Origin: a virus
Length of the DNA: 64,000 nucleotides
IMG/VR virus record: IMGVR_UViG_3300042691_040362
Span: 1 to 64,000 of that record
Strand: one strand, 5' to 3'
Part shown: positions 1 through 64,000 of the stretch, piece by piece
Layout of the letters: each line of letters begins with the position of its first letter
Numbering within the stretch: the first letter of the stretch is position 1
Notes under the pieces: model-generated
What the model was told of the DNA's origin: nothing
The model's database searches: none
The model's input: the letters and a program-made list of their open reading frames with translations, nothing else
Made by a program: the position numbers and the translations under genes

Positions 1-1
1 T

Positions 2-196
2 GAATTGATTGGAAACTTAGGTGATGTACACCTTTATAGTAACCATGTTGAACAAGCAAAAGAACAGATTGGAAGAGAACCATATCCACTACCAACAGTA
101 CACGTTAGAGATGGTATATTCTGTTCCTCAATTAATGATGTCGTTTTAGAAAACTATCAATCACACCCAACAATTAAAGCACCTTTATCAAACTAG
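2..196 (+). CDS. thyA: Thymidylate synthase, C-terminal end (partial)
   Basis: The gene runs in from before the window; the visible 64 residues are open from the first codon. They contain the ThyA C-terminal signature GDVHLYSNHVEQAKEQ, then REPYPLPTV and the terminal HPTIKAP segment. ThyA makes dTMP from dUMP using methylenetetrahydrofolate, and phage copies raise the thymidine pool for replication. The N-terminal part with the catalytic Cys lies outside the window. The family call is secure; activity cannot be judged from this fragment. Confidence 0.93.
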   Translation, partial: ELIGNLGDVHLYSNHVEQAKEQIGREPYPLPTVHVRDGIFCSSINDVVLENYQSHPTIKAPLSN

Positions 197-198
197 TT

Positions 199-534
199 AT
201 GGCAACCCTCGAAACACAATACCAAAACTACCTTAAAGAAAATCCAACTTCAAAACTAACATATGATGAGTGGATGGAACAAATATGGACATCTCGTATA
301 ACAAATTTTAAAAATCAAAACTTAATAGAACGAGAAATAGATTTTAAAAAAACACTAACAGACATTAGTACAAGATTACCAACAGTCCAATATGATAATG
401 GAGATATTTCAGACATTGGAAATGAAATTGGATACACAATTGGGTCAATATTAGAAAATATGACACAAGAGGAAATAGGTGATTTTATTAGAGGATTTAG
501 ACACGGAGTAAGTTTAACAAACGGAACACATTAA
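199..534 (+). CDS. Hypothetical protein, 111 aa
   Basis: Not recognised. A soluble charged protein starting two bases after the thymidylate synthase stop, so probably co-transcribed. The middle is helical and polar; a short glycine/isoleucine segment (residues about 70-85) is not long enough for a membrane helix. No metal-binding or catalytic motif is visible. Confidence 0.75.
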   Translation: MATLETQYQNYLKENPTSKLTYDEWMEQIWTSRITNFKNQNLIEREIDFKKTLTDISTRLPTVQYDNGDISDIGNEIGYTIGSILENMTQEEIGDFIRGFRHGVSLTNGTH

Positions 535-551
535 ATATAACCAATAAAGTT

Positions 552-713
552 ATGAAAAGACCAAGCGCAGAAAAACATTTTATAGTAAGTCTAGTTAAGT
601 CCCTTACTCGAATCATCGGATGTGGTTTATTAATTGGAGGCCTATATCAACCTGCAGGTATTGTACTGCTAATCGGTGAAATACTTGGAGTTGTAGAAGA
701 ATTGGTAGATTAA
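552..713 (+). CDS. Small membrane protein, 53 aa
   Basis: A short ORF preceded by the leader AATAAAGTT directly before ATG, the context seen at many starts here. The protein has a basic N-terminus (MKRPSAEKH), then one long hydrophobic stretch rich in Gly, Leu and Ile (about residues 10-45) that could form one or two membrane helices, then an acidic end EELVD. Function unknown; a small membrane-active phage protein is possible but not shown. Confidence 0.65.
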   Translation: MKRPSAEKHFIVSLVKSLTRIIGCGLLIGGLYQPAGIVLLIGEILGVVEELVD

Positions 714-738
714 ACCACTCATCTCCATATTTATTAGC

Positions 739-1122
739 ATGATATTACTAATTGATCTACTAAGAGAAGACATTACGGCTGCTGATGTGAATCGTATACT
801 AAAACGTACGGGTGATGAACAAGATTTGTACGAACCGGATTGGGAAGAGTTTACACCTGAAGTATGTAATACTGGATTTTGTGATATATTTGCTGAAAAA
901 TTTAGAGAAGAATATCCAGGTGCTGAATTATGGGGAACCGATTGGGGTACAAAAGAATCACCATTTGGGCATGTGTGGATAAAATATAAAAATCTATATT
1001 ATGATGCTGAAACATCTAACGGAGTTGAAGATTGGAAAAACATTCCATTTATCCAACGGGTATATAATACTAGAAAAAAATACCCAGATGATATAACCCG
1101 ATTAGACACACTCAACCATTAA
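739..1122 (+). CDS. Putative papain/transglutaminase-fold protein, 127 aa
   Basis: Not firmly recognised. The centre reads NTGFCDIFAEKF, then GHVWIKYKNLYYDAET. The order Cys, then His in a GHxW strand, then Asp after a YYD strand matches the Cys-His-Asp arrangement of transglutaminase-like and NlpC/P60-like folds. That is an inference from pattern only. A CATATTTATTAG segment lies just before the start (see the second promoter class). Soluble, with no signal peptide. Confidence 0.7.
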   Translation: MILLIDLLREDITAADVNRILKRTGDEQDLYEPDWEEFTPEVCNTGFCDIFAEKFREEYPGAELWGTDWGTKESPFGHVWIKYKNLYYDAETSNGVEDWKNIPFIQRVYNTRKKYPDDITRLDTLNH

Positions 1123-1166
1123 ATCACCTTTATCAAATTAATTCATATTTATATCAAAACATCGAT

Positions 1167-1409
1167 ATGAGCATGCTAAAAAATTACTGGGCCCCAACTC
1201 CAAAAAAATGGAAAAAAATTGGAGACGCATTATTAGCAACATCTACTGTTATTACAGTAGGGGGAATGCTAAACTTTGAGAATCTCAAAGAAATATTTAC
1301 CCTAGCACAAATCAGATGGATAACTATTGCTCCAATGATTTTAGGTGTGATTGGAAAGTTTCTAACAAATTTCTTTAAAGATCCTGAAACTCCAAATTTG
1401 GAAGACTAA
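1167..1409 (+). CDS. Small membrane protein, holin-like, 80 aa
   Basis: Two hydrophobic segments (about residues 19-38 and 49-68) are separated by a short loop, with a basic N-terminus and an acidic tail. Small size, two membrane spans and a charged tail fit class II holins, which control lysis timing, but many phage membrane proteins look alike and no endolysin is adjacent. Unassigned membrane protein is the safe call. Confidence 0.7.
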   Translation: MSMLKNYWAPTPKKWKKIGDALLATSTVITVGGMLNFENLKEIFTLAQIRWITIAPMILGVIGKFLTNFFKDPETPNLED

Positions 1410-1428
1410 AAAATATATTGTATATTAA
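1398..1428 (+). promoter_or_regulatory. Promoter-like element, 13-nt spacer
   Basis: TTGGAAGAC, exactly 13 nt, then GTATATTAA. The box is one of the weaker matches to TAGGAYTAC, and the box overlaps the end of the previous gene. Only 4 nt separate the -10-like box from the ATG at 1433. Confidence 0.5.
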
Positions 1429-1432
1429 AGTT

Positions 1433-1909
1433 ATGGAAAACGAAAATTATGTACCATTTGTCTCCGAGGTAGAGACATTTAACGAAACAATGGGGAAACC
1501 CAATACCTATACACCAAATATTCCCGAAAGAAAGGAATGGGAATTTGTATACAATTTTATTCTTGAGGAATTAGAGGAATACAAACACGCCTGTGAAACA
1601 GGAGATATTGTGGAAGTACTAGATGCACTTTGTGATATTACTTATGTTGCCACAGGGAATGGGGTTATGCTTCATGGTTTAAAAAACCAATTCATGGATG
1701 CTTATGCTGAGGTACAAGCCTCAAATATGTCTAAAGCTTGTAAAACAGAAGAGGAAGCAATTGCTACTTGTGAAAGTGAAGCAAAGCGTATTGGTGAGGA
1801 AACACATTATGAAAAAGTAGGAGAATACTATATTGTATATAGAACTCGAGATCGAAAAGTACTTAAATCAATTAATTACTTTAGACCAAATTTAAAGAAA
1901 TTTTTGTAA
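1433..1909 (+). CDS. MazG-like / all-alpha NTP pyrophosphohydrolase, 158 aa
   Basis: Residues about 30-95 are helical with EELEEYKHA followed by EVLDALCDITYVATG, resembling the E-E-x-x-E ... D-A-x-x-D metal-binding pattern of MazG/phosphoribosyl-ATP pyrophosphohydrolase proteins. Such enzymes hydrolyse (d)NTPs to monophosphates, and phages use them to adjust nucleotide pools. I chose the ATG preceded by AAAGTT over a non-ATG start 15 bases upstream. The C-terminal 50 residues are an extra basic domain of unknown role. Confidence 0.75.
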   Translation: MENENYVPFVSEVETFNETMGKPNTYTPNIPERKEWEFVYNFILEELEEYKHACETGDIVEVLDALCDITYVATGNGVMLHGLKNQFMDAYAEVQASNMSKACKTEEEAIATCESEAKRIGEETHYEKVGEYYIVYRTRDRKVLKSINYFRPNLKKFL

Positions 1910-1929
1910 ATTATTATTTATAATAAAAA

Positions 1930-2310
1930 ATGAAAAAATCTGAACTTAAACAAATTATTAAGGAAGAAATATCTAAGGTATTAAATGAAAATAAGTATCA
2001 AGTAGTATTTATTTCTTATAGTGATGAAGAAGTTCCATATACTGAACAATATTTTGGTTCTTATGAAGAAGCAAGTGCATGGGTAGATGGATACGAAGCA
2101 TATGAATATGAAGAAGTTTGGAACTCAGCATCTCAAGATTATGAACAGGAAAAAGTTTTTAATTACTATAACCCTCAAGATAAACAAATCTACTCAGGGT
2201 ATGATATAAAACAAATGGAAAATCTTTCAGAATCTCAACAACTTCAATCATTAGAACAACAAGCTAAAGACTTTGTTTCAAAATATGGTAAAGTTAAAGT
2301 AAAAATATGA
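1930..2310 (+). CDS. MKKSEL-family protein, 126 aa
   Basis: Starts with MKKSELKQIIKEEISKVLNE, an amphipathic segment almost identical to the N-termini of four other proteins (27726, 28072, 28595, 29883) whose remaining sequence differs. The rest here is rich in Tyr and Glu (many EEV/YEY segments) with no known domain. A shared N-terminal tag on unrelated bodies suggests a targeting or packaging signal, as with the capsid-targeting sequence of T4 internal proteins; that is inference. Preceded by ATTTATAATAAAAA. Confidence 0.8.
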   Translation: MKKSELKQIIKEEISKVLNENKYQVVFISYSDEEVPYTEQYFGSYEEASAWVDGYEAYEYEEVWNSASQDYEQEKVFNYYNPQDKQIYSGYDIKQMENLSESQQLQSLEQQAKDFVSKYGKVKVKI

Positions 2311-2573
2311 ACAACTTTGACCGAATTAGAGCTTTAGATAAATTACTAGAGAAAGCATTTGAAGAATTAAATAATATTAATCCTGAAGAAACAGATAAAA
2401 ATGTTGCTTTGACTAACTTGATTAAAGGGTTTAAAAAGACACATGATAATATCCATTTTGATTTACTAGATTCATATTATGAATTACAAAATCCAAATAT
2501 CGAAGAAAAAATAATAGAACGCTTAGAAGGATTAGTCAAATTAATGCGTATATTTGTAGAATTTGAAAAATAA
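2307..2573 (+). CDS. Hypothetical helical protein, 88 aa
   Basis: ATGA overlap with the previous gene indicates translational coupling. Almost entirely helical and highly charged (many Glu, Lys, Asn, Leu); no recognised family. Followed directly by a terminator/promoter composite, so it is the last gene of its unit. Confidence 0.7.
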   Translation: MNNFDRIRALDKLLEKAFEELNNINPEETDKNVALTNLIKGFKKTHDNIHFDLLDSYYELQNPNIEEKIIERLEGLVKLMRIFVEFEK

Positions 2574-2579
2574 ATTAAT

Positions 2580-2604
2580 AGGCTTGGATTTCCAAGCCTT
2601 TTTT
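2580..2604 (+). terminator. Rho-independent terminator overlapping a promoter
   Basis: Perfect 8-bp stem AGGCTTGG/CCAAGCCT with loop ATTT, then a T-run. The loop and stem contain the TTGGATTTC box of the next promoter. Confidence 0.85.
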
Positions 2605-2614
2605 CTTATATTAA
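2584..2614 (+). promoter_or_regulatory. Promoter-like element inside a terminator
   Basis: TTGGATTTC, 13 nt, TTATATTAA. Drives the gene at 2626; 11 nt from the -10-like box to the ATG. Confidence 0.65.
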
Positions 2615-2625
2615 AAATAAAAGTT

Positions 2626-2865
2626 ATGGCTAAAACATACATTCATGTTAACCAACATTATATAAGATCTAATAAAACAAAAGGAACCAATCTACCAGTA
2701 ATTACTATTAAACAAGGTAAAACTAATACTTATTGTAATGAGGTAGAAATATTGGGCCCAAGTAAAATAATTTATGGAGGAGCAGGATGTGATGTAAAAC
2801 CAATATTAAGTTGTGGAGCAAGAGTAGTTATTGAAACTGAAAGTGAAATAAGAATTATTAAATAA
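2626..2865 (+). CDS. Hypothetical beta-rich protein, 79 aa
   Basis: The start is the ATG preceded by AAAAGTT; a longer frame from 2563 would run through the terminator and is rejected. The protein is mostly short beta strands (YIHVNQHYI, PVITIKQG, RVVIETESEIRII) with three Cys and a Gly-rich turn. No family recognised. It directly precedes the DNA polymerase gene (5-nt gap) and is probably co-transcribed with it. Confidence 0.75.
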   Translation: MAKTYIHVNQHYIRSNKTKGTNLPVITIKQGKTNTYCNEVEILGPSKIIYGGAGCDVKPILSCGARVVIETESEIRIIK

Positions 2866-2870
2866 AAGTT

Positions 2871-5453
2871 ATGTATCAATCAATTTATTATGATTTTTCT
2901 GATTACACATATCATTTGAGGGACGACAAAACAGGTTGGACCCAATTTCAATTTCAACCTACATACTGGAAACGTATTGATGAATGGGACGAAGGTGCTC
3001 AACCTGTATTAACAGGAGGATATGCAGTGCCCACTAAAAAATATAGTAAGGACGATCCTAATTTATTAGAAAAGGATATCAATAAAGAATTACTTGTATT
3101 GAGGGAACTTTACTATAAATTTGATGATGTTGTTCCTTCATTCCACAATATAGTTTATCTCGATATCGAGATTGAAATGGGTGGAGCACTTACACCAGAA
3201 TATATTAAAGCAGCCCCAATGCCTCTTACCTCCATTGCTTTAATAGATATGACCACTAAAACAAAAATATGTTTTATTGTGGATAAAAGTAAGGAAATAC
3301 AAGAATACAATCAAGATGGTAAACATATTATTCCTTGTGGTTCAGAAAAAGAATTAATTAAACGATTCCTAGATAAATTTGAGGAACTAGACCCAACCAT
3401 TATTATAGGATGGAATAGTGCATATTTTGATATCCCTTACCTATACTTCAGACTTATAAAAATAGTAGGTGAAAATGAGGTAAAAAGAATGTCTCCAATT
3501 AGAAAAGTTGATTTCTCAGAATTTGCTGGTGAAATGCGGGTTAAAATTGGTGGTGTTAATCACTTAGATTATATGTTGCTTCATAAAAAATACATTATGA
3601 AGGAAGAACCCTCATATAAGTTAGGAGAAATTGGAACTAAATATGTTAAATTAGGTAAGATTGAATATGAAGGTAATTTAAATACGTTGTTTAAAAACGA
3701 TTTAAATGCGTTTATAGAGTACAATTTACGAGACGTTGAAATCATTGAAAAATTAGAAGAAAAGCTTAAATTCATTGAATTAACGGTAATGATTTCACAT
3801 ATCTGTAACATACCTTATGAAAGTATTTACTACAACACAGTAATGAATGAAGGTGCTATATTAAAGCACCTAAGACGTGAGGGTATTATTTCACCAAACA
3901 AACCTACTACTCACAATCCCATATTAAAAAATACTAAAGAAAGCTATGCTGGAGGATACTTACTAGAACCAATTCCAGGTCTATACTTTGACGTAATTGA
4001 TTTGGATTTTACTTCTCTATATCCTTCAATCATTAAATCATTGAATTTAGGTATTGAAACATTAGTGGGTCGCATTAAAGTAGATAACAATCCAACTTAT
4101 GAGCAAAACCATTCATTAGAAAAACTTAAGGAACGCGACCCCAATGAAGTCATTACTATTGAAAAGGTAAACAAAACCAATTACACACTTAGATCCGCAA
4201 CCATCAAAATAGGGGATCTAGTTAATTTAATTGAGAAAAACGAATACGCAGTTGCTGCCTCAGGAGCTATGTTTAGGACTGATGAAAAAAGTGTAGTTGC
4301 TAGTATTCTAGAGGGATGGTTCGAAAAACGAGAACACTATCGTGGTTTAAAGAAAACAGCAGGTAAAGCCGAAGATTGGGCAAACTATAAATTGTACGAT
4401 TTGTTCCAACATGCATTTAAAATCTTACAGAACGCAATGTACGGTACATTTGCTATTAATGGATGGAGGTACACTGATGGGCATTTAATTTGTAGTGCTG
4501 CTATTACAAACAGCGGACAACGTTTAACTCAAGAGTCAATTGAATTTGTAAACAACAAAATCAATACTGAAATAAAGCAAGAAAAACAAAACATATGCAT
4601 TTCAGATACAGATTCACTTTATATAGTACTAGGAGACCTATTAAACCATAGATATCCAAATTGTTCACCTGAGGAAAAAAACGACAAAATACTATTGTTG
4701 GCTCAGGAAATACAAAACGAATCTAATCACTATCTAGATGAATTAAGTAAACGTTTATTCAATACTGATTCCCACTACTTTCAATTAAAGCAAGAAGTAA
4801 TTTGTGCAGGTGTACTTACAACAGGTAAACGTAGATATGCAATGTATGTTACTAATAAGGAAGGTGTTGATGTAGAGGAATTGGATATGAAAGGACTTGA
4901 ATTAATGAAGTCCAATATGAATAAATTATTTAAGAAATTTGGAGAGGATTTTATTAAAAATGTATTGTTTGGTAAACCAAAATCTGAAATAGACAATGAT
5001 ATAGTTGATTTCTACAAAACACTAAAAACACTAGATCCTAAAAAATTAGGTAAACCAACAGGTGTAAAACAAATCCATAACTATCACATACCAGCAATGG
5101 CTGGAGACATGTTTAGTAGATTTAGAATTAAAGCACCAGCAAACACTAAAGCCGCTGTTCGCTATAACGATTTACTTAGGTTTAAAAAACTAGATAAAAA
5201 ATATGAATCAATTATTGAAGGCGATAAAATATTTATTGTTAACTTAAAACAAAATCCATACAATCTAGAAACAATTGGCCTACCAAATGCTCAAGTACCA
5301 TTAGAAATTGAGGAATTTGTTAAAACCTATATTGATGTTGAGGAAATATTTGATTCATTGTTAGCAAATAAATTAAAGTCATTGTATCTTGATCTTTCTT
5401 GGGATTTTCCTCCCTTGAATCCAAATGTAAACAAATTCTTTGCATTTAATTAG
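2871..5453 (+). CDS. Family B DNA polymerase (T4 gp43-like)
   Basis: This 860-aa protein carries all core motifs of a replicative family B polymerase. The 3'-5' exonuclease domain has Exo I DIE (residues 98-100), Exo II GWNSAYFD (180-187) and Exo III YNLRD (284-288). The polymerase domain has motif A DFTSLYPS (379-386), motif B KILQNAMYG (517-525) and motif C DTDS (579-582). All catalytic carboxylates are present, so it should be an active proofreading polymerase. Size and neighbours (clamp, clamp loader) match the T4 gp43 group. Its TAG stop is also the first triplet of the next promoter box. Confidence 0.97.
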   Translation: MYQSIYYDFSDYTYHLRDDKTGWTQFQFQPTYWKRIDEWDEGAQPVLTGGYAVPTKKYSKDDPNLLEKDINKELLVLRELYYKFDDVVPSFHNIVYLDIEIEMGGALTPEYIKAAPMPLTSIALIDMTTKTKICFIVDKSKEIQEYNQDGKHIIPCGSEKELIKRFLDKFEELDPTIIIGWNSAYFDIPYLYFRLIKIVGENEVKRMSPIRKVDFSEFAGEMRVKIGGVNHLDYMLLHKKYIMKEEPSYKLGEIGTKYVKLGKIEYEGNLNTLFKNDLNAFIEYNLRDVEIIEKLEEKLKFIELTVMISHICNIPYESIYYNTVMNEGAILKHLRREGIISPNKPTTHNPILKNTKESYAGGYLLEPIPGLYFDVIDLDFTSLYPSIIKSLNLGIETLVGRIKVDNNPTYEQNHSLEKLKERDPNEVITIEKVNKTNYTLRSATIKIGDLVNLIEKNEYAVAASGAMFRTDEKSVVASILEGWFEKREHYRGLKKTAGKAEDWANYKLYDLFQHAFKILQNAMYGTFAINGWRYTDGHLICSAAITNSGQRLTQESIEFVNNKINTEIKQEKQNICISDTDSLYIVLGDLLNHRYPNCSPEEKNDKILLLAQEIQNESNHYLDELSKRLFNTDSHYFQLKQEVICAGVLTTGKRRYAMYVTNKEGVDVEELDMKGLELMKSNMNKLFKKFGEDFIKNVLFGKPKSEIDNDIVDFYKTLKTLDPKKLGKPTGVKQIHNYHIPAMAGDMFSRFRIKAPANTKAAVRYNDLLRFKKLDKKYESIIEGDKIFIVNLKQNPYNLETIGLPNAQVPLEIEEFVKTYIDVEEIFDSLLANKLKSLYLDLSWDFPPLNPNVNKFFAFN

Positions 5454-5481
5454 GATTTCAAAACCATCTTTTATATATTCA
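5451..5481 (+). promoter_or_regulatory. Promoter-like element
   Basis: TAGGATTTC (TAG is the polymerase stop), 13 nt, ATATATTCA; for the clamp gene at 5499. Confidence 0.65.
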
Positions 5482-5498
5482 AACAAAATAAAAGTTAT

Positions 5499-6266
5499 AT
5501 GTTTTTAATAAATAAATTTGAACTACAAGCAGTTATTAACAAATACTATATTGGTGGTCTAATTGAAGCTGTCAAATGGGAAATCAAAGACAAACAATTA
5601 AATATCAAATTCACAGCACCAACTAAAGAAATGTTAGGTGAGGTAATACACACCAAATTCAATTTAGAGGATTCAAATATTGGTATTTCAAACACATCTC
5701 AATTAATTAAATTAATCAATATTACTAATGGGGATGTGATATTGCAATTTCTAAAATCGGGTAGAGTATTTACTAAATTAATTGTTTCTGATAACCAGTT
5801 TACCACTAACTATACATTAGCAGATATACTAACAATTAATAAATCAGGAACATATAATGGTTCTCAAGAGTTCCATTTAGAAGCATCATTAGATAAGGAA
5901 ATAATTACTGCCTTAATTAAAGCTAAATCAGCACTAGATGATAGTTCAACTGTTATGTTAAAATCAAACATTAGTTTAGATAACGAATTTCAACTTGAAT
6001 TGATATTTGGGGGAGATATTGAATACTCAAATAAAGTATCTTATTATATTCCTAACATTACACAGAAAAATGTTCCTAAAGAATTCATGGGTTCATTTTC
6101 AGAATACAAAATCGGATTTAACTCTGATTTATTAAAAGACATTTTAAGCGTTAATAAAGACGCCGATGAATCTAAATTATACATTAATCTAGATGGGTTA
6201 ATGAAATTAGAATTTATATCAGAAAACATTAAATCAACATATTATATAGTTCAAAAAGATGTTTAA
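5499..6266 (+). CDS. Sliding clamp (T4 gp45-like)
   Basis: A 255-aa beta-rich protein right after the polymerase, of the size expected for the trimeric T4-type clamp (T4 gp45 is 228 aa). The opening MFLINKFELQAVINK and repeated alternating strands resemble phage clamps, which ring DNA and hold the polymerase; in T4 the clamp also activates late transcription. There is no short diagnostic motif, so the call rests on length, strand pattern and position between polymerase and clamp loader. The start uses the leader AAAAGTTAT. Confidence 0.8.
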   Translation: MFLINKFELQAVINKYYIGGLIEAVKWEIKDKQLNIKFTAPTKEMLGEVIHTKFNLEDSNIGISNTSQLIKLINITNGDVILQFLKSGRVFTKLIVSDNQFTTNYTLADILTINKSGTYNGSQEFHLEASLDKEIITALIKAKSALDDSSTVMLKSNISLDNEFQLELIFGGDIEYSNKVSYYIPNITQKNVPKEFMGSFSEYKIGFNSDLLKDILSVNKDADESKLYINLDGLMKLEFISENIKSTYYIVQKDV

Positions 6267-6489
6267 TATTACAAAACAAGTATTCAACCATAATGATGCG
6301 CTTTATATCCTTAAGCGACATATTAAAGAATCTACAATACCTGAAGATCAGGTTCAAAGTTACAAAAAATATTTAGGATGTGATACAGTCTTAAAAAAAG
6401 ATGGTGTGTATTATTTTGTAAATAAAATAGAAGAAGCACAGATTGTTGAAGATAAATATCTTCAACTTGAATTACCCCTAGAATTTTAG
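6259..6489 (+). CDS. Hypothetical protein, 76 aa
   Basis: Overlaps the clamp stop by 8 bases, implying coupled translation. Mixed alpha/beta, with KYLGCDTVLKKDGVYYFVNKIEEAQIV in the centre. No recognised family; location suggests a replication accessory role, which is only inference. Confidence 0.7.
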   Translation: MFNITKQVFNHNDALYILKRHIKESTIPEDQVQSYKKYLGCDTVLKKDGVYYFVNKIEEAQIVEDKYLQLELPLEF

Positions 6490-6520
6490 TATATTTATAA
6501 TAAACAAATAAAAAAGTTAT

Positions 6521-6811
6521 ATGAAATTAGAAGCAGTTTTTAACAGCATCATTGTCAAACCTCAAGAAGAGGAAGAAACCACCTACGGCTCAATAGTTGT
6601 ACCTGATTTAGGAAAAGAGAAAGGTCTACGAGGTACTATTACATCTGTAGGACCAGGATACTACTCAGCCACAGGAACATTTGTTGATTCATCTCTTAGA
6701 GTAGGTCAAAAAGTTATTTTACCTCCAATTGGTCCTGTCAAAATTGAAAACGAAGGAGAGGAATATTGGTCATGTAGTGAAAATCAAGTGCTAGCCATTA
6801 TCACAGAGTAA
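6521..6811 (+). CDS. groES: GroES-like co-chaperonin
   Basis: 96 aa, the normal GroES length. It opens with LEAVFNSIIVKPQEEEETTYGSIVVPD: the first strand plus a mobile loop (EEETTYGSIVVP, about residues 17-28) that binds GroEL. GTITSVGPGYYS and VGQKVILPPIG follow, matching the GroES core; the last strand is NQVLAIITE. It caps the chaperonin during folding and lies 191 bases before groEL. Preceded by GTATATTTATAATAA and the AAAAAGTTAT leader. Confidence 0.93.
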   Translation: MKLEAVFNSIIVKPQEEEETTYGSIVVPDLGKEKGLRGTITSVGPGYYSATGTFVDSSLRVGQKVILPPIGPVKIENEGEEYWSCSENQVLAIITE

Positions 6812-6814
6812 ATT

Positions 6815-6994
6815 ATGGATAAGTCTAAAGAAGTAGAATTAGTATCTGCTATTCTAAAAAACTACCTTACTGTTCAAAAACATATTGGTGAAATAGATGT
6901 ACTTCCCAAAATGTACCACCCAACAGAAGATCAAGTGAATATCCCATTGTTAATGAATGGTAAAAAATTAGTTGTAGAAATTAAAACAGTTTAA
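6815..6994 (+). CDS. Hypothetical protein, 59 aa
   Basis: A small ORF filling the groES-groEL gap exactly (3 nt after groES, 8 nt before groEL). N-terminal helix DKSKEVELVSAILKNYLTV, then a strand-rich end LLMNGKKLVVEIKTV. Unknown; its position inside the chaperonin operon could mean an accessory to it, which is inference. Confidence 0.65.
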   Translation: MDKSKEVELVSAILKNYLTVQKHIGEIDVLPKMYHPTEDQVNIPLLMNGKKLVVEIKTV

Positions 6995-6999
6995 AATAA

Positions 7000-8634
<1,635 letters not shown>

Positions 8635-8642
8635 TATATTAA

Positions 8643-8670
8643 TCTGGAGATCGATTTTTCGGTCTCCAGA
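8643..8670 (+). terminator. Hairpin terminator after groEL
   Basis: A 12-bp stem TCTGGAGATCGA / TCGGTCTCCAGA (one T-G wobble) with loop TTTT; followed by only a weak T-rich stretch (ATTATT). Confidence 0.75.
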
Positions 8671-8675
8671 ATTAT

Positions 8676-8706
8676 TAGGATTCCAAAATCCTAAATTGTA
8701 TATTAA
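8676..8706 (+). promoter_or_regulatory. Promoter-like element
   Basis: TAGGATTCC, 13 nt, GTATATTAA; 11 nt before the ATG at 8718. Confidence 0.65.
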
Positions 8707-8717
8707 AAATAAAAGTT

Positions 8718-8969
8718 ATGAGATTTATAGTTGGATTATTTAAATTACTGGAGGGACTAATGTTGTTCTATTTAGTTTTTTGGCTTTTAGGATGGTACAT
8801 CAAAGGACATTTCGGTAAATACTTCATTTTCTTTTGGCTATATTCAGCACTCTGTGTATTTTTATATTTTAATCATCAACAAAAATTGAAAGACTCAATC
8901 GATCCTAGATCAGGACAAGAGATATGGACTGAAAGCATGAAGGATTATGATGCGGTAAGAGGTTATTAA
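8718..8969 (+). CDS. Membrane protein, 83 aa
   Basis: Two hydrophobic segments (about residues 5-28 and 34-52, rich in Phe/Trp/Leu) followed by a polar tail of about 30 residues ending MKDYDAVRGY. No family recognised. Start supported by the AAAAGTT leader and the promoter just upstream. Confidence 0.75.
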   Translation: MRFIVGLFKLLEGLMLFYLVFWLLGWYIKGHFGKYFIFFWLYSALCVFLYFNHQQKLKDSIDPRSGQEIWTESMKDYDAVRGY

Positions 8970-8986
8970 TATTAAAAATTAAAGTT

Positions 8987-9349
8987 ATGAAATTAAAAGA
9001 TAAAGTTGTTGTTAAATCTGGTGATAGATTATTTGAAGGTTTAATTGAAAAGATAGATTGGGATATTGACCAAAATATATATTTAGTAAATAATGAATGG
9101 TTTTGTCAATCTGAGATTACTTTAAAAAAAGGAATAGAAATAATTCAAGTAACTACCCCAAAATTTGAATATGATGGTAAAGAATTATATGTTGAAGACA
9201 AGATGTATAAAAACCTAAATCAATTTCAAGACGATATTAATGAGTATGAACAGAAAGGTGCTACCAAATGTTTTTTTTACACATTAAAAACAACACATGA
9301 ATCAAATTTAGGCACGATATATTGGGTTAGATGTAAATTTACTAAATAA
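8987..9349 (+). CDS. Hypothetical protein, 120 aa
   Basis: Starts after AATTAAAGTT. The N-terminus (KLKDKVVVKSGDRLFEGLIEKIDWD) reads like a small SH3-type beta barrel, followed by mixed alpha/beta sequence ending in strands. No catalytic motif. It lies just upstream of the clamp-loader ATPase; function unknown. Confidence 0.72.
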   Translation: MKLKDKVVVKSGDRLFEGLIEKIDWDIDQNIYLVNNEWFCQSEITLKKGIEIIQVTTPKFEYDGKELYVEDKMYKNLNQFQDDINEYEQKGATKCFFYTLKTTHESNLGTIYWVRCKFTK

Positions 9350-9365
9350 TAAAAACAAATAAGTT

Positions 9366-10286
9366 ATGTCAAAAAAGTTACACACGATTTTAAACGAGCG
9401 CTATCGTCCTGATACTCTAGAAGGATATATCTGTAAAGACGAATACAAAGCAAAATTTCAGGAGTTCATTGATCAACAAGATATTCCACACTTACTATTT
9501 GCTGGAAAACCAGGTGCAGGTAAAACAACATTAGCTAAAATATTAGTTAAAAATATTGATTGTGACTATCTATATGTTAATGCAACTGATGAACGTTCAA
9601 TGGATGTTATGCGAGATAAAGTAGGAGCATTTGCCGCCGCTGGTTCATTCAAGCCGCTTAAAATAGTGATATTGGATGAGGCCACTCATATCCTACAAGC
9701 TTCCCAAGTTATCTTGTTAAACATGATGGAAACATATAGTTTAACTACTCGTTTTATATTAACAGGTAACTATCCAGAACGTTTAATTGAACCACTTAGA
9801 AGTAGATGTCAGGAATTTGATCTATCTCCTCCATCTAAAAAAATAGTAGCAGAACACATTGATACTATTTTAACTACAGAAGGTATTGAACACTCAATAG
9901 AGGATGTAGTTACAATTATTAAAAAATTCTATCCTGATTTTCGCAAAATCATTAACAACTGTCAAAAATATACTGTTGATAATGTTTTAACACTTGATAA
10001 ATCAATAGATTCAACTGATGACTATAAGGAAAAAGTAGTTGCTGAATTAAAAACACCTTCATCCAAATCATTTAACAACATTAGACAAATAATAGCAAAT
10101 ACTGATTTAGATGACTTTGGAGATCTATATAGATTTTTATATGATCAAATAGGTGAGTATGCTAAAGGAAATGAAGGTATGGTTATTATTATTTTAGAGG
10201 AATATCTGTACCATTCAACATTTCGTTTAGATAAAGAAATCAACTTAGCAGCCTGTATAAGTAAAATTTTAGAAACAATTAAATAA
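9366..10286 (+). CDS. Clamp loader large subunit (T4 gp44-like AAA+ ATPase)
   Basis: 306 aa with the complete AAA+ clamp-loader pattern: the LNERYRPDTLEGYI opening, Walker A GKPGAGKTT (residues 47-55), Walker B VILDEAT (101-107), sensor 1 FILTGNY (130-136) and the SRC motif RSRCQ (145-149) that supplies the arginine finger. It opens the sliding clamp and loads it at primer ends together with the small subunit encoded at 10873. T4 gp44 is 319 aa, so the length fits. Confidence 0.94.
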   Translation: MSKKLHTILNERYRPDTLEGYICKDEYKAKFQEFIDQQDIPHLLFAGKPGAGKTTLAKILVKNIDCDYLYVNATDERSMDVMRDKVGAFAAAGSFKPLKIVILDEATHILQASQVILLNMMETYSLTTRFILTGNYPERLIEPLRSRCQEFDLSPPSKKIVAEHIDTILTTEGIEHSIEDVVTIIKKFYPDFRKIINNCQKYTVDNVLTLDKSIDSTDDYKEKVVAELKTPSSKSFNNIRQIIANTDLDDFGDLYRFLYDQIGEYAKGNEGMVIIILEEYLYHSTFRLDKEINLAACISKILETIK

Positions 10287-10290
10287 AATT

Positions 10291-10650
10291 ATGAAAAAAG
10301 AATTTATACCCTACGAACAAGCATTAGCTTTAAAAGAATTAGGATTTGATGAACCTTGTTTTGGTTATTTTAGTTATGAAGAATTGGTAATAGAGGGAAG
10401 ATATAAAAACTCAGAACATGGACGTTCTATTTCAGCACCATTATACCAACAAGCATTTAGATGGTTTAGAGAGAAGTATCAACTTTTACATTCGATTACT
10501 GAGTATAATAAAGATGGTTCTTTAATTACTAAAATTTATCAGAATAAAATAGTAGTATTTGAAAATATGATGAACTTTGACATTACTGAATACGAAGAAG
10601 CAGAACTTGCTTGCCTTAATAAACTAATTGAAATAACTAAAATTAAATAA
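10291..10650 (+). CDS. PYEQALALKELGF-family protein, 119 aa
   Basis: Begins MKKEFIPYEQALALKELGFDEPC and shares that opening, the central QAFRWFREKY and the ending YEEAELACLNKLIEI with the protein at 45249, so the two are paralogues. The family is common in phages and mobile elements of Bacteroidota from my general knowledge; its function is unknown. Inserted between the two clamp-loader subunit genes. Confidence 0.78.
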   Translation: MKKEFIPYEQALALKELGFDEPCFGYFSYEELVIEGRYKNSEHGRSISAPLYQQAFRWFREKYQLLHSITEYNKDGSLITKIYQNKIVVFENMMNFDITEYEEAELACLNKLIEITKIK

Positions 10651-10652
10651 AT

Positions 10653-10898
10653 ATGCAAGAACAAATGAAGATGAATGTGGACATCAAACAAACCACACCG
10701 ATTAAATCCGAAGAAGGAAATCAAGTATTTCAAGAAGCAGTAATTCTACGTAAAGCAAGTAAGTTTTTAGTAGGTACAAGCGAAGATGCCGTTATTCCTA
10801 TTCCAGTATTCATTGATATAAAAACCAACAAAATCGTAATTGAGTTGCTTCCTAAAGAGCTTCGTGAAGAGTATGAAGAATACAACAAAACAGCCTAA
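10653..10898 (+). CDS. Hypothetical protein, 81 aa
   Basis: Polar N-terminus, then strand-rich sequence (FLVGTSEDAVIPIPVFIDIKTNKIVIEL) and a charged helix LPKELREEYEEYNK. It overlaps the next gene by 26 bases, suggesting coupled expression with the clamp-loader small subunit. No family recognised. Confidence 0.7.
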   Translation: MQEQMKMNVDIKQTTPIKSEEGNQVFQEAVILRKASKFLVGTSEDAVIPIPVFIDIKTNKIVIELLPKELREEYEEYNKTA

Positions 10899-11316
10899 AT
10901 CGTTCACAATATTTGACTTTGTAAAAGCAATTATTGATACTAAACAGGATTGGGATACATTTACACCTGAACAAAAGAAATCATTCAATAATTATATGAT
11001 TCATAAGTTTCTATCTATGAATCCTAAATATATTGAAATTGTTAACTACATTCAGGGACTAAATTTTAAGGACAGTCAAAAACTATATGAGGTATATTGT
11101 TTTATGATTCCAAAATCTAAAAACACTTATTCACCTTATATTAAGTCAAATACTAAAAAAGCATCTCCTGAAGCAGCTCAACACGTAGCTGAATATTTTG
11201 AATGTTCACTTACTGAAGCAGAAGAATATATTAATTTGACTGATACAAAATGGTTAGAAAATATCTTAACTGTTAAGGGAATAGATGAAAAGGAAATTAA
11301 AAAATTATTAAAATGA
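10873..11316 (+). CDS. Clamp loader small subunit candidate (T4 gp62-like)
   Basis: 147 aa, helical, beginning MKNTTKQPKSFTIFDFVKAI. The segment TIFDFVKAIIDTKQDWDTFTPEQKKSFNNYMIHKFLSMNP resembles the opening of gp62-type proteins, which complete the T4 clamp loader with four gp44 copies. Position a few genes after the gp44-like ATPase supports it. The ATG at 10873 was chosen because a longer frame lacks a good start. It is shorter than T4 gp62 (187 aa), so the call is probable rather than certain. Confidence 0.72.
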   Translation: MKNTTKQPKSFTIFDFVKAIIDTKQDWDTFTPEQKKSFNNYMIHKFLSMNPKYIEIVNYIQGLNFKDSQKLYEVYCFMIPKSKNTYSPYIKSNTKKASPEAAQHVAEYFECSLTEAEEYINLTDTKWLENILTVKGIDEKEIKKLLK

Positions 11317-11522
11317 GTTACACTCCAGATTCAATTGTCCAAACAATTATAGACAAATTTATTGCGCGAGCCGAAATGGGTGAAAAAAAGTATGGTGTTA
11401 CTTTAGATCGTGAAGATTTACCAATTGAAGATTACATCAATCATGCTCTAGAAGAACATATGGATGCTATTCTATATCTTCAAAAAGTAAAAACCATGCT
11501 TGAACAATATAAAAATGGCTAA
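11313..11522 (+). CDS. Small MazG-like phage protein, 69 aa
   Basis: ATGA overlap with the previous gene. Helical, containing EMGEKKYGVTLDREDLPIEDY and HALEEHMDAILYLQKVK. The E-x-x-x-D pattern of the second helix recalls all-alpha NTP pyrophosphatases, and short proteins with this combination are frequent in phages; a full catalytic set is not visible. Overlaps the following nuclease gene by 8 bases. Confidence 0.72.
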   Translation: MSYTPDSIVQTIIDKFIARAEMGEKKYGVTLDREDLPIEDYINHALEEHMDAILYLQKVKTMLEQYKNG

Positions 11523-12468
11523 AAAAACCATCCCATCTATTGTTAAGCAAATTAGAAATTTCAAACCACAAGAAATTAACTATGCTTTTCAAAAGAGTAT
11601 TTCATATTCTCAAATGTCAATGTATTTGTCGTGCCCTAAAAAATGGGCACTCCAATATAGAGATGGACATAAAATATATTCCCCATCAATTAATATGACT
11701 TTTGGAACAGCAATCCATGAAACTGTACAAAACTATCTTCAAGTAATGTATGAAGAAAATGGAGCAGCAGCCGATGAAATTAATTTGGAAGAATATTTTG
11801 AAGATCGTTTTAGAGAAAACTACTCCAAAGAATATCAATCTAACAAAAAACAACATTTCAGCAACCCTGAGGAAATGAGGGAATTTTTTGAAGATGGAAT
11901 AGCTATTTTAGAATTTATTAAGAAAAAACGCAACGGATATTTTACTAAAAAGGGAAATTATTTAGTTGGAATCGAAATACCAATAGTAATTTCACCAAAT
12001 AAACGTTATAATAACGTTTTATTCAACGGGTTTATCGATTTAGTAATATACCATGAACCAACTAATACCTTCACTATTTATGACATTAAAACATCAGGTA
12101 GAGGTTGGGGAGATAAGGAAAAAAAAGACGAAATTAAACAATTTCAAGTTCTATTTTATAAATCGTTCTTTAGTGAACAATTTGGAGTACCTGAAGACAA
12201 TATTGAAGTTCAATTTTTTATATTGAAACGTAAAATATGGGAGAAAAGTGATTTTCCTCAAAAACGTATTCAAGAATTCATTCCTGCTCAAGGAAAAATC
12301 AAACTAAAAAAATCTAAAGCTGCATTAGAGACATTCATAGAAAGTGTGTTTAATTTAGATGGAACATATAAATCTACCGAACATCTAGCCATACCTAGTA
12401 AATCAAACTGCATGTATTGTCCATACAAAACTAAAAAGGATCTTTGCTCACAAGCAGTTTTATCTTAA
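11515..12468 (+). CDS. PD-(D/E)XK nuclease with Fe-S-type cysteines (Cas4/AddB-like)
   Basis: 317 aa. Near the N-terminus SYSQMSMYLSCPKKW holds a Cys (about 40), then GTAIHE (64-69); the catalytic core is FNGFIDLVI (Asp 175) and IYDIKTS (DIK, 190-192). The C-terminus has SNCMYCPYKTKKDLC (Cys 299, 302, 311). One distant N-terminal Cys plus three C-terminal Cys is the pattern that binds a 4Fe-4S cluster in Cas4 and AddB nucleases. Likely an exonuclease in recombination, repair or host DNA degradation. It lies directly after clamp-loader genes. Confidence 0.85.
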   Translation: MAKKTIPSIVKQIRNFKPQEINYAFQKSISYSQMSMYLSCPKKWALQYRDGHKIYSPSINMTFGTAIHETVQNYLQVMYEENGAAADEINLEEYFEDRFRENYSKEYQSNKKQHFSNPEEMREFFEDGIAILEFIKKKRNGYFTKKGNYLVGIEIPIVISPNKRYNNVLFNGFIDLVIYHEPTNTFTIYDIKTSGRGWGDKEKKDEIKQFQVLFYKSFFSEQFGVPEDNIEVQFFILKRKIWEKSDFPQKRIQEFIPAQGKIKLKKSKAALETFIESVFNLDGTYKSTEHLAIPSKSNCMYCPYKTKKDLCSQAVLS

Positions 12469-12500
12469 AATCGTATATATGTATATACAAATATGTAGTT

Positions 12501-12695
12501 ATGGCTAAAGAAGAAGGTACCCAGCTTACATCTGTAAAAGTAGATAAAGATCTATTTGATGTCTTTAAAATAGAGTGCGTAAAGCGAAAATTTACTTTAA
12601 ATAAGCTTGTCAATCGAACAATTGATTTGTATCTTAGCAATCCAGAGTTTAGAAAACAGCTCACCAATTACCATAATCCAAAAATCAAAGAATAA
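12501..12695 (+). CDS. Putative ribbon-helix-helix DNA-binding protein, 64 aa
   Basis: A strand TQLTSVKVDKD followed by helix LFDVFKIECVKRKFTLNKLVNRTIDLYL matches the ribbon-helix-helix pattern of small phage and plasmid repressors (strand for DNA contact, two helices for dimerisation). Preceded by a TATATGTATATAC tract and TAGTT before ATG; the upstream in-frame extension is rejected. May regulate the glycan locus that begins right after it, which is inference. Confidence 0.7.
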   Translation: MAKEEGTQLTSVKVDKDLFDVFKIECVKRKFTLNKLVNRTIDLYLSNPEFRKQLTNYHNPKIKE

Positions 12696-12714
12696 ACAAT
12701 CAAAAACAGTTTTT

Positions 12715-14151
12715 ATGAATTCAAGTTTTGCTTATTTACCTCAGAAAGAGCGTAAAAAAATCCTATTAATTTGTGATGATATTCGAGTACATTCCGGAGT
12801 AGCTACTGTTGCTCGTGAAATGGTACTCAATACTTGTCAACATTTTAATTGGGTACAGGTTGCAGGAGCAATCAATCATCCTGAAAAAGGAAAAAAATTA
12901 GATATCTCTCAAGATACTAATACCAACACAGGTTTAACAGATGCTTCTGTTCAAATTTATCCTGTTGATGGATATGGAGATGCTAATCTAATTAGACAAC
13001 TCATTAAAATTGAAAAACCAGATGCTATCTTTTTAATTACAGATCCTAGATACTTCATGTGGTTGTTTCAAATTGAAAACGAGATTCGTCGTACGATGCC
13101 CATTGTATATCTAAATATTTGGGACGACTATCCAGCACCAATGTACAATCGTCCGTACTACGAAGCATGTGATGCTCTATTAGGTATTTCCAAACAAACA
13201 GTTAATATTAATAAATTAGTATTAGGCGATAAAGCAAAGGACAAGTTAATTGAGTACGTTCCTCATGGTTTAAATCATGATATTTTTAAACCAATTGATA
13301 ACACAGATTCTGAATTTACTGAATTTAAAAAACAATTATTTGGTGGTAGAGAATTTGATTTTGTATTGTTCTTTAATTCAAGAAATATTCGACGTAAACA
13401 AATTCCAGATACATTAGTGGCATATAAATACTTTATTGATTCACTATCAGAAGAAAAAGCAAAGAAATGTGCGTTTGTACTTCATACTCAAGTAGTTGAC
13501 GATAATGGAACAGATTTAGGAGCAGTATGTGAATTTTTATTTGATAACAATCCTAAATACAACATTATTTTTTCTCAAAACCCATTACCACCAAATAAAA
13601 TGAATTATTTGTATAATGCATCTGATGTCCAAATTCTATTAACATCAAATGAAGGTTGGGGTCTATCATTAACTGAAGCACTATTAACAGGAAAAATGAT
13701 TATCGCAAACGTAACTGGTGGAATGCAGGATCAAATGCGTTTTGTTAGAGATGGTAAATGGATGGAAGTAGATGCTGATTTCCCATCAAACCATAATGGT
13801 ACTTATAAAGAACATGGAGAATGGGCTTTACCTGTTTACCCAACTAACAGATCAATTCAAGGTTCCCCAATTACTCCTTATATTTGGGATGATAGATGTA
13901 CTTCAGAAGATGCAGCCGCTCGAATTAAAGAAGCATATGAAATGTCTAAAGAAGAACGTACACAACGTGGTTTAAAAGGTAGAGAATGGGCACTTGGAGA
14001 TGAAGCAGGATTCACAGGTGAGAAAATGGGACAAAGAATTATTCAAAATTTAGATACTTTGTTTTCAACTTGGAAACCTAGAAAAAATTATGAACTTATC
14101 AACACCAAAAATACAGAAAAAAGAGTTTTAAACCATAAATTAGTTTATTGA
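12715..14151 (+). CDS. Glycosyltransferase, GT4-like, 478 aa
   Basis: A GT-B type enzyme: the N-terminal domain begins KKILLICDDIRVHSGVATVAREMV (Gly-rich nucleotide-sugar domain opening), and the second domain has the GT4 E-x7-E signature EGWGLSLTE beginning at residue 313, preceded by NASDVQILLTS. It transfers sugar from a nucleotide donor; donor and acceptor cannot be read. I chose ATG 12715, since longer frames overlap the previous gene. First enzyme of the glycan locus. Confidence 0.88.
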   Translation: MNSSFAYLPQKERKKILLICDDIRVHSGVATVAREMVLNTCQHFNWVQVAGAINHPEKGKKLDISQDTNTNTGLTDASVQIYPVDGYGDANLIRQLIKIEKPDAIFLITDPRYFMWLFQIENEIRRTMPIVYLNIWDDYPAPMYNRPYYEACDALLGISKQTVNINKLVLGDKAKDKLIEYVPHGLNHDIFKPIDNTDSEFTEFKKQLFGGREFDFVLFFNSRNIRRKQIPDTLVAYKYFIDSLSEEKAKKCAFVLHTQVVDDNGTDLGAVCEFLFDNNPKYNIIFSQNPLPPNKMNYLYNASDVQILLTSNEGWGLSLTEALLTGKMIIANVTGGMQDQMRFVRDGKWMEVDADFPSNHNGTYKEHGEWALPVYPTNRSIQGSPITPYIWDDRCTSEDAAARIKEAYEMSKEERTQRGLKGREWALGDEAGFTGEKMGQRIIQNLDTLFSTWKPRKNYELINTKNTEKRVLNHKLVY

Positions 14152-14152
14152 T

Positions 14153-14683
14153 ATGAGTAGATTTGATAATAAAAGATGGATAGAACTATCTTTCATAGAT
14201 GATTGTAAAATTTTAAACAAATACACCATACAAGAATATTACAACAGAGCAAATCAAGGACTATATGAATTTCTTGATCCTGGATTGTCTTATGAATATG
14301 AGGAAGTTGATAGATCTCAAGGGCAAAAATTGTGGGTTGTTGAAAAAATAGGAGACGACCCTCAATTTTTAGTTACTTTAAAAACAACTAAGTCTGATGA
14401 ATATTTTATTTTAGATTTTTATTTTTATGAAACAGGAATGAAAAAAAATAGAGCACTAGAAGGAGAAAATTACTTAGATACCTTATGTAAAATTGTAAAA
14501 GATAATATAGTTCCTTATTTTATCAAATCACCAATGAAAACTCTATATTTTACAGCATACACTGAAGATGGAGCAGGTAATGCCAGAAAAAAGGCATTTA
14601 CTCGAATAGTAGATAAATTTTTTGATAAAAATAAATTTAACATTAAAATAAACGGATACGAATTTTTAATAAATAAAAAATAA
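14153..14683 (+). CDS. Hypothetical protein, 176 aa
   Basis: Follows the glycosyltransferase by one base. Domain layout and ending (about LDTLCKIVKDNIVPYF ... GYEFLINKK) parallel the protein at 26561 (DTICKILLDEVLPEYL ... RDIYLINK), so the two seem to be distant paralogues. Its second half resembles an acyltransferase-like alpha/beta pattern but no motif is decisive. Function unknown. Confidence 0.75.
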   Translation: MSRFDNKRWIELSFIDDCKILNKYTIQEYYNRANQGLYEFLDPGLSYEYEEVDRSQGQKLWVVEKIGDDPQFLVTLKTTKSDEYFILDFYFYETGMKKNRALEGENYLDTLCKIVKDNIVPYFIKSPMKTLYFTAYTEDGAGNARKKAFTRIVDKFFDKNKFNIKINGYEFLINKK

Positions 14684-14686
14684 ATT

Positions 14687-15985
14687 ATGAGCAAAAATAG
14701 TTGTGTAATATACGCACCAGTAGATACCCTTTCAGGCTACGGAAGTCGCAGTCGCGACACAGTAAAATCAATCATTGAATTGAAAAAAGAAGAATGGGAT
14801 ATTAAAATTATTCCATGCAGTTGGGGAAATACTCCAAACGGATTTATTGATGAAAACCCAGAATGGCAGTTTTTAACTCCACATTTTATCAATGGACAAC
14901 TTACCTCCCAACCAGATATTTTTATTTGGATTACAGTACCAAGTGAGTTCCAAAAAGTAGGTAAATACAATATTGGTATTACCGCAGGACTGGAAACCAC
15001 TATTGTACCAGGAGATTGGGTTGAAGGAGTAAATAGAATGGATTTAGTATTAGTATCCTCAGAACACTCTAAAAAAGCATTTTTGAATTCTAAATTCCAA
15101 AAAATGAATGAGAAAACAAAACAGGTTGAAGGTACTATAGAGGTAACAACACCAATAGAGGTATTATTTGAAGGTATTGATACAAACATCTACAAATATC
15201 TAGATAAACCAAATACAGAAATTGGTGCATTAAATACAATCCCTGAGGATTTTGCTTACCTGTTTGTAGGACACTGGCTACCAGGAGATTTAGGAGAAGA
15301 TCGTAAAAATGTAGGTTTATTAATTAAAGCGTTTTTTGAATTATTTAAAAATAAGAAAAATGCTCCCGCATTAATTTTAAAAACCTCCATTATTGGACCT
15401 TCTTACATGGACAGAGATGAGGTATTAAAGCGCATTAAGATGATTAGATCAACGGTTAATTCAACGGATCTACCGAATGTATACCTACTACATGGAGAAT
15501 TTTCTGATGAAGAAATGAATGAAATCTATAATCATCCTAAAGTAAAAGCAATGGTTAGTTTAACTAAAGGGGAGGGATTTGGTAGACCATTACTAGAATT
15601 CACTCAAAGTAAAAAACCAATAATTACCACAAATTGGAGTGGACATTTAGATTTTCTAAATACAGGATTTACAACATTGATTCCAGGTACATTAACAAAT
15701 GTTCATCCAAGTGCTGCTAACAATATGTTATTAAAAGAAGCACAATGGTTCTCTCCTGATACAGGTAGAGTAGGACATTATTTAAAAGATGTATTTGAAA
15801 ACTACAAAGACTATGTTGATGGAGGAAAACGTCAAGCATATCATTCAAAACAGAATTTCTCATTTGAAAAAATGACTGAAAAACTAGCTGAATATTTAAC
15901 ACGTGTTCCTGAGTTTCCAAAACAGATGCAATTAAAACTTCCACAATTAAAGAAAATTGAATTACCAAAACTACAAAAAGTATAA
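14687..15985 (+). CDS. Glycosyltransferase, GT4-like, 432 aa
   Basis: GT-B enzyme with the opening SCVIYAPVDTLSGYGSRSRDTVKSI and the E-x7-E signature EGFGRPLLE at residue 296 after MVSLTKG. LFVGHWLPGDLGEDRKNVGLLIKAF is the usual start of the C-terminal nucleotide-sugar domain. The last 25 residues are a Leu/Lys/Pro-rich tail (QLKLPQLKKIELPKLQKV), possibly a membrane-surface or protein anchor. Substrates unknown. Confidence 0.88.
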   Translation: MSKNSCVIYAPVDTLSGYGSRSRDTVKSIIELKKEEWDIKIIPCSWGNTPNGFIDENPEWQFLTPHFINGQLTSQPDIFIWITVPSEFQKVGKYNIGITAGLETTIVPGDWVEGVNRMDLVLVSSEHSKKAFLNSKFQKMNEKTKQVEGTIEVTTPIEVLFEGIDTNIYKYLDKPNTEIGALNTIPEDFAYLFVGHWLPGDLGEDRKNVGLLIKAFFELFKNKKNAPALILKTSIIGPSYMDRDEVLKRIKMIRSTVNSTDLPNVYLLHGEFSDEEMNEIYNHPKVKAMVSLTKGEGFGRPLLEFTQSKKPIITTNWSGHLDFLNTGFTTLIPGTLTNVHPSAANNMLLKEAQWFSPDTGRVGHYLKDVFENYKDYVDGGKRQAYHSKQNFSFEKMTEKLAEYLTRVPEFPKQMQLKLPQLKKIELPKLQKV

Positions 15986-15988
15986 AAA

Positions 15989-16447
15989 ATGACAGACAAT
16001 TTAAATGTATGCCCTTGTGGGAAATCAGATGCATGTTACACAATAGAAAACTCCCCTACTATTAAAACATACTCATGTTTTGGATGTGGTTATACAACCA
16101 ATTCATTAATGAAAGAGGGTGAAGAATTCTACGAACAACAACTAGAGGTACTACCTGAATTATATAAAGATGTAATGTTTGAAGATGCAAATGGTTTAAA
16201 ATGGATGCCTACTACTATCAATATTCCTATTCAAGGAATGGTGTTCTATAATGGAACTAATACCCAAGATGCTAAATGGGCTGGAGTTAAGGCAGTAGAG
16301 GTAACAGAGGAAGAAAAAGAAAAATATCCAATCAAAGGAAAACCAGGCCAGTATTATACTCATAGAATGGATATGTTAACTATGAAACCATTTGAAAAGT
16401 ATGAATTTATTGACGCCTTAGAATATATAGGAATTTTACCAGAGTAA
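15989..16447 (+). CDS. Zinc-ribbon protein, 152 aa
   Basis: An N-terminal zinc ribbon: CPCGKSDACYTIE ... YSCFGCGYTT, i.e. CxC and CxxC pairs about 20 residues apart, like primase- or transcription-type ribbons. The rest is strand-rich with two Trp-Met segments and no catalytic motif. It is odd to find it inside a glycan locus; function unknown. Confidence 0.75.
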   Translation: MTDNLNVCPCGKSDACYTIENSPTIKTYSCFGCGYTTNSLMKEGEEFYEQQLEVLPELYKDVMFEDANGLKWMPTTINIPIQGMVFYNGTNTQDAKWAGVKAVEVTEEEKEKYPIKGKPGQYYTHRMDMLTMKPFEKYEFIDALEYIGILPE

Positions 16448-16448
16448 C

Positions 16449-16479
16449 TAGGATTTCAAAAGAATCTTCTGTATATTTA
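16449..16479 (+). promoter_or_regulatory. Promoter-like element
   Basis: TAGGATTTC, 13 nt, GTATATTTA; 17 nt before the ATG at 16497. It is the only such element inside the glycan locus before 25005. Confidence 0.65.
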
Positions 16480-16496
16480 AAATAAAAAAACAAGTT

Positions 16497-17123
16497 ATGA
16501 AAATCTCTTATGCAATCACAGTGTGTGATGAAGCAGTTGAAATCCAACGTTTAGTTAATTTTTTACTTACACATAAACGAGTAGAAGATCAGATAGTAGT
16601 ATTATTTGATGAATCAAAAAATTGTACTGCTGTAGAAGAATACTTAAGATCTCATTCAATAAATGGGGAATTTAGTTGGCATAAAGGAAAATTTGAAGGA
16701 CACTTTGCAGACTGGAAAAATAAACTAACATCATTCTGTACAGGGGACTATGTTTTTCAAATTGATGCTGACGAGATTCCGAATCTTTATCTAATTCAAC
16801 AACTCCCAATAATACTAGAAACAAACTTTGTAGAGGTAGATGTACTACTAGTACCAAGGATTAATACAGTAGAAGGTTTAACACCACAGCATATTCAAAA
16901 ATGGGGATGGAATGTAAACGATAAAGGATGGATAAACTATCCCGACTACCAATGGAGAATATACAGAAGAGATGGGAGTATTAGATGGAAGAATAAAGTA
17001 CACGAAGTTTTAGAAGGACAAATGCATTATTCAACTTTACCAATGGATGAGGAGTACTGTCTTTATCATGATAAACAAATAGAAAGACAAGAAAAACAAA
17101 ACAATTATTATAATACACTATGA
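16497..17123 (+). CDS. Glycosyltransferase, GT2-like, 208 aa
   Basis: A GT-A fold: opening KISYAITVCDEAVEIQRLVNFL and the metal/nucleotide motif FQIDADE (D90-x-D92). GHFADWKNKLTSFCTGDY before it is the usual GT2 spacing. The later EYCLYHDKQ segment is typical of short phage/LPS GT2 enzymes. Compact (208 aa), yet both halves of the domain are visible. Confidence 0.85.
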   Translation: MKISYAITVCDEAVEIQRLVNFLLTHKRVEDQIVVLFDESKNCTAVEEYLRSHSINGEFSWHKGKFEGHFADWKNKLTSFCTGDYVFQIDADEIPNLYLIQQLPIILETNFVEVDVLLVPRINTVEGLTPQHIQKWGWNVNDKGWINYPDYQWRIYRRDGSIRWKNKVHEVLEGQMHYSTLPMDEEYCLYHDKQIERQEKQNNYYNTL

Positions 17124-17524
17124 ACCAAAGAAAATATTTGCCTACATTAAGTGAATTAATTGATCGTTTATCAATTACACAATTAAAAGAAGTATTCATT
17201 ACAGAACATAAAGCAGAATATGCTGCTGAAATAGCAGACATAGTTCATGATATCCAGTTACATTTGGAAGAAAGCAAAGAACCAATTACCGCTGAAACAA
17301 TTAGAGCTATTGTAGTATTATCTCAAATGAATCTCCATATTTGGCATAACGAATCAAATGTTAGAAGTGGAAAATCAGGCCCAAATGCATTAGCATTGAC
17401 CCATGGTCTAAATGGTATTCGTAACACTGCTAAAAACCAAATCCAAGAAATAATGGGTGGAAGAAAAGACTATAAAATTGATTGTTTAGCGGCTGATTTT
17501 AAAGATTGGGAAATATCATGGTAA
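17120..17524 (+). CDS. Hypothetical helical protein, 134 aa
   Basis: ATGA overlap with the GT2 gene. Helical, with LSELIDRLSITQLKEVF, EYAAEIADIVHDIQLHL and a conserved-looking LHIWHNESNVR ... LTHGLNGIRN stretch. I have no function; position between glycan genes suggests co-expression. Confidence 0.75.
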   Translation: MNQRKYLPTLSELIDRLSITQLKEVFITEHKAEYAAEIADIVHDIQLHLEESKEPITAETIRAIVVLSQMNLHIWHNESNVRSGKSGPNALALTHGLNGIRNTAKNQIQEIMGGRKDYKIDCLAADFKDWEISW

Positions 17525-17907
17525 AAGTATGGGTAAATGGTTCATTCGATGTTTTACATATAGGACACATAAAATTACTTGAATATGCTAGTACATTAGG
17601 AAGTGTTAAGGTAGGAATTGATACCAATAAAAGAATTAAAAAAATTAAAGGTGAAAATAGACCATTTAATTCACTTTCTGATAGAGTAGAATTTTTACGC
17701 TCTATAAAACATGTTGATAGTGTTGATATATTTGATACAACTGAACAACTAATTGATCTTATTAAGCAATACCAACCAGATTATATGGTTATAGGAAGTG
17801 ATTATAAAGATAAACCAATTATAGGTTCCGAATATATAAAAGAGATTGTATATTTCGATAGAATAAAAGATAAATCAACAACTAATATACTGAACTATGG
17901 AAAGTAA
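17518..17907 (+). CDS. Cytidylyltransferase-type nucleotidyltransferase (HldE C-domain/RfaE2-like)
   Basis: 129 aa. VNGSFDVLHIGHIKLLEYA contains the HxGH nucleotide-binding motif (H14-I-G-H17), followed by the long helix and SDRVEFLRSIKHVD of the RfaE2/HldC branch. This enzyme joins a sugar-1-phosphate to a nucleotide (ADP-heptose in the HldE pathway). The matching kinase lies at 20404, so the two HldE activities are on separate genes. The ATG at 17518 overlaps the previous stop by 7 bases. Confidence 0.85.
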   Translation: MVKVWVNGSFDVLHIGHIKLLEYASTLGSVKVGIDTNKRIKKIKGENRPFNSLSDRVEFLRSIKHVDSVDIFDTTEQLIDLIKQYQPDYMVIGSDYKDKPIIGSEYIKEIVYFDRIKDKSTTNILNYGK

Positions 17908-18283
17908 ATATATCAAACCCCATGTTTGTGAAGGATGTAAGGTTCCTAAGGGATGGGGTGAAGAATTGATCATTGAAAATAATGAAAAGTATTGTGGTAA
18001 ATTACTTATCTTTAAAAAAGGATGCAAATTTAGTATGCATTACCATATGATCAAAGATGAAACATGGTATGTTGATAAAGGAACATTTATCTATAGATGG
18101 ATCGATACTGAAACAGCTGAAACCATAGAACAAACTCTTAAACCAGGAGATATAGTAAGACAAAGACCTGGACAACCCCACCAATTAGAAGCACTAGAAG
18201 ATGGGGTTATATTTGAAATTTCAACCCAACATTTTGACTCTGATTCATACCGAGTATGGAAAGGAGACAGTCAAACAAAATAA
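17897..18283 (+). CDS. Cupin-fold protein, 128 aa
   Basis: A single cupin barrel: KFSMHYHMIKDETWYV (HxH ... E) and PGQPHQLEALEDGVIFEIS (second His) give the metal site of type II mannose-6-phosphate isomerase/sugar-binding cupins. KGWGEELIIENNEKYCGK opens it. Probably acts on sugar phosphates for the neighbouring pathway. Overlaps the previous gene by 11 bases. Confidence 0.8.
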   Translation: MESKYIKPHVCEGCKVPKGWGEELIIENNEKYCGKLLIFKKGCKFSMHYHMIKDETWYVDKGTFIYRWIDTETAETIEQTLKPGDIVRQRPGQPHQLEALEDGVIFEISTQHFDSDSYRVWKGDSQTK

Positions 18284-18291
18284 AAATAAAT

Positions 18292-19515
18292 ATGGATAAT
18301 CCACAAATATTTTCTCTAGCAGAAAACCAATATACTTCAGATTATGAAGTAATTTTAAATCTAGGTACTCAACCCTGGGCTAATAATTTTATATCTTTAG
18401 ATCAAATAGGAAAAGAACCTACTTACCCACTACAATTAGTTTACTGTAATAAATCTGAATTATTACAGCTAAGTTATTTTGTCCCTAAAGAGACAATGTT
18501 TAAAAACCACACATATATTTCCGGTACTACCAGAACATTATTAAACCATTTTTATAAGTTAGCCAAAGAAAATACTGAACAATATAACTTAGATACCGAA
18601 AACGATATTATCCTAGATATAGGAGGAAACGATGGCTCACAATTAGATCAATATCAAAAATTAGGATTTAAAAAAACAATAAATTTTGAATCTGCTAATA
18701 ACATTTGTGAATTATCTATTCAGAAAGGAATAAATACTATTAATGATTTTTTTAATGAAAAAAATGTTAAAAAATATTTGGAACCTAACAGTATTAAATT
18801 AATAAATGCATCAGGTGTATTTTTTCATTTAGAAGAATTGGATAGTGTTATAAAAGGTATAAATTATTGTCTTTCTGAGGATGGGGTATTTGTAGTACAA
18901 TGTATGTACGCTGGAGCAATGATGGATAATTTAAATTATGATACCATTTACCATGAACATCTATGCTATTACACATTAAATAGTTTAAATAAATTACTAC
19001 TTAAATATGATTTACATTTAGAAGATGCTCATTTTGATGAAATACATAGTGGAAGTATAATTTGTAAATTTAGAAAAAATAAATTTCCTTTAACTCCAAG
19101 AACATTAGATTTGATAGAGCTAGATAAAAAATATACATTATCCTCATTCAAAAATTTCAGTAACCAAATTCAGGAAAATAGATACGAATTAAAAAATCTT
19201 TTAATTGAATTAAAAAATAAAGGAAAAGTTGTATATGGGTATGGAGCTCCTGTTAAAGGTAATACATTATTAAATTATGCCGAAATAGATAATACCTTAA
19301 TTAAAAAGATAGTAGAAGTTAATCCTCATAAAATAGGAACATATACTCCTGGCTCACATATTCCTGTAGAGCAAGAACAAGAAAATGACACTCCAGACTA
19401 TTATTTAATGTTGTCTCATAATTTTGAAAAGGAATTAATTGAAAAAAATAAACACATAATAGAAAATGGAACTAAATTTATTATCCCATTCCCAAAAATA
19501 AAAATAATCCAATAA
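18292..19515 (+). CDS. Sugar C-methyltransferase, SAM-dependent, 407 aa
   Basis: Three-part architecture of NDP-hexose C-methyltransferases. N-terminal segment LGTQPWANNFI with LVYCNKSELLQLSY (reduced zinc-binding part); central SAM domain with motif I ILDIGGNDGSQLDQY and the characteristic YDTIYHEHLCYYTL; C-terminal domain with YGYGAPVKGNTLLNYAEI and VEVNPHKIGTYTPGSHIPV. It would add a methyl group to a sugar ring carbon before transfer. The number of zinc-ligand Cys looks lower than usual. Confidence 0.87.
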   Translation: MDNPQIFSLAENQYTSDYEVILNLGTQPWANNFISLDQIGKEPTYPLQLVYCNKSELLQLSYFVPKETMFKNHTYISGTTRTLLNHFYKLAKENTEQYNLDTENDIILDIGGNDGSQLDQYQKLGFKKTINFESANNICELSIQKGINTINDFFNEKNVKKYLEPNSIKLINASGVFFHLEELDSVIKGINYCLSEDGVFVVQCMYAGAMMDNLNYDTIYHEHLCYYTLNSLNKLLLKYDLHLEDAHFDEIHSGSIICKFRKNKFPLTPRTLDLIELDKKYTLSSFKNFSNQIQENRYELKNLLIELKNKGKVVYGYGAPVKGNTLLNYAEIDNTLIKKIVEVNPHKIGTYTPGSHIPVEQEQENDTPDYYLMLSHNFEKELIEKNKHIIENGTKFIIPFPKIKIIQ

Positions 19516-19516
19516 T

Positions 19517-20407
19517 ATGAAAATTTTTTCTAAAAACTCAATAGCTCAAGAAAGATTTGAGTTTCATATAGATGTTAATTGTGAAAAATACAAAAACAAA
19601 CCAATTTCTATATTTAATGATTGGCCTGCAAATTCATTTGAATTAAGTGAAAATCCTATTAATATTATTATATTAAATGAACCTAACGAAATTTTTGGGT
19701 TAGTTGATTGGACCATATATAACCAAAATGGTTTTAGTTTAATTCTTTCTCAATGGGATAAAATTCATCAAAATTGTTCTAACTCTATATTATTTGTTCA
19801 TGGTGAAACTAATTTGGATAGAGAATATATTGAGAGTTATAAAATTAATCCTGAAAGAAATTATGAAGTAACTTTTCTAAGTGGCATATTGGAAATGCTT
19901 CCTGGCCATAGGTTGAGACAAAGAGTTTTAAGTAAGGAATCTGAAATTGTAATTCCTCATAAATTTTGGAAAACATTAGATGATTTTGATCCTAGAGGAC
20001 AACGCCCTGGATATTTTGAAGTAAAAATGACTAAATGGGGTAACCCAATTGAAGGCGAAGGAAAAAAACAAGTTTGGGATAGACATTCTATGTTTCATGT
20101 AGCTATAGAAAGTAAAAAAGAAATTAATTACTTTGCTGATAAAATTTTAGATTGCTTTGCAACCAAAACCTTACCTATATATTATGGCTCTCATAACATA
20201 TCAGAGTTTGGATATGATGAAAAAGGAATAATTCGATTTGATAATGAAGATGAATTAGTTGAAATACTAAATAATCTAACCCCAGAAGATTACTATAGTA
20301 GATTAGAAGCTATAGAAAATAACTATGAAGCAGTTCAGAAATATGGTTTTTTCTTTCCTAGAGTAGAAGAATTTTTAGATGAATTAATAAAATTAAATGA
20401 TCTATGA
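19517..20407 (+). CDS. Glycosyltransferase, GT10 (fucosyltransferase)-like, 296 aa
   Basis: The C-terminal half reads FHVAIESKKEINYFADKILDCFATKTLPIYYGSHNI, very close to the donor-binding segment of alpha-1,3-fucosyltransferase-type (GT10) enzymes, with GIIRFDNEDELVEIL after it. The N-terminal half is less conserved. A deoxy- or methylated-hexose donor is plausible given the neighbours. Follows the previous gene by one base. Confidence 0.77.
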   Translation: MKIFSKNSIAQERFEFHIDVNCEKYKNKPISIFNDWPANSFELSENPINIIILNEPNEIFGLVDWTIYNQNGFSLILSQWDKIHQNCSNSILFVHGETNLDREYIESYKINPERNYEVTFLSGILEMLPGHRLRQRVLSKESEIVIPHKFWKTLDDFDPRGQRPGYFEVKMTKWGNPIEGEGKKQVWDRHSMFHVAIESKKEINYFADKILDCFATKTLPIYYGSHNISEFGYDEKGIIRFDNEDELVEILNNLTPEDYYSRLEAIENNYEAVQKYGFFFPRVEEFLDELIKLNDL

Positions 20408-21156
20408 AAGTATTAATTATAGGAGATAGCTGCGAAGATCATTATATATATTGCTCATCAGAAAGATTCTGTCCTGATGCTCCGGTTCCTGTATTAAACC
20501 CTGTTAAAAAAATTAAATCTATGGGTATGGCAGGCAATGTTGCTGATAATATTAGATCATTAGGAGCTGAGGTAGACATACTATCAAACATTGAAAAGAT
20601 TAAAAAAATAAGATATGTTCATGAAAGAACAAATCACATGTTCATTAGAATAGATGAAGGAGAAGATAAAATAAATAGATGTTTGTTTGGTAATATAGAC
20701 TGGAATCAGTATGATGCTATTATAATTAGTGATTATTGTAAAGGATTCTTAGTAGAGGAAGATATTGATTATATTTCTAAACAACATCCTTTAACGTTTT
20801 TAGATACCAAAAAACAATTAGGTTCGTTTGCTGATAATATCACATTTATAAAAATAAATGATATTGAGTATAATAAGACTAAATTATCTATAACACCAAT
20901 TTTAGAAGAAAAACTTATAATAACTTTAGGTTCTAAAGGGGCTACATACAAAGAAAATACATATATTGTAGATGAAGTTGATGTTAGAGATACAAGCGGA
21001 GCAGGTGATACTTTTTTAGCAGGATTAGCGTATGGTTATATTAAAACGAAAGATATAGATATAGCAATTAAATTAGCAAATGATTGCGCTAGTCAAGTAG
21101 TACAGAAAAAAGGAACAGCAAAAATAAATAAAAACAAATTAAAATATGAAATATAA
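20404..21156 (+). CDS. PfkB-family sugar kinase (HldE N-domain/RfaE1-like)
   Basis: 250 aa. KVLIIGDSCEDHYIYCSSERFCPDAPVPVLNP is the RfaE1-type opening; MGMAGNVADNIRSLGAEV is the sugar-binding stretch; DTSGAGDTFLAGL (about 197-209) is the PfkB signature with catalytic Asp. RfaE1 phosphorylates heptose-7-phosphate at C1. The protein is shorter than typical RfaE1 domains (about 315 aa), so some peripheral segments are missing although motifs are intact. Confidence 0.86.
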   Translation: MKVLIIGDSCEDHYIYCSSERFCPDAPVPVLNPVKKIKSMGMAGNVADNIRSLGAEVDILSNIEKIKKIRYVHERTNHMFIRIDEGEDKINRCLFGNIDWNQYDAIIISDYCKGFLVEEDIDYISKQHPLTFLDTKKQLGSFADNITFIKINDIEYNKTKLSITPILEEKLIITLGSKGATYKENTYIVDEVDVRDTSGAGDTFLAGLAYGYIKTKDIDIAIKLANDCASQVVQKKGTAKINKNKLKYEI

Positions 21157-21667
21157 ATTTAGCGAAAAATTATCTGAAATAGCTATTATTCAGCCAGATG
21201 TATTCTATGATTTTAGAGGTGAATATATTGAAACATGGAATGTTGAGAACTATAAAGTATTCAATAAAGGTAATATTGAGTTTAAACAGGATGATGTCAG
21301 TGTATCAAATAAACATACATTAAGAGGACTACATGGTGATTTTGAAACTTGGAAATTAGTTCAATGCATTTATGGTTCTTTACTACAGGTAGTAGTAGAT
21401 ATGAGACCAGATAGCAAAACTTATCTTCAATATGATATGTTTTCTATTACTGATAAAAACAGGTCTCAAATTCTTATCCCACCTGGATTTGCTAATGGTC
21501 ATTTGGTAATGAGTGAAATTGGAGTTTTTTCTTATAAACAATCTACATTGTATACCGGGGTAAATGCTCAATTTACTGTAAAATGGAATGATCCTAAGAT
21601 TGATATTCCTTGGCCTATTGAAAATCCTATATTATCTTCAAGAGATAAAAATGCTAAATTAATATGA
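21146..21667 (+). CDS. dTDP-4-dehydrorhamnose 3,5-epimerase-like (RmlC family)
   Basis: 173 aa cupin. VFYDFRGEYIETWN, then VSVSNKHTLRGLHGDFETWKLVQCIYGSLLQVVVDMR with the catalytic RGLH His, and ILIPPGFANGHLVMSEIGVFSYKQSTLY. These are RmlC hallmarks; it epimerises 4-keto-sugar nucleotides. The substrate may differ from rhamnose precursors. Overlaps the kinase gene by 11 bases. Confidence 0.88.
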   Translation: MKYKFSEKLSEIAIIQPDVFYDFRGEYIETWNVENYKVFNKGNIEFKQDDVSVSNKHTLRGLHGDFETWKLVQCIYGSLLQVVVDMRPDSKTYLQYDMFSITDKNRSQILIPPGFANGHLVMSEIGVFSYKQSTLYTGVNAQFTVKWNDPKIDIPWPIENPILSSRDKNAKLI

Positions 21668-22602
21668 AAAAAGTTCTAATCACAGGAGGAGCAGGTTACT
21701 TAGGCTCAGTTTTAACAGAGGTATTATTAAATAAAGGATACCAAGTAACAGTTTTAGATAATTTAACCTACAAACAAGTATCAGTATCTCCATTCAGCTA
21801 TAATAAAAATTTTAATTTTATTTTAGGAGATGTTACTATTGAATCAACTCTAAAACCATTAGTTGAATCACATGATATTATTATTCCTTTAGCAGCTATA
21901 GTAGGGATGCCAGCTTGTAAAGCTCAACCTGAATTAACAGTAAAGGTTAATTATGAGCAAGTTAAAAATATTACTGAATGGATGACTAAGGAACAAAAGT
22001 TGATTATTCCAAACACTAATAGCCAATATGGTTCATCAACTGAAATTATTACTGAGGATAGTCCATTTAAACCACTTTCGTTATATGCTGAAACAAAATG
22101 TGATGCTGAAAAAGCAGTATTAGATTCAGGTAATGGTATCGTATTAAGATTAGCAACAGTATTTGGTATGTCTTATAGAATGAGAATGGATTTACTAGTT
22201 AATGATTTTGTATATAAAGCGTTAACCGATGGTTATTTGGTATTGTTTGAAAGTCATTTTATTCGCAATTATATCCACATTAGAGACGTAGCTAATACAT
22301 TTCTTTTCATGATTGAAAACTATAAAACATGTAACAATAATGCTTTTAATGTAGGTTTAACCTCAGCTAACTGTACTAAATTAGAATTAGTTCAGACTAT
22401 CCAAAAATATGTTCCTGATTTGGTTATTGTTGAAAATAACTTCAAACAAGATTTTGATCAAAGAAACTATATGGTTTCAAATGAAAAATTAGAATCTAAA
22501 GGATGGAAACCTGAATTTAGTTTAGAAGATGGAATTCAAGAATTAATTAAGGGATATCAATTAATTAAAAAATATAATAATAAAAACTTTACAAATCTAT
22601 AA
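21664..22602 (+). CDS. NAD-dependent sugar-nucleotide epimerase/dehydratase, 312 aa
   Basis: Extended SDR fold: KVLITGGAGYLGSVLTEVLLNKGYQVTVLDNL gives the GxxGxxG NAD site and acidic strand end; PNTNSQYGSS plus LYAETKCDAE supply the Ser/Tyr-x3-Lys catalytic set; RNYIHIRDVANTF is typical of the C-terminal half. Substrate not readable. ATGA overlap with the rmlC-like gene. Confidence 0.9.
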   Translation: MKKVLITGGAGYLGSVLTEVLLNKGYQVTVLDNLTYKQVSVSPFSYNKNFNFILGDVTIESTLKPLVESHDIIIPLAAIVGMPACKAQPELTVKVNYEQVKNITEWMTKEQKLIIPNTNSQYGSSTEIITEDSPFKPLSLYAETKCDAEKAVLDSGNGIVLRLATVFGMSYRMRMDLLVNDFVYKALTDGYLVLFESHFIRNYIHIRDVANTFLFMIENYKTCNNNAFNVGLTSANCTKLELVQTIQKYVPDLVIVENNFKQDFDQRNYMVSNEKLESKGWKPEFSLEDGIQELIKGYQLIKKYNNKNFTNL

Positions 22603-22604
22603 AA

Positions 22605-23270
22605 ATGGAAAACCTAAAACTAAAAACCGATTTCCCAATAGCATATGAATCACCAGATCATTTAATGCCTTGGGGTACTATGAGAGATAATTCAACCAAC
22701 CCTTCCTTTATTCAGGAAGTTCAAGATTTTTTTAAATCAAATTACGATTTAGATAAAATTAAATTTATGGACCTAGGTTGTTCAGGAGGACAATTAGCTG
22801 TAGATTTCTATAAAAAAGGAAATATAGCTGTTGGATTAGAGGGAAGCGATTATAGTGTTAAACATCAAAGAGCTAATTGGCCCGAATATCATGATAAAAT
22901 GCTATTCACTTGCGATGCATCTAAACCATATACTGTACTTCTAAATGATGAACAATATAAGTGTAATATGATAACAGCTTGGGAGGTTATTGAACATATT
23001 CATCCTGATACCTTAAATATGTTTTTTACTAATATTTCTAATCACCTAGAAAATCATGGTGTTTTTGTAGGGTCAATCTCAACAAATGTAGAAATTATTG
23101 ATGGTCATGTTTTACACCAAGCCGTATTCTCAGAAGTAGACTGGTATAAGAATTTTTCAAAGTTTTTAGAAGGAACTAATCTTGTTTTATATAAATACCC
23201 ATTTGAACACGTTGTAAGAGGTGATGCAGGTTCATTTCATGTCTTACTTAGAAAAGAAGTAAATGAATAA
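22605..23270 (+). CDS. SAM-dependent methyltransferase, 221 aa
   Basis: Class I methyltransferase: IKFMDLGCSGGQLAVDFYKKGNIAVGLEGSD is motif I plus the acidic motif II; LFTCDASKPY and MITAWEVIEHIHPDTLNMFF are later core motifs. Probably O- or N-methylates a sugar or glycan in this locus. HVVRGDAGSFHVLLRK ends the domain. Confidence 0.87.
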   Translation: MENLKLKTDFPIAYESPDHLMPWGTMRDNSTNPSFIQEVQDFFKSNYDLDKIKFMDLGCSGGQLAVDFYKKGNIAVGLEGSDYSVKHQRANWPEYHDKMLFTCDASKPYTVLLNDEQYKCNMITAWEVIEHIHPDTLNMFFTNISNHLENHGVFVGSISTNVEIIDGHVLHQAVFSEVDWYKNFSKFLEGTNLVLYKYPFEHVVRGDAGSFHVLLRKEVNE

Positions 23271-24144
23271 TATATTAATAACTGGAGCAACCGGTTTTGT
23301 TGGTAAACATTTATCTAAAACTTTAAAAACCCAAAATGATAATATTGTAGAATTAAATTCTAAAAATTTTAATTCAATTTGGGACTATAAAGAGAAATTT
23401 GATTATATTATCCACCTAGCTGTCAAAACAGCAGCAGGTGGATACTGCCAAAATCATCCCGGGGAACAATACCTAATCAATTCAGATATTAATAATACAA
23501 TATTAAAGTATTGGAAAGAGTATCAACCACAAGCTAAAATGATTACATTTGGATCGTCATGTGGATACGATAAAAATAATGTTAAAACTGAAGACAATTA
23601 TTTAAAAGGTGAGACTGAACCAGGATATGAAGCTTATGGAGCAATAAAGCGTAATTTATTAGTTGGTTTACAATCACTAAAAAAAGAATATAATATGGAA
23701 TACTCTTATTTGATTCCATCTGTATTTTATGGACCTGAATATGATTTAGATGATAAACATTTTATATTTGATTTAATTAGAAAAATAGTAAATGCTAAAA
23801 ACGGAGGAGATAAAGTAATACTTTGGGGTACTGGAGACCAAACTCGCGAGTTAATTTATATCAATGATGCAGTTGATATTATTATTAAATCAATGTCTTG
23901 GAATAAACATACAGTTAATTTATCCTCAGGTAAAAGTCATTCAATTAAAGAATATGCTCAAATAATTTGTGATGTTGTAGGATATGATTCTAATTTAATA
24001 GAATGGGATACTACTGCTTTTGTTGGTTCTCCAAATAAAAAATTAATCAATACTCATTTACAAGATTATAATTTTACTTCATTAAAAGAAGGATTAATAG
24101 AAACAATTAAATATTATGAAAATAGGAGTAGTAGTAGTAAATAG
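23263..24144 (+). CDS. NAD(P)-dependent epimerase/reductase, GDP-fucose-synthase-like
   Basis: 293 aa extended SDR: NNILITGATGFVGKHLSKTL (NAD site), IIHLAVKTAAGGYCQNHP, ITFGSSCGYDKN, and YEAYGAIKRNLLVGLQ with Tyr-x3-Lys; ELIYINDAVDIII near the end. The pattern is closest to GDP-L-fucose synthase-type epimerase-reductases, which would pair with the GT10-like transferase. Overlaps the next gene by 29 bases. Confidence 0.87.
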   Translation: MNNILITGATGFVGKHLSKTLKTQNDNIVELNSKNFNSIWDYKEKFDYIIHLAVKTAAGGYCQNHPGEQYLINSDINNTILKYWKEYQPQAKMITFGSSCGYDKNNVKTEDNYLKGETEPGYEAYGAIKRNLLVGLQSLKKEYNMEYSYLIPSVFYGPEYDLDDKHFIFDLIRKIVNAKNGGDKVILWGTGDQTRELIYINDAVDIIIKSMSWNKHTVNLSSGKSHSIKEYAQIICDVVGYDSNLIEWDTTAFVGSPNKKLINTHLQDYNFTSLKEGLIETIKYYENRSSSSK

Positions 24145-25000
24145 AAATGACGGATATAAAGATTTTGAAAGAGGAATTATCCATTTTAAATCAATGTTAG
24201 ATACTTTTGATGAAGTAACTTATATTGACTGGAACTCTCCCTCAGGATCTTTCTTATGGGAAATTAAAGATGAATTACCTAAAACAGGTAAAATCAAACA
24301 CTTTATAATTCCCCCAGAAATTGTTTCCCAAATTATTGTTGATCCTAGAGCTCAACAATGTAATGAGGGATTAAGTAGAAATATAGGAATTAGAAGAAGT
24401 GATTGTGATTGGGTAGTATCAACTAATATAGATATTATTCCTCCAAAACGTGAAGATTTAATTAAAACTATAGAAAAGTTAGATTCTAAAACTTTTTATA
24501 CTATTTCAAGACGTGAAGCACCAAAGGAATTAGTATACAAATATGGTCACAAAGATTGGAAATCCCTTCAAGATGAATTATATCTTACTATACCTGAAAG
24601 GCATTTTCCAGCTATGGTAACTCCTAATGACCATTATAGTTTAATTAACTGCTGTGGAGATTTTCAATTAGCTCATAAAGATGTATGGAATACTATAAAA
24701 GGATTTGAAGAATCAATGACATACGCTTGCTTTATAGATACCAATATCCAGAAAAAAGCGGTATTAAATAAATTCAATTTACAAGCCCTATATAATCCAC
24801 CTCTATTCCATATGGAACATGGAGCATATTATACTAAAGAAGATGGTACTAGAGTATCAGATCCTAATCATAAAGGAGCATATACTGGTGATACTAAAGC
24901 ATATAATGATGCCGGAAAATGGGTAGAATACTTCCAACAATCAGAAAATGATGAAGATTGGGGTCTTTCAACTATAGAAATTGAATTTGAAACAATTTAA
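24116..25000 (+). CDS. Glycosyltransferase-like protein (GT-A/GT2-type), 294 aa
   Basis: Opening KIGVVVVNRNDGYKDFERGI, then GLSRNIGIRRSDCDWVVSTNIDIIPPKREDL, where NIDI takes the place of the usual DxD. NCCGDFQLAHKDVW and the later MEHGAYYT resemble the acceptor half of GT2/GT7-like enzymes. The start lies inside the previous gene, preceded by ATATT. Last enzyme of the glycan locus. Confidence 0.8.
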   Translation: MKIGVVVVNRNDGYKDFERGIIHFKSMLDTFDEVTYIDWNSPSGSFLWEIKDELPKTGKIKHFIIPPEIVSQIIVDPRAQQCNEGLSRNIGIRRSDCDWVVSTNIDIIPPKREDLIKTIEKLDSKTFYTISRREAPKELVYKYGHKDWKSLQDELYLTIPERHFPAMVTPNDHYSLINCCGDFQLAHKDVWNTIKGFEESMTYACFIDTNIQKKAVLNKFNLQALYNPPLFHMEHGAYYTKEDGTRVSDPNHKGAYTGDTKAYNDAGKWVEYFQQSENDEDWGLSTIEIEFETI

Positions 25001-25004
25001 AAAT

Positions 25005-25035
25005 TAGGATTTCAAAATCTTTAATTGTATATTTA
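25005..25035 (+). promoter_or_regulatory. Promoter-like element
   Basis: TAGGATTTC, 13 nt, GTATATTTA; 13 nt before the ATG at 25049. Starts the next unit after the glycan locus. Confidence 0.65.
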
Positions 25036-25048
25036 AATAAAAAAGAAT

Positions 25049-25216
25049 ATGTTAAACTTTATACGATATTTTTATTACTCAAAAGTTGATTCAACTAAAG
25101 AGCCAATAGATAGAATAGTAGCAATAGATTACGATACGGCTCTCGAATACTTCGCAGAACGTAAACAAATGAACCCATATGAATTTTTGAAAATATATGA
25201 AATTAAATCTGAATAA
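25049..25216 (+). CDS. Hypothetical protein, 55 aa
   Basis: A small ORF directly behind a promoter, overlapping the next start by 20 bases. Aromatic N-terminus MLNFIRYFYYSK, then charged sequence. Unknown. Confidence 0.6.
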   Translation: MLNFIRYFYYSKVDSTKEPIDRIVAIDYDTALEYFAERKQMNPYEFLKIYEIKSE

Positions 25217-25607
25217 TTTTGGGAAACGATTAAAACTAATCAAACGTACCAAAAAATCAAAAGAAATCTCTGAATCAGATTTATTTGTTGAGTCAATTGG
25301 AACGATGGATCATTGTTGGGATCGTTCTAATAAGCTTTATGGAACGTTTGGATTAAATACTCTAGAGTATGAGGAAAGCTATTATCAAATTATTGAAAAT
25401 CTCCTATTAATCAAATATGGATATTGGAAAACAGAAATTATATTATGGTATGTGTTTGGGAGAAAAGATGAAGAGGAAAATGTCCATCCACTTATAGTAC
25501 AACATGTTGGAAAAGAAGAAGAAGAGGTATTTATTACCACACCACTTGAGTTGTGGAATTTTTTAGTTAAAGTAGAAGAACAAAAAGATAAAGATGAAAA
25601 TGAATAA
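25197..25607 (+). CDS. Hypothetical protein, 136 aa
   Basis: Basic N-terminus (GKRLKLIKRTKKSKE), a central aromatic and charged helix region (YYQIIENLLLIKYGYWKTEIILWYVFGRK), acidic C-terminal helix ending EEQKDKDENE. No family recognised. Overlaps the next gene by 14 bases. Confidence 0.7.
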   Translation: MKLNLNNFGKRLKLIKRTKKSKEISESDLFVESIGTMDHCWDRSNKLYGTFGLNTLEYEESYYQIIENLLLIKYGYWKTEIILWYVFGRKDEEENVHPLIVQHVGKEEEEVFITTPLELWNFLVKVEEQKDKDENE

Positions 25608-25893
25608 GTTATGTATAGGGTGTGGAGAACCAATTCATCCAAAACGTTTGGAGATACTCCCAAACGCAATCAGATGTGTTGCTTGTTCAACCACTGGTAA
25701 AAAAGCAGCAATTACAGTTACTAAAGGTGAGGGAGACCATACCTATAACGAAACTGTTATTATGGATAGAGAAGAATTTAATAAAATCCAGGAAATGGAA
25801 TTTAAAATCCATGGTAAACGTAAAGACTCTATCTCACATCCCGATGAGGATGCAAGTGAAGAAGCAACAGATACAACCCCAATTGCAGAATAA
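25594..25893 (+). CDS. DksA/TraR-type zinc-finger protein, 99 aa
   Basis: CIGCGEPIHPKRLEILPNAIRCVACS is a C4 zinc finger with CxxC-x17-CxxC spacing, the DksA/TraR C-terminal signature. DksA/TraR proteins bind the RNA polymerase secondary channel and change promoter choice; a phage copy could redirect host transcription. The long N-terminal coiled coil of DksA is absent, so it is a short form, and polymerase binding is inference. The stop overlaps the next ATG. Confidence 0.82.
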   Translation: MKMNKLCIGCGEPIHPKRLEILPNAIRCVACSTTGKKAAITVTKGEGDHTYNETVIMDREEFNKIQEMEFKIHGKRKDSISHPDEDASEEATDTTPIAE

Positions 25894-26543
25894 TGGGTAA
25901 GAGAAAAGATTTAACCAAAGAACAAATATTGTTGGCGATGCGCAACACGAAATCGAATCGTGCCGCAGCACGTTACCTAAACTGTTCATACATTCACTAC
26001 AAAACGTGGGCTAAACGCTACCATGAATTTGAAGGTGGTAGATCGTTGTTTGAAGTGCACTTGAACCAACGAGGAGTAGGTATTCCTAAATTCTTAGGTG
26101 GAGTACGTGGACGTAAAAGTAAATGGGATATACTAGATGTCATTGAAGGTAGAATATCAGTAAACCACTTCAAACCAGGAGAAATTAAAGATAAAATGGT
26201 TGATGCTGGACTTTTAAAAGAGGAATGTGATATGTGTGGATTTCAAGAACGCAGAGTAAGAGATTATAAAATACCACTTATATTGAATTTTAGAGACAAT
26301 AACTCTAACCACTACAATTTTGGAAATGTTCGTTTTTTATGTTATAATTGTTATTTTCTAAACATTGGAAATATCTTTAACAATCAAGATATTAAACAAT
26401 TAGAAACACACACTCCAACACGTGGAACTAGTGACGAGATAGATTTTCAATTAGATGATTATCAACTAAAACAACTAGAGAAACTAGGATTGTTTCAGCC
26501 TCCAAAACCAGATGATGGAAGTGAGTTTATTTCAAGAATTTGA
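25893..26543 (+). CDS. HTH plus degenerate HNH-type zinc protein, 216 aa
   Basis: The N-terminal 50 residues (TKEQILLAMRNTKSNRAAARYLNCSYIHYKTWAKRY) form a helix-turn-helix. Residues about 110-150 carry CDMCGF and LCYNCYF around LILNFRDNNSNHYNFGNVRFL: the zinc pairs and Asn of HNH domains, but the leading catalytic His pair is changed (NF instead of DH). So either DNA-binding only or an atypical nuclease. Such HNH-like proteins are frequent in T4-type phages. Confidence 0.75.
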   Translation: MGKRKDLTKEQILLAMRNTKSNRAAARYLNCSYIHYKTWAKRYHEFEGGRSLFEVHLNQRGVGIPKFLGGVRGRKSKWDILDVIEGRISVNHFKPGEIKDKMVDAGLLKEECDMCGFQERRVRDYKIPLILNFRDNNSNHYNFGNVRFLCYNCYFLNIGNIFNNQDIKQLETHTPTRGTSDEIDFQLDDYQLKQLEKLGLFQPPKPDDGSEFISRI

Positions 26544-26560
26544 AATATTTATAAACAAAA

Positions 26561-27097
26561 ATGATTAAATTGAAAGAGATATTAGACGAAATCATATTGG
26601 ACGATTTGATAAAAAGACCAGATATGATATTAATATCTGAGGAGGTTTCTTCATTTCAAGAATTAGCAGATCCTGATTTTTCATATAAATACAATGAGAT
26701 AAAACCAAATGTTTGGAGATTCAATGATAGATTTGGAAATACACTTGAGGTTCAATTCCTCCCAAATGTTAAAGAATTTGAATCTTATTACATAATGCAA
26801 AATACCAAGGGGAAAGAAGTAAAGATATTTGATTATGATACTAATAAAGACTACCTAGATCCCACATCATTTCAGGGTGGTTCAGATGAGCATCGTTCAG
26901 ATACAATATGTAAAATACTATTAGATGAGGTTCTTCCTGAATATCTTCTAAATGAAAAACCTTCAATTGTGAAACTTCATCCTTTAAATGATTATAGATA
27001 TAAAATATTTATGAAATGTGCCGAGGTATGTAAAGAAAGACATCCAAATATTGAAATTAAACCTCTAGGAAGAGATATTTACCTAATAAATAAATAA
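26561..27097 (+). CDS. Hypothetical protein, 178 aa (parallels 14153)
   Basis: N-terminal amphipathic helix (IKLKEILDEIILDDLIKRP), then a beta-rich region (KPNVWRFNDRFGNTLEVQFLPN) and a C-terminal alpha/beta part ending LGRDIYLINK. Shares layout and ending with the protein at 14153. Preceded by AATATTTATAAAC rather than the TAGGATTAC element. Function unknown. Confidence 0.75.
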   Translation: MIKLKEILDEIILDDLIKRPDMILISEEVSSFQELADPDFSYKYNEIKPNVWRFNDRFGNTLEVQFLPNVKEFESYYIMQNTKGKEVKIFDYDTNKDYLDPTSFQGGSDEHRSDTICKILLDEVLPEYLLNEKPSIVKLHPLNDYRYKIFMKCAEVCKERHPNIEIKPLGRDIYLINK

Positions 27098-27099
27098 AA

Positions 27100-27258
27100 A
27101 TGGCTAAGCATAAAAAACATGACTCTTTAGTTAAAGACTATGAAGCACAAAAAGCCAAACATTTAGAAAAACTTGCTTCCCAAATGTTGAAGCAAGATGA
27201 AAAAATGCAAAAACTAAAAGAAAAAAATATTAATAACGATTTCCTAAAACTATTTTAA
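27100..27258 (+). CDS. Small coiled-coil protein, 52 aa
   Basis: Strongly basic and helical (KHKKHDSLVKDYEAQKAKH, then KQDEKMQKLKEK), consistent with a short coiled coil. Starts 2 nt after the previous stop. Unknown role. Confidence 0.62.
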   Translation: MAKHKKHDSLVKDYEAQKAKHLEKLASQMLKQDEKMQKLKEKNINNDFLKLF

Positions 27259-27262
27259 AAAT

Positions 27263-27568
27263 ATGAAACCAACAATATTTAAAGTAAACACACTTGAGGA
27301 ATTTCAGGAAATGGTTGATAAAAAGGACTTTAGTATATCTAAAGCGGTAGTAGATTCAATTTTAGGGAACTTAAAAACGCGTAAAAAGAATGTTCATATG
27401 CTTTCTGTAAAATGTATTGAGGAAAATACTATATTTGATATAACGCTTGAAAAAGTTAATTTTGCGGATACTTTAAAACAAAACTTAACATATTTTGAAA
27501 AACATGAAATGTTTGAAGAATGCGTTAAGATAAATGATGCAATTGCACAGTTAAGTAAGAGTAAATAG
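27263..27568 (+). CDS. Hypothetical protein with UVR-like motif, 101 aa
   Basis: The C-terminal 40 residues (FADTLKQNLTYFEKHEMFEECVKINDAIAQL) resemble the UVR helical hairpin of UvrB/UvrC and ClpC-type proteins, a protein-protein interaction module. The N-terminal part is unassigned. The resemblance is from the spacing of hydrophobic and acidic residues only. Confidence 0.7.
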   Translation: MKPTIFKVNTLEEFQEMVDKKDFSISKAVVDSILGNLKTRKKNVHMLSVKCIEENTIFDITLEKVNFADTLKQNLTYFEKHEMFEECVKINDAIAQLSKSK

Positions 27569-27588
27569 CTCGCCATATTTATTATAAA

Positions 27589-27729
27589 ATGGCAAAGACA
27601 AAAGAATCCTCTTCAAAACTATTAAGCAAAACAAAAATTAAACGTCCTGGTGTACATAGCAAGAAAAAAACCAGTTCTCTAAAATCAAGCAAAAATTATA
27701 AAAAATTGTATAACGCTCAAGGAAAATGA
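27589..27729 (+). CDS. Very basic small protein, 46 aa
   Basis: Lys/Ser-rich (KIKRPGVHSKKKTSSLKSSKNYKKLYNAQGK). Preceded by CCATATTTATTATAAA and overlapping the next ATG by four bases. Could bind nucleic acid in the virion or cell; its grouping with MKKSEL-family genes is the only context. Confidence 0.65.
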   Translation: MAKTKESSSKLLSKTKIKRPGVHSKKKTSSLKSSKNYKKLYNAQGK

Positions 27730-28070
27730 AAAAATCGGAATTGAAACAAATCATTAAGGAGGAAATCACTAAAGCACTAACAGAAATAGAAAATAGTGAA
27801 GACTATTCAGATTTAGTTTATAAAGATATGTGGGAGGATTTACTTACATGGGCTAAATCTAATAGAACTTCTACAAGAAAGGATGCCAAATATCCAAGTT
27901 TAAAAAAACAAGAAGAATATTTATTCTCTATTGCACCAACGTATGGTGTTGATGTTAACATGTTAAAAAAAGCACTAAAACAATACGATGCAATCCATAA
28001 CAGAACATACGGTATGATTCCTGGTGGACTAACGTGGCAAGAATGGGTTGATGCTAAAATAAGCAAATAA
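27726..28070 (+). CDS. MKKSEL-family protein, 114 aa
   Basis: MKKSELKQIIKEEITKALTE opens it; the remainder (WEDLLTWAKSNRTSTRKDAKYPSLKKQEEYLFSIAPTYG) is basic and helical, with no relation to the other family members. First of three consecutive genes with this N-terminus, one base apart from the next. Confidence 0.8.
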   Translation: MKKSELKQIIKEEITKALTEIENSEDYSDLVYKDMWEDLLTWAKSNRTSTRKDAKYPSLKKQEEYLFSIAPTYGVDVNMLKKALKQYDAIHNRTYGMIPGGLTWQEWVDAKISK

Positions 28071-28071
28071 A

Positions 28072-28593
28072 ATGAAAAAATCTGAACTGAAACAGATCAT
28101 TAAGGAGGAAATTGAAAAAGCACTATCTAGTACCCCATCAATTGAATTAAATACTTCTTTTCTTCAATCCCAAGATGATTTTGAAAGGGGAGGAGATACA
28201 GGATATACGGTATGGAAACCTGAATTTAAAAATGGTTTAAAAGCCAACCAACAAAATTTTAAATCCTCAGGTAAACCAGCTATCCCAGTTCAAAGAGTAA
28301 AATTTGAAATGATAGATACTATGAGTGATAGAGGGGAAGATATATCTTACATTAATGTTAAGTTTAAAAAACCATTAAATGAAATCTTTATTGATTTAGA
28401 TGATTACGATCCTGAAGAATTTGGTGTAGAAGATTTTGAGAAATTTGATGAAATAGTTGATTCTAAACAAAACCCAACATTACAAGATGTTTCTGGATTA
28501 ATTGATTTGAAAAATAAAAATCTCAGTTTTTATGGTTGTTATGTTTTAGATATCAAACCAAACGAGATAGTTAAAATTACAAAAGAAAATTAA
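28072..28593 (+). CDS. MKKSEL-family protein, 173 aa
   Basis: MKKSELKQIIKEEIEKALSS, then a polar body with several strands (RVKFEMIDTMSDRGEDISYINVKFKKPLNEIFIDLDDYDPEEFG). The nucleotide sequence of the shared N-terminus is also nearly identical to that of the previous gene, suggesting recent spread of the tag. Function unknown. Confidence 0.8.
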   Translation: MKKSELKQIIKEEIEKALSSTPSIELNTSFLQSQDDFERGGDTGYTVWKPEFKNGLKANQQNFKSSGKPAIPVQRVKFEMIDTMSDRGEDISYINVKFKKPLNEIFIDLDDYDPEEFGVEDFEKFDEIVDSKQNPTLQDVSGLIDLKNKNLSFYGCYVLDIKPNEIVKITKEN

Positions 28594-28594
28594 A

Positions 28595-29104
28595 ATGAAA
28601 AAATCTGAACTACAACAACTTATCAAAGAGGAAATATTAGCTGAGGTTAAAAAAGATAAATCTGGTTTACCATTCGCTCTAGCAGCAAATATCGAGAAAT
28701 ACGGTTCACCACGCACCCCAAAAGGAGCTAAGCCAACTGACTTTACTAAAAAACAAGAAAAAAGTGTAAAGAAAACAGCTGAAAAACTTAAGAAATCTAT
28801 TTCCGAAAACAAAGACAACTACATGTTTTTCCAAAACCTTAAGACAATTAAAGATGCTGTAGATGAAATGTTATCACTTGACCCATCAATGGTGGATATA
28901 ATTTTATCTGATGGACACGACTGGGCTAACGACCATATTGCAACATCAAAAGACGATGTTGAAGAGGTTAAAAATTTCCTCACATCTAAAAGAGTCGTAG
29001 CAGAAAAACTTAAAGGCGGACAAAAGAAACTAGACGTGGCTGAACCAAAAGGGAAAATCACGGCTGCGGATTTTAAGGCTCTGCAAGCAATGAAGAAAAA
29101 ATAG
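28595..29104 (+). CDS. MKKSEL-family protein, 169 aa
   Basis: MKKSELQQLIKEEILAEVKKD, then a Lys-rich, Pro-containing stretch (GSPRTPKGAKPTDFTKKQEKS) and a helical domain (IKDAVDEMLSLDPSMVDIILSDGHDWANDHIATSKDDVEEV). Ends KGKITAADFKALQAMKKK. Last of the tandem trio, followed by a terminator/promoter composite. Confidence 0.8.
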   Translation: MKKSELQQLIKEEILAEVKKDKSGLPFALAANIEKYGSPRTPKGAKPTDFTKKQEKSVKKTAEKLKKSISENKDNYMFFQNLKTIKDAVDEMLSLDPSMVDIILSDGHDWANDHIATSKDDVEEVKNFLTSKRVVAEKLKGGQKKLDVAEPKGKITAADFKALQAMKKK

Positions 29105-29127
29105 AGGACTAGGAATACAAGTCCTCT
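29103..29127 (+). terminator. Terminator with promoter box in its loop
   Basis: Perfect 8-bp stem AGAGGACT/AGTCCTCT; the loop AGGAATACA contains the box of the promoter at 29110; TTTT follows. Confidence 0.85.
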
Positions 29128-29140
29128 TTTCTTATATTTA
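29110..29140 (+). promoter_or_regulatory. Promoter-like element inside a terminator
   Basis: TAGGAATAC, 13 nt, TTATATTTA; for the gene at 29164. Confidence 0.65.
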
Positions 29141-29163
29141 ATCAACTTAAAAAACAAAAGGTT

Positions 29164-29682
29164 ATGAACGTAATAGAAAATACAGAAATCTTCCCACCAC
29201 GCAAACGTTTCGTGGATGTTGAAGAAAAATTTACCAAATACATCATTGGTGGTCGTGTATTACCAGTAACGTACTTTGAAGACCCATCAATTCATTTCAC
29301 ATTAAAAGCAGTATACCAACCAGGAGATAAAAGAACATTTCCTAATGGTGGTTTTGAAGTGTATGGTCCTGAGGGTAGTGTGTTTAACTATGAATTAGAT
29401 CAATTAGTAATGCATCCATTTCATTATAGAATGATGAATTATTTTTCTAAAGCACAAAACATTGTTAAAGAAAAAGTAACTACAGGTGTAAAAGGTAGAC
29501 GGGGACGTCCACGTAAAGACCCAAGCGAATTAAAAACGCAAGCAGTGTATGTACCAACTGGTGGAACGCGTGGACGCAAACCAATGGACCCTGCACTTAA
29601 AGCATTGAAAGAAGCTGAAAAAGCAGAACGTGCTTTACTAAGCAATGGAAGACGCGGACGTCCAAAAAAAGTAGTCTCTTAG
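29164..29682 (+). CDS. AT-hook DNA-binding protein, 172 aa
   Basis: N-terminal 95 residues are beta-rich and unassigned; the C-terminal half has three AT-hook-type motifs: GRRGRPRK, TRGRKP and GRRGRPKK. AT-hooks bind the minor groove of AT-rich DNA, which is what this genome is. Could organise phage or host DNA, or regulate transcription. At least three other proteins here carry similar GRP motifs. Confidence 0.82.
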   Translation: MNVIENTEIFPPRKRFVDVEEKFTKYIIGGRVLPVTYFEDPSIHFTLKAVYQPGDKRTFPNGGFEVYGPEGSVFNYELDQLVMHPFHYRMMNYFSKAQNIVKEKVTTGVKGRRGRPRKDPSELKTQAVYVPTGGTRGRKPMDPALKALKEAEKAERALLSNGRRGRPKKVVS

Positions 29683-29718
29683 GAGACTACACATATTTAT
29701 AATAAAATATTTGTTACT

Positions 29719-29874
29719 ATGAAATTTACAAATTCTTGGAAATCATTCAATAAACAACACGATAAAATTAGAATCGTAGTTCGTATAGCATCTTTAACAT
29801 TACTCGAAATTAATGTCGATATTTCTTCGAAACTATATAAATTAGTATTATTTAATTTTGGAATACAATTATAA
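29719..29874 (+). CDS. Hypothetical protein, 51 aa
   Basis: ACATATTTATAATAAAA lies 12 bases before the start. Basic N-terminus, then alternating hydrophobic residues (IRIVVRIASLTLLEINVDISSKLYKLVLFNFG) suggesting small beta structure or a membrane-surface segment. Weak support. Confidence 0.5.
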   Translation: MKFTNSWKSFNKQHDKIRIVVRIASLTLLEINVDISSKLYKLVLFNFGIQL

Positions 29875-29882
29875 TTAAACCC

Positions 29883-30296
29883 ATGAAAAAATCTGAACTA
29901 CAACAACTTATCAAAGAGGAAATCCAAAACGTTCTAAGCGAAATTGATCCTGTCCAACAAGGATTTGACGCTGCTATGAAAAGAGCAGGTGTTGAACCAA
30001 GTGCTAGTGGGAGAAATACCCAACAATCAGAAGAATGGTTTCAAGGAAGAAGAGCATACGAGGCTGATCTAAAATCGGGTAAACAAACAAAAAACCCATA
30101 TACTGAACCCGAAAATTTTACTGGTAGATCACAAAGAACCGATACATTTGCTGAGCGCAGTAAAAAAGCAAAAGAATGGACATTAGGATACGCAACAGCT
30201 ATGAAACGCAATCCACCTCCATCTACCCAATCCAAACAACCAGATCTTTCTTCATACTATGCAGAGAAAGGATCCGGTGGATACACAGGAGATTAA
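29883..30296 (+). CDS. MKKSEL-family protein, 137 aa
   Basis: MKKSELQQLIKEEIQNVLSEID, then a polar, disordered-looking body (QQGFDAAMKRAGVEPSASGRNTQQSEEWFQGRR ... YTEPENFTGRSQRTD) with a Gly/Tyr-rich end. The fifth member of the family. The disordered, tagged design fits an internal virion protein, which is inference. Confidence 0.78.
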   Translation: MKKSELQQLIKEEIQNVLSEIDPVQQGFDAAMKRAGVEPSASGRNTQQSEEWFQGRRAYEADLKSGKQTKNPYTEPENFTGRSQRTDTFAERSKKAKEWTLGYATAMKRNPPPSTQSKQPDLSSYYAEKGSGGYTGD

Positions 30297-30306
30297 AATT
30301 TAAATT

Positions 30307-30334
30307 GAGGGCTTGGGTTACCAAGCTCTCTTTT
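30307..30334 (+). terminator. Terminator overlapping a promoter
   Basis: Stem GAGGGCTTGG/CCAAGCTCTC (10 bp, one wobble) with loop GTTA, followed by TTTT. Confidence 0.85.
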
Positions 30335-30343
30335 GTATATTAA
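30313..30343 (+). promoter_or_regulatory. Promoter-like element inside a terminator
   Basis: TTGGGTTAC, 13 nt, GTATATTAA; for the gene at 30360. Confidence 0.6.
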
Positions 30344-30359
30344 ATAAAAATTAAAGGTT

Positions 30360-30653
30360 ATGAGTAAAAGAGGTAGACCAATAGAAACCAAACCAGAGGA
30401 ACAATCCACTAAATTTACTAGAGAATATATCTCCCCAGAAAAAGTAAAACAAGTTTGGACCTATGATCTAAATAAATTTAAAAGAGGCCCTATATCGGTA
30501 GATATTCACTATCCAACTAATTATGTCTCGTTAGAGGAGGAGGAAGAAAAACTTCCTATCTCAAAACGCAAATACCTAAATCCAAATACAGGTAAATGGG
30601 TAGCATATCAACGTGCTTGTGCATTAGGTTTAATTGAAAAGAAAAATAAATAA
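30360..30653 (+). CDS. Hypothetical protein with N-terminal GRP motif, 97 aa
   Basis: Begins SKRGRPIETKPEEQ, a single AT-hook-like motif, then WTYDLNKFKRGPISVDIHYP and a very acidic patch EEEEE, ending in RKYLNPNTGKWVAYQRACALGLI. The last part (R.YLNP.TGKWV....A..LG) recurs in small phage proteins. Unknown function. Confidence 0.7.
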   Translation: MSKRGRPIETKPEEQSTKFTREYISPEKVKQVWTYDLNKFKRGPISVDIHYPTNYVSLEEEEEKLPISKRKYLNPNTGKWVAYQRACALGLIEKKNK

Positions 30654-30656
30654 GTT

Positions 30657-30929
30657 ATGAAAAAAACAGGACAAATGACCACACTGTGGTTAAAAGCAAA
30701 AGAACTAATTAAAGAAAACAATCCAGAAAAAGTAGAACAACTATCTGAACTATTGGAATGGGGTATCTTATGTTTGGCTAAAGCACATTTAGAGGACGGA
30801 ATTACAGACGACAAAACACTAATGGAAGGTGTTAAAAAGGAAACCTGGCACGAACGCTTCTGGATTGCAATGGAAAACTATGTTTGGCCTACCTATCCCG
30901 ACTATGAGGAAAATTGGAAATGTAATTAG
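30657..30929 (+). CDS. Hypothetical helical protein, 90 aa
   Basis: All-alpha appearance (WLKAKELIKENNPEKVEQLSELLEWGILCLAKAHLEDG), rich in Trp and Glu. Three bases after the previous gene. Unknown. Confidence 0.72.
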   Translation: MKKTGQMTTLWLKAKELIKENNPEKVEQLSELLEWGILCLAKAHLEDGITDDKTLMEGVKKETWHERFWIAMENYVWPTYPDYEENWKCN

Positions 30930-30931
30930 TT

Positions 30932-31144
30932 ATGAGTAAAAAACATAAAATGCTAGATTGGGAGGTTGAAGAACCTCAATACATTGTGTTCAATCAACAC
31001 GCCCATGTTTTTATTGGTTTAATTAATGGTTGGCCTAATTTCTCAAACAATATTGAGGATGCTAAACCACTTAAAGGCCAGGAAAAATTCCAAACATTAA
31101 AGAGATATTCAAAGATGGATTTAGAACAAGAATTCATAGATTAG
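30932..31144 (+). CDS. Hypothetical protein, 70 aa
   Basis: Trp- and His-containing small soluble protein (MLDWEVEEPQYIVFNQHAHVFIGLINGWPNF). The stop TAG is the first triplet of the following promoter box. Unknown. Confidence 0.68.
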   Translation: MSKKHKMLDWEVEEPQYIVFNQHAHVFIGLINGWPNFSNNIEDAKPLKGQEKFQTLKRYSKMDLEQEFID

Positions 31145-31172
31145 GAATACATTATAAATTTTTGTATATTTA
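31142..31172 (+). promoter_or_regulatory. Promoter-like element, near-leaderless
   Basis: TAGGAATAC, 13 nt, GTATATTTA; only 6 nt before the ATG at 31179. Confidence 0.68.
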
Positions 31173-31178
31173 AGAATT

Positions 31179-31478
31179 ATGAGTGAGAAAGAAGGACAAA
31201 CAGAAAAATTAATCTATGATTTTAATACAGCAAACTGTTGTGAGGTACAATTACCTAATGAGGAATGGTATCGAGTTACACCTCGTGAGTTTAGATCATC
31301 CTCCCGACCACGCCGTATTTTAAAAAAACAAGAATATGAGGAATACATTGGTCCAATTTATTATTATGGCACAAACCAAAAAGTAAAAGACAACCAAATA
31401 TACAAAATAGGATTACTGTTTATTAACGAAATAGACACAAGAAACTCATCAACAAACAAAAAATATGGTAGAATATGA
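31179..31478 (+). CDS. Hypothetical protein, 99 aa
   Basis: Contains VQLPNEEWYRVTPREFRSSSRPRRILKKQEYEEYIGPIYYYGTN, an Arg/Tyr-rich stretch. Overlaps the next gene by 14 bases. Unknown. Confidence 0.7.
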   Translation: MSEKEGQTEKLIYDFNTANCCEVQLPNEEWYRVTPREFRSSSRPRRILKKQEYEEYIGPIYYYGTNQKVKDNQIYKIGLLFINEIDTRNSSTNKKYGRI

Positions 31479-31902
31479 AACGTTTATTAAGGATGAATTA
31501 AAAAAACATAAAATCAGAGTACATAAATGGGGAAAATATGATGAAAACGAAACATACTGGGCTTATTTTAATTCAAGAAGAGTATACATACCTGTCCCTG
31601 AATGTAGTTATTCATTGCTATTATCATTACATGAAATAGGACATCTAGTAATGGGAAACCACATATATGGACATATAGCTGAATACAAAGCGGAAATGTG
31701 GGCAATTAAAACCGCATTTGAAAAATTCAATATAAAAAATGAGGAATATGAATCTACAGGAAGAAACTATATTTATGAAAATATATTAGAGGATATATTA
31801 GTTAGGAAAATGGAGATTGATGAAATTCCTAAACCAATAATGAAATGGGTAAGAACAACACCAACTAAAATTAGAAAAAGTATAATTAAATATAAACTAT
31901 GA
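31465..31902 (+). CDS. HExxH metalloprotease, ImmA/IrrE-like, 145 aa
   Basis: LLLSLHEIGHLVMGN carries the zincin motif HEIGH, with AEYKAEMWAIKTAFEK about 20 residues later supplying a likely third ligand Glu (the second E of AE..AE). This is the ImmA/IrrE arrangement; such proteases cleave repressors in mobile elements. The N-terminal region lacks a helix-turn-helix, so this is the protease module alone. Substrate unknown. Confidence 0.8.
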   Translation: MVEYETFIKDELKKHKIRVHKWGKYDENETYWAYFNSRRVYIPVPECSYSLLLSLHEIGHLVMGNHIYGHIAEYKAEMWAIKTAFEKFNIKNEEYESTGRNYIYENILEDILVRKMEIDEIPKPIMKWVRTTPTKIRKSIIKYKL

Positions 31903-32480
31903 AACAATATCAACCATTACAAATCCCAAATGATAGCGCCTGGGATAGAAAAACATGGCGTTCATATACACCTATTTGGTTTAATAGATTTATAGAAGGT
32001 ATTCGAAATATTATTATTTGGATTCCTACAATTTATAAAAACAAAGACTGGGACCATCGTTATATCTATGATATACTTGAATTTAAGTTATTACAACAAC
32101 GTAATTACTTAGTTAAAGCAAATAGACATACAGGTATTCCTGAAACAAACTACTATATTACAATTTGTTTAAATTTAATTCAGCGAATTAAAGATGATTA
32201 CTACGGATGTGAATATTTTGATTATCATGAAGTTAATCATGAATTTATTCCAGTTAAAGATGAAAATTTTTCTACATTAGAAACAACAACAGTTTGGGAA
32301 AATTATGATGTGTATTTATCTATGTATCCTTTACAAGTTAAAAAATTATTAAAAAAAGATCCTGAATTGGAAGAGGATAAACATAGATTATGTTTACTTG
32401 TAGGTAGAGAAAATGAACAGCGTGCTCAATCATTGTTATTTAAAATACTAAATAATAAAATAAACCACTGGTGGGATTAA
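31899..32480 (+). CDS. Hypothetical protein, 193 aa
   Basis: ATGA overlap with the protease gene. Trp/Tyr-rich, e.g. NDSAWDRKTWRSYTPIWFNRFIEGIRNIIIWIPTIYK, a Cys/Tyr middle, and a C-terminal helical part (DKHRLCLLVGRENEQRAQSLLFKIL). Unknown. Confidence 0.75.
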   Translation: MKQYQPLQIPNDSAWDRKTWRSYTPIWFNRFIEGIRNIIIWIPTIYKNKDWDHRYIYDILEFKLLQQRNYLVKANRHTGIPETNYYITICLNLIQRIKDDYYGCEYFDYHEVNHEFIPVKDENFSTLETTTVWENYDVYLSMYPLQVKKLLKKDPELEEDKHRLCLLVGRENEQRAQSLLFKILNNKINHWWD

Positions 32481-32504
32481 TAAATAAATTAAAAAATAAA
32501 AATT

Positions 32505-32762
32505 ATGCCTTACATTAACGTAGATATTGATGATACTGTCCAAGTAAATCTAGATATTAATGATTTTCTTGATAATTGTGATGATGAAGATATTAAAAAT
32601 ATAATCGAGTATTTAAGAGAAGATGGACATCTAATATATAAAGATTTAACTGAAAATATAACTGAAATAGATAAATTTTTATTTAAAATAGCAGATGCTC
32701 AAATTCAATTAACCACAGAAGAAGAAATAATAATTAAAAACATAGCAACTAGACTTGTATAA
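32505..32762 (+). CDS. Small acidic protein, 85 aa
   Basis: Very acidic, with INVDIDDTVQVNLDINDFLDNCDDEDIKNIIEYL. Low isoelectric point, reminiscent of DNA-mimic or anti-restriction proteins, but no family is recognised. Its stop overlaps the start of the next gene. Confidence 0.7.
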   Translation: MPYINVDIDDTVQVNLDINDFLDNCDDEDIKNIIEYLREDGHLIYKDLTENITEIDKFLFKIADAQIQLTTEEEIIIKNIATRLV

Positions 32763-34116
32763 AATTATATTATTAGCTTTATTTACTACCAAACTATATT
32801 GCCAAATACCAGGCCCAACAACAAATTGGTATTTTGGAGTTAATGCTGGCATTACTTTCAATAGTGGTATCCCTATTGCTTTAACAAATGGTGCTTTAAT
32901 TACAACAGAAGGGGTAGCCACTATATCAGATAATTCAGGAAATTTACTTTTTTATACAGATGGAGTTACAGTTTACAACAGAATCCATAATGTAATGACT
33001 AATGGAACAGGATTGTTTGGACATGCTTCTTCTACACAATCCGCCATTATTGTTCAAAAACCAGGTTCAACAAACATATATTATATTTTTACTTCCACTA
33101 TTGATGCTGGTTCAAATGGAATATGTTATTCAATAGTAGACATGAATTTAAGTGCAGGATTTGGAGCAGTTACTATTAAAAACACTTTTTTATATGCTCC
33201 CTCTTGTGAAAAACTATGTGCAATTAGACATTGCAACAATGTAGATATTTGGGTAGTATCTCATGACTGGAATTCAAATGTATTTAGAGTATGGTCTGTA
33301 AATAGTTTAGGAGTAGGAACCACACAAATATGGTCATCAGCAGGCATTGTCCCAACAGGTATTGTTCAAAGTGCTTATGGTCAATTAAAAGCAAGTTCAG
33401 ATGGAAAAAAACTAGCCGCATGTTATTATGGTTTTACTGGAGGTGGAATTAATAGATTACAAATATATGATTTTAATAATTCCACAGGCGTTGTTTCTAA
33501 TGCTATTACTTTAGCAACAGATGTTGGTTTATATGGATGTGAATTTTCTCCTGATAATAAATTATTATATGCCTCTACAAACCAAGGATTGCTACTACAG
33601 TTTAATCTATGTTCAACACCCGTCTCTAGATACGTTGTTTCAAACAATGGACCATTTATTGGATCGCTTCAAATAGGACCTGATAGAAAAATATATGTTG
33701 CTAGAAATCAAACAAGCTTATCAGTAATAAACAACCCAAATATTGTTGGTGTGGGTTGTGGTTTTTCCGATTTATCCGTTTCATTAGCAGGAAGAGCAGG
33801 AAGAATGGGTTTACCTAACTTTGCATCCTACTATTCTACTCCACAATTTGTACTTTCAAATCCAACAATAAATTGTACTACTGCTTTATTTAGTGTTCCT
33901 CCTAATATAACTAATTGCTCTAATTCAACAACTTATACTTACTTATGGAATTTTGGAGATGGAAATATCTCTTCTAATCCAAATCCATCTCACACATATT
34001 TATCACCAGGAACTTATATTGTTACTTTACAAATAATAGAAACCTGTTTTACAATAACAATAAACAAAACAATAACAATTACAAACGGAATAACAACCTC
34101 AGTCTTTACTAACTAA
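32755..34116 (+). CDS. Exported beta-propeller/PKD protein, 453 aa
   Basis: Begins with a TTG codon (no ATG in frame nearby) giving a signal peptide MYKIILLALFTTKLYCQ. The body has propeller-like repeats (ASSDGKKLAACYYGFTG ... LQIYDFNNSTG ... YGCEFSPDNKLLYAST ... LQIGPDRKIYVARN) and then a PKD domain (YLWNFGDGNISS ... YLSPGTYIVTLQI, about residues 373-440). This combination is characteristic of large secreted proteins of gliding Bacteroidota, and is unusual on a phage. Possibly an adhesin or surface-modifying protein. Confidence 0.82.
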   Translation: MYKIILLALFTTKLYCQIPGPTTNWYFGVNAGITFNSGIPIALTNGALITTEGVATISDNSGNLLFYTDGVTVYNRIHNVMTNGTGLFGHASSTQSAIIVQKPGSTNIYYIFTSTIDAGSNGICYSIVDMNLSAGFGAVTIKNTFLYAPSCEKLCAIRHCNNVDIWVVSHDWNSNVFRVWSVNSLGVGTTQIWSSAGIVPTGIVQSAYGQLKASSDGKKLAACYYGFTGGGINRLQIYDFNNSTGVVSNAITLATDVGLYGCEFSPDNKLLYASTNQGLLLQFNLCSTPVSRYVVSNNGPFIGSLQIGPDRKIYVARNQTSLSVINNPNIVGVGCGFSDLSVSLAGRAGRMGLPNFASYYSTPQFVLSNPTINCTTALFSVPPNITNCSNSTTYTYLWNFGDGNISSNPNPSHTYLSPGTYIVTLQIIETCFTITINKTITITNGITTSVFTN

Positions 34117-34121
34117 ATTTT

Positions 34122-34688
34122 ATGAAAAAATACATCTTTACATTGATTTTAATATTAATTACTTTAATATTATCGGCTCAAGTCCCAACACCAAACCCTG
34201 CTAATAATACTTCTAACTGTATAAATGATGTTCAAGTATATGGAGATCAAGTAATAGATCCATTAGCTACATATTCATTTACAATTGCTCCTGCTATTCC
34301 ATTTACCTCTATTTCTAATGGAGATCAAATCCAAGTAACATGGACTACACCTGGGGTATACATTATTACAATTACAGAAACAGTGGGAATATGTTCATCA
34401 ACCTCACAAGCAACTATAAATGTATTGCCTCCAACTATACCATTGGTTATTACAGATGCAATATGTGTTGGTAATGGAACAATTACTTTAACTTCTACCC
34501 CATTAGGTACATCCCCTATATTTAGTGGAACAGGAGTAACAGGAAATACATTTGATGCAACTGGTTTAGCCCCAGGAGTATATCCAATTACTTTCACTTC
34601 CACTGATGCAAATGGATGCCCAATGACGGGAAATGGTTCAATTACTATTACTCCTCCACCACCCCCACCAACTATTTTTACTAACTAA
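34122..34688 (+). CDS. Exported Ig/PKD-like repeat protein, 188 aa
   Basis: Signal peptide MKKYIFTLILILITLILSAQ, then two Ig-like modules: GDQIQVTWTTPGVYIITITETVG and GNTFDATGLAPGVYPITFTSTDANGC, ending in a Pro-rich TPPPPPPTIFTN. It ends in the same FTN tail as its upstream neighbour. Probably secreted or displayed; partner of the adjacent CHU_C protein is a possibility. Confidence 0.8.
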   Translation: MKKYIFTLILILITLILSAQVPTPNPANNTSNCINDVQVYGDQVIDPLATYSFTIAPAIPFTSISNGDQIQVTWTTPGVYIITITETVGICSSTSQATINVLPPTIPLVITDAICVGNGTITLTSTPLGTSPIFSGTGVTGNTFDATGLAPGVYPITFTSTDANGCPMTGNGSITITPPPPPPTIFTN

Positions 34689-34690
34689 AA

Positions 34691-35296
34691 ATGTTAAATA
34701 AAACAATAATCATATTTTTATATATTTTTGTTTTAAATGTTTTATTAATTAAAGCACAGCCTCAAATAATTAGCTTGTGTGATACCTCTCCTATCTATAA
34801 AAAATATTGGATAGAATCAATACCGGGATACGATAATGTTTGGTCTATATATCCTGAGGTAGAATATCAACTTCAACTCGACAATACAATAGTGGTTCAA
34901 TGGATAAATTCAGGAACATATACTATAGTTGCTCAATATGTTAGTGAGAATTGTAATAGCAAAAGTGAACTCCAGATACAAATAGAAGAATGTCCTGATG
35001 TTTTTATTTATATTCCAAATAGTTTTACCCCAAATGGAGATAATATAAATGATGTGTTTGAGGCATATGGGATTGGAATAGTTGAATTTAATATGATGGT
35101 GTTTAATAGATGGGGAGAACTTATATTTGAAAGTAATAAAATAGAAAACCATTTAGATGGATTACACATGGGAGGATGGGATGGAATATATAAATTTACA
35201 TTTTGTCAAGACGATGTATATCTTTATGTTATAAAATATAAAGGAATTAAAACATCTGAGAGAATAATTTATGGTAAAATATCATTAATAAAATAA
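34691..35296 (+). CDS. Exported protein with gliding-motility C-terminal domain (CHU_C, T9SS type B)
   Basis: Signal peptide MLNKTIIIFLYIFVLNVLLIKAQ, then an Ig-like strand region, then FIYIPNSFTPNGDNINDVFEAYGIGIVEFNMMVFNRWGELIFES ... GGWDGIYK ... VYLYVIKYKG. The NSFTPNGDxxNDxF and NRWGExxF hallmarks are those of the gliding motility-associated C-terminal domain that directs Bacteroidota proteins through the type IX secretion system. Start lies two bases after the previous stop. Confidence 0.88.
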   Translation: MLNKTIIIFLYIFVLNVLLIKAQPQIISLCDTSPIYKKYWIESIPGYDNVWSIYPEVEYQLQLDNTIVVQWINSGTYTIVAQYVSENCNSKSELQIQIEECPDVFIYIPNSFTPNGDNINDVFEAYGIGIVEFNMMVFNRWGELIFESNKIENHLDGLHMGGWDGIYKFTFCQDDVYLYVIKYKGIKTSERIIYGKISLIK

Positions 35297-35328
35297 AACA
35301 TTCCCAATATTTATAATAAAATAATTAA

Positions 35329-36699
35329 ATGGCAAAAGTCTTAGAAAATATATTTAATCCTTCAATAGATGAAATAGCTCAAACATACACAATTCAGTCT
35401 TGGCACGTTTCACAATCAGTAGATGCATTAACGGCTGCTGAGGCATATGATATTTCAATTAGTGGATCTTTAAATGTTACCGGATCATCAAATGTAACTG
35501 GTTCACTATCAGTAATAGGAACTGTAGTAAACGGAACTGTAGGTAATGATGCAGCTGGACTATTCTCACATGCTGAAGGTAACTCTTCAATAGCATCAGG
35601 TAGTTATTCTCATGCTGAAGGAGAATCTACTCAAGCAGTTGGATATGCTTCTCATGCTGAAGGAGATAGTACTTTAGCCTCAGGTTCATATTCACATGCT
35701 GAAGGTAACTCTTCAATAGCATCAGGTAGTTATTCTCATGCTGAGGGAATAGGAAGTAAAGCAATTGGAAATGGTTCACATGCTGAAGGAAATGGAAATG
35801 TAGCTAGCGGAAATGGTTCACATGCTGAAGGAAGTGCAACAATAGCTAGTGGTCCTTATAGTCATGCTGAGGGAACATCAACAATAGCTAGTGGTAATAC
35901 TAGTCATGCTGAGGGAACATCAACTATTGCTAGTAATAATAATAGTCATGCTGAGGGAGTAAAAACAATAGCAATGGGAATTAGTACTCATGCTGAAGGT
36001 TCTGGTTCAATTGCATCTGGTTCATTTTCACATGCTGAAGGGGGATTCACAATTGCATCTGGTTCATTCTCACATACTGAAGGATTAATTACTAAAACTG
36101 TAGGAATTGCTGCTCATGCTGAGGGAAATAGTACTCAAGCAATAGGAAATGCTTCACATGCTGAAGGTGCTTTCACTCAAGCAATAGGGGGTGCTTCACA
36201 TGCTGAAGGTTATTATTCGTTAGCTTTAGATTTTTATTCACATGCTGAAGGATATGAAACAACAGCTTCAAATTTTGCCTCACATGCTGAAGGAATTAAC
36301 ACAAAAGCTTTAGGTCCATATTCACATGCTGAAGGGAATAGTGCTATAGCAATAGGACAATATTCACACGCTGAAGGATTTAGTACTATAGCAATAGGAG
36401 ATGCTTCACATGCTGAGGGAACTAATACAGTAGCATCTGGTTCATTCCAAACAGTAGTAGGTTCATATAATGTTCAAAATAATACAGGCTCTAAGTTTAT
36501 TGTTGGTATTGGAAATTCAACAACTAGGAAAGATGGATTTACAGTAGATGCAGATGTTAATTTATCTGGTTCTGTTATGATTCCAACAAACACAGCAAAT
36601 CCTTCCTCTCCAAAAACAGGATCTATGTATTTCAACCCAACAACTAATTTATTATATATTTATAATGGTACAGCTTGGAAATCAGCATCTTTTTCATAA
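35329..36699 (+). CDS. HAEG-repeat fibre/adhesin protein, 456 aa
   Basis: After an N-terminal region (residues 1-80) the protein has 21 copies of a unit close to SHAEGxxTxASGxY with period about 14 residues, from about residue 80 to 370. This is the YadA-head left-handed beta-roll pattern seen in trimeric adhesins and phage tail fibres. The C-terminus (GSMYFNPTTNLLYIYNGTAWKSASFS) is the ending typical of fibre-like phage proteins in Bacteroidota. Probably trimeric and receptor-binding; no signal peptide. Preceded by CAATATTTATAATAAAA. Confidence 0.87.
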   Translation: MAKVLENIFNPSIDEIAQTYTIQSWHVSQSVDALTAAEAYDISISGSLNVTGSSNVTGSLSVIGTVVNGTVGNDAAGLFSHAEGNSSIASGSYSHAEGESTQAVGYASHAEGDSTLASGSYSHAEGNSSIASGSYSHAEGIGSKAIGNGSHAEGNGNVASGNGSHAEGSATIASGPYSHAEGTSTIASGNTSHAEGTSTIASNNNSHAEGVKTIAMGISTHAEGSGSIASGSFSHAEGGFTIASGSFSHTEGLITKTVGIAAHAEGNSTQAIGNASHAEGAFTQAIGGASHAEGYYSLALDFYSHAEGYETTASNFASHAEGINTKALGPYSHAEGNSAIAIGQYSHAEGFSTIAIGDASHAEGTNTVASGSFQTVVGSYNVQNNTGSKFIVGIGNSTTRKDGFTVDADVNLSGSVMIPTNTANPSSPKTGSMYFNPTTNLLYIYNGTAWKSASFS

Positions 36700-36731
36700 A
36701 CTAAATTTGAAACCAATTAAAACCACATATC

Positions 36732-37508
36732 ATGAAACCGCAAAACACTCTCAAAGGGTTGTTAATAGTGGTTATGTTAGTACTTAATACTTTATTTGGT
36801 TTTTCACAATTAACATGTGATCTGGATGATCCATATTTAAATCATTTTCAATATTCAATACCCTCATTTATACAATTATACAATGGAGGGTATTGTGTTT
36901 CCTCCTCATACATCTCAGATACAACTATCTACATGAAGTTCTATCCTGAGGGGAAAAACGGAATCATATATTGGGGCTATTCCTCACCAATGGGGTATCC
37001 TTTATATGTGGATAGTATTAAAATATATGATAGTAGTTGTCGTTTAATTTCTATAGGACAAGGAGTAAGTGGTCTATCTAACTCATTATATTATGTTAAG
37101 TTCGTTATACGAACCACATTTATTGATAATTTCTGTCCATATTTCCTCCCTGCTAATCCATTAATGGTTACTTTTGGAATGATAAAATTAGAGAAAATAG
37201 AAATGTATATTCAAGTGGATTGGACTACATTATCCGAATCAAATAGCGACTACTTTGTAGTACAATACAGCTATGATTTGAACAATTGGAGAAATGCAAC
37301 TAATATACCTTCATCTCAAAATAGTTCAACAAACAGATACTATTCAACAAAATTTACCCCACCATATTCAGGTATGGTGTATGTTAGAATTGCAGAATAC
37401 GATTTGAATGGAAACGCTATATATAGCAATCCAGAATATATTTATTTTAATTTTGAAAACCAAAATACATCTGTTTATGATTTAGCAGGAAGACTTTTAA
37501 GAAATTAA
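36732..37508 (+). CDS. Exported protein, T9SS-cargo-like, 258 aa
   Basis: Signal peptide MKPQNTLKGLLIVVMLVLNTLFGFSQ. Residues about 155-250 read MYIQVDWTTLSESNSDYFVVQYSYDLNNWRNAT ... YVRIAEYDLNGNAIYSNPEYIYF, the fibronectin-like domain that precedes sorting tails in secreted Bacteroidota proteins, and it ends SVYDLAGRLLRN, a truncated type A-like sorting motif. Probably secreted; N-terminal half unassigned. Confidence 0.78.
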   Translation: MKPQNTLKGLLIVVMLVLNTLFGFSQLTCDLDDPYLNHFQYSIPSFIQLYNGGYCVSSSYISDTTIYMKFYPEGKNGIIYWGYSSPMGYPLYVDSIKIYDSSCRLISIGQGVSGLSNSLYYVKFVIRTTFIDNFCPYFLPANPLMVTFGMIKLEKIEMYIQVDWTTLSESNSDYFVVQYSYDLNNWRNATNIPSSQNSSTNRYYSTKFTPPYSGMVYVRIAEYDLNGNAIYSNPEYIYFNFENQNTSVYDLAGRLLRN

Positions 37509-37518
37509 GCTAAATGAT

Positions 37519-37549
37519 TGGGATTACAAAATTTTTATTTATATATTTA
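37519..37549 (+). promoter_or_regulatory. Promoter-like element
   Basis: TGGGATTAC, 13 nt, ATATATTTA; for the gene at 37591, 41 nt downstream. Confidence 0.6.
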
Positions 37550-37590
37550 CTTCAATAAAAAAAATAAATAATTAACTAAAAACAAGTTTT

Positions 37591-37836
37591 ATGAAAAACA
37601 CAAATCAAAAATCACTTAAGCGCCGAATGAATCGCACAGCAATTCTTTCATTTTACAATGCACGTTATTTTAATGGAGATATAGCTCGTTTATCTGAAAA
37701 AACAGGCTATTCAACTTCACACATTTCAAATGTAATTGCTGGGCGCCGTAGCGTTTCAAACACACTTGCTGATGCAATGTACTACATTTCTTGTCGCCGT
37801 ACTAAAAATTCTGAAGTTTGGGCAAAACAAGCATAA
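37591..37836 (+). CDS. HTH transcription regulator, XRE-like, 81 aa
   Basis: NGDIARLSEKTGYSTSHISNVIAGRRSVSNTLADAMYYI is a helix-turn-helix of XRE/lambda-repressor type, with a recognition helix STSHISNVI and the usual hydrophobic spacing. Small basic N-terminus. Likely a repressor of neighbouring phage promoters. Followed by a hairpin. Confidence 0.82.
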   Translation: MKNTNQKSLKRRMNRTAILSFYNARYFNGDIARLSEKTGYSTSHISNVIAGRRSVSNTLADAMYYISCRRTKNSEVWAKQA

Positions 37837-37852
37837 AATTTGTTAATTTAAC

Positions 37853-37879
37853 GGGTGGCTCTACGGGGCTACCCATTTT
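37853..37879 (+). terminator. Hairpin terminator
   Basis: Stem GGGTGGC/GCTACCC (one wobble) with loop TCTACGGG, followed by ATTTTTA. Confidence 0.7.
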
Positions 37880-37890
37880 TAGTTTAGTTT

Positions 37891-38088
37891 ATGAAAAATA
37901 AAATTATCAACTTTTTCACACATTTAATTAAAGGAAAACTAATTACTATTCCGTTAGTACGGGACGGTAAACCAACAGGTCAATGGGTTGAATGTTATAA
38001 AAACGATAAGTATTATAAAATTTTAGTTTCCCAATATGGAGAACCACTCCCAAACCAAATAGAGGTAGAACCAATAAAAGACTTATAA
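37891..38088 (+). CDS. Hypothetical protein, 65 aa
   Basis: A short basic protein (KLITIPLVRDGKPTGQWVECYKNDKYYKILVSQYG). Starts directly after a terminator region. Unknown. Confidence 0.68.
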   Translation: MKNKIINFFTHLIKGKLITIPLVRDGKPTGQWVECYKNDKYYKILVSQYGEPLPNQIEVEPIKDL

Positions 38089-38089
38089 T

Positions 38090-38410
38090 ATGTTTAGAAT
38101 AGGACAAAAAGTAATATGTGTTGATGATAGGCTTGATCCTAATCGAAATTTACCTCCATTGGTTTTTCCTAAAAAAGGTACTACATACACTATACGAGGA
38201 ATATATGTCGCTAGAACCAACGAAACAGCGCTTTTACTTGAGGAAATAGTAAATCCATACCAAACACGTGATGGACAAGAGATAGGTTTTAAATCAAGTA
38301 GATTTCGTTCATTAGTGGAGGATGGTTTAATTGAGGAATTGTTGAGTAGAATAATTGATGAGGTAAAAGAGGAAATTTTAAAGGAAGAGTTAGCTGGGAT
38401 TACAGATTAA
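38090..38410 (+). CDS. SH3-like small protein, 106 aa
   Basis: RIGQKVICVDDRL ... FPKKGTTYTIRGIYVARTNETALLLEEIVN fits a small SH3-type barrel common in short phage proteins; the C-terminal helix LIEELLSRIIDEVKEEILKEEL is acidic. The promoter of the RNA region lies inside its last codons. Confidence 0.72.
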   Translation: MFRIGQKVICVDDRLDPNRNLPPLVFPKKGTTYTIRGIYVARTNETALLLEEIVNPYQTRDGQEIGFKSSRFRSLVEDGLIEELLSRIIDEVKEEILKEELAGITD

Positions 38411-38425
38411 ATTTTTATATATTTA
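38395..38425 (+). promoter_or_regulatory. Promoter-like element for the RNA region
   Basis: TGGGATTAC, 13 nt, ATATATTTA. The box overlaps the end of the gene at 38090; the following 600 nt hold no protein gene, so this element probably drives the structured RNA and tRNA-like array. Confidence 0.65.
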
Positions 38426-38439
38426 AGTATAAGAAAAAT

Positions 38440-38595
38440 AAAATAACCTGTACCCTTGAAAAACTCGTATTGTTCAGAGAGGAGTCATATTCGTATATGG
38501 TACACCCACTAAAGCAGGTGTCAGTATTTGGAGTACACTTTGATAGATAAGCAGGTTAGTTCCGATATAAAAGGGTAATAGAATAAGGAGCAAAT
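38440..38595 (+). ncRNA. Structured RNA candidate with pseudoknot
   Basis: No ORF of useful length. AACCTG (38445-38450) is complementary to CAGGTT (38552-38557), and the adjacent TACCCTT (38451-38457) to AAGGGTA (38571-38577); the two helices cross, so they would form a pseudoknot. Inside are hairpins CATAT-TCGT-ATATG (38486-38499) and ACACC/GGTGT (38502-38521). Located between a promoter and the first tRNA-like element. Comparison with large phage RNAs that sit by tRNA genes (ROOL, GOLLD) is sensible but not established. Confidence 0.6.
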
Positions 38596-38708
38596 AGTCA
38601 GGTGGCGGAATTGGTAGACGCTCATTCTTATGTATATGTTATAAACGCATAAGATGATAAAAATCGAGATAACAGGTAGGTTTACAGGTTCGAATCCTGT
38701 CCTGACTA
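38596..38708 (+). ncRNA. tRNA-like element A
   Basis: 113 nt. Outer arms are tRNA: acceptor AGTCAGG/CCTGACT-A, D-arm GGCGGAATTGGTAGACGC (leucine-type), T-arm ACAGG-TTCGAAT-CCTGT. The centre lacks a 5-bp/7-nt anticodon arm. Instead CATTCTTATG and CATAAGATG pair as a long stem with one bulge and a 15-nt loop. Not a canonical tRNA. Confidence 0.7.
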
Positions 38709-38934
38709 CAATGAGTAAGAGATACTCAGCAGACTTGTCAATGTCTCATTTAAACTTGATAGGGTATTAGACTGGACATCCTGAAACGCCAGTCTCGTGG
38801 GAATAAAGGGACAGCACAAACCCTCCCAGTAGTGTGATTTTAGAGTTCATGTGGTAAGACACTAATGGTTAGAGTTTTTAAGAAAACAAAACCGTTAAAA
38901 TCCACTCACCAGTAATCTCAAGGTGGGGAAACAT
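38709..38934 (+). ncRNA. Structured RNA candidate between tRNA-like elements A and B
   Basis: A gene-free stretch rich in local helices: AGACTGG/CCAGTCT (38769-38795), GGG/CCC enclosing AGGG/CCCT (38799-38827), GATTTTA/TAAAATC (38836-38902), and a CTCACC/GGTGGG hairpin near 38905-38927. A 19-codon reading frame begins at 38710 but looks incidental. With 38440-38595 and elements A and B it makes a nearly continuous 570-nt structured interval. Confidence 0.55.
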
Positions 38935-39011
38935 AGTCAGGAGTGTAATGAGGCATGGTGCCAAGTCCTTTTAAAGGTTACTTATTACAGGTTCGAATCC
39001 TGTCCTGACTA
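38935..39011 (+). ncRNA. tRNA-like element B
   Basis: 77 nt, the closest in size to a normal tRNA. Acceptor AGTCAGG/CCTGACT-A and T-arm as in element A; the D-arm region is different (AGTGTAATGAGGC). A 7-nt loop TTTTAAA closed by CC/GG could be an anticodon loop (anticodon UUA), but the rest of that stem is imperfect. Confidence 0.62.
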
Positions 39012-39026
39012 CTAAATAAATAAATA

Positions 39027-39884
39027 ATGAAATTTAAACTACTAAAATTAATCCCATTAAATGTATTTCTAAAATTTAGAATATGGGTAATATGTAAATT
39101 CTTACCTTATCTTTTAAACAACGAAAGAACACCTTATTCTAAAGATGGATATGAATTATCATTTAAAGATGATTTTGATGAATTTAATAAATCAATTTGG
39201 CAAGACATGCCATATTTTGGACATAGATTTCATCCAGGCAATATTGTAAATAATGGAACTGCACCTTATCAATATCATGATTCAAGTTGTATATCTGTAA
39301 AAGATTCTATACTTAGATTAGAATGTAATGATACACCTACCACTATTAACTATGTTGATTATAATGGAGATTATTATGGAACATTTAAAATACCATACCA
39401 AGTTGGTTGGATACAAACCATGCCTAATACATTTCAACAAAAATATGGTTATTTTGAAATTAGATCAAAATCTCCAAATAGTGGTGGAACTTGGCCAGCG
39501 TTTTGGTTAGCATCTACTGAGGCTTGGCCTCCAGAAATTGATATATTTGAAATTTATACTTCTGATGGTCAAACACGATCTACCTCAACTATTCATTGGG
39601 GAAAAGATCCAAAACATCCAATGACTGGATTTGGTCATACAACACTACCGTTAAATTCTGATTTCTCAGTGTTTGGATGTGATTGGAATGAAAAAAATAT
39701 TAAAATATATTATAACGGTTGGTTAGTTAGAGTTTTTCCTACACCAAATGATTTTAAATATGAAATGAATATTATTATTAACAATGGTGTTCAAACTGAT
39801 GAAACAGGTTTAAATAGAGAAAGCATAATATCACCAAATTATTTTGAAGTAGATTATGTAAAAGTTTGGAAAAAAATAAAATAG
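39027..39884 (+). CDS. GH16 family glycoside hydrolase (beta-glucanase-like)
   Basis: 285 aa. GYFEIRSKSPNSGGTWPAFWLASTEAWPPEIDIFEIY contains the GH16 catalytic motif E-I-D-I-F-E (nucleophile E170, acid/base E175); LSFKDDFDEFNKSIWQ opens the domain and HWGKDPKHPMTGFGH and YYNGWLVR follow. A hydrophobic N-terminal segment (residues 9-30) may be a signal or anchor. It should cleave beta-1,3/1,4-glucan-type polysaccharide, possibly host capsule. It sits between tRNA-like elements B and C, and its TAG stop uses the first two bases of element C. Confidence 0.9.
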   Translation: MKFKLLKLIPLNVFLKFRIWVICKFLPYLLNNERTPYSKDGYELSFKDDFDEFNKSIWQDMPYFGHRFHPGNIVNNGTAPYQYHDSSCISVKDSILRLECNDTPTTINYVDYNGDYYGTFKIPYQVGWIQTMPNTFQQKYGYFEIRSKSPNSGGTWPAFWLASTEAWPPEIDIFEIYTSDGQTRSTSTIHWGKDPKHPMTGFGHTTLPLNSDFSVFGCDWNEKNIKIYYNGWLVRVFPTPNDFKYEMNIIINNGVQTDETGLNRESIISPNYFEVDYVKVWKKIK

Positions 39885-39967
39885 TCAGGTGTCTGAATTG
39901 GCTAAGTACCCTGAGCCCATCTTAGTAATGGGTAGGGGAGATACAGGTTCGAATCCTGTCCTGACTA
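39883..39967 (+). ncRNA. tRNA-like element C
   Basis: 85 nt. Same acceptor and T-arm; D-arm region TGTCTGAATTGGCTAAG. The centre has a perfect 17-nt arm CCCAT-CTTAGTA-ATGGG (would-be anticodon UAG, Leu CUA) but it is lifted by an extra CCCT/AGGG helix with a GAG/T internal loop. So the anticodon arm is elongated compared with a tRNA. Confidence 0.66.
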
Positions 39968-39984
39968 CAAAAAGAATTAAAATT

Positions 39985-40200
39985 ATGAAAGGTGCAATGA
40001 CATTAAAACATCGTAAAAATATTGTAAGAGAAGTGAAATCTCGTATCAGTAAAGAGATTAAGGATTACAACGATAAAGAAGTTGGACAACAAGAATCTAT
40101 TCTTGATGAATATATTGAAAAAGTATGTGTTGAAAAGGGATGGGAATTAGTTCATTTTTATTGTGAAGAAGGAAAAATTTTAGATAAGATATTAAAATAG
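39985..40200 (+). CDS. Hypothetical basic protein, 71 aa
   Basis: ATG at 39985 chosen: upstream codons of the frame lie in tRNA-like element C. Helical (LKHRKNIVREVKSRISKEIKDYNDKEVG ... EKVCVEKGWELVHFYCEEGKILDKILK). Its TAG stop includes the first two bases of element D. Unknown. Confidence 0.68.
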   Translation: MKGAMTLKHRKNIVREVKSRISKEIKDYNDKEVGQQESILDEYIEKVCVEKGWELVHFYCEEGKILDKILK

Positions 40201-40297
40201 TCAGGTGGCGGAATTGGTAGACGCAGTTAGTTATAAGCACCAATAAGACTTGTAACAACGTACCGATAGTATGCAGGTTCGAATCCTGTCCTGACTT
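40199..40297 (+). ncRNA. tRNA-like element D
   Basis: 99 nt. Acceptor and leucine-type D-arm as in A; T-arm GCAGG-TTCGAAT-CCTGT; discriminator T. The centre can fold as AGT/ACT, an internal TAG/G loop, TTAT/ATAA and an 8-nt loop, again an elongated non-canonical arm. Confidence 0.68.
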
Positions 40298-40311
40298 CAA
40301 AAATAAATAAT

Positions 40312-40548
40312 ATGAGACGATTAAACGAAAATGAGTATCTAATTTTAGAAAATTGGAAAAATGTTAAAATTGAAGATTGTGATTTAGGTATACAATTATG
40401 GTGTAATAATTTGGTTGGTAAGGGTATTTTGCGTAGATATAACAAACAATACATTTTAACAAAATTAGGAAAAAAACATACTGAGATTGGTAGACCAAAA
40501 TTTACATGGGTACAAAATGATTGGTTCGAAAGTGTTGAGTTATTATAA
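40312..40548 (+). CDS. Hypothetical protein, winged-helix-like, 78 aa
   Basis: RLNENEYLILENWKNVKIEDCDLGIQLWCNNLVGKGILRRYNKQYILTKLGKKHTEIG has the helix-helix-helix-strand-strand layout of a small winged helix (LVGKGILRR ... YILTKLG). Sits between tRNA-like elements D and E. Function inferred only from pattern. Confidence 0.68.
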   Translation: MRRLNENEYLILENWKNVKIEDCDLGIQLWCNNLVGKGILRRYNKQYILTKLGKKHTEIGRPKFTWVQNDWFESVELL

Positions 40549-40551
40549 AAT

Positions 40552-40659
40552 AGTCAGGTGGCGAAATGGTAGACGCTAGAAAGAATGTAAAACAATTGAG
40601 TAATCTCTGCCAGTATCATTCACAGGGGTTACATACAGGTTCGAATCCTGTCCTGACTA
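40552..40659 (+). ncRNA. tRNA-like element E
   Basis: 108 nt. Acceptor, T-arm and leucine-type D-arm (GGCGAAATGGTAGACGC) conserved. In the centre ATGTAA can pair with TTACAT over a long loop, or GAATG with CATTC; no canonical anticodon arm. Confidence 0.67.
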
Positions 40660-40664
40660 CAAAA

Positions 40665-41017
40665 GGGGTTCTTTGACATAATAAGAAAGGAAAATTAATA
40701 TGGAAACAATGTATTTTACTTTTGGAGTACTAACGATGGTTGCTATGATTTTGGTTGGAGCAATTGTTTATGGTATTGTAAAGGTGTTTAAACAAGAAAA
40801 ACAAATCAAAGATATCCAAAAGGATATTCAATGGAATTATAATGATATGAGTGATCGATTTAGAGATGTTTATCAGAAAATTGAAAACAGTTATGTAAAT
40901 TCTAGAGACATATCTAACGCATATACAGATATGCGGATTGATAAACTGGAAGACAAATTAACAGGAAATAGCACAAAAAAATTAATTAAAGGATAAATTT
41001 AACCCGTCGAAGAACCC
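40665..41017 (+). repeat. Inverted repeat flanking one gene
   Basis: GGGTTCTTTGAC at 40665-40676 and GTCGAAGAACCC at 41006-41017 are complementary over 12 bases with one wobble, bracketing the gene at 40700. The right copy is followed by a run of T, so it could close a transcript-length helix or act as a terminator. Confidence 0.6.
40700..40996 (+). CDS. Membrane protein with coiled coil, 98 aa
   Basis: One N-terminal membrane span (residues 5-29: FTFGVLTMVAMILVGAIVYGIV), then a charged coiled coil (QEKQIKDIQKDIQWNYND) and a polar tail. Preceded by AAAGGAAAATTAATATGG, unlike the usual AGTTATG leader. Enclosed by the inverted repeat. Unknown. Confidence 0.72.
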   Translation: METMYFTFGVLTMVAMILVGAIVYGIVKVFKQEKQIKDIQKDIQWNYNDMSDRFRDVYQKIENSYVNSRDISNAYTDMRIDKLEDKLTGNSTKKLIKG

Positions 41018-41037
41018 TTTTTTATATATTTATTAGT

Positions 41038-41304
41038 ATGGGAAAAATTTGTTTTTCAATCGTTTTTTTATTAACAGTATGGGGTTGTAAAACTAATACA
41101 TTTTATACTGATCATATTATAGTTACAAAAAATGATGGATATAAAGATACTATCCAATATTCGTATTGGAATAAATTTGAAATGGATGCTTTCAAATTAG
41201 AATGGATATTAAAACAAAAAAATATCAGAATGAAAGATGTGCAATTTATAGATTTTACCCAAGGACCAAAAATTGAATTTAACAAAAAATACCAACCCAA
41301 ATGA
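41038..41304 (+). CDS. Lipoprotein, 88 aa
   Basis: Signal sequence MGKICFSIVFLLTVWGC with the lipobox WGC(K), then a small polar domain. Probably exported and lipid-anchored. Overlaps the next gene by four bases. Function unknown. Confidence 0.74.
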   Translation: MGKICFSIVFLLTVWGCKTNTFYTDHIIVTKNDGYKDTIQYSYWNKFEMDAFKLEWILKQKNIRMKDVQFIDFTQGPKIEFNKKYQPK

Positions 41305-41912
41305 AGTTATTTTTAAACACATTACTGTTTTTGATTTACATAACAGGCTATAGTCAATCATTACAACTGGAGATAGTAGATAATTGTTCCTCAGGATACG
41401 TAGTTATCAATAACGATGAATCACCCGTCGGATATACAATGATTCATAATGGTGTAGATATATTATGTATTCTCCCCACAACAACAGATACTATATTTGA
41501 TTTACCTAGTGGAGAATATATATTACGTTCTAATGGTGAAGCACATGAACAAGTTTCATTTACTATTTCAAACACAGTTATAGACGCTACATTACATATC
41601 CCATATACCTCAGTTTGTATTGGAGATTCATATATAACACCGATTTTAAACATTTACTCCTCATATAATAATGTCTATTGGGATTTTGGTGATGGAAACA
41701 TTTCATATGATGATATCAATCCAGTTCACTACTATACTCAACCAGGTATATATACCTTAAAAGCAATAGTAAGTGAAGGTCAATGCTCTAAAATATTTGA
41801 AAGTAAGATTGTAGTTGAAAATATAAATGGAATTCAAGCCACAAATCGATTACAATACAGAACAACTAGTAACTATTATAATGTAGAAGGTAAAGTAGTA
41901 AAAAAACTATGA
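41301..41912 (+). CDS. Exported PKD-domain protein, 203 aa
   Basis: Signal peptide MKLFLNTLLFLIYITGYSQ. Residues about 95-170 carry a PKD-like domain: VYWDFGDGNISYDDINPVHYYTQPGIYTLKAIV. A second, more N-terminal beta region (DIPSGEYILRSNGEA-type strands) is unassigned. Similar to the exported proteins at 32755-35296; likely surface-exposed. Confidence 0.8.
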   Translation: MKLFLNTLLFLIYITGYSQSLQLEIVDNCSSGYVVINNDESPVGYTMIHNGVDILCILPTTTDTIFDLPSGEYILRSNGEAHEQVSFTISNTVIDATLHIPYTSVCIGDSYITPILNIYSSYNNVYWDFGDGNISYDDINPVHYYTQPGIYTLKAIVSEGQCSKIFESKIVVENINGIQATNRLQYRTTSNYYNVEGKVVKKL

Positions 41913-42088
41913 ACAACGATATTGAACGTAAAGAGTTTTGGGAAAAAGAGCTATCCAAAACTAAATCAAAAAAATGGGATGACAACGATTTAGAACAAGC
42001 ATTTGTTTCGGCAAGAAAGTTATTTCAAAACAAGTTACCACAATTTGAAACGTTTTATGACTATAAAAAGTCATTAGTTAATAAATAG
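41909..42088 (+). CDS. Hypothetical helical protein, 59 aa
   Basis: ATGA overlap with the previous gene; highly charged helix-rich protein (RKEFWEKELSKTKSKKWDDNDLEQAFVSARKLF). Stop TAG opens the next promoter box. Unknown. Confidence 0.65.
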   Translation: MNNDIERKEFWEKELSKTKSKKWDDNDLEQAFVSARKLFQNKLPQFETFYDYKKSLVNK

Positions 42089-42116
42089 GATTACAAGATC
42101 TATATCTGTATATTCA
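42086..42116 (+). promoter_or_regulatory. Promoter-like element
   Basis: TAGGATTAC, 13 nt, GTATATTCA; 16 nt before the ATG at 42133. Confidence 0.68.
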
Positions 42117-42132
42117 AGCAAATAAAAGTTAT

Positions 42133-42345
42133 ATGTTTAAATGGTTTAAAAAACAAGATAAGGACGAAAACAATACGGAAATGCTCGTATCAGAAATGGA
42201 TGCGGTTGCAATAGCATTAGAACAGTCACGTGAAGAAGGTTTAGATGTTGAGGTTGTAACATGGGCACTTCGATACATGAAGGAAAATCCATCACTCACC
42301 ATATCGGAAGCAATTACAATGGGATACTACGAGTGGGTTAAATAA
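42133..42345 (+). CDS. Hypothetical protein, 70 aa
   Basis: Acidic, helical (SEMDAVAIALEQSREEGLDVEVVTWALRYMKENPSLTISEAITMGYYEWVK). The pattern EALxxAxxxGYxEW is common among small phage proteins. Unknown. Confidence 0.7.
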   Translation: MFKWFKKQDKDENNTEMLVSEMDAVAIALEQSREEGLDVEVVTWALRYMKENPSLTISEAITMGYYEWVK

Positions 42346-42414
42346 CAGACCAAGTTGATATTTATAACGGAACAGGTTGTGTGAACAAGTTTACTAACTT
42401 AACACACTATTCCC

Positions 42415-42624
42415 ATGAAATATCTAATTACTCTGCTATTGATATTTACTATATCGTGTAGTCAAGATTTCAACAAACCACGCTATCAGAAAATAATTAA
42501 AACACGACCTCACTGGCAACGGAAACAAATTCCGTTTTACAGACAAGGAACATATCGTGATCGTAACGTGAAAAAACAAGCAAGACAGAAATTAATTCAA
42601 CCGCCAACAATTAATATTAATTGA
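42415..42624 (+). CDS. Small lipoprotein, 69 aa
   Basis: Signal sequence MKYLITLLLIFTISC(S) with a lipobox Cys, then a strongly basic body (YQKIIKTRPHWQRKQIPFYRQGTYRDRNVKKQARQK). Probably exported and lipid-anchored. Function unknown. Confidence 0.7.
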   Translation: MKYLITLLLIFTISCSQDFNKPRYQKIIKTRPHWQRKQIPFYRQGTYRDRNVKKQARQKLIQPPTININ

Positions 42625-42629
42625 AAAAT

Positions 42630-42660
42630 TAGGATTACAGGATTTACATTTGTATATTCA
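42630..42660 (+). promoter_or_regulatory. Promoter-like element
   Basis: TAGGATTAC, 13 nt, GTATATTCA; for the ATPase at 42684. Confidence 0.68.
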
Positions 42661-42683
42661 AGCAACCTAAAAAAATAAAAGTT

Positions 42684-43496
42684 ATGTTAGAAAATTTGAT
42701 TATTACACCTAAACGAGGTAGAGGTAGACCAGCAAAAGACGCAACACAAACTATGTCAGCATTTAATCCTGAAGAAGTTAAACTAATCAGAGGCGAATCA
42801 TTGAAATTCAATGAAGCACTATTTGTACCTTTCAAAACAGGTACCGAATTTGATCTAATTTTATCAACCGATGGTGGTTTAATGCCCGGCACATCGATGA
42901 TGATTGCTGGTGGACCAGGATCAGGTAAGTCAACATTAGTAACAGATATGTTATCTAAGTTTACAAAGCAAGGTTTGAAATGCTTGTTAATACAAGGCGA
43001 AATGGATGAAATTGGGCATTACAAATATTGCCGAAGAATGCCTTCATTTGGTTGTGTTCAGACATTGTTTTTGAAAAACCACATGGATAACGTGAAAGAA
43101 ACATTAGAATATGTTTTTAACTTAGGTTACGACGTTATTGCAATTGATTCACTTGCGGAGGTATTAGCAATGTATCGCGATCAAAACGGTGGTTCAGCAA
43201 AACAAGCCGAATCATGGCTATTGAAATTACAAGATTCAGTTAAAAAAGGAAACAACGCATTAGGTTATTATACATCGTTTGTTAATATTCAACAAATGAC
43301 GAAAAGCGACGAGTTTGCGGGTTCAAACAGGTTAAAGCATATGATGGAAGCATATTGCGCAGTTGAACGTAGCAAAGATGGACTTGAACGTTCAATGCAT
43401 TTCGAAAAGAATCGTGATTGCGATAAAGATTACAAAATCTACTTTTCAATATATAAGGACGGAGTTCATTACGCTTTAAATCAAGCAGAAGAATAA
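42684..43496 (+). CDS. RecA/RadA-superfamily ATPase, 270 aa
   Basis: Walker A GGPGSGKST (residues 76-84), Walker B YDVIAIDSLAEV (149-160), and CLLIQGEMDEIGHY between them give a RecA-fold ATPase close to RadA/DnaB-type phage recombinases. An AT-hook-like KRGRGRPAK precedes the core. Probable role in recombination or repair beside the replisome; T4 uses UvsX for this. The strand-exchange loops cannot be confirmed from motifs. Confidence 0.85.
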   Translation: MLENLIITPKRGRGRPAKDATQTMSAFNPEEVKLIRGESLKFNEALFVPFKTGTEFDLILSTDGGLMPGTSMMIAGGPGSGKSTLVTDMLSKFTKQGLKCLLIQGEMDEIGHYKYCRRMPSFGCVQTLFLKNHMDNVKETLEYVFNLGYDVIAIDSLAEVLAMYRDQNGGSAKQAESWLLKLQDSVKKGNNALGYYTSFVNIQQMTKSDEFAGSNRLKHMMEAYCAVERSKDGLERSMHFEKNRDCDKDYKIYFSIYKDGVHYALNQAEE

Positions 43497-43500
43497 AAAC

Positions 43501-43521
43501 GGGGAGTACACGCTCCCCTTT
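43501..43521 (+). terminator. Hairpin terminator overlapping a promoter
   Basis: GGGGAG/CTCCCC with loop TACACG, then TTT. Confidence 0.78.
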
Positions 43522-43531
43522 CATATATTCA
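43501..43531 (+). promoter_or_regulatory. Promoter-like element inside a terminator
   Basis: GGGGAGTAC, 13 nt, ATATATTCA; the box is a divergent match. For the gene at 43553. Confidence 0.52.
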
Positions 43532-43552
43532 AGTAAATAAAAAAGATATATT

Positions 43553-44329
43553 ATGAAAAACCATTTCATTCCTATCGATAACAAAATCGATAAAGCAATT
43601 GCATTTGCTCAATCATTAGATAACAAATCGTTTCGTACACGAAACCGAATTAAACAACCCTCAGCATATATTGATACGCTGAGTGTTGTTCAGAATCTAC
43701 AACAACAAGGTTGGGAAATAACAGGAGTATGTGAACAACGCGGTAAAGATAGAAAAATATCAAACAACTATGTTCAATTGGAACACCCTGACTTTAAAAT
43801 GATGAATAAAAACAAAGTCGAAGGTATATCAAATATCTATGTTTCAAATAGTTGCGACGGAAGAAAACCGCTTAATTTAGATTTCGGAATGTATCGTTTA
43901 GTTTGTTCAAACGGATTGATTCAACGTACCCCGTATATTGAACATAGAATTAAACATACACCGCAAAGTATTGAACGATTGCCAATGATTATGCAAAGTG
44001 TAAATAGCGCAGCACAAAGAGTCCTTAAAAGATTCGATTCATTAAAAACAAAGGAATTGAAACCTGCACAGCTGGAGGAACTAGTAAATAAAGCAGCACG
44101 TTTAAGATTTGACGATGACGTGATGGATGCTTCTCAACTACTCACTGTATATCGAGATGAAGATAAAGGAAACGATTTATGGTCGGTATATAACAGGATT
44201 CAAGAAAATTTAATCAAAACAAATATGTTACTAGATCGTAACGGACGACCGTTAGCAGGAGTAAACGATGTTAAAAGCGACATTGTTTTAAATCAAGCAT
44301 TATTTGGATTGATAGAAAATTATGCTTAA
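43553..44329 (+). CDS. DUF932-like phage protein, 258 aa
   Basis: The core NIYVSNSCDGRKPLNLDFGMYRLVCSNGLIQ matches the phage/plasmid DUF932 family (strands ending in LVCxNGL). The C-terminal helical region (RLRFDDDVMDASQLLTVYRDEDKGNDLWSVYNRIQENLI) is shared with the next gene. Function of the family is not established; often associated with mobile elements. Confidence 0.82.
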   Translation: MKNHFIPIDNKIDKAIAFAQSLDNKSFRTRNRIKQPSAYIDTLSVVQNLQQQGWEITGVCEQRGKDRKISNNYVQLEHPDFKMMNKNKVEGISNIYVSNSCDGRKPLNLDFGMYRLVCSNGLIQRTPYIEHRIKHTPQSIERLPMIMQSVNSAAQRVLKRFDSLKTKELKPAQLEELVNKAARLRFDDDVMDASQLLTVYRDEDKGNDLWSVYNRIQENLIKTNMLLDRNGRPLAGVNDVKSDIVLNQALFGLIENYA

Positions 44330-44333
44330 AAAT

Positions 44334-44364
44334 TAGGATTACAAAATCAATTATCATATATTTA
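44334..44364 (+). promoter_or_regulatory. Promoter-like element
   Basis: TAGGATTAC, 13 nt, ATATATTTA; for the gene at 44387. Confidence 0.68.
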
Positions 44365-44386
44365 ATCAAACGAAAAAATAAAAGTT

Positions 44387-45187
44387 ATGCTAGATCTAAA
44401 TTCAAACACATTCCTTAGTAAGGAGCAAATTAAATCAAAAGCAAATTCGATTTTTGCTACTAAAGGTGCTGAAAACACCTCACAACACTATTCACACATT
44501 CCAACATTCAAAATCATTGAAGATATGGAATTGTTAGGATGGAAAGTTTCTGATGTTAAAGAGGTTAAAGCGCGTAAAAACGCTGGATTCCAAAAACATT
44601 TAGTTGTATTTCGTAATGAGGAAATTGTTATTGATGGTAAAGATGGAGACACAGTATTTCCACAAATCCTATTAACAAATAGTTCAGACGGAAAAAATGC
44701 ATTTACATTCCGTGCCGGACTTTTCCGTCTTGTATGTGAGAATGGTTTAGTTATTTCAACACAGGATTTTGCTGATTTAAAAATCAGACATATGGGTTAT
44801 GACTTTGAAAAGTTACAGAAAACCATTACCAATATTGTTGAGAAACTTCCACTCACAGTTGAGTCAATGAATCGTTTTAAAGAAACACAATTGGAGGAGG
44901 AACAAATCCTACAATTCGCTAAAGATGCACTTACAGTACGTTTCGGTGAAGAGGAAATGGAACGCATTACAATTGATTACACTACATTTATTCAACCAAC
45001 ACGTAGAGAAGATGCAGGAAATGACTTATGGTCAGTGTTTAACCGCATTCAAGAACGAGTAATGGATGGAGATTTCCAATACAGTTATGCAGCCAAAATA
45101 CGTAAAGCACGTAAAATCAAGAACTTCAATCAAGATTTAGATTTGAATTCAAGACTATATGAGTTAGCTACCACATATTGCCTATAA
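44387..45187 (+). CDS. DUF932-like phage protein, paralogue, 266 aa
   Basis: Core LLTNSSDGKNAFTFRAGLFRLVCENGLVIS and ending TVRFGEEEMERITIDYTTFIQPTRREDAGNDLWSVFNRIQERVM, clearly related to the preceding gene (shared RxEDxGNDLWSVxNRIQE). A tandem duplication with divergence. Confidence 0.83.
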   Translation: MLDLNSNTFLSKEQIKSKANSIFATKGAENTSQHYSHIPTFKIIEDMELLGWKVSDVKEVKARKNAGFQKHLVVFRNEEIVIDGKDGDTVFPQILLTNSSDGKNAFTFRAGLFRLVCENGLVISTQDFADLKIRHMGYDFEKLQKTITNIVEKLPLTVESMNRFKETQLEEEQILQFAKDALTVRFGEEEMERITIDYTTFIQPTRREDAGNDLWSVFNRIQERVMDGDFQYSYAAKIRKARKIKNFNQDLDLNSRLYELATTYCL

Positions 45188-45197
45188 AAAATAAATT

Positions 45198-45226
45198 GGG
45201 GAGCTTGGACTACAAGTTCCCCTTTT
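45198..45226 (+). terminator. Terminator overlapping a promoter
   Basis: GGGGAGCTT/AAGTTCCCC (9 bp, one wobble), loop GGACTAC, then TTTT. Confidence 0.87.
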
Positions 45227-45235
45227 ATATATTTA
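45205..45235 (+). promoter_or_regulatory. Promoter-like element inside a terminator
   Basis: TTGGACTAC, 13 nt, ATATATTTA; for the gene at 45249. Confidence 0.65.
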
Positions 45236-45248
45236 AAATAAAAAAGTT

Positions 45249-45680
45249 ATGGAAAAAGAATTTGTACCTTATGAACAAGCATTAGCTTTAAAAGAATTAG
45301 GATTTAATGAAGAGTGTTTAACATCTTATCATTATAATGGAACATTAATAGATATGTGGAGTGCAGTGGGTTTTGTTACAAATAGTAGTTTAATAAACCC
45401 TGAACAATTTAATGCTAATAATAATTCTAAACTTTTAAAAGATTATATTGATAATCCTTTTACAGCAGCACCAACATTCTCACAAGCATTTAGATGGTTT
45501 AGAGAGAAGTATAATTTACATGGGATAGTTTCATATTACGGAAAAAATCAATGGGATATAGAACTACTTGATTACAAAGGAAACCAATTAGTTGAAATAG
45601 AAAACAACACATTTTGGACTTATGAAGAAGCAGAACTTGCTTGTTTAAATAAACTAATTGAAATTATAAAACAGAAATAA
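45249..45680 (+). CDS. PYEQALALKELGF-family protein, 143 aa
   Basis: Paralogue of the protein at 10291: EFVPYEQALALKELGFNEEC, QAFRWFREKY, YEEAELACLNKLIEI. About 24 residues longer, with an extra Asn/Ser-rich middle. Function unknown. The stop overlaps the next ATG by one base. Confidence 0.78.
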   Translation: MEKEFVPYEQALALKELGFNEECLTSYHYNGTLIDMWSAVGFVTNSSLINPEQFNANNNSKLLKDYIDNPFTAAPTFSQAFRWFREKYNLHGIVSYYGKNQWDIELLDYKGNQLVEIENNTFWTYEEAELACLNKLIEIIKQK

Positions 45681-45856
45681 TGGAAGAAGAATTTACACCA
45701 CCATCACAGGTAAACAGATTGGAAATAATCAATCACGCCAAAAACGATAAACCAGTAGGACGAATCCTTACTTTGTATAAGGAATTAGGACATTTTGAAC
45801 ACATTGAAGTAGTATATCAAGATAACGGAAAAACATTAAAAATATTTTTAGGATGA
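45680..45856 (+). CDS. Hypothetical protein, 58 aa
   Basis: TAATG overlap with the previous gene. Small mixed protein (RILTLYKELGHFEHIEVVYQDNGKTLKIFLG). Unknown. Confidence 0.62.
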   Translation: MEEEFTPPSQVNRLEIINHAKNDKPVGRILTLYKELGHFEHIEVVYQDNGKTLKIFLG

Positions 45857-46011
45857 TAATAAGCATTATTGGAGGTACAGCAATTGTATTAAGTTTGATT
45901 GTACCATATTTTATAAAAAATAAACGAACCGGAAATTTTATTGGAGCAGTACTAGCTGCTTTTGCTTGTGGTTTGTTTTTAGGTGAATTAATTACTAAAT
46001 ATTTTTCATAA
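45853..46011 (+). CDS. Small membrane protein, 52 aa
   Basis: ATGA overlaps on both sides. Two hydrophobic segments (MIISIIGGTAIVLSLIVPYF and IGAVLAAFACGLFLGELI) separated by a basic loop. Unknown membrane role. Confidence 0.65.
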   Translation: MIISIIGGTAIVLSLIVPYFIKNKRTGNFIGAVLAAFACGLFLGELITKYFS

Positions 46012-46346
46012 TGAGCGGAGGAGCATTTGATTATAATCAATCTCGCATTCAATATATAATTGAAGGCATTGAAGAGGAAATTGAAAAAAATGGAAAGAAA
46101 ATCGACTACGAACCGGGATACAAAAGATATGAATGGGAATCAGAATACCATTACGAATATCCACCTGACATTATTGAGGAATTTAAAAATGGAATACGCA
46201 TACTAAAACAAGCATATGTCTATGCTCAGCGAATTGATTGGCTACTATCAGGAGATGATAGAGAAGATTCATTTCGTAAACGATTGAAAGAGGATTTAGC
46301 ACAATTAAACCCACCTACTTTTTGGGGTGAAGAAAGCGGATACTAG
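46011..46346 (+). CDS. Conserved phage protein, 111 aa
   Basis: MSGGAFDYNQSRIQYIIEGIEEEIEKNG opens it; I recognise this N-terminus from many phage and plasmid proteins of unknown function. Helical, acidic; WLLSGDDREDSFRKRLKEDL near the end. The stop TAG begins the next promoter box. Confidence 0.78.
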   Translation: MSGGAFDYNQSRIQYIIEGIEEEIEKNGKKIDYEPGYKRYEWESEYHYEYPPDIIEEFKNGIRILKQAYVYAQRIDWLLSGDDREDSFRKRLKEDLAQLNPPTFWGEESGY

Positions 46347-46374
46347 GATTACAAAATCTTTAGTTGTATATTTA
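46344..46374 (+). promoter_or_regulatory. Promoter-like element
   Basis: TAGGATTAC, 13 nt, GTATATTTA; 15 nt before the ATG at 46390. Confidence 0.7.
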
Positions 46375-46389
46375 GGTAAATAAAAAATT

Positions 46390-46755
46390 ATGGAAAGAAT
46401 AGAAATTAATGGAGTATGGTATGTTAAAGAAGATACCATACAAAAAGAAAGTACTATATTAGAGCCTACTCATTTTGAAGGATACTCTGTAGAAAATGAT
46501 GATTTTATTTTTGAAGCAACTATTATATTTAAAGATGATGGTACTCCTTATTATGGTATTACTATTGAATGTACTGATAAAAGATTCCCAGATAGGAATA
46601 ATTGGAAAGTAGAACATTGGGATAATGATAATTGGTTAAGAGGTATATTAAACAATAATCCTGATTCATGGAAAGAATTACCTGAAATGAGTAGTGGAGA
46701 TATTCATTTTTTACAAACATTTTTACAATATTTAAAAGATAAAGAATGGTTATGA
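46390..46755 (+). CDS. Hypothetical protein, 121 aa
   Basis: Strand-rich centre (FIFEATIIFKDDGTPYYGITIECTDKRFPDRNNWKVEHWDND) with many Trp. Overlaps the next start by four bases. Unknown. Confidence 0.72.
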   Translation: MERIEINGVWYVKEDTIQKESTILEPTHFEGYSVENDDFIFEATIIFKDDGTPYYGITIECTDKRFPDRNNWKVEHWDNDNWLRGILNNNPDSWKELPEMSSGDIHFLQTFLQYLKDKEWL

Positions 46756-47000
46756 AAGAAACACTTGAAGAAGCTGCTGAAAAGTATGCTAAACAATTTG
46801 ATTATGCAGAAGATTCTTCACCACCAATAGATTTTGTTGAAGGTGCTAAATGGCAACAAGAAAGAATGTATAGTGAGGAAGAAGTATTAGAGTTATTACT
46901 AAAACATCAATCTGATTATAGGAGTTCCGTAAGAAATACATCTCCTTTGGATTGGAGTTTTGATATTAAAGATTGGTTTGAACAATTTAAAAAGAAATAA
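46752..47000 (+). CDS. ETLEEAA-family protein, 82 aa
   Basis: Opens MKETLEEAAEKYAKQF and contains FVEGAKWQQERMYSEEEV and the ending WFEQFKKK. The same three blocks occur at 48481 and 54215, and parts at 47002 and 47813. A phage-specific small family of unknown function; the GAKWQQ block is also widespread in Bacteroidota phages. Confidence 0.76.
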   Translation: MKETLEEAAEKYAKQFDYAEDSSPPIDFVEGAKWQQERMYSEEEVLELLLKHQSDYRSSVRNTSPLDWSFDIKDWFEQFKKK

Positions 47001-47001
47001 A

Positions 47002-47214
47002 ATGGGAAATCTAAAACAAAAACTTACCACTGAGGAATGGGACGAATTAATAATCTATACTAAACCAGGATTTGTTGAAAAACGGATTGAATTATCTATT
47101 CAAGAGGCAGCAGAAAAATACACATCAACATCTTTTAACAAACAAGATCTGTATGATGGGTTTATAGCTGGAGCAAAATGGATGATGGAAAACATTAAAA
47201 CAAACTCAAAATGA
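47002..47214 (+). CDS. ETLEEAA-related protein, 70 aa
   Basis: The C-terminal half (IQEAAEKYTSTSFNKQDLYDGFIAGAKWMMENIK) matches the family; the N-terminal half differs. ATG follows the AAAAAGAAATAAA of the previous stop. The last bases overlap the next gene. Confidence 0.7.
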   Translation: MGNLKQKLTTEEWDELIIYTKPGFVEKRIELSIQEAAEKYTSTSFNKQDLYDGFIAGAKWMMENIKTNSK

Positions 47215-47510
47215 CAGCAGACGAATTCAACACCAAATATAAAGACTATTTAGAGGAAGGACATTACGGACTAGATATAGACATTCCATCCATAACTAAA
47301 TATCTAGATGAAATATTTCAGGGCCTAATTAAAATACCTGGATTTCAATATTCACAAATAAAAGATAAATACTCTAATTGTAGATTCTATACTAACTTAC
47401 TTGAGGTATTAGGACATAAATTAGGAGCAATTGTATCAAATGAGGTGGAACGTAGAGTTTCTATGATGATGGAAGTATATTATGATCACTTAAATTATAA
47501 GAAAGATTAG
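47211..47510 (+). CDS. Hypothetical protein, 99 aa
   Basis: Helical; ADEFNTKYKDYLEEGHYGLDIDIPSITKYLDEIFQGLIKIPGFQYSQIK. The opening resembles the small family of proteins seen in GAKWQQ gene clusters. Stop TAG begins the next box. Confidence 0.7.
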   Translation: MTADEFNTKYKDYLEEGHYGLDIDIPSITKYLDEIFQGLIKIPGFQYSQIKDKYSNCRFYTNLLEVLGHKLGAIVSNEVERRVSMMMEVYYDHLNYKKD

Positions 47511-47538
47511 GAATGCAAAATCTTTAATTGTATATTTA
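47508..47538 (+). promoter_or_regulatory. Promoter-like element
   Basis: TAGGAATGC, 13 nt, GTATATTTA; 14 nt before the ATG at 47553. Confidence 0.65.
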
Positions 47539-47552
47539 AAATAAAAAAGGTT

Positions 47553-47816
47553 ATGAACGATTGGTCAGCATTTAATGTAAAGTATTTAGCGGTACCATTT
47601 ACTATGTTGGTATTTGGTGTAGTAATAGGATTTGGTATATCCGATTCCAAAAAGAAACCAACTAAAAAATACCCAATAGAAGTACAAACTCATTGGTCAA
47701 CAGATCAAGGTGCATCTTATCCAATTATGGAAGCAGATAGTGTTATAGGTGATACTATATACAAAGATGGTATTAGTATAGTAAATAAAAACATTTTAAA
47801 TATAACATTTAAATGA
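47553..47816 (+). CDS. Single-pass membrane protein, 87 aa
   Basis: One membrane span (about residues 9-29: VKYLAVPFTMLVFGVVIGFGI) and a polar C-terminal domain. Overlaps the next gene by four bases. Unknown. Confidence 0.7.
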   Translation: MNDWSAFNVKYLAVPFTMLVFGVVIGFGISDSKKKPTKKYPIEVQTHWSTDQGASYPIMEADSVIGDTIYKDGISIVNKNILNITFK

Positions 47817-48484
47817 AAAACATACACGTAATAAACCAAAACATCTACATCACTAATGATGAAGAAATTAAAGAAGGGGATTGGGTTATTTATAAAAATA
47901 AAGTTTTTAAGATAGGAATAGGTGATAATGAACTTTTTCATTTAAGTAAAAAAATCATCCTAACAACAGACCAAGATTTAATCAAAGATGGTGTACAAGC
48001 TATTGAAGATGATTTTCTTGAATGGTTTGTCCAAAATCCAAGTTGTGAGGAGGTTGAAGTACAATGCAGATATAATTTTTATGCAGGTCAAGATTTAACA
48101 CATTACAAAATAATCATTCCAAAAGAATCTAAACTAATTAATAACTGTCCTAAGTGTGGTTTAGATTTAATCATAAGAGAACATTGTACACCAATTTGTA
48201 CAGATATTGATTGCCGTGGTATTATACTTAGTAATGAAACATTAAGAGAATGGGCATCAAAAAAAGAATCTAAACAAGAAACACTTGAAGAAGCAATGGA
48301 AAGTTATTTAGATTCTCCTACGCCCCACTCATACAAAAGAGCAGTAAAATTTGGTGCTAATTGGCAACAAAAACAGATATTAGAATTTCTTTATTTAGAA
48401 ATAACAGAACGTAGAGATTATTCAGCATCTAAAATGTGTGAAAAGGTAATAGAGTTTATTGAACAATTAAATACTAAGAAATGA
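47813..48484 (+). CDS. Zinc-finger/ETLEEAA fusion protein, 223 aa
   Basis: The N-terminal part is strand-rich; LINNCPKCGLDLIIREHCTPICTDIDCRGI is a zinc finger with two CxxC-type pairs. From residue about 155 it continues SKQETLEEAMESYLDSPTPHSYKRAVKFGANWQQKQILEF, the ETLEEAA family block. So the protein looks like a fusion of a zinc domain with the family. Overlaps the next start. Confidence 0.75.
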   Translation: MKNIHVINQNIYITNDEEIKEGDWVIYKNKVFKIGIGDNELFHLSKKIILTTDQDLIKDGVQAIEDDFLEWFVQNPSCEEVEVQCRYNFYAGQDLTHYKIIIPKESKLINNCPKCGLDLIIREHCTPICTDIDCRGIILSNETLREWASKKESKQETLEEAMESYLDSPTPHSYKRAVKFGANWQQKQILEFLYLEITERRDYSASKMCEKVIEFIEQLNTKK

Positions 48485-48744
48485 AAGAAACACTTGAAGA
48501 AGCTGCTGCTAGACATTTTAATAAAGAAGATTTAGTTGAAGGTGTTAATATTCAATATGTACTTCAATGTGCTTTTATTGAAGGTGCTAAATGGCAACAA
48601 GAAAGAATGTATAGTGAGGCAATTGAGTTTGCTGAGTGGATTAGAATTAAAGATTTCCAAACTGCATCTAAAGATAATTGGATTGGTTTAGATATGAAAT
48701 ACTTTACAACAGAAGAATTGTTTGAACAATTTAAAAAGAAATAA
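48481..48744 (+). CDS. ETLEEAA-family protein, 87 aa
   Basis: MKETLEEAAARHFNKEDL ... FIEGAKWQQERMYSEAIEFAEWI ... TEELFEQFKKK. Same family as 46752 and 54215. Confidence 0.76.
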   Translation: MKETLEEAAARHFNKEDLVEGVNIQYVLQCAFIEGAKWQQERMYSEAIEFAEWIRIKDFQTASKDNWIGLDMKYFTTEELFEQFKKK

Positions 48745-48745
48745 T

Positions 48746-48943
48746 ATGAAGCAAACAGCAGTTGAGTGGTTGGTTGAAAGTTTAACGGAATTAGGTGTTG
48801 ATTTATTAAGTCATAACTTAGAGATTCAACAAGCCAAAGCAATGGAGAAGGAGCAGCATCAGCAAACTGCAGCACACTTTTTTCCTACATCATTAAAGAA
48901 AGAAGATTTTGAACAATATTATACAGAAACTTATGAAAAATGA
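48746..48943 (+). CDS. Hypothetical protein, 65 aa
   Basis: Opens MKQTAVEWLVESLTELGVDLLSHNLEIQQAKAMEKEQH, an AVEWL-type opening common in small phage proteins of this group. ATG chosen after the previous stop. Overlaps the next gene by four bases. Unknown. Confidence 0.7.
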   Translation: MKQTAVEWLVESLTELGVDLLSHNLEIQQAKAMEKEQHQQTAAHFFPTSLKKEDFEQYYTETYEK

Positions 48944-49143
48944 ACATAGGACAGGAAAGAATAATAAAGAAATACGCTTGGTTACCAACTTGGGTTTGGG
49001 TTGGGAAACAAGGAAATAAAGATAAGTGGATTTGGTTGAGACCATTTTACGAAAAACAAAAATATGTTAAGTGGAATGATTGGCAGGAAGGTGTGGGAGA
49101 CCATTGGAAGACAAGTTGGAAATGTGAACGTCAATATATTTAA
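48940..49143 (+). CDS. Trp-rich protein, 67 aa
   Basis: Nine Trp in 67 residues (KYAWLPTWVWVGKQGNKDKWIWLRPFYEKQKYVKWNDWQEG). Unknown; a compact beta structure with a Trp core is possible. Confidence 0.68.
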   Translation: MNIGQERIIKKYAWLPTWVWVGKQGNKDKWIWLRPFYEKQKYVKWNDWQEGVGDHWKTSWKCERQYI

Positions 49144-49161
49144 AATTATAACAAATAAACT

Positions 49162-49527
49162 ATGGCAATATTCGGAAGTAGTTGGAAAGAAGATAGTGAA
49201 GACGAAATCAATATGTTTTCACATTGGAAAGATGATGAAGATGACTCTGGTCCTGAACCAAACGAGGCACTAAAAGTAGCTAAAGAAAGATATGATGCAA
49301 TGCTTGATGCTAAACCACCTTACGTAAGTGATGATTTTCAAATTGGACCTGATGGTGCATATGAGGATGTAAGTGATTGGGATATAACATTAATGGATGG
49401 AATTGAGTACGAAAGTTGGGATGAAATATATGAAGACTATGTTGGTGAGGCAGATCTACACGAGTTTTTACAATGGCTAAAGGAAAATTTTCAAGTACCT
49501 AATAAACTAGGACCACAAAATTCTTAA
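49162..49527 (+). CDS. Acidic protein, 121 aa
   Basis: Highly acidic (EDSEDEINMFSHWKDDEDDSGPEPNE ... GAYEDVSDWDITLMDGIEYESWDEIYEDYVGEADLHEFLQWL). Low-pI proteins of phages can mimic DNA or block host factors; no family found. Confidence 0.7.
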   Translation: MAIFGSSWKEDSEDEINMFSHWKDDEDDSGPEPNEALKVAKERYDAMLDAKPPYVSDDFQIGPDGAYEDVSDWDITLMDGIEYESWDEIYEDYVGEADLHEFLQWLKENFQVPNKLGPQNS

Positions 49528-49538
49528 TTGTATATTTA
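49508..49538 (+). promoter_or_regulatory. Promoter-like element
   Basis: TAGGACCAC, 13 nt, GTATATTTA; 13 nt before the ATG at 49552. The box lies inside the end of the previous gene. Confidence 0.66.
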
Positions 49539-49551
49539 AAATAAAAAAGTT

Positions 49552-49806
49552 ATGATATTTACAGGCAAATCAGCAGATGGTTCAGATGCAAAGGAAGTTG
49601 AAGGTATGTATATGCATCCCGATGGAGAACAATGGTCAAATCAACCATGGATCATAACAAAAGAGGACAAAATGTATTGGGAAATACGTGACCATATTGA
49701 TGGTAAACGATCACTACAAGACGAATACGATTTAGTTAAAGCAAAGAAATCCACATTAAGTAGAGCACTACGTGATTTTTTAATTAAATTTATGGATGAG
49801 GGTTAA
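49552..49806 (+). CDS. Hypothetical protein, 84 aa
   Basis: MIFTGKSADGSDAKEVEGMYMHPDGEQWSNQPWIITKED, then helical KSTLSRALRDFLIKF. Unknown. Confidence 0.7.
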   Translation: MIFTGKSADGSDAKEVEGMYMHPDGEQWSNQPWIITKEDKMYWEIRDHIDGKRSLQDEYDLVKAKKSTLSRALRDFLIKFMDEG

Positions 49807-49807
49807 T

Positions 49808-49838
49808 TAGGATTACAAAACCTTTAATTGTATATTTA
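49808..49838 (+). promoter_or_regulatory. Promoter-like element
   Basis: TAGGATTAC, 13 nt, GTATATTTA; 16 nt before the ATG at 49855. Confidence 0.7.
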
Positions 49839-49854
49839 AATAAAAATAAGAGTT

Positions 49855-50070
49855 ATGACGCCAAAAGAAAAAGCAGATGAATTATTTAGAAAAATGTATC
49901 AAGTACGTTCTGTAGCGGCAAGTGATATTACTAAACATTTTGCAAAACAAAGTGCATTAATTGCAGTTGATGAGATTATAAAAGAATATGGAACATATTT
50001 CAAAGTAGAAGTAGAAGGTAAATATGTATCTTATTGGCAACAAGTTAAACAAGAAATTGAGAAACTATGA
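49855..50070 (+). CDS. MTPKEKA tandem protein 1, 71 aa
   Basis: MTPKEKADELFRKMYQV ... AKQSALIAVDEIIKEYG ... YWQQVKQEIEKL. First of three tandem paralogues (49855, 50067, 50276), each overlapping the next by four bases. The family (MTPKEKAxEL ... KxCALIAVDEI ... YWxxVKxEI) is widespread in Bacteroidota phages, with no known function. Confidence 0.78.
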   Translation: MTPKEKADELFRKMYQVRSVAASDITKHFAKQSALIAVDEIIKEYGTYFKVEVEGKYVSYWQQVKQEIEKL

Positions 50071-50279
50071 CACCAAAAGAAAAAGCAGATGATTTACTGA
50101 AGAAAATGCTAGGTAAAAATCCAAACATCCAAGACGGAGTTTCAGCCATAGATACTATACAAGCTAAACTATGCGCTTTAGTAGCAGTTGATGAAATAAT
50201 GAGCACCACTGATGCGGAAGACCATATTATTTTGTATAACTATTGGCAAAAAGTAAGAAATGAAATTGAGAAACTATGA
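50067..50279 (+). CDS. MTPKEKA tandem protein 2, 70 aa
   Basis: MTPKEKADDLLKKMLGK ... AKLCALVAVDEIM ... YWQKVRNEIEKL. Second copy of the tandem family. Confidence 0.78.
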   Translation: MTPKEKADDLLKKMLGKNPNIQDGVSAIDTIQAKLCALVAVDEIMSTTDAEDHIILYNYWQKVRNEIEKL

Positions 50280-50485
50280 CACCAAAAGAAAAAGCAGAAC
50301 AATTAGTACACACATACCGAATGCTATTTATGGATGTTGGGGGCGATTATGGGGAGGAAATACTAGTGTCTGTATTATCTAAACAGTGTGCTTTAATAGC
50401 AGTTAAAGAAATAAGATACACCCATTACGATGCAATAACTACAATGTGGTGGAATGATGTAGAACAAGAAATAAATAAGTTATGA
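50276..50485 (+). CDS. MTPKEKA tandem protein 3, 69 aa
   Basis: MTPKEKAEQLVHTYRML ... SKQCALIAVKEIRY ... WWNDVEQEINKL. Third copy, the most diverged. Overlaps the phosphoesterase gene by four bases. Confidence 0.78.
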   Translation: MTPKEKAEQLVHTYRMLFMDVGGDYGEEILVSVLSKQCALIAVKEIRYTHYDAITTMWWNDVEQEINKL

Positions 50486-51159
50486 AAATCTGGCATATAA
50501 GTGACACACACACCTACCACGGACTATTAAATATTCCAAAGGATATTGATATGGTTATTCATTCAGGTGACTGTTCTAATCCACAAGATATAGTTAAGTC
50601 CCATAGTGAGATTTTAGAGTTTATAAATTGGTTTGCTTTGCTACCTATTAAATATAAAATATTTGTAGCTGGAAACCACGATGTTGCTATTGAACGCAAA
50701 TGGATTACTAGAGACCATTTCATTGAAAAGGATATAGTGTATCTTGAAAACGAATCAATTACAATTGATGGTATCAATATATGGGGTTCTCCATTTACAC
50801 CTTCGTTTGGTGAAGGTTGGGCATTCAATAAAAAGAGAGACAAACTACACAACTTGTGGGCTACTATTCCTGATGATACAAATGTAGTAGTGGTTCATGG
50901 TCCACCTAAAGGTATTTTAGATCTATCATATGATACAACAAATAAACTAGAATTCTGTGGATGTAATGCATTTAAAAAACGAATGCTTCAATTACAACCT
51001 GAACTGTGTTTGTTTGGGCATATTCACAACTGTGAAGATATAATTAATGCAGGCACAACTAAATTATCAGCATATAAAACAGTATATTCAAATGGTTCAG
51101 TAGTGACTGATGGTAAATTTGGTAAATTAAGTTCAAACGGAAATATATTAGAAATATGA
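50482..51159 (+). CDS. Metallophosphoesterase, 225 aa
   Basis: Calcineurin-type active-site motifs in order: ISDTH (Asp8, His10), HSGDC, VAGNHDVAIE, VVVHGPPKG and LFGHIHN. It should hydrolyse phosphate esters or phosphodiesters; substrates in phages range from nucleotides to RNA ends and cannot be read. Complete length for a single-domain enzyme. Confidence 0.9.
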   Translation: MKIWHISDTHTYHGLLNIPKDIDMVIHSGDCSNPQDIVKSHSEILEFINWFALLPIKYKIFVAGNHDVAIERKWITRDHFIEKDIVYLENESITIDGINIWGSPFTPSFGEGWAFNKKRDKLHNLWATIPDDTNVVVVHGPPKGILDLSYDTTNKLEFCGCNAFKKRMLQLQPELCLFGHIHNCEDIINAGTTKLSAYKTVYSNGSVVTDGKFGKLSSNGNILEI

Positions 51160-51371
51160 AAGTAAAACAACTAATAGAACACTTACAAACACTTGATCCT
51201 GAATTATATGTATTTAGACCTGGATATGAAGCTGGTTTAGAGGATATAAAGGATACTAGTAGTGTAGTTCATGTTGAATTGGATTATAACAAAGAATGGT
51301 ATTATGGACCACATGAACAAGTATTAAGTCCTGAAATATTTCCAAACGCAGTAAAAGGAATAGTATTATAG
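51156..51371 (+). CDS. KVKQLIEHLQTLDP-family protein, 71 aa
   Basis: MKVKQLIEHLQTLDPELYVFRPGYEAG; a helix then strands. Similar openings occur at 51428 and 57825, forming a small family common in phages. Overlaps the previous gene by four bases. Unknown. Confidence 0.72.
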   Translation: MKVKQLIEHLQTLDPELYVFRPGYEAGLEDIKDTSSVVHVELDYNKEWYYGPHEQVLSPEIFPNAVKGIVL

Positions 51372-51373
51372 AC

Positions 51374-51404
51374 TAGGACTACAAAATCTTTTAACATATA
51401 TTTA
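51374..51404 (+). promoter_or_regulatory. Promoter-like element
   Basis: TAGGACTAC, 13 nt, ATATATTTA; for the gene at 51428. Confidence 0.68.
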
Positions 51405-51427
51405 AACAACTTAAAAAAATAAAGGTT

Positions 51428-51643
51428 ATGACGGTACAAGAATTAAAAGAAATACTTGATGAAATGAACCCAGATATGGAAGTAAAATTTTCATACAGTT
51501 ATGGAGACTATTGGCGAACCCAAGTAGCAGCAAACATTTCAGATGTCGATTATGGGTATGTAAGTTATAGTGACTACCACCAAATGGATAAGGTATCTGA
51601 AGATGAAAATGAAGATACTAAGTATGTAGTTTTACTAAGTTAA
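51428..51643 (+). CDS. VQELKEILDEMNPD-family protein, 71 aa
   Basis: MTVQELKEILDEMNPDMEVKFSYSYGDYWRTQVAANISDVDYGYVSYSDY; the same helix-then-strands layout as 51156 and 57825. Unknown. Confidence 0.72.
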   Translation: MTVQELKEILDEMNPDMEVKFSYSYGDYWRTQVAANISDVDYGYVSYSDYHQMDKVSEDENEDTKYVVLLS

Positions 51644-51648
51644 TTTGT

Positions 51649-51679
51649 TAGGATTACAAAATCTGTTAATGTATATTTA
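51649..51679 (+). promoter_or_regulatory. Promoter-like element
   Basis: TAGGATTAC, 13 nt, GTATATTTA; for the gene at 51703. Confidence 0.7.
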
Positions 51680-51702
51680 ATCAACTTAAAAAAATAAAGG
51701 TT

Positions 51703-51927
51703 ATGAACGGATTAACACAATCAGAATTCGAAATTTTGCTTAAACTAAAGCAACTAAAACAAAACAAAAAGTACATTGCTTTAAAACTACACCCTCCAAT
51801 TGGAAACAGTACCATTCAGAAAGAAAACAATCGGATGTTTATCAATGAAGGCCGAGATGGAAAATGGGAAGACATCTCAGAGAGTTTCTATGATATAGTA
51901 GTAGGAATTTACGATTCACGTTCTTAA
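51703..51927 (+). CDS. Hypothetical protein, 74 aa
   Basis: NGLTQSEFEILLKLKQLKQNKKYIALKLHPPIGNSTIQKENNRMFINEGRDG; basic helix then strands. Leader AAAGGTTATG. Unknown. Confidence 0.68.
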   Translation: MNGLTQSEFEILLKLKQLKQNKKYIALKLHPPIGNSTIQKENNRMFINEGRDGKWEDISESFYDIVVGIYDSRS

Positions 51928-51939
51928 AAAATAAAGGTT

Positions 51940-52263
51940 ATGGCAACACGTAGTTACATTGGAAAACGTCTTGAAGACGGAAAAATTCGTTACATTTATT
52001 GTCACTTTGATGGATATCCATCACACAATGGAGAAATCCTAACTGAATATTATACAACAGAAGACAAAGTCACTGATTTACTTGATTTAGGAGATATGAG
52101 TAGTTTAGAGCCATCTCTTTCAGAATGTAAAGTATATGATGATGGAAATGTTGCGATTGGAGATATGAGTGATTTTCTTGATGGGAATGTTTCATATTAC
52201 TATTTGTTTGAAAATAATGAATGGCAATGTTTTGATTATAAAGGAGATCAAGTAACTCTCTAG
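51940..52263 (+). CDS. Conserved phage protein, 107 aa
   Basis: MATRSYIGKRLEDGKIRYIYCHFDGYPSHNGEILTEYYTTEDKVTDLLDLGDMSSLEPS is a pattern I recognise from many phage proteins of unknown function. Mixed alpha/beta, acidic. The stop TAG begins the next box. Confidence 0.8.
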   Translation: MATRSYIGKRLEDGKIRYIYCHFDGYPSHNGEILTEYYTTEDKVTDLLDLGDMSSLEPSLSECKVYDDGNVAIGDMSDFLDGNVSYYYLFENNEWQCFDYKGDQVTL

Positions 52264-52291
52264 GATTACAAGATTTACAAACGTATATTTA
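52261..52291 (+). promoter_or_regulatory. Promoter-like element
   Basis: TAGGATTAC, 13 nt, GTATATTTA; for the gene at 52315. Confidence 0.7.
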
Positions 52292-52314
52292 ATCAACTTA
52301 AAAAAATAAAAGTT

Positions 52315-52737
52315 ATGAAAAACGAAAAAACAGAACGCATTGAAAGTCTTATAGATCTATCAGCACTTGCTTGGTTCAATACAGCAGCAAACACAATTGT
52401 TGTGGATATGATGAATGAAGGATGGGAGTATAGTGATGCAAGAGAATATCTATTTGATAAAATTGATGAAATCATTGAAGCACATAAAAGACAAGATCGA
52501 TTGGAAAATAAATTCTCCCCACTAATTGGAAAAAAATGTATTGTAATTGATGAGGTAATAGAGAAAAATAATGTAAAAATACATACAATTAGTGGAATTG
52601 GAGAAAATGGTGGATTGTGTTTTGAAGATTACAATGGGGAAACTATTTTTTGTTTTGAATATGATGAAGACTTATTTGTAGAAGGATACAAAGCATGGAT
52701 TCATCCAGATGAAGTATCTATTCAACTAATAGATTAG
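52315..52737 (+). CDS. Hypothetical protein, 140 aa
   Basis: N-terminal helical half (ERIESLIDLSALAWFNTAANTIVVDMMNEGWEYSDAREYLFDKID), C-terminal strand-rich half (CIVIDEVIEKNNVKIHTISGIGENGGLCFEDYNG). Unknown. Confidence 0.7.
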   Translation: MKNEKTERIESLIDLSALAWFNTAANTIVVDMMNEGWEYSDAREYLFDKIDEIIEAHKRQDRLENKFSPLIGKKCIVIDEVIEKNNVKIHTISGIGENGGLCFEDYNGETIFCFEYDEDLFVEGYKAWIHPDEVSIQLID

Positions 52738-52765
52738 GATTACAAAGTTTACGTTCATTTATTTA
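52735..52765 (+). promoter_or_regulatory. Promoter-like element
   Basis: TAGGATTAC, 13 nt, ATTTATTTA; the -10-like box differs slightly. For the gene at 52784. Confidence 0.6.
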
Positions 52766-52783
52766 AATAAAAAAATAAAGGTT

Positions 52784-53086
52784 ATGAAAAAAACATCTCA
52801 ATCAATAGATGGAACATCGTTCCACAATGTAGTAGTTAAATGTTCATTATCAACCCTAACAAAAGTATTAGGCAATCCCGATTGTTCAGGAAATGATGGT
52901 GAGAATAAGATCAATTTTGAATGGGAAATGGAAACAAATGACGGAGATGTATTTACAGTATATGACTGGAAGGAATATAGATCATTGAATGAAAATGAAC
53001 TAATCGAATGGCACATTGGTGGAACAAGTAGGAGTATAACTGAACAAGCCGCTCGTGAAATTAGGGATGCAATAGCAAAAATCTAA
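52784..53086 (+). CDS. Hypothetical protein, 100 aa
   Basis: DGTSFHNVVVKCSLSTLTKVLGNPDCSGNDGENKINFEWEMETNDGDVFTVYDWKEYR: strand-rich protein with the GxPxxxGNDGENKxxFEW pattern found in small phage proteins. Unknown. Confidence 0.73.
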   Translation: MKKTSQSIDGTSFHNVVVKCSLSTLTKVLGNPDCSGNDGENKINFEWEMETNDGDVFTVYDWKEYRSLNENELIEWHIGGTSRSITEQAAREIRDAIAKI

Positions 53087-53091
53087 AGTGT

Positions 53092-53122
53092 TAGGATTAC
53101 AAGATTTATAAACGTATATTTA
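53092..53122 (+). promoter_or_regulatory. Promoter-like element
   Basis: TAGGATTAC, 13 nt, GTATATTTA; for the gene at 53145. Confidence 0.7.
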
Positions 53123-53144
53123 ATCAACTTAAAAAACATAACTT

Positions 53145-53507
53145 ATGACTGAATTAGAAAATTTAAAAATCGAGCTATTTAATCTTGTTGAACGTGTTAG
53201 TGCGCTATCAACTAAAAATGAAGGAACATTTTCATTCACAAAAGAACAACTACTAAGCTATTCAAAGTTTCTAATTGATGAAGCGGTTGAAAGCATAACA
53301 ACCGGTATTAAAAATGATATAACTGAAGATTCGTTAGATGAAGTAATTGAATTAGAAATGGGTTATAATAGAGATATACGAGTTACAATTGATGAAAGAG
53401 GATTCCATAGCCAAATAGTTTCAGTGATTGAAGATTCAGTTGATTCAAACATAGAGGATTCAGTTGCTAGCGCTTTGGAACATGTGTTTCCAACCACTCA
53501 AGATTAA
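53145..53507 (+). CDS. Hypothetical helical protein, 120 aa
   Basis: Acidic and helical (LENLKIELFNLVERVSALSTKNEG ... LIDEAVESITTGIKNDITEDSLDEVIELEMGYNRDIRV). Unknown. Confidence 0.7.
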   Translation: MTELENLKIELFNLVERVSALSTKNEGTFSFTKEQLLSYSKFLIDEAVESITTGIKNDITEDSLDEVIELEMGYNRDIRVTIDERGFHSQIVSVIEDSVDSNIEDSVASALEHVFPTTQD

Positions 53508-53518
53508 AATAAATAAAA

Positions 53519-53551
53519 GGGTAGTTCATTAGGACTACCCTATTTTTATTT
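53519..53551 (+). terminator. Terminator overlapping a promoter
   Basis: GGGTAGT/ACTACCC with loop TCATTAGG, then a T-rich tail. Confidence 0.85.
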
Positions 53552-53560
53552 GTATATTTA
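53530..53560 (+). promoter_or_regulatory. Promoter-like element inside a terminator, near-leaderless
   Basis: TAGGACTAC, 13 nt, GTATATTTA; only 4 nt before the ATG at 53565. Confidence 0.7.
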
Positions 53561-53564
53561 CAGT

Positions 53565-53699
53565 ATGAAAGAAGATAAGAAGATAAATGGATTAAGTGAA
53601 CGTCACATTGCACAAATAGTACGACGTAAAATGATTCAACGCTTCAAACCATCAGCAAAAGTATATAAACGCAACAAAAACAAAAACACAGAGCTATGA
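53565..53699 (+). CDS. Small basic protein, 44 aa
   Basis: Strongly basic (HIAQIVRRKMIQRFKPSAKVYKRNKNKNTEL). Starts 4 nt after a -10-like box and overlaps the next gene by four bases. Unknown. Confidence 0.62.
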   Translation: MKEDKKINGLSERHIAQIVRRKMIQRFKPSAKVYKRNKNKNTEL

Positions 53700-53983
53700 G
53701 ACAACTAATCGGAAAATTTGAAGTAGTGGATTCAATGGGGAATCTTAAGACACTAAAAGTATTTACAAACCGCGAAGAAGGTACTGTGGGGTTCTCCTTA
53801 ACATCCAAATCAGGGACTTCGTTTTCAATCAGCAATATGCAATGTGGATGGAGAGGACCACACCTACCTGATAACACATATGAATATCCAACTAACAAAG
53901 CACTAATGAAAGCAGTGAAAGAGGCTGTAAATGGAGGTGTTTGTAAAGTACAAGAAGAGAAATTATTTATTGATGTAATTTAA
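53696..53983 (+). CDS. Hypothetical protein, 95 aa
   Basis: Strand-rich (RQLIGKFEVVDSMGNLKTLKVFTNREEGTVGFSLTSKSGTSFSISNMQCGW). Unknown. Confidence 0.7.
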   Translation: MRQLIGKFEVVDSMGNLKTLKVFTNREEGTVGFSLTSKSGTSFSISNMQCGWRGPHLPDNTYEYPTNKALMKAVKEAVNGGVCKVQEEKLFIDVI

Positions 53984-53994
53984 AAATAATGGTT

Positions 53995-54156
53995 ATGAAA
54001 GAATTAATGTATAACCCAAGTACTGGTGATTTATTAGCAACTAAAGCTAAAACAGATGGGAAAGTGTATCAAAGTTACTTAACTAAAGGATATATTAAAA
54101 TTGGTTGGGTTGATGGGTTTAATGTAGTGGTTGGAGGAATTGGAGTTAAATTATAA
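53995..54156 (+). CDS. Small protein, 53 aa
   Basis: ATAATGGTT leader. KELMYNPSTGDLLATKAKTDGKVYQSYLTKGYIKIGWVDGFNVVVGG: strands, Gly-rich end. Unknown. Confidence 0.62.
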   Translation: MKELMYNPSTGDLLATKAKTDGKVYQSYLTKGYIKIGWVDGFNVVVGGIGVKL

Positions 54157-54161
54157 TTTAT

Positions 54162-54192
54162 TAGGATTACAAGTTAAATTAATGTATATTCA
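54162..54192 (+). promoter_or_regulatory. Promoter-like element
   Basis: TAGGATTAC, 13 nt, GTATATTCA; for the gene at 54215. Confidence 0.68.
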
Positions 54193-54214
54193 ATTAACTT
54201 AAAAAATAAAGATT

Positions 54215-54454
54215 ATGAAAGAAACACTTGAAGAAGCTGCTGAAGAATTTATAAAAGGTTGGGGTGGTTTAACTGACTCTAAAAATTCATTTATTGAAGG
54301 TGCTAAATGGCAAGCTGAAAGAATGTATAGTGAGGAAGATTTAATTAGTTTTGCACACTTTTATTTCACAGAAGAATTTAATTCAACAATGCAAACTTCT
54401 AAATCAACAGATAAAATTTTACAAGAATGGTTTGAACAATTTAAAAAGAAATAA
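54215..54454 (+). CDS. ETLEEAA-family protein, 79 aa
   Basis: MKETLEEAAEEFIKGWGG ... FIEGAKWQAERMYSEEDLISF ... WFEQFKKK. Same family as 46752 and 48481; the 5' ends of these genes are also very similar at the DNA level. Confidence 0.76.
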   Translation: MKETLEEAAEEFIKGWGGLTDSKNSFIEGAKWQAERMYSEEDLISFAHFYFTEEFNSTMQTSKSTDKILQEWFEQFKKK

Positions 54455-54455
54455 T

Positions 54456-54650
54456 ATGAAAGTATTTAGATTTACAACAGAGGTACAATCCATTAAAACA
54501 ATACAATATATTATTGAAGCTGAAAATAAAGAAGAAGCAGCTAAAATACTCCAAAGCGGAAGTGAACGTGATGAAGGTGAAGAGATTGATGAAGATATCT
54601 ATTGGGGAACAGAAACAATTATAGAAAGTAAACTAATTGAGGAACTATGA
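54456..54650 (+). CDS. Hypothetical protein, 64 aa
   Basis: MKVFRFTTEVQSIKTIQYIIEAENKEEAAKILQSGSE; small alpha/beta protein with the strand-helix opening common in phage proteins. ATG chosen after the previous stop; overlaps the next gene by four bases. Confidence 0.7.
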   Translation: MKVFRFTTEVQSIKTIQYIIEAENKEEAAKILQSGSERDEGEEIDEDIYWGTETIIESKLIEEL

Positions 54651-54874
54651 ACGAACTAAAAATACATGGCTACTATCAGTGGTCCAATGCTTGTGGTTAT
54701 GGAGTGATCCTTTCCGATTGTGGAGACTCAGCAAAGCTGGTACTTGAAAATCAATCAACAACTGATTGGTTAGAAATTGAATATGTTTTTAACGAGGACA
54801 CTGATGGATTTGATCCAATCATTGATCCAAGTAGATACAACGTGCCTTTAAATTTGGTAATGCGAGCTTACTAG
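54647..54874 (+). CDS. Hypothetical protein, 75 aa
   Basis: NELKIHGYYQWSNACGYGVILSDCGDSAKLVLENQSTTDWLEIEYVFNEDTDGFDP: strand-rich with two Cys. Stop TAG begins the next box. Unknown. Confidence 0.7.
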   Translation: MNELKIHGYYQWSNACGYGVILSDCGDSAKLVLENQSTTDWLEIEYVFNEDTDGFDPIIDPSRYNVPLNLVMRAY

Positions 54875-54902
54875 GACTACAAAGTTTATTACTGTATATT
54901 TA
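54872..54902 (+). promoter_or_regulatory. Promoter-like element
   Basis: TAGGACTAC, 13 nt, GTATATTTA; for the gene at 54926. Confidence 0.7.
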
Positions 54903-54925
54903 AACAACTTAAAAAACGTAAAAAG

Positions 54926-55522
54926 ATGAAAAAATCAAATTCAAGTGTGTTTGTAAACACAACTATTACGAAACAATTCCCTAACGGACCAAAAGTAACT
55001 GCTGAATTTCAAACCATTGTTTGTTTGAATAAAAGTGATGATTGGGTTATTGATTGTATTGAGCCAATGGATATTAATGAAATTGAAATGATGGGAAAAA
55101 CAATCACCGATTATGAAAATAAACGTAATATAATTGAACATTTCAAATTAATGGGAGTTGATTTATGGGACGAAGTTGAAACGGATATGCAGAAAATCAT
55201 TGATGCGAATAGTGATGCAGTTACGTTTGTAAAAGAACAAACCGGAATTATATTACCAACAAAACAAAGCAAACCAAATGATGTTGTTGAATTAACAAGA
55301 CAGGAATTGGAATATGTAATAATTATGAATGATCTAAAACAGCAATTCGGTTCATTAGGTTACTACAACGATAAACGAAAAACAACACGTCGCATCAAGA
55401 TATATTCAGGTCCAAAAGAAGCAATTCAAAGATACATGTATAAAAAATATCCACATATCAAAACATATTTCAATGTTGGATATCCATGGTCAAGTGGATT
55501 ATGTTTTAGGTTACCACTTTGA
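54926..55522 (+). CDS. Hypothetical protein, 198 aa
   Basis: Leader AAAAAG. N-terminal beta region (SSVFVNTTITKQFPNGPKVTAEFQTIVCLNKSDDWVIDCIEP), then a helical middle and a basic end (DKRKTTRRIKIYSGPKEAIQRYMYKKYPHIKTYFN). Unknown. Confidence 0.72.
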   Translation: MKKSNSSVFVNTTITKQFPNGPKVTAEFQTIVCLNKSDDWVIDCIEPMDINEIEMMGKTITDYENKRNIIEHFKLMGVDLWDEVETDMQKIIDANSDAVTFVKEQTGIILPTKQSKPNDVVELTRQELEYVIIMNDLKQQFGSLGYYNDKRKTTRRIKIYSGPKEAIQRYMYKKYPHIKTYFNVGYPWSSGLCFRLPL

Positions 55523-55529
55523 TAATAAT

Positions 55530-55553
55530 GGGGACGTAAACGTCCCCTTTTTT
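55530..55553 (+). terminator. Perfect rho-independent terminator
   Basis: GGGGACGT/ACGTCCCC with a 2-base loop (AA), followed by six T. Confidence 0.92.
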
Positions 55554-55560
55554 ATTTTAC

Positions 55561-55591
55561 TAGGACTACAAGGTTTACATTCGTATATTTA
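55561..55591 (+). promoter_or_regulatory. Promoter-like element
   Basis: TAGGACTAC, 13 nt, GTATATTTA; for the gene at 55611. Lies directly after the terminator rather than inside it. Confidence 0.7.
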
Positions 55592-55610
55592 AGTATAAGA
55601 AAAAAAAGAT

Positions 55611-55763
55611 ATGAAAACTAAAACGAAACAACAGATACTAGCTGAGATGCTACAAAAAGAATTAAACTCAACAGAACAAATGTGGGAAGAAGGTAAATCA
55701 CATGCCTTCATAATTGGATATTTAAAAGGTCTAATCAAAATAACCATTTCAGAACTAAAATGA
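55611..55763 (+). CDS. Small helical protein, 50 aa
   Basis: KTKTKQQILAEMLQKELNSTEQMWEEGKSHAFIIGYLKGLIKITISELK; the EGKSHAFIIGYLKG block is reminiscent of the GAKWQQ families. Overlaps the next gene by four bases. Confidence 0.68.
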   Translation: MKTKTKQQILAEMLQKELNSTEQMWEEGKSHAFIIGYLKGLIKITISELK

Positions 55764-56068
55764 TATATCTACCTATAGCAACTCAACATATCCCACCTGC
55801 CATTGCAAATACAAGTCAAGGTAGATACGCTATAATGGATGGTAAATGGTACGAAATTGGACAAACCATTACATTGGAGTTTGTTAGGAAACATTGGAAA
55901 CCAAAACCAATTGAAACTAATTCAATTAAAACATTTGCTATTAAGAGCTCGAATGGAAAAGAACAGTACACCGTTACTGTGAATGGGAAATATTGGCAAT
56001 GTAATTGTCCGAGTTGGAAAAACCCATGTAAACACATTGGTATAGCTAAAGCTCAAATTAAGGAATAG
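55760..56068 (+). CDS. SWIM-type zinc-finger protein, 102 aa
   Basis: The C-terminal half has YTVTVNGKYWQCNCPSWKNPCKHIGIAKAQ: CxCx6CxH, the SWIM zinc finger used to bind DNA, RNA or protein. The N-terminal half is unassigned. In bacteria SWIM domains occur in nucleases and recombinase partners; here it stands alone. Confidence 0.82.
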   Translation: MIYLPIATQHIPPAIANTSQGRYAIMDGKWYEIGQTITLEFVRKHWKPKPIETNSIKTFAIKSSNGKEQYTVTVNGKYWQCNCPSWKNPCKHIGIAKAQIKE

Positions 56069-56096
56069 GACTACAGAATTTACAGTTGTATATTTA
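56066..56096 (+). promoter_or_regulatory. Promoter-like element
   Basis: TAGGACTAC, 13 nt, GTATATTTA; for the gene at 56119. Confidence 0.7.
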
Positions 56097-56118
56097 AGTA
56101 AACGAAAAAATAAAAGTT

Positions 56119-56436
56119 ATGAAAAGCAAATTCACTCAGGTTTCATCAAATGAAATCAAACTAGAATTAATCCATAATTATTTGACTCAATGTGATCGTT
56201 CATTTCTATTAATAGAGCAAAATAGAGGTGTGTATAGTATAGGTAGGGCTGTTCAACTATATCAGTTGGATGGGCTTAAGAAAGAACACATCAAGGAATT
56301 AGCGTGGACAAAGGATGATAATCATGGTGGAATGAGAGACTCAGATGCACACCATAAAGGACTCACAACATTAGATGGTTGTAAAAGTGTAGCATTGGAT
56401 TATTTGGAAAAAATATTAGGAGTAGAAATTGAATAG
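56119..56436 (+). CDS. Hypothetical protein, 105 aa
   Basis: Mixed alpha/beta (LIHNYLTQCDRSFLLIEQNRGVYSIGRAVQLYQLDGLKKEHIKELAWTKDDNHGGMRDSDAHHKG), with a His/Asp-rich DAHH cluster. Metal binding is possible but not identifiable. Confidence 0.7.
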   Translation: MKSKFTQVSSNEIKLELIHNYLTQCDRSFLLIEQNRGVYSIGRAVQLYQLDGLKKEHIKELAWTKDDNHGGMRDSDAHHKGLTTLDGCKSVALDYLEKILGVEIE

Positions 56437-56464
56437 GATTACAAGTTAAACAGTTGTATATTTA
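56434..56464 (+). promoter_or_regulatory. Promoter-like element
   Basis: TAGGATTAC, 13 nt, GTATATTTA; for the gene at 56487. Confidence 0.7.
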
Positions 56465-56486
56465 ATTAACTTAAAAAACAAAAGTT

Positions 56487-56687
56487 ATGAAAACGACAGA
56501 ACTAAAACAAGGATACTCAATCTTTGGGAACAAAGGAAATGTATGGAGCAATACAGCTCATATCTACAAAAGTGGAACAGGGAACTTATGTGGTACACCT
56601 GCACTATCAAATAACTGGGCTAGGATTGAACAAGTAGAGCATGTTGGATGTCCGGAATGTTTAGAAAAGTATAAATTAGAAAACTAA
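56487..56687 (+). CDS. Small Cys-containing protein, 66 aa
   Basis: TTELKQGYSIFGNKGNVWSNTAHIYKSGTGNLCGTPALSNNWARIEQVEHVGCPECLEKYK: a strand-rich protein with LCGTPAL and CPEC, a possible two-part zinc site, and His before it. Small proteins with an NLCGTPALxxNW pattern are known from phages. Unknown. Confidence 0.7.
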   Translation: MKTTELKQGYSIFGNKGNVWSNTAHIYKSGTGNLCGTPALSNNWARIEQVEHVGCPECLEKYKLEN

Positions 56688-56691
56688 ATAT

Positions 56692-56844
56692 ATGTACATA
56701 GCAATTAATAAAGCAAACCATTTGGAATTTCATAGTTTCGAATGGACGGAAGATGACAGGTTGATTGTGAATGGAGAAGAAGTAAAACCTGAAGAATGGG
56801 ATATAGTAGAGGTATCAATGGTATATCAGGATTATTGTTGTTAA
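56692..56844 (+). CDS. Small protein, 50 aa
   Basis: MYIAINKANHLEFHSFEWTEDDRLIVNGEEVKPEEWDIVEVSM, strand-rich and acidic, ends in two Cys. Unknown. Confidence 0.6.
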   Translation: MYIAINKANHLEFHSFEWTEDDRLIVNGEEVKPEEWDIVEVSMVYQDYCC

Positions 56845-56857
56845 AAAAATAAAGGTT

Positions 56858-57127
56858 ATGACAAGAAAACAATTCCACAAAGCAATCAACAAAGATGTAT
56901 ATGAATATATGAATCAACACTATCCCGAATTCGACATTGATGATAGTGAAGGATATGGTCGTGTGTATTTTGTGGATACCACATCCTCTAAACCATGGGA
57001 TGATAGTATAGAATACCATCAATCAAGACATGATTTGTGTACACTGAATGGAGCTAGTGATAAGGTAAAAGCCGTTGAGCAAGAACTTGAGAGTTGGATA
57101 AACGCTTTAATTAAACAATATCAATAG
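56858..57127 (+). CDS. Hypothetical protein, 89 aa
   Basis: TRKQFHKAINKDVYEYMNQHYPEFDIDDSEGYGRVYFVDTTSSKPWDDSIEYHQSRHDLCTLNGASDKVKAVEQEL; mixed, with a terminal amphipathic helix. Unknown. Confidence 0.7.
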   Translation: MTRKQFHKAINKDVYEYMNQHYPEFDIDDSEGYGRVYFVDTTSSKPWDDSIEYHQSRHDLCTLNGASDKVKAVEQELESWINALIKQYQ

Positions 57128-57155
57128 GATTACAAGGTTTATAAGCGTATATTTA
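57125..57155 (+). promoter_or_regulatory. Promoter-like element
   Basis: TAGGATTAC, 13 nt, GTATATTTA; for the gene at 57178. Confidence 0.7.
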
Positions 57156-57177
57156 GTCAACCTAAAAAATAAAAGTT

Positions 57178-57402
57178 ATGAAAACAAATGTAAACTTAGA
57201 AATGTATCAAAACATTGATAGCATTTCAGAAAAACTAACAACAAGGATTACACAGTTAGAACTACTAATTGATGAATATTGTGAGAGATTCGTAACTTCA
57301 CATGAAGATTTAGAACAAGTTACTAAATTCAACGAAATGTTAAATGACTTGTATGAGGATCTAGATTCAATTACTGAGGTTAAAAGCGTGTTATATAATT
57401 AA
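57178..57402 (+). CDS. Helical protein, paralogue of 58678, 74 aa
   Basis: MKTNVNLEMYQNIDSISEKLTT ... SHEDLEQVTKFNEMLNDLYEDLDSITEVKSVLYN; the gene at 58678 shares the layout and the ending (ML.DLY.DL..I....VLYN). Both are all-helical and acidic. Unknown. Confidence 0.73.
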   Translation: MKTNVNLEMYQNIDSISEKLTTRITQLELLIDEYCERFVTSHEDLEQVTKFNEMLNDLYEDLDSITEVKSVLYN

Positions 57403-57403
57403 T

Positions 57404-57434
57404 TAGGACTACAAATTAAACAGTTGTATATTTA
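57404..57434 (+). promoter_or_regulatory. Promoter-like element
   Basis: TAGGACTAC, 13 nt, GTATATTTA; for the gene at 57457. Confidence 0.7.
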
Positions 57435-57456
57435 ATTAACTTAAAAAACATAAAAA

Positions 57457-57774
57457 ATGAAAATAACTAAAGCAAATAAGCTCCCCGGAACACAATATTT
57501 AGAACTATTAGATGTAGCAAAGTATTTACGTGCAGTGTACGTTAGTGCCTTGACAGAAGTAGAAAAACAACATTACAGAAGAGTATATACTGAAGCTAGA
57601 ACAAATGGATTACGTAGTAAAATGGTAGGTGCTACCTCGTTTAAAGCAATGGATAAGGTAATGAAAGTAGCTCAAAATGAATATCCACATTTGGACATTA
57701 AAATTGCAAAGAATAAACCAATGTATTCATTTGCATTACATGGTGTTAATATATTTGTTAAAGTAAAAAAATAG
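57457..57774 (+). CDS. Hypothetical basic protein, 105 aa
   Basis: KITKANKLPGTQYLELLDVAKYLRAVYVSALTEVEKQHYRRVYTEARTNGLRSKMVGATSFKAMDKVMKVAQNEYP: helical, basic. Stop TAG begins the next box. Unknown. Confidence 0.7.
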   Translation: MKITKANKLPGTQYLELLDVAKYLRAVYVSALTEVEKQHYRRVYTEARTNGLRSKMVGATSFKAMDKVMKVAQNEYPHLDIKIAKNKPMYSFALHGVNIFVKVKK

Positions 57775-57802
57775 GAATACCCTTTAATTAATCATATATT
57801 TA
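57772..57802 (+). promoter_or_regulatory. Promoter-like element
   Basis: TAGGAATAC, 13 nt, ATATATTTA; for the gene at 57825. Confidence 0.66.
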
Positions 57803-57824
57803 AGTAAACGAAAAAATAAGAGTT

Positions 57825-58058
57825 ATGAAAATAAAAGACCTAATTAAACACCTCGAAACATTAGATCAAGAAAAAGAACTAGTTGTGATTGCAACGGACC
57901 CAACAGATTGGGACTATGGTTTAGTTGTAAATGAAACAACAATTAGATTGGAGGAGATCTGGCCTTCTGAGGAGAATGGATTAGAAGAAGAATTAGGTGA
58001 ACCTGATTACCATCATGATAAAGGAATTGATTGTTATGTTATTAGATTAGATTGTTAG
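57825..58058 (+). CDS. KIKDLIKHLETLDQ-family protein, 77 aa
   Basis: MKIKDLIKHLETLDQEKELVVIATDPTDWDYGLVVNETTIRLEEIWPSEENG; helix then strands, as at 51156 and 51428. Unknown. Confidence 0.72.
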   Translation: MKIKDLIKHLETLDQEKELVVIATDPTDWDYGLVVNETTIRLEEIWPSEENGLEEELGEPDYHHDKGIDCYVIRLDC

Positions 58059-58086
58059 GATTACAAAATAAACAATAGTATATTTA
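58056..58086 (+). promoter_or_regulatory. Promoter-like element
   Basis: TAGGATTAC, 13 nt, GTATATTTA; for the small genes at 58101 and 58195. Confidence 0.68.
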
Positions 58087-58100
58087 AATAAAAATAAGAT

Positions 58101-58184
58101 ATGACAATATTATTAATTTGGTTAGGTGGATTTCTATTAGGAGCTGGGATCACATTATTTATTACAAACAAAAAGCAACAATAA
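58101..58184 (+). CDS. Tiny membrane protein, 27 aa
   Basis: MTILLIWLGGFLLGAGITLFITNKKQQ: one membrane span and a basic tail, preceded by a promoter 14 nt upstream. The composition (hydrophobic core plus lysines at the C-terminus) supports a real micropeptide. Confidence 0.55.
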   Translation: MTILLIWLGGFLLGAGITLFITNKKQQ

Positions 58185-58194
58185 TATTCAGAAT

Positions 58195-58443
58195 ATGAAA
58201 ATATATCAAGTATATAGTGGGGAAGAGGATAAACATGGATTCCAGAGAGAATACTACATAGCAACATATGTTAGTAAGGAAAAAGCATTACAACATTGTG
58301 AACGTATAGTGGAGGAAACTCCATTGTATGGGGATAAATTAGAGGAGGTAGAAGGGAGTTGGGGAAAATGTTGGGATGCTATTGGGTGGGGTAGAGTAAC
58401 GATTTGTGCTTTATATGAGAGGGAAGTGAATGTGGAGGTATGA
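58195..58443 (+). CDS. Hypothetical protein, 82 aa
   Basis: KIYQVYSGEEDKHGFQREYYIATYVSKEKALQHCERIVEETPLYGDKLEEVEGSWGKCWDAIGWGRVTICALYEREV; small alpha/beta. Unknown. Confidence 0.7.
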   Translation: MKIYQVYSGEEDKHGFQREYYIATYVSKEKALQHCERIVEETPLYGDKLEEVEGSWGKCWDAIGWGRVTICALYEREVNVEV

Positions 58444-58600
58444 CAAGTTCGTATATATGGATATATGGATATACGTATAGTTGGGAGTATGTGACCTAGG
58501 GATCAACGGGAATGGGGTGCAGGGATTGGGGAGACACAACCCCTTCCCACACCTCCCCACCCCACTTTGCATCGACAAAATATATATGTATATACAACGA
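58444..58600 (+). repeat. Gene-free GC hairpin with flanking alternating AT tracts
   Basis: A 234-nt gene gap. It starts with alternating TATATGGATATATG and TATACGTATA tracts, followed by a GC-rich hairpin. On the G side four runs occur: GGG (58508), GGGG (58514), GGG (58522), GGGG (58528), separated by 3-4 nt. The other strand arm carries CCCC (58540), CCC (58546), CCCC (58555) and CCCC (58560). They can pair as a long stem around loop AGACACAA, or the G side can fold as a quadruplex. Another TATATATGTATATAC tract follows. Confidence 0.6.
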
Positions 58601-58626
58601 CACACGCAAAATACAGTAAAACTTGC

Positions 58627-58657
58627 GGGGATTACATGGTTTTTTAACATATATTTA
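58627..58657 (+). promoter_or_regulatory. Promoter-like element
   Basis: GGGGATTAC, 13 nt, ATATATTTA; for the gene at 58678. Confidence 0.6.
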
Positions 58658-58677
58658 ACTCAATAAATAAAGAAAAT

Positions 58678-58902
58678 ATGAAAACAGATGTTAATTTAGA
58701 TATGTACAGAAACGTTGATATAATTTCAGCGGAACTAAAAATAGCTATTGATGCTCTTGAACAAGATGTTGATGATTTCTGTTCCAATTTTGTTAAAACA
58801 CAAGAGGACTTGCAACTAGTTTCATTGTTCCAGTCCATGTTGAATGATTTATACAATGATTTGGAAAACATTAACAACATAAGAGGTGTATTATACAACT
58901 AG
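58678..58902 (+). CDS. Helical protein, paralogue of 57178, 74 aa
   Basis: MKTDVNLDMYRNVDIISAELKIAIDALEQDVDDFCSNFVKTQEDLQ ... MLNDLYNDLENINNIRGVLYN; same length and layout as 57178. Stop TAG begins the next box. Confidence 0.72.
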   Translation: MKTDVNLDMYRNVDIISAELKIAIDALEQDVDDFCSNFVKTQEDLQLVSLFQSMLNDLYNDLENINNIRGVLYN

Positions 58903-58930
58903 GAATACAAAAAATACGTTCGTATATTTA
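58900..58930 (+). promoter_or_regulatory. Promoter-like element
   Basis: TAGGAATAC, 13 nt, GTATATTTA; drives the gene-poor RNA region beginning with tRNA-like element F. Confidence 0.66.
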
Positions 58931-58979
58931 TCTCATAAGAAAAGCATTTAAAAACGTTTAATTAATTGATTAAGCATAT

Positions 58980-59049
58980 AGTCAGGTGGCGGAATGGATG
59001 GGCAACGTCAACTAATTAATAGATACAGGTTCGAATCCTGTCCTGACTA
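58980..59049 (+). ncRNA. tRNA-like element F
   Basis: 70 nt. Same acceptor AGTCAGG/CCTGACT-A and T-arm ACAGG-TTCGAAT-CCTGT as elements A-E, and the start of the D-arm TGGCGGAA. Only about 25 nt lie between D- and T-arms, too few for a normal anticodon arm plus variable loop (a CTA/TAG mini-hairpin is possible). Confidence 0.66.
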
Positions 59050-59053
59050 CCAA

Positions 59054-59203
59054 ATGTTGGCTGAAAAGTTAGGCTTTTGTTTCTATATAGGGAAGATGAC
59101 TAAGAAACAGGAACTAGAGTCTATTAGAGGTACAATCATCAGTATATCTCTTACAACATTATATAGTTCTTTGCATTTTTACTTACCTTCACCATATGTA
59201 TAA
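59054..59203 (+). CDS. Possible small protein, 49 aa
   Basis: An ATG 4 nt after tRNA-like element F opens a 49-codon frame (MLAEKLGFCFYIGKMTKKQELESIRGTIISISLTTLYSSLHFYLPSPYV). The gene-right-after-element spacing resembles the 38-41 kb array. Weak codon evidence; it may be incidental to a structured RNA. Confidence 0.35.
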   Translation: MLAEKLGFCFYIGKMTKKQELESIRGTIISISLTTLYSSLHFYLPSPYV

Positions 59204-59502
59204 TGGAACACAAAAGGGATCCTCACAGTAGGACAACGAGAAGTGAATGCTAGTCAGGACTGCTCTCAACCAAGTAGTGCTCAAAAACGCGCTCTTTACA
59301 CATATTAGTTACAACAAAAGCATTAATGCACCCGGAGTAATATACCGGTTTTTAAATTTTGACAAAAATGTTCCCGCCTCTAGTCGACCCAATTAGATGA
59401 GCAAATAACATGAGTTAATGATACAGCAAAACAATGTGAGTTAAATTTATACATAAAGCTGGTTGATAATTAGGTTGACTGGCTACCTTACTGTTCAAAT
59501 AC
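59204..59502 (+). ncRNA. Gene-free interval with long-range helix
   Basis: No credible gene. AGTCGACCCAATTA (near 59382) and TAATTAGGTTGACT (near 59467) pair over 14 positions with one mismatch and one wobble, closing about 70 nt. Another AATGTTG/CAACATT pairing spans the region just upstream. It could be a structured RNA following element F; alternatively an unannotated regulatory region. Confidence 0.45.
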
Positions 59503-59533
59503 TAGGATTACATAACATATATTCGTATATTTA
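59503..59533 (+). promoter_or_regulatory. Promoter-like element
   Basis: TAGGATTAC, 13 nt, GTATATTTA; for the small gene at 59559. Confidence 0.7.
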
Positions 59534-59558
59534 AATAAACAAAAAAACAAAAACATCT

Positions 59559-59660
59559 ATGAAAAAAGCAATTCAGAGTCCAGTTATTTTAATTCCAACT
59601 TGGTTTATTACCATTTATTATGTTGGATTAGTATTAAGTATTATTTTTACTCAAAGTTAG
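59559..59660 (+). CDS. Tiny membrane protein, 33 aa
   Basis: MKKAIQSPVILIPTWFITIYYVGLVLSIIFTQS: basic start and one membrane span; directly behind a promoter; the stop TAG begins the next box. Confidence 0.6.
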   Translation: MKKAIQSPVILIPTWFITIYYVGLVLSIIFTQS

Positions 59661-59688
59661 GATTCCAGAATTTTAGTTCGTATATTAA
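59658..59688 (+). promoter_or_regulatory. Promoter-like element for a structured RNA
   Basis: TAGGATTCC, 13 nt, GTATATTAA; 12 nt before the GC-rich RNA at 59701. Confidence 0.68.
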
Positions 59689-59700
59689 TTAAATAAGTAA

Positions 59701-59907
59701 CCGGCCCCAGTAACGGGGGATAAGTTAAAGTGAAAAGGACGGTTCAAACAGGGGAGCCATTTAGGGACAAGAGGATGAAATAAGCCCGCCCTCGGCTCAC
59801 CCGATTTAAAGGTGGACATAATAGCCACCACGCGAAGGCCGGCCAACTCATAGAGTCGTCGAGCCACTTAAACCATGGAGGTCCACAACGTTGGGCCTCC
59901 ATTTATT
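59701..59907 (+). ncRNA. GC-rich structured RNA candidate
   Basis: About 207 nt with far higher GC than its surroundings, placed between a promoter and a terminator with no plausible ORF on the + strand. CCGGCC (59701-59706) pairs with GGCCGG (59837-59842) as closing helix. Within it: CCCC-AGTAAC-GGGG, GGTTC/GAGCC, and GGTGG/CCACC hairpins; after it ACTC-ATA-GAGT. I do not recognise the family; a riboswitch, ribozyme or regulatory RNA are all possible. Confidence 0.65.
59875..59907 (+). terminator. Terminator of the GC-rich RNA
   Basis: 11-bp stem ATGGAGGTCCA/TGGGCCTCCAT (one wobble), loop CAACGT, then TTATTT. Confidence 0.8.
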
Positions 59908-59910
59908 TAT

Positions 59911-59941
59911 TAGGATTACACGTTTTATAATTGTATATTTA
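59911..59941 (+). promoter_or_regulatory. Promoter-like element
   Basis: TAGGATTAC, 13 nt, GTATATTTA; for the gene at 59964. Confidence 0.7.
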
Positions 59942-59963
59942 ATTAACCTAAAAAATTAAAAAT

Positions 59964-60227
59964 ATGAAAACTAAAATAAATTGCTTCGGTCAAACAATTA
60001 AGATTAATTCCCAACAAGAACTAGTTGAGTTTCTGACTAATAATCCATTCAAAACAGAGAAACAAATATGTGCTGAACTATGGAATTCAGAACGAGAAAA
60101 AAAACATGCCGACCTGATTAGACGTGCTTTATTTAAGGGTACAATTGGTAGGGTTAGAGTTAAAACAGGAACTAGAAATAGAATTCATTACTATGTTTCG
60201 TCTGAGAGACAAACATATAATTTTTAA
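59964..60227 (+). CDS. Winged-helix-like small protein, 87 aa
   Basis: QQELVEFLTNNPFKTEKQICAELWNSEREKKHADLIRRALFKGTIGRVRVKTGTRNRIHYYVS: a helix-helix-helix-strand-strand arrangement of a winged helix with basic recognition helix (HADLIRRALFKG). Could regulate transcription. No family name supported. Confidence 0.72.
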   Translation: MKTKINCFGQTIKINSQQELVEFLTNNPFKTEKQICAELWNSEREKKHADLIRRALFKGTIGRVRVKTGTRNRIHYYVSSERQTYNF

Positions 60228-60233
60228 AAATAA

Positions 60234-60264
60234 TAGGATTACATATTAAATAACTGTATATTCA
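60234..60264 (+). promoter_or_regulatory. Promoter-like element
   Basis: TAGGATTAC, 13 nt, GTATATTCA; for the gene at 60286. Confidence 0.68.
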
Positions 60265-60285
60265 AGTAACTTAAAAAACATAAAT

Positions 60286-60459
60286 ATGAAAAAGATAGTT
60301 TTAATGATTATGACTGCATTGATGATATCTGCGGTTGCGAACGCAAATACAACAGATAGAAACAAGAAAAGAAAGAAACATAAAACACATAAAAGCAGCC
60401 ATCATGGTTGGAAAAATGTTTCAATAGGGCGAACATGTAATAAGAAAAAACGTCATTAA
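60286..60459 (+). CDS. Exported basic protein, 57 aa
   Basis: Signal peptide MKKIVLMIMTALMISAVANA followed by a Lys/His-rich mature part (NKKRKKHKTHKSSHHGWK ... NKKKRH). Probably secreted into the periplasm; cationic, might bind nucleic acid or LPS. Unknown. Confidence 0.7.
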   Translation: MKKIVLMIMTALMISAVANANTTDRNKKRKKHKTHKSSHHGWKNVSIGRTCNKKKRH

Positions 60460-60487
60460 GATTATTTATTAGTAGTAGTTTATTAAT

Positions 60488-60521
60488 GGGGCGGATGCTT
60501 AAGTCCGCCCATTATTATTTT
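60488..60521 (+). terminator. Hairpin terminator
   Basis: GGGCGGA/TCCGCCC with loop TGCTTAAG, followed by ATTATTATTTT. Confidence 0.82.
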
Positions 60522-60533
60522 CAGTTACAATAT

Positions 60534-60564
60534 TAGGATTACAAGTTATATAGTTGTATATTTA
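60534..60564 (+). promoter_or_regulatory. Promoter-like element without nearby gene
   Basis: TAGGATTAC, 13 nt, GTATATTTA. A second copy follows at 60622; the 57 nt between holds no gene. Confidence 0.65.
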
Positions 60565-60621
60565 AGTATAAGAAAAATAAATAATTCGTTCTTTAAATAA
60601 AAATAAGTAAAATAAATTAAT

Positions 60622-60652
60622 TAGGATTACAAGATATACAGTTGTATATTTA
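60622..60652 (+). promoter_or_regulatory. Promoter-like element
   Basis: TAGGATTAC, 13 nt, GTATATTTA; for the gene at 60703, 50 nt downstream, so with a longer leader than usual. Confidence 0.68.
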
Positions 60653-60702
60653 AAACATAATAAAAATAAATAATTAAAAACTAAAAACAAAAAATAAAGG
60701 TT

Positions 60703-61041
60703 ATGAAAAACGAAAATCAAAACATCGAAACAAAACAATTAGGTAGACCTGTTAATCCGAATTCAGTTCGTCAACAACGATTAGCAGAGTTAGAAGCAAA
60801 ACGTAATAACGGAGAGTTAAAACGAGGACGTCCGGTAAACGGGACATCAGTACGTCAAGCTAGATTAGCTGAGTTAGCAGCGAAAGCTGAATTAAACGGA
60901 GGCGTTATTAAAAGAGGTCGTCCCTCAAATGGCGAATCAGAACGTCAAAAACGATTAGCTGAGCGTGCTGCTAAAGCAGCGAGTGGAATTGAAATTAAAC
61001 GCGGTCGACCAGCAATGGTTAAAGCAGAAGTTAGTAAGTAA
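60703..61041 (+). CDS. Four-repeat AT-hook protein, 112 aa
   Basis: Four copies of a unit close to KRGRPVNGxSxRQxRLAEL: LGRPVNPNSVRQQRLAEL, KRGRPVNGTSVRQARLAEL, KRGRPSNGESERQKRLAER and KRGRPAMV. Each has an AT-hook core (GRP) followed by a basic helix, so a multivalent minor-groove DNA binder is likely. Strongly basic, no other domain. Confidence 0.82.
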   Translation: MKNENQNIETKQLGRPVNPNSVRQQRLAELEAKRNNGELKRGRPVNGTSVRQARLAELAAKAELNGGVIKRGRPSNGESERQKRLAERAAKAASGIEIKRGRPAMVKAEVSK

Positions 61042-61062
61042 GTTGTGTATGTTTTAAGTAAT

Positions 61063-61091
61063 AGGGTAGTCCGTTAGGACTACCTTATTTT
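61063..61091 (+). terminator. Terminator overlapping a promoter
   Basis: GGTAGTCC/GGACTACC (8 bp plus two outer pairs), loop GTTA, T-rich tail. Confidence 0.85.
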
Positions 61092-61105
61092 ATCTCATAT
61101 ATTTA
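61075..61105 (+). promoter_or_regulatory. Promoter-like element inside a terminator
   Basis: TAGGACTAC, 13 nt, ATATATTTA; for the gene at 61151. Confidence 0.68.
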
Positions 61106-61150
61106 AATATAATAAAAAAAGATAATTTAAACTTTTAAAAACTTAAAACT

Positions 61151-61399
61151 ATGATGAACTGGACAGAATTAAGACCTAAATTAAGAGCTGAGTTTAAAGA
61201 TAATTTTACTTTTTATAATGATACTTATAAAAGTGGAAATAAGAGAGTGAAAATATGTTGTAATGTATTAGATGCGAATGTAGTAAAAGCATTTATTTTA
61301 GAACAAGATTCTGAATTAGATGTAAAAATCGAAACATTATACCCCCCGTTTATTAGTGTAGGAATTGATTATGTAATGATTAGATATAACAAGATATAA
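61151..61399 (+). CDS. Hypothetical protein, 82 aa
   Basis: MMNWTELRPKLRAEFKDNFTFYNDTYKSGNKRVKICCNVLDANVVKAFILEQDSELDVKIETLYPPFISVGIDYVMIRYNKI: mixed alpha/beta. Unknown. Confidence 0.7.
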   Translation: MMNWTELRPKLRAEFKDNFTFYNDTYKSGNKRVKICCNVLDANVVKAFILEQDSELDVKIETLYPPFISVGIDYVMIRYNKI

Positions 61400-61410
61400 A
61401 TTAGTTAAAT

Positions 61411-61443
61411 GGGTAGGTCATTAGGCCTACCCTATTATATTTA
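61411..61443 (+). terminator. Terminator overlapping a promoter
   Basis: GGGTAGG/CCTACCC with loop TCATTAGG, followed by a TATTATATTT tail. Confidence 0.82.
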
Positions 61444-61452
61444 GTATATTTA
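61422..61452 (+). promoter_or_regulatory. Promoter-like element inside a terminator
   Basis: TAGGCCTAC, 13 nt, GTATATTTA; for the gene at 61475. Confidence 0.68.
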
Positions 61453-61474
61453 ATTAACTTAAAAAACGAAACAT

Positions 61475-61657
61475 ATGAAATCAAAGCAAATATTATTAAA
61501 CATGTTAGCCGTTGTTATAACGTTTGAATACATTGGAGTAACCGCAGCATGTGTTATGTACCCGAGCTGGGGAGCATTGGTAATGAATATTGCTTGTGCT
61601 GTAGCATGTGTTGTAACTGTACATAATGCCCATTTCTATAAATACCAAACGCGTTAG
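61475..61657 (+). CDS. Membrane protein, 60 aa
   Basis: Two hydrophobic segments (LLNMLAVVITFEYIGVTAACVMY and ALVMNIACAVACVVTV) separated by PSWG. Stop TAG begins the next box. Unknown. Confidence 0.7.
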   Translation: MKSKQILLNMLAVVITFEYIGVTAACVMYPSWGALVMNIACAVACVVTVHNAHFYKYQTR

Positions 61658-61685
61658 GACTACACATTAGTATATTGTATATTCA
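61655..61685 (+). promoter_or_regulatory. Promoter-like element
   Basis: TAGGACTAC, 13 nt, GTATATTCA; for the gene at 61709. Confidence 0.68.
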
Positions 61686-61708
61686 ATCAACCAATAAAAC
61701 ATAAACAT

Positions 61709-61903
61709 ATGAGTACTCAAATTACATTCCCTAAACCATTTCAGTGGTTCATTAAAATAGGAATATCAATAGCTGGTATAGTGGGTTTAATAAATGTGGA
61801 GATTGCCTCACATAAGAGTGGATGTGAGTTTTTCATAATGGTGGGTATTGAATTGGTTACCTTATGTTATGGCTTGTGGCTTACTAGATTTATCGATGAA
61901 TAG
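61709..61903 (+). CDS. Membrane protein, 64 aa
   Basis: Two hydrophobic segments (WFIKIGISIAGIVGLINVEI and FFIMVGIELVTLCYGLWL). Stop TAG begins the next box. Unknown. Confidence 0.7.
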   Translation: MSTQITFPKPFQWFIKIGISIAGIVGLINVEIASHKSGCEFFIMVGIELVTLCYGLWLTRFIDE

Positions 61904-61931
61904 GACTACATAGTATATGCTCGTATATTAA
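61901..61931 (+). promoter_or_regulatory. Promoter-like element
   Basis: TAGGACTAC, 13 nt, GTATATTAA; for the gene at 61956. Confidence 0.66.
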
Positions 61932-61955
61932 ATTAACTTAAAAAACGTAAAATAT

Positions 61956-62261
61956 ATGAAAATCGAATTAAGAAAATTAAACGTACTCGAGTATTTACAA
62001 TTTGAACGCGATGAACGTATTCCTGAGTTAATCGAATCGTATGATGGCGATGTAGAATATGTCATTAATGAGATATGGGGTCCATTAACTACAGTATTGG
62101 ACGGGAAAACAGATAATGACTTAATGGACATTATTAATTCCATCATGGATAAAGATACGTATGAGGACGAGTTTAATGCGTTTAAATTACATATAGGATC
62201 CGACGATATAGAAGAGATAGACTGCTGGCTTGTATGGGAAATGATTTGTAACCCATTATAA
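61956..62261 (+). CDS. Acidic protein, 101 aa
   Basis: Very acidic and helical (RDERIPELIESYDGDVEYVINEIWGPLTTVLDGKTDNDLMDIINSIMDKDTYEDEFNAFKLHIGSDDIEEIDCWLVWEMI). Unknown; DNA mimicry is a possibility only. Confidence 0.72.
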   Translation: MKIELRKLNVLEYLQFERDERIPELIESYDGDVEYVINEIWGPLTTVLDGKTDNDLMDIINSIMDKDTYEDEFNAFKLHIGSDDIEEIDCWLVWEMICNPL

Positions 62262-62555
62262 GATTTACTTATATATGCGTACGTACGTATGCAATTATAA
62301 ATACTGGCCCATGCGCGCCGTCGTCCATATAGCGGGCGGGCGCGTCGGGACAGGATATGCCACCAATTCCCACATCTTATACAACTTTTACGCCTCGACT
62401 TGTATATACGTATATACATATATACCCATAAACATATCTAAATTTTCAAACTAACCCTTTTTGCCAAACCTTAAAAGGAACGCACCCAACCAAAAAAACG
62501 ATCTTTTCATTATCGACAAAGTATATACGTATATTTATAATAAACCATTTATCTA
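62262..62555 (+). other. Gene-free GC-rich island with palindromes
   Basis: A 294-nt gap. It holds a near-palindrome GCGTACGTACGTATGC (62277-62292), a GC-rich hairpin with CGCGCC/GGCGCG arms (62314-62344), the perfect alternating tract TGTATATACGTATATACA (62401-62418), and a second TATATACGTATAT-type tract before the next gene. Layout parallels the GC island at 58444-58600. Candidate regulatory, origin or RNA region; nothing decisive. Confidence 0.5.
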
Positions 62556-63173
62556 ATGAATTTAACAGAGATCTACATTAACGTATTTTTTGAGAATTTT
62601 TTTAAAGAACTACAAGAAGAATACCCATTAAATGAGGAATCAAATCCAGCTCTTCAAGAATTGCTCACTAAAGCAAACGAGCTTGTTTTTAAAAAGTTTG
62701 GTATCAATCCAAGTAATAAAGTTTATTTTATAGCAGGTTCGGCAGCCCTATATCTTTTCCCAGTTTTAAGAGACAAATTGGATTTACGTAGTACAGTAGG
62801 TGATTTAGATATTATTATTCCAGAAGCTAAATATTGGAAACAAGCAGGTCTCGAGGGACAAACCATCTATCGTCCTAAAGAAGACAAGCGTATTGAGGTG
62901 TTTACTGAGTGGGATCCTGCTAAAGCAGGGGGTGATTATGAAAATATAAAAGTAAGAAGTACCTCAGATATTCTAAAAGATTCATTTCAATCTCAAGGCT
63001 ATTGGTTCATGAGTTTAATAGATATTTTTGATTATAAAATGAAGTTAGGTCGTCCTAAAGAAAAGGATATTCTTGATAAAATTAAAGCATATCAAGACGG
63101 AACTATTACCGATAAAATTAGTTTATTAAGACAATTACTTTCTTATTATAAAAAAGAAGATATTAAAAACTAG
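62556..63173 (+). CDS. Nucleotidyltransferase-fold protein, 205 aa
   Basis: VYFIAGSAALYLFPVLRDKL ... STVGDLDIIIPEAKYW is the G-S ... D-x-D pattern of the nucleotidyltransferase superfamily, with RIEVFTEWDP and DYKMKLGRPKEKDILDKIKAY following. Related folds include AbiEii-type toxins and tRNA-modifying enzymes. No helper gene (AbiEi-like) is adjacent, so whether it is a toxin, defence protein or enzyme is open. Confidence 0.78.
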   Translation: MNLTEIYINVFFENFFKELQEEYPLNEESNPALQELLTKANELVFKKFGINPSNKVYFIAGSAALYLFPVLRDKLDLRSTVGDLDIIIPEAKYWKQAGLEGQTIYRPKEDKRIEVFTEWDPAKAGGDYENIKVRSTSDILKDSFQSQGYWFMSLIDIFDYKMKLGRPKEKDILDKIKAYQDGTITDKISLLRQLLSYYKKEDIKN

Positions 63174-63201
63174 GATTTCAAAATTTCATTTTATATATTC
63201 C
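63171..63201 (+). promoter_or_regulatory. Promoter-like element
   Basis: TAGGATTTC, 13 nt, ATATATTCC; for the gene at 63214. Confidence 0.6.
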
Positions 63202-63213
63202 AGAAAAAAATAT

Positions 63214-63372
63214 ATGAAAAATTTTATAAAAATAATCCTTGTAATTATTATGTATTACCTTATTGGTAGTTTTATTGCTTGGGACCTTGACATAGCCAAT
63301 TGGAGTTGGGTAGGTAGAGTATTCTATATTATATTTAGTATTTGGGGGATATCTAAAGTAACAGAAGATTAA
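63214..63372 (+). CDS. Small membrane protein, 52 aa
   Basis: Two hydrophobic stretches (FIKIILVIIMYYLIGSFIAW and WVGRVFYIIFSIWGI). Unknown. Confidence 0.65.
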   Translation: MKNFIKIILVIIMYYLIGSFIAWDLDIANWSWVGRVFYIIFSIWGISKVTED

Positions 63373-63398
63373 TATATACATATATACGTAGGAAGGTT

Positions 63399-63905
63399 AT
63401 GAATGGTAGGACATTATGGGTTAAAGAGGAAATTCTTGAGAGAGTTTCCTCCATTGTTGGGTATTTTAATAATACTTATTCACCAAATGATCAAGTTTTA
63501 TTTGCTCCTGTTTTACAAGGGGCAATTCCTTTTTTCTCAGATATTGCTAAAGGAGTTACATTTGATCCTTTTATTGAATATATTGGTATTAGTTCATATA
63601 AAGGTGAACAACAGAAAGAATTCAATCTATATCGTATGATTGATACCAAATATATTTCGGGTAAAATAGTATGGTTATTTGATGATATTGCTGATTCAGG
63701 AAATACGTTAAATTATTTATCTAAGTTGTTATACCAACGGGGAGCACAAGATGTAAAGACATGTGTGTTAATTAAAAAACAGCATTGTAAATGTAATATT
63801 GATCAATTTGGATTTGAAATGGGTGATGGTTGGTTATGGGGTTATGGTATGGATTCACCAAATGGAAAAGGACGCTCATTAAATAATATATATTGTAAAT
63901 TATGA
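63399..63905 (+). CDS. Phosphoribosyltransferase, HGPRT-like, 168 aa
   Basis: Type I PRTase: VLFAPVLQGAIPFFSDIAKGV (pyrophosphate loop), VWLFDDIADSGNTLNYLSKLLYQRGAQDVKTCVLIKK (PRPP-binding loop DDIADSGNT). It would attach phosphoribose to a purine base in nucleotide salvage. The leader AGGAAGGTTATG is unusual: it contains AGGAAGG and an upstream TATATACATATATACG tract. Confidence 0.88.
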   Translation: MNGRTLWVKEEILERVSSIVGYFNNTYSPNDQVLFAPVLQGAIPFFSDIAKGVTFDPFIEYIGISSYKGEQQKEFNLYRMIDTKYISGKIVWLFDDIADSGNTLNYLSKLLYQRGAQDVKTCVLIKKQHCKCNIDQFGFEMGDGWLWGYGMDSPNGKGRSLNNIYCKL

Positions 63906-64000
63906 AAAAAATCCCTTCAATTAAATCTATTTCGCTTGAGGAAGCAGAACAATATATTTCTCAAGATGAGGATGTGCAAAATTCTTCTATTTATTATTTT
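63902..64000 (+). CDS. Partial ORF, continues past window
   Basis: ATGA overlap with the phosphoribosyltransferase gene; MKKIPSIKSISLEEAEQYISQDEDVQ and onwards, 33 codons visible, open to the window edge. Too short to assign. Confidence 0.6.
   Translation, partial: MKKIPSIKSISLEEAEQYISQDEDVQNSSIYYF

Follow-up and report, generated by a model that had tools for sequence, protein, structure and literature searches.

Related RNA systems

GOLLD and ROOL are large, structured and pseudoknotted phage RNAs of unknown function that lie near tRNA islands (PMC12286853). GOLLD is often over 800 nt long, and its linker region can hold a tRNA (PMC12286853). The locus described here encodes two RNAs, PK and MID, which resemble them in being structured, pseudoknotted and phage-encoded near tRNA genes. 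Unlike GOLLD and ROOL, MID is about 215 nt long and PK about 75–150 nt, tRNA-type borders bracket them exactly, and neither matches an Rfam 15 family. A cmscan of positions 38380–39060 at E values up to 10 listed only tRNA and chance-level matches, and neither ROOL nor GOLLD appeared there or, at the gathering score, in 17 related loci; the first-pass annotation had likewise seen no match by eye, and the setting beside tRNA genes that it compared with theirs is indeed present.

In mitochondrial transcripts, tRNAs lying between genes mark the places where RNase P and RNase Z cut, and the t-elements of plant mitochondria act likewise. The tRNA-like modules of this locus (TLSs) are comparable, as tRNA or tRNA-like elements between genes that are proposed to be signals for these enzymes. 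They differ in their phage setting, in an acceptor/T-arm sequence common to many phages, in a variable insert replacing the anticodon arm, and in the noncoding RNAs that lie between modules. In the engineered tRNA scaffold, the anticodon arm is replaced by an RNA of interest; a TLS is also a tRNA body with foreign RNA in that place, whereas TLSs are natural, recurrent and present several to a phage. The tRNA cluster of phage T4 includes the stable non-tRNA RNAs C and D, and the likeness to the stable RNAs proposed here is one of setting.

A TLS also shares with tmRNA (RF00023) a tRNA-like acceptor and T-arm domain, the remaining tRNA being replaced. Unlike tmRNA, TLSs are 53–190 nt long and usually keep the D arm, and neither ARAGORN nor Rfam RF00023 calls a tmRNA in the window, that is, in the whole 64,000-nt stretch analysed. 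Some carrier phages have a separate true tmRNA (loci L058, L071 and L019). At L019 (7609–8193, minus strand), a match to a group I intron (RF00028, 97.8 bits) directly adjoins the Rfam match of the phage tmRNA, which the intron seems to split close to the tmRNA 3' end. The window itself holds no RF00028 match.

PK and MID are two pseudoknotted RNAs not previously described, as far as a library of open-licence papers extends, where no earlier account of PK, MID or TLS was found. Among 50,697 sequenced phage records, the MID query found nothing and PK queries detected only Leptolyngbya phage Lbo-JY46; this near-absence would explain why the families have been missed.

Genomic setting and overall architecture

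The window belongs to a virus record of 104,954 bases, whose genes include a family-B DNA polymerase, GroEL and glycosyltransferases. One of the encoded proteins carries a type-B T9SS sorting domain (TIGR04131), which points to a host that is probably a member of the Bacteroidota.

The interval analysed, 38440–39011, is best read as four conserved, separately folded RNAs in tandem: PK, TLS1, MID and TLS2. The relevant features are as follows.

38397–38425, plus strand: phage-type promoter motif, GGATTACA-N11-TATATATTTA
38445–38591, plus strand: PK RNA, with 75 distinct relatives (model R1 match at 38441–38597, 79.1 bits)
38445–38450 (AACCTG) with 38552–38557 (CAGGTT), plus strand: PK helix H1
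38451–38457 (TACCCTT) with 38571–38577 (AAGGGTA), plus strand: PK helix H2, crossing H1
38559–38563 with 38587–38591, plus strand: PK helix H3, additional to the two helices first noticed
about 38468–38545, plus strand: inserted domain of PK
38596–38708, plus strand: TLS1, with acceptor, D arm and T arm, and a long hairpin insert in place of the anticodon arm (RF00005, 38.7 bits)
38712–38928, plus strand: MID RNA, pseudoknot-rich and noncoding (52-sequence alignment A1; tRNA/TLS bracketing)
38935–39011, plus strand: TLS2 (RF00005, 26.4 bits, below the gathering score of 29; ARAGORN call tRNA-Leu(taa))
39883–39967, plus strand: TLS3, at the 3' end of the GH16 gene, whose stop codon (39882–39884) overlaps its first bases
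40199–40297, plus strand: TLS4, overlapping the stop codon of the preceding ORF, which ends at 40200 (RF00005, 40.2 bits)
40552–40659, plus strand: TLS5
58980–59049, plus strand: TLS6, with its own promoter motif upstream at 58902 (RF00005, 36.8 bits)

The first-pass annotation had placed a promoter ahead of an interval without a protein gene. Both statements hold: ORFs within the interval reach only 30–39 aa, and the promoter-like motif occurs 46 times on the plus strand of the 104,954-base contig and 3 times on the minus strand, with 2 copies in each of two controls. In the form GGATTACA-N11-TGTATATTTA, the 11-base spacer is nearly invariant across the 46 copies. The copies are densest at 49.5–62 kb, mostly shortly upstream of an ATG, and the motif resembles a class of promoters specific to the phage.

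Taken as a whole, the interval does not fold with unusual energy (z −0.92; 20 of 100 shuffles do equally well), so the evidence that the interval is structured beyond chance is comparative and not energetic. It comes from covariation in PK and MID and from bracketing by tRNAs and TLSs, which bears out the initial impression of real structure. Overall, what was first observed is confirmed, while its interpretation is partly supported.

Two other regions of the window show related arrangements. Positions 59690–59910 are GC-rich and noncoding, with a promoter motif upstream (59660) and a 3' hairpin followed by T-rich sequence; the region looks like a further structured RNA, and Rfam gave no match above chance there. 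At 58930–59500, the promoter motif at 58902 is followed by TLS6 and about 440 bases read as lacking an obvious gene, possibly another chain of RNAs.

PK RNA

Positions 38461–38555 match Leptolyngbya phage Lbo-JY46 (blastn, 75.8%, E 6e-8), at a place where no feature is annotated. A pattern built from both sequences occurs in at least 119 IMG/VR stretches; as for all counts from collection scans, this is a lower bound. A check for the 3' partner was passed by 98 loci (75 distinct) and failed by about 20 of 121 pattern matches, most of which resembled coding sequence and a few of which are true PKs missed by the search expression. A search of 200 further loci with the PK model added only a few weak, divergent candidates.

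The elements of PK follow a constant order: H1 5' strand, H2 5' strand, AAACTCG, an insert of variable length, H1 3' strand, H3 5' strand, GAAATAA, H2 3' strand, AGAGAATAA and H3 3' strand. The crossing of AACCTG/CAGGTT with TACCCTT/AAGGGTA, proposed from the window sequence as a pseudoknot, is kept in the 75 distinct relatives with covariation at the outer pair of H1, in H3 and, weakly, in H2. The search seed fixed CCTGTAYCCTTG and AACTCG, and only the remaining positions count as independent evidence. At the first H1 position beyond the seed, 71 of 75 relatives pair, using several base combinations (42.9 when shuffled, maximum 52). H3 consists of many differing sequences that pair over a mean of 4.72 bp, against 3.90 in shuffles (at most 4.13). 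H2 changes singly with its pairing kept, and two weak model matches (E 0.18 and 0.88), whose alignments were read by eye, carry a different H2 base combination that still pairs. The PK 3' end often lies 0–1 nt ahead of a tRNA or TLS.

Domains are exchanged among these RNAs, as the arrangement at locus L136 indicates. There, the inserted domain of the window's PK (GTGTCATATTC...ACTAAAGC...GGAGTAC) sits within a different RNA (minus strand, about 4090–4400 in reverse-strand coordinates), and a PK core lacking that domain lies about 200 bases downstream. A bacterial PK was also considered: the pattern matched twice in 395 genomes from the phylum of a TLS-carrying Chitinophagaceae MAG, and these matches, whose spacers lack the PK core, were judged to be chance.

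MID RNA

MID contains several pseudoknots. In the window, positions 38711–38934 are 97% identical to 1985–2207 of locus L058, which lie precisely between tRNA-Thr and tRNA-Ile. Used as a pattern, the first MID hairpin is found in at least 119 stretches, of which 109 also have the 3' motif.

A structure of 55 pairs was assigned by hand on alignment A1 (52 sequences). Seven of its helices are local, some of them extended inward; three more are pseudoknot helices, and the loops of the first and last hairpins make a kissing contact (AGAGA/TCTC). Changes on both sides affect 36 of the 55 pairs, and 85.4% of cells are paired, compared with 75.0 after shuffling. The covariation score reaches 0.298; shuffling gives 0.136, and sliding the structure by 1–3 columns gives at most 0.120. 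The comparison with the slid versions is tilted towards the real structure, which was derived from the very sequences tested. Counts for the pseudoknots are probably low, as MAFFT misplaces some sequences there. The first helix and the kissing contact barely vary and are based on conservation and complementarity alone. RNAalifold returned 17 pairs on this alignment and none of the pseudoknots; the hand assignment was followed. In loci L155 and L158, the same helix loop of MID is enlarged by a common hairpin-like insert of about 50 nt.

Bracketing by tRNAs and TLSs

Among 77 distinct MIDs with enough flanking sequence, 36 have a tRNA and 30 a TLS as their neighbour upstream; downstream, the corresponding figures are 37 and 27. 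Because either type is found at the junctions of MID and PK, tRNA and TLS are interchangeable at these borders. In all but one of the 55 measured cases (54 of 55), MID starts exactly 4 nt after the preceding acceptor stem, of tRNA or TLS, and 6 nt separate the MID end from the next acceptor in 38 of 55 located cases. The fixed 4-nt spacing suggests that the ends of MID coincide with tRNA-processing sites, and the mature ends in the window are expected at 38709 and 38934. Both these spacings and the overlaps of TLSs with stop codons place the modules directly at the borders of the flanking RNAs.

tRNA-like modules

The window holds six copies of ACAGGTTCGAATCCTGTCCTGACT with 0–1 mismatch, where none is expected. 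A 23-mer within it occurs in at least 120 IMG/VR stretches and in only 6 contigs (four labelled Bacteroidota) among 84,980 bacterial and archaeal genomes. The two modules of the interval first noticed as tRNA-like both match RF00005. Their likeness to tRNA thus stands; the description of them as tRNA-like ends does not, since they are whole modules without an anticodon arm, of which the window has six.

TLSs have the acceptor stem, the T arm and usually the D arm of a decoding tRNA. A complementary acceptor strand lies within 160 nt upstream in 139 of 143 TLSs, against 17 in a control stretch whose count is itself raised by neighbouring modules, and a D arm with GG loop is present in 108 of 127 (48 when shuffled). 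The latter count is the fairer test of the D arm, as D-stem pairing was required by the TLS caller; the T arm was fixed by the search seed. D arms are mostly of the Leu type (TGGCGGAATTGGTAGACGC), and variants retain pairing. The preceding base is T in 132 of 162 TLSs, the discriminator is A in 152, and the next base is C in 158; the same N-C-A trailer follows the true tRNAs of these phages.

The canonical anticodon arm (5-bp stem, 7-nt loop, U33) is found in just 4 of 159 TLSs, with 1.07 expected by shuffling. Between the D and T arms lies an insert of 6–139 nt, apart from a 208-nt outlier that spans two modules. Since a variable insert takes the place of the anticodon arm, decoding by TLSs is, as far as sequence can tell, impossible. 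ARAGORN called only one of the six window TLSs, TLS2 as tRNA-Leu(taa), and this label should be dropped because the supposed anticodon loop differs in length and sequence among relatives.

Ten TLSs overlap a stop codon and many start at or just behind one. Integron-like cassettes (ORF–TLS–ORF–TLS, with conserved ends and a variable middle) were therefore considered and set aside, as conservation of the D arm, T arm and discriminator points to recognition as a tRNA-like RNA. Recombination between identical TLS ends may still occur. At locus L050 (minus strand, 13030–13101), a module called tRNA-Lys(ttt) combines the TLS acceptor AGTCAGG/CCTGACT with a proper anticodon arm, a lead to the origin of the TLS sequence.

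A model of transcript punctuation and its alternatives

The analysis establishes conserved and covarying modules, their fixed spacing, and junctions at which tRNA and TLS take each other's place. We favour, with some confidence, a model in which tRNAs and anticodon-less TLSs punctuate phage transcripts, and RNase P and the 3' tRNA nuclease release PK and MID. Transcription from the promoter at 38397–38425 would start one polycistronic transcript running PK–TLS1–MID–TLS2–GH16 mRNA–TLS3 and onward. TLSs retain the parts recognised by the two enzymes (acceptor stem, T arm and usually a D arm with a GG loop). RNase P would cleave ahead of each TLS or tRNA, the 3' tRNA nuclease would cleave after the discriminator base, and both are probably the cell's ordinary tRNA-processing enzymes. 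The RNAs between modules (PK, MID and mRNAs) would thereby be freed with defined ends. Two stable phage RNAs, each in single copy, would result: MID, with its pseudoknots and terminal-hairpin kissing, and PK, built of three interlocked helices. For MID, a trans-acting role in infection is in our view likelier than cis-regulation. The model fits the dispensable anticodon, the TLS starts at or behind stop codons, and the replacement of tRNAs by TLSs at the borders of MID and PK. Against it, the nearest ORF by mechanical call lies on the other strand for about a quarter of TLSs, so not all can punctuate mRNAs, and PK also precedes ORFs without a tRNA or TLS nearby. Conservation with compensatory changes is seen in several insert families, which is more than pure cutting signals would need and suggests that some TLSs serve a further purpose themselves.

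Another view is that TLSs are themselves the products, natural tRNA scaffolds that provide processing and nuclease protection for a small regulatory or decoy RNA, with several per phage carrying different inserts. The inserts do fold better on average than their shuffled versions (mean z −0.72 ± 0.08, n = 143), some insert families turn up in more than one phage with compensatory changes, and 18 of 29 carrier records have TLS motifs, at 1–11 per record. Most inserts, however, occur just once in the sample (the 159 yield only 6 clusters of three or more), and a 53-nt TLS has practically none. We consider this view rather unlikely. Far less credible is the idea that TLSs are just tRNA genes whose anticodon arm holds an intron or that have decayed to pseudogenes. 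The generic tRNA model matches them and the L050 module has the same acceptor with a tRNA-Lys-like anticodon arm, but in the loci scanned the inserts match no known intron family. Decay would affect the whole gene, whereas the acceptor, D and T arms are nearly constant and only the anticodon region varies; D stems moreover vary in compensating pairs, subject to the pairing required by the caller.

For PK, a cis-acting leader in place of a released RNA is a serious contender, although we lean against it. Such a leader could protect the mRNA 5' end, mediate antitermination or sense a ligand, and PK does lie about 20 nt behind the promoter in the window and upstream of same-strand ORFs, tRNAs or TLSs in other phages. 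Yet there is one PK per record in 12 of 12 carrier records (MID is single in 18 of 18; records of 79–465 kb), the kind of downstream gene is not constant, and in several phages PK stands within an array of tRNAs that flank it left and right. The first-pass annotation had left open one large ornate RNA or a chain of RNAs, and the chain prevails. A single RNA of about 570 nt would suit the contiguity of the parts and a minimum-energy fold that pairs the acceptor and T arms of the two TLSs with each other; this pairing is explained by TLS1 and TLS2 being near-identical copies, and the interval's unexceptional folding energy also speaks against a single RNA. The modules recur in many uncultivated phages, and elsewhere they stand apart or reordered: MID lies between two ordinary tRNAs in L058, PK directly follows MID in L158, and 93 of 98 PK loci have no MID as far as the fetched DNA extends. 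A single RNA is thus highly improbable. The sample is biased by the search seeds, and shuffles overstate significance as the sequences are related.

Within the punctuation model, it may be proposed, tentatively and with some doubt, that the anticodon-less modules form a natural tRNA scaffold that would at once cut polycistronic transcripts, carry changing small-RNA payloads, and release PK and MID with new functions in infection.

Significance

The three RNA families are recurrent, each in at least about 100 uncultivated phage contigs. Two have no Rfam 15 counterpart and the third is matched weakly and generically as tRNA, and together they would enlarge the small set of large structured phage RNAs represented by GOLLD and ROOL. 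The fixed borders allow mature ends and cleavage sites to be predicted to the nucleotide, which makes the model directly testable. If punctuation holds true, phages have turned tRNAs into general cutting signals, and such signals are misnamed or missed by ordinary tRNA finders.

What the first reader, a model, noticed from the sequence alone, without database searches (positions are those of the whole stretch)
38596..40659. Family of tRNA-like elements with identical outer arms but replaced anticodon region
Five elements here (A-E) and one at 58980 share the same acceptor stem AGTCAGG/CCTGACT and T-arm, and four share the leucine-type D-arm, while the central part varies from about 25 to 65 nt and in none forms a standard anticodon arm. 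Lengths are 113, 77, 85, 99, 108 and 70 nt. Duplicated tRNA genes that drifted would not keep both ends intact and change only the centre. Possible roles: decoys for host anticodon nucleases or tRNA-binding defences, RNase P/Z processing signals, or tRNA-like regulators.
Basis: partly seen in the sequence, partly recalled or inferred. Interest (0 to 1): 0.88.

Follow-up and report, generated by a model that had tools for sequence, protein, structure and literature searches.

The report
Phage tRNA-framed RNAs with swappable centres
Many uncultured viruses of bacteria carry small genes whose two ends copy a transfer RNA almost letter for letter while the middle, where a real transfer RNA reads the genetic code, has been swapped for many different folded inserts, so they look like a new family of exchangeable viral RNAs rather than working or decayed transfer RNAs.

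Summary
All six elements exist as described, with small corrections. One 21-base 3' arm hits at least 120 IMG/VR contigs; in all I collected 340 distinct elements from 231 contigs. The arms are near-constant (acceptor AGTCAGG/CCTGACT, Leu-type D-arm, T-arm) and the centre is hypervariable; only 5 of 209 centres tested have a canonical anticodon arm in place. The family is absent from 50,697 annotated phage records and from host genomes except a few MAG contigs. At one tail-gene locus, 114 related contigs have 75 empty and 39 filled sites with 15 unrelated centre families, and flank identity (about 0.90) hardly depends on the allele. Three other sites show the same swapping. Acceptor substitutions keep pairing (39 of 43 transitions) and some centres covary, so selection acts on RNA. 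Centres are not complementary to their own phage. Best reading: mobile, swappable RNA cassettes, in which a constant tRNA frame, presumably matured by host tRNA enzymes, carries a variable structured payload that probably acts against the host. The frame also seems to punctuate arrays of genes and two further unknown ncRNAs. Payload function is inferred, not shown. Decayed tRNA is ruled out; decoy is possible but untested.

The parts
38596..38708 (+). Element A: tRNA frame; centre folds as a 10-11-bp hairpin with a bulge plus a possible variable arm
38935..39011 (+). Element B: no Leu D-arm; 5' half matches centre-family member L145, inner domain missing; ARAGORN calls it Leu(taa)
39883..39967 (+). 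Element C: centre with a 5-bp/7-nt hairpin; its first two bases complete the TAG stop of the GH16 gene
40199..40297 (+). Element D: 8-bp centre hairpin plus variable arm; its first two bases complete the TAG stop of the preceding ORF
40552..40659 (+). Element E: centre with a 10-bp hairpin
58980..59049 (+). Element F: shortest copy, almost no centre
38441..38595 (+). ncRNA-2: conserved non-coding stretch ending flush at element A; relatives L088, L020, L063, L133, L116
   Evidence: no Rfam match
38710..38934 (+). ncRNA-1: conserved non-coding stretch exactly filling the gap between A and B; relatives in at least ten other phages
   Evidence: no Rfam match
39027..39884 (+). GH16-like glycoside hydrolase gene between elements B and C
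39985..40200 (+). small ORF (71 aa) between elements C and D
40312..40548 (+). small ORF (78 aa) between elements D and E

Best explanation
These are small phage non-coding RNA genes built as a constant tRNA frame around a swappable payload. The frame is acceptor stem, Leu-type D-arm and T-arm. SHOWN: the frame is a distinct phage family; the stems are conserved at RNA level; the centre falls into many unrelated families, several of which covary; whole centres are exchanged, gained or lost, and placed in tandem at orthologous sites while arms and flanks stay the same; elements on one contig share one orientation and abut genes, tRNAs and other ncRNAs. INFERRED: host tRNA maturation (RNase P before A1, RNase Z after the discriminator, perhaps CCA addition) releases a stable RNA with defined ends and at the same time cuts flanking mRNAs and ncRNAs apart; the identical arms also serve as homology for recombination that shuffles payloads and can pick up gene cassettes; the payload is a fast-turning-over functional RNA, most likely acting on a host factor such as a tRNA-binding or RNA-targeting defence.
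For: 340 distinct elements in 231 contigs; arm columns mostly 95-100% conserved, centre columns near random. Hotspot: 75 empty, 39 filled, 15 centre families, flank identity 0.904/0.904/0.906 for different-centre, empty-filled and empty-empty pairs; three more swap sites. Acceptor transitions keep pairing in 27 of 30 and 12 of 13 cases, T-stem fully paired in 252 of 256. Centre families with double-sided changes; mean folding z -0.61. 71 multi-element contigs, none with mixed orientation. Mosaics of modules. Element + ORF + half-element allele L324. ncRNA-1 bounded by tRNA or tRNA-like ends. Own promoter-like TATATTTGCATY before hotspot copies.
Against: No RNA data: transcription, processing and CCA addition are untested. 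No host target or defence system was identified, and the payload's function rests on the pattern of allele turnover alone. 179 of the centres are singletons at the clustering used, so structure conservation is shown only for a few families of 5-6 sequences. The mean folding excess is small.
Confidence: 0.5

Rival explanations
1. Pure RNA punctuation: the arms are processing signals that cut polycistronic phage transcripts (as mitochondrial tRNAs do), and the centre is unconstrained filler.
For: Elements abut ORFs and ncRNAs; 24 of 315 complete the upstream stop codon; median 31 nt to the next start where one is close; ncRNA-1 lies between tRNAs or tRNA-likes. Arms are what RNase P and Z recognise (established knowledge).
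Against: Some centres are conserved and covary across different phages; hotspot copies have their own promoter-like box and 75 of 114 relatives lack the element there; RNase P/Z would not need a fixed acceptor sequence.
Confidence: 0.2
2. Decoys: the RNAs titrate a host tRNA-targeting effector (anticodon nuclease, acceptor-modifying toxin, tRNA-sensing defence), with frame and payload varied to match different effectors.
For: tRNA shape, allele turnover as in conflict genes; [quoted passage not shown]
Against: Only 5 of 209 centres hold an anticodon arm in place; no effector found; a constant acceptor with varied centre is not obviously a decoy for one enzyme.
Confidence: 0.17
3. MITE-like mobile DNA whose terminal inverted repeats TAGTCAGG/CCTGACTA happen to resemble a tRNA acceptor.
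For: Conserved ends, variable inside, presence/absence polymorphism.
Against: One orientation per contig in 71 of 71 multi-element contigs; stem changes keep pairing through G-U; T-stem and centre helices covary; no evident target duplication at the hotspot by inspection of empty and filled sites.
Confidence: 0.05
4. Decayed or chimeric phage tRNA genes kept alike by gene conversion of the arms.
For: Leu-type D-arm and A73; an ordinary phage tRNA-Leu(UAA) with acceptor ACTCAGG/CCTGAGT, one pair different, exists (L078); some elements hold a second T-arm-like hairpin; 62 of 340 still get an ARAGORN call with scattered anticodons.
Against: Paired, near-invariant arms in hundreds of copies; unrelated centres beside about 90% identical flanks; covarying centres.
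Confidence: 0.05

Closest known systems
Bacterial YrlA Y RNA
   Same: non-coding RNA with a tRNA-like domain (PMC7790460)
   Different: from my knowledge YrlA has a Ro/Rsr-binding stem and lies beside rsr; here the 5' and 3' ends themselves form the acceptor stem, the centre is hypervariable and the element is phage-borne. No Rfam Y RNA match
tmRNA
   Same: tRNA-like ends around a non-tRNA middle
   Different: much shorter; no tmRNA called by ARAGORN or Rfam; acceptor lacks the G3-U70 alanine signal
GOLLD and ROOL RNAs
   Same: phage ncRNAs often near tRNA islands (PMC12286853)
   Different: those are several hundred to over 800 nt without a tRNA frame; no Rfam match here
T4 stable RNAs C and D of the T4 tRNA cluster (from memory)
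   Same: stable RNAs of unknown function lying among phage tRNAs
   Different: not compared here; not known to me as a mobile family with swapped centres
Phage tRNA-Leu (ordinary)
   Same: D-arm, T-arm, A73; L078 tRNA-Leu(UAA) differs by one acceptor pair
   Different: the family lacks the anticodon arm in nearly all copies
Phage P4 CI RNA (immunity RNA matured with RNase P; from memory)
   Same: small phage RNA that may use tRNA maturation
   Different: antisense to its own phage; no such complementarity found here
MITEs
   Same: short, conserved ends, variable inside, presence/absence
   Different: one orientation, RNA-level pairing, no evident target duplication

Membership tests
Functional tRNA | 5-bp/7-nt anticodon arm at the canonical place | tested here: not met
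   5 of 209 centres, expected 1.0; met only in a few real tRNAs such as the second element of L074
Functional tRNA | acceptor stem, D-arm and T-arm with D-loop GG and T-loop TTCRA | tested here: met
Functional tRNA | aminoacylation and decoding | not testable with these tools
   needs RNA work
tmRNA | tRNA-like domain plus tag-peptide reading frame | tested here: not met
   none called by ARAGORN in the window or by Rfam
YrlA / bacterial Y RNA | match to a Y RNA family or Ro-binding stem | tested here: not met
   no Rfam match; an rsr gene was not specifically searched for
GOLLD/ROOL | Rfam covariance model match | tested here: not met
MITE | insertion in either orientation with target-site duplication | tested here: not met
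   0 of 71 contigs with mixed orientation; no duplication seen between empty and filled sites
Antisense/guide RNA of the own phage | complementarity to the phage's own DNA | tested here: not met
   excess of longest complementary match 0.00 +- 0.06, n=315; only the DNA held around each element was searched, not whole genomes
T4 RNA C/D | sequence or structure relation | not tested
   not compared
tRNA punctuation of transcripts | cleavage by RNase P and RNase Z at the arms | not testable with these tools
   layout compatible
Anticodon-nuclease decoy | binding or sparing effect on a tRNA-targeting effector | not testable with these tools
   no effector identified

The most novel reading that the evidence does not exclude
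A widespread, phage-only class of mobile 'RNA morons': a constant tRNA-shaped frame, matured by host tRNA enzymes, displays one of many structured payload RNAs that counter host defences, and phage populations shuffle payloads at fixed sites as they do with protein counter-defence genes.
Probability: 0.35. Interest if true: 0.93.

Novelty: categorically new. Interest (0 to 1): 0.82.

Why it matters
Phage tRNA clusters are usually read as codon-usage compensation. Here a large RNA family, undescribed in the libraries searched, uses the tRNA shape as a chassis for an interchangeable non-coding centre, with signs of allele swapping usually seen for counter-defence or receptor genes. If confirmed it would add a class of RNA cargo to phage-host conflict, offer a natural scaffold for displaying RNAs in bacteria, and explain many odd or pseudo-tRNA calls in environmental phages. 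It also makes a direct test possible: one locus, many natural alleles, and empty sites as controls.

Tried and rejected
Host origin: the exact 21-base 3' arm occurs in 6 contigs among 84,980 species' genomes, all MAGs, four of them Bacteroidota; the 5' arm is in 0 of 395 Bacteroidia genomes and a relaxed 3' arm only in the one MAG already known. Cultured phages and plasmids: only generic tRNA half-matches. Antisense function against the own phage: none seen. tmRNA: none. Rfam beyond weak tRNA: none. Divergent relatives of the window locus: one hit (L343) is the same phage over 8,457 identical bases, the other (L344) matches the query protein at only 35%. Pfam on cassette ORFs: nothing convincing except GH16 in the window. 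Assembly artefact: unlikely, since the same centres recur in different contigs and samples and the arms (about 26 nt) are short against usual assembly k-mers (inference). Literature: no description found.

Full report
WHAT IS IN THE WINDOW. The window lies in a 104,954-bp virus record with family-B DNA polymerase, clamp loader and GroEL genes. Motif counts are far above shuffles. Standard tools mostly miss the elements: ARAGORN calls one of six and, in the whole-window scan, Rfam's tRNA model passes two. Contig L343 is identical to the window over 8,457 bases, so the region was assembled at least twice.

THE FAMILY. Two more scans with other parts of the arms and the hotspot scan brought the set to 340 distinct elements in 231 contigs. 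In the first 316, length is 53-170 nt (median 103.5); most acceptor and T-arm columns are 93-100% conserved, T precedes A1 in 86%, A73 is 91% and C74 97%, while centre columns are close to random. A scan that does not fix the acceptor shows that the stem sequence goes with the odd centre: tRNA-like structures that ARAGORN rejects have the AGTCAGG-type acceptor in 208 cases and another in 9; those it accepts have it in 50 and another in 160. The loci were themselves fetched by the arms, so this contrast holds within these loci only.

PHAGE ONLY. The 3' arm occurs in six contigs among about 85,000 bacterial and archaeal species' genomes, all MAG contigs, four of them Bacteroidota. The 5' arm is in none of 395 Bacteroidia genomes, and a relaxed 3' arm only in the one already known. 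No annotated phage (50,697) or plasmid (72,556) record holds both arms. An ordinary phage tRNA-Leu(UAA) with acceptor ACTCAGG/CCTGAGT (L078) is a plausible relative of the frame.

NOT DRIFT: SWAPPED CENTRES AT ORTHOLOGOUS SITES. Ten contigs with flanks 87-94% identical upstream and 84-98% downstream carry an element at the same base, with mostly unrelated centres. The site lies between a tail-assembly-chaperone-like frameshift gene and a probable minor tail gene (my reading of the ORFs). Scanning for the flank alone gave 120 contigs: 78 empty sites (...CGCAGATAG|ACACATTCC...), 27 with one element, 14 with two, one unplaced. Of 114 with enough flank, 75 are empty and 39 filled, with 15 centre families in 18 filled configurations. 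Flank identity averages 0.904 for different-centre pairs, 0.904 for empty-filled and 0.906 for empty-empty pairs, so allele and flank are nearly unlinked; same-centre pairs average 0.929, near-identical contigs included. The inserts all point the same way, and the box TATATTTGCATY, which resembles the Bacteroidota -7 promoter element TAnnTTTG (my knowledge), stands directly before A1 in the filled sites and not in the empty ones. Which state is ancestral is not known. Three further sites show the same replacement: L008/L155/L013, L036/L095 against L107, L033 against L112. Mosaics occur: the D-loop insert of L029 matches L169 and its centre matches L179. One allele (L324) holds element + 161-aa ORF + 3' half-element, as expected if recombination at the arms also imports genes. 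In the window a GH16 gene and two small ORFs sit between elements in the same way.

SELECTION IS ON RNA. With the 5' strand fixed, 27 of 30 transitions in the 3' acceptor strand keep a pair (4/7 expected, p=1e-4); with the 3' strand fixed, 12 of 13 do (3/7 expected, p=3e-4). These count sequences, not independent events, so the p-values are optimistic. T-stems are fully paired in 252 of 256. Recurrent centre families show double-sided changes that keep pairs: 8 of 32 pairs in alignment A1, 8 of 28 in A2, 2 of 27 in A3; some are in the arms, several in centre helices. Centres fold slightly but consistently better than shuffles (mean z -0.61, n=316). No contig with several elements has mixed orientation (0 of 71). 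These facts count against DNA-only explanations.

NOT DECODING, NOT ANTISENSE TO SELF. Only 5 of 209 centres have an anticodon arm in place (expected 1.0). The centres are not complementary to the DNA held around them (excess 0.00 +- 0.06, n=315); host targets could not be tested.

THE FRAME AS PUNCTUATION. Of 315 elements with enough upstream sequence, 162 have a same-strand ORF ending within -60 to +40, and 24 complete such an ORF's stop codon with their own AG. Of 292, 164 have an ATG ORF within 200 nt downstream, median distance 31. The non-coding gaps in the window are themselves conserved. ncRNA-1 (38710-38934) recurs in at least ten other phages; of 11 copies, 9 start right after a recognisable tRNA or tRNA-like 3' end and 10 end at the start of another (my reading). 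ncRNA-2 (38441-38595) recurs in five and ends flush at the next element in several. Neither matches Rfam. The tRNA shape may thus cut out its neighbours as well as itself.

MECHANISM, SHOWN AND INFERRED. Shown: constant frame, RNA-level conservation of stems, centre swapping, empty sites, orientation, abutting genes and ncRNAs. Inferred: maturation by host RNase P and RNase Z, shuffling by recombination at the identical arms, and a payload acting on a host factor. The last is the weakest step: many alleles at one site among otherwise similar phages is what counter-defence genes show, but no target was found. Punctuation alone, decoy action, MITE-like DNA and decay are weighed as rivals; decay is contradicted and MITE-like DNA unlikely.

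NOVELTY. I found no description in the open-access library, no Rfam family and no annotated phage with the family. YrlA RNA, tmRNA, GOLLD/ROOL and T4's stable RNAs are the nearest ideas; T4's RNAs were not compared. Most subscription papers are not held, so an existing description cannot be excluded.

Noticed in passing
window 38710-38934: ncRNA-1: a non-coding RNA of about 205-255 nt, not in Rfam, in at least ten other phages, filling exactly the gap between two tRNAs or tRNA-like elements (CAATGAGTAAGAGATACTCA...AATCTCAAGGTGGGG).
   Followed up: partly
window 38441-38595: ncRNA-2: AACCTGTACCC...GATAAGCAGGTTAGCTC...GGGTAATAGAATAAAGAGC, with three possible interleaved helices and a variable middle; ends flush at element A; relatives L088, L020, L063, L133, L116.
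   Followed up: partly
window, about 20 intergenic sites from 29109 to 61945, others from 2586 on: Repeated block TTAGGATTACAA...GTATATTTAA before many genes, often right at the stop codon of the preceding gene; looks like a phage-specific promoter.
   Followed up: no
window 46752-47000, 48481-48744, 54215-54454: Three paralogous small genes with near-identical start (ATGAAAGAAACACTTGAAGAAGC) and a shared later segment.
   Followed up: no
window 35329-36699: Long ORF with 42-bp tandem repeats and YadA-head-like repeats.
   Followed up: no
window 59050-59500: About 450 bases after element F without a clear gene; possibly another non-coding stretch; no relatives in the held loci.
   Followed up: no
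L108 (element ending at 2320), L229 2959 (-), L223 8897 (-): A small hairpin (G)GGAATRAATACC inserted in the D-loop of tRNA-like elements with three different acceptor stems, stem letters differing but paired.
   Followed up: no
L324, 632-nt insert at the hotspot: Element + ORF (MRTKIISAFPGTGKS..., P-loop-like by eye, no Pfam match) + 3' half-element: a gene cassette between tRNA-like arms.
   Followed up: partly
L220, ORF between elements after 3110: HNH-endonuclease-like ORF (by eye: LELHHIDENRFNNRLENLQILCSNCH) between two elements.
   Followed up: no
L074, L282, L292 and others, second element of hotspot doubles: A canonical tRNA with anticodon TAT wearing the same AGTCAGG frame, always second in the pair.
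   Followed up: partly
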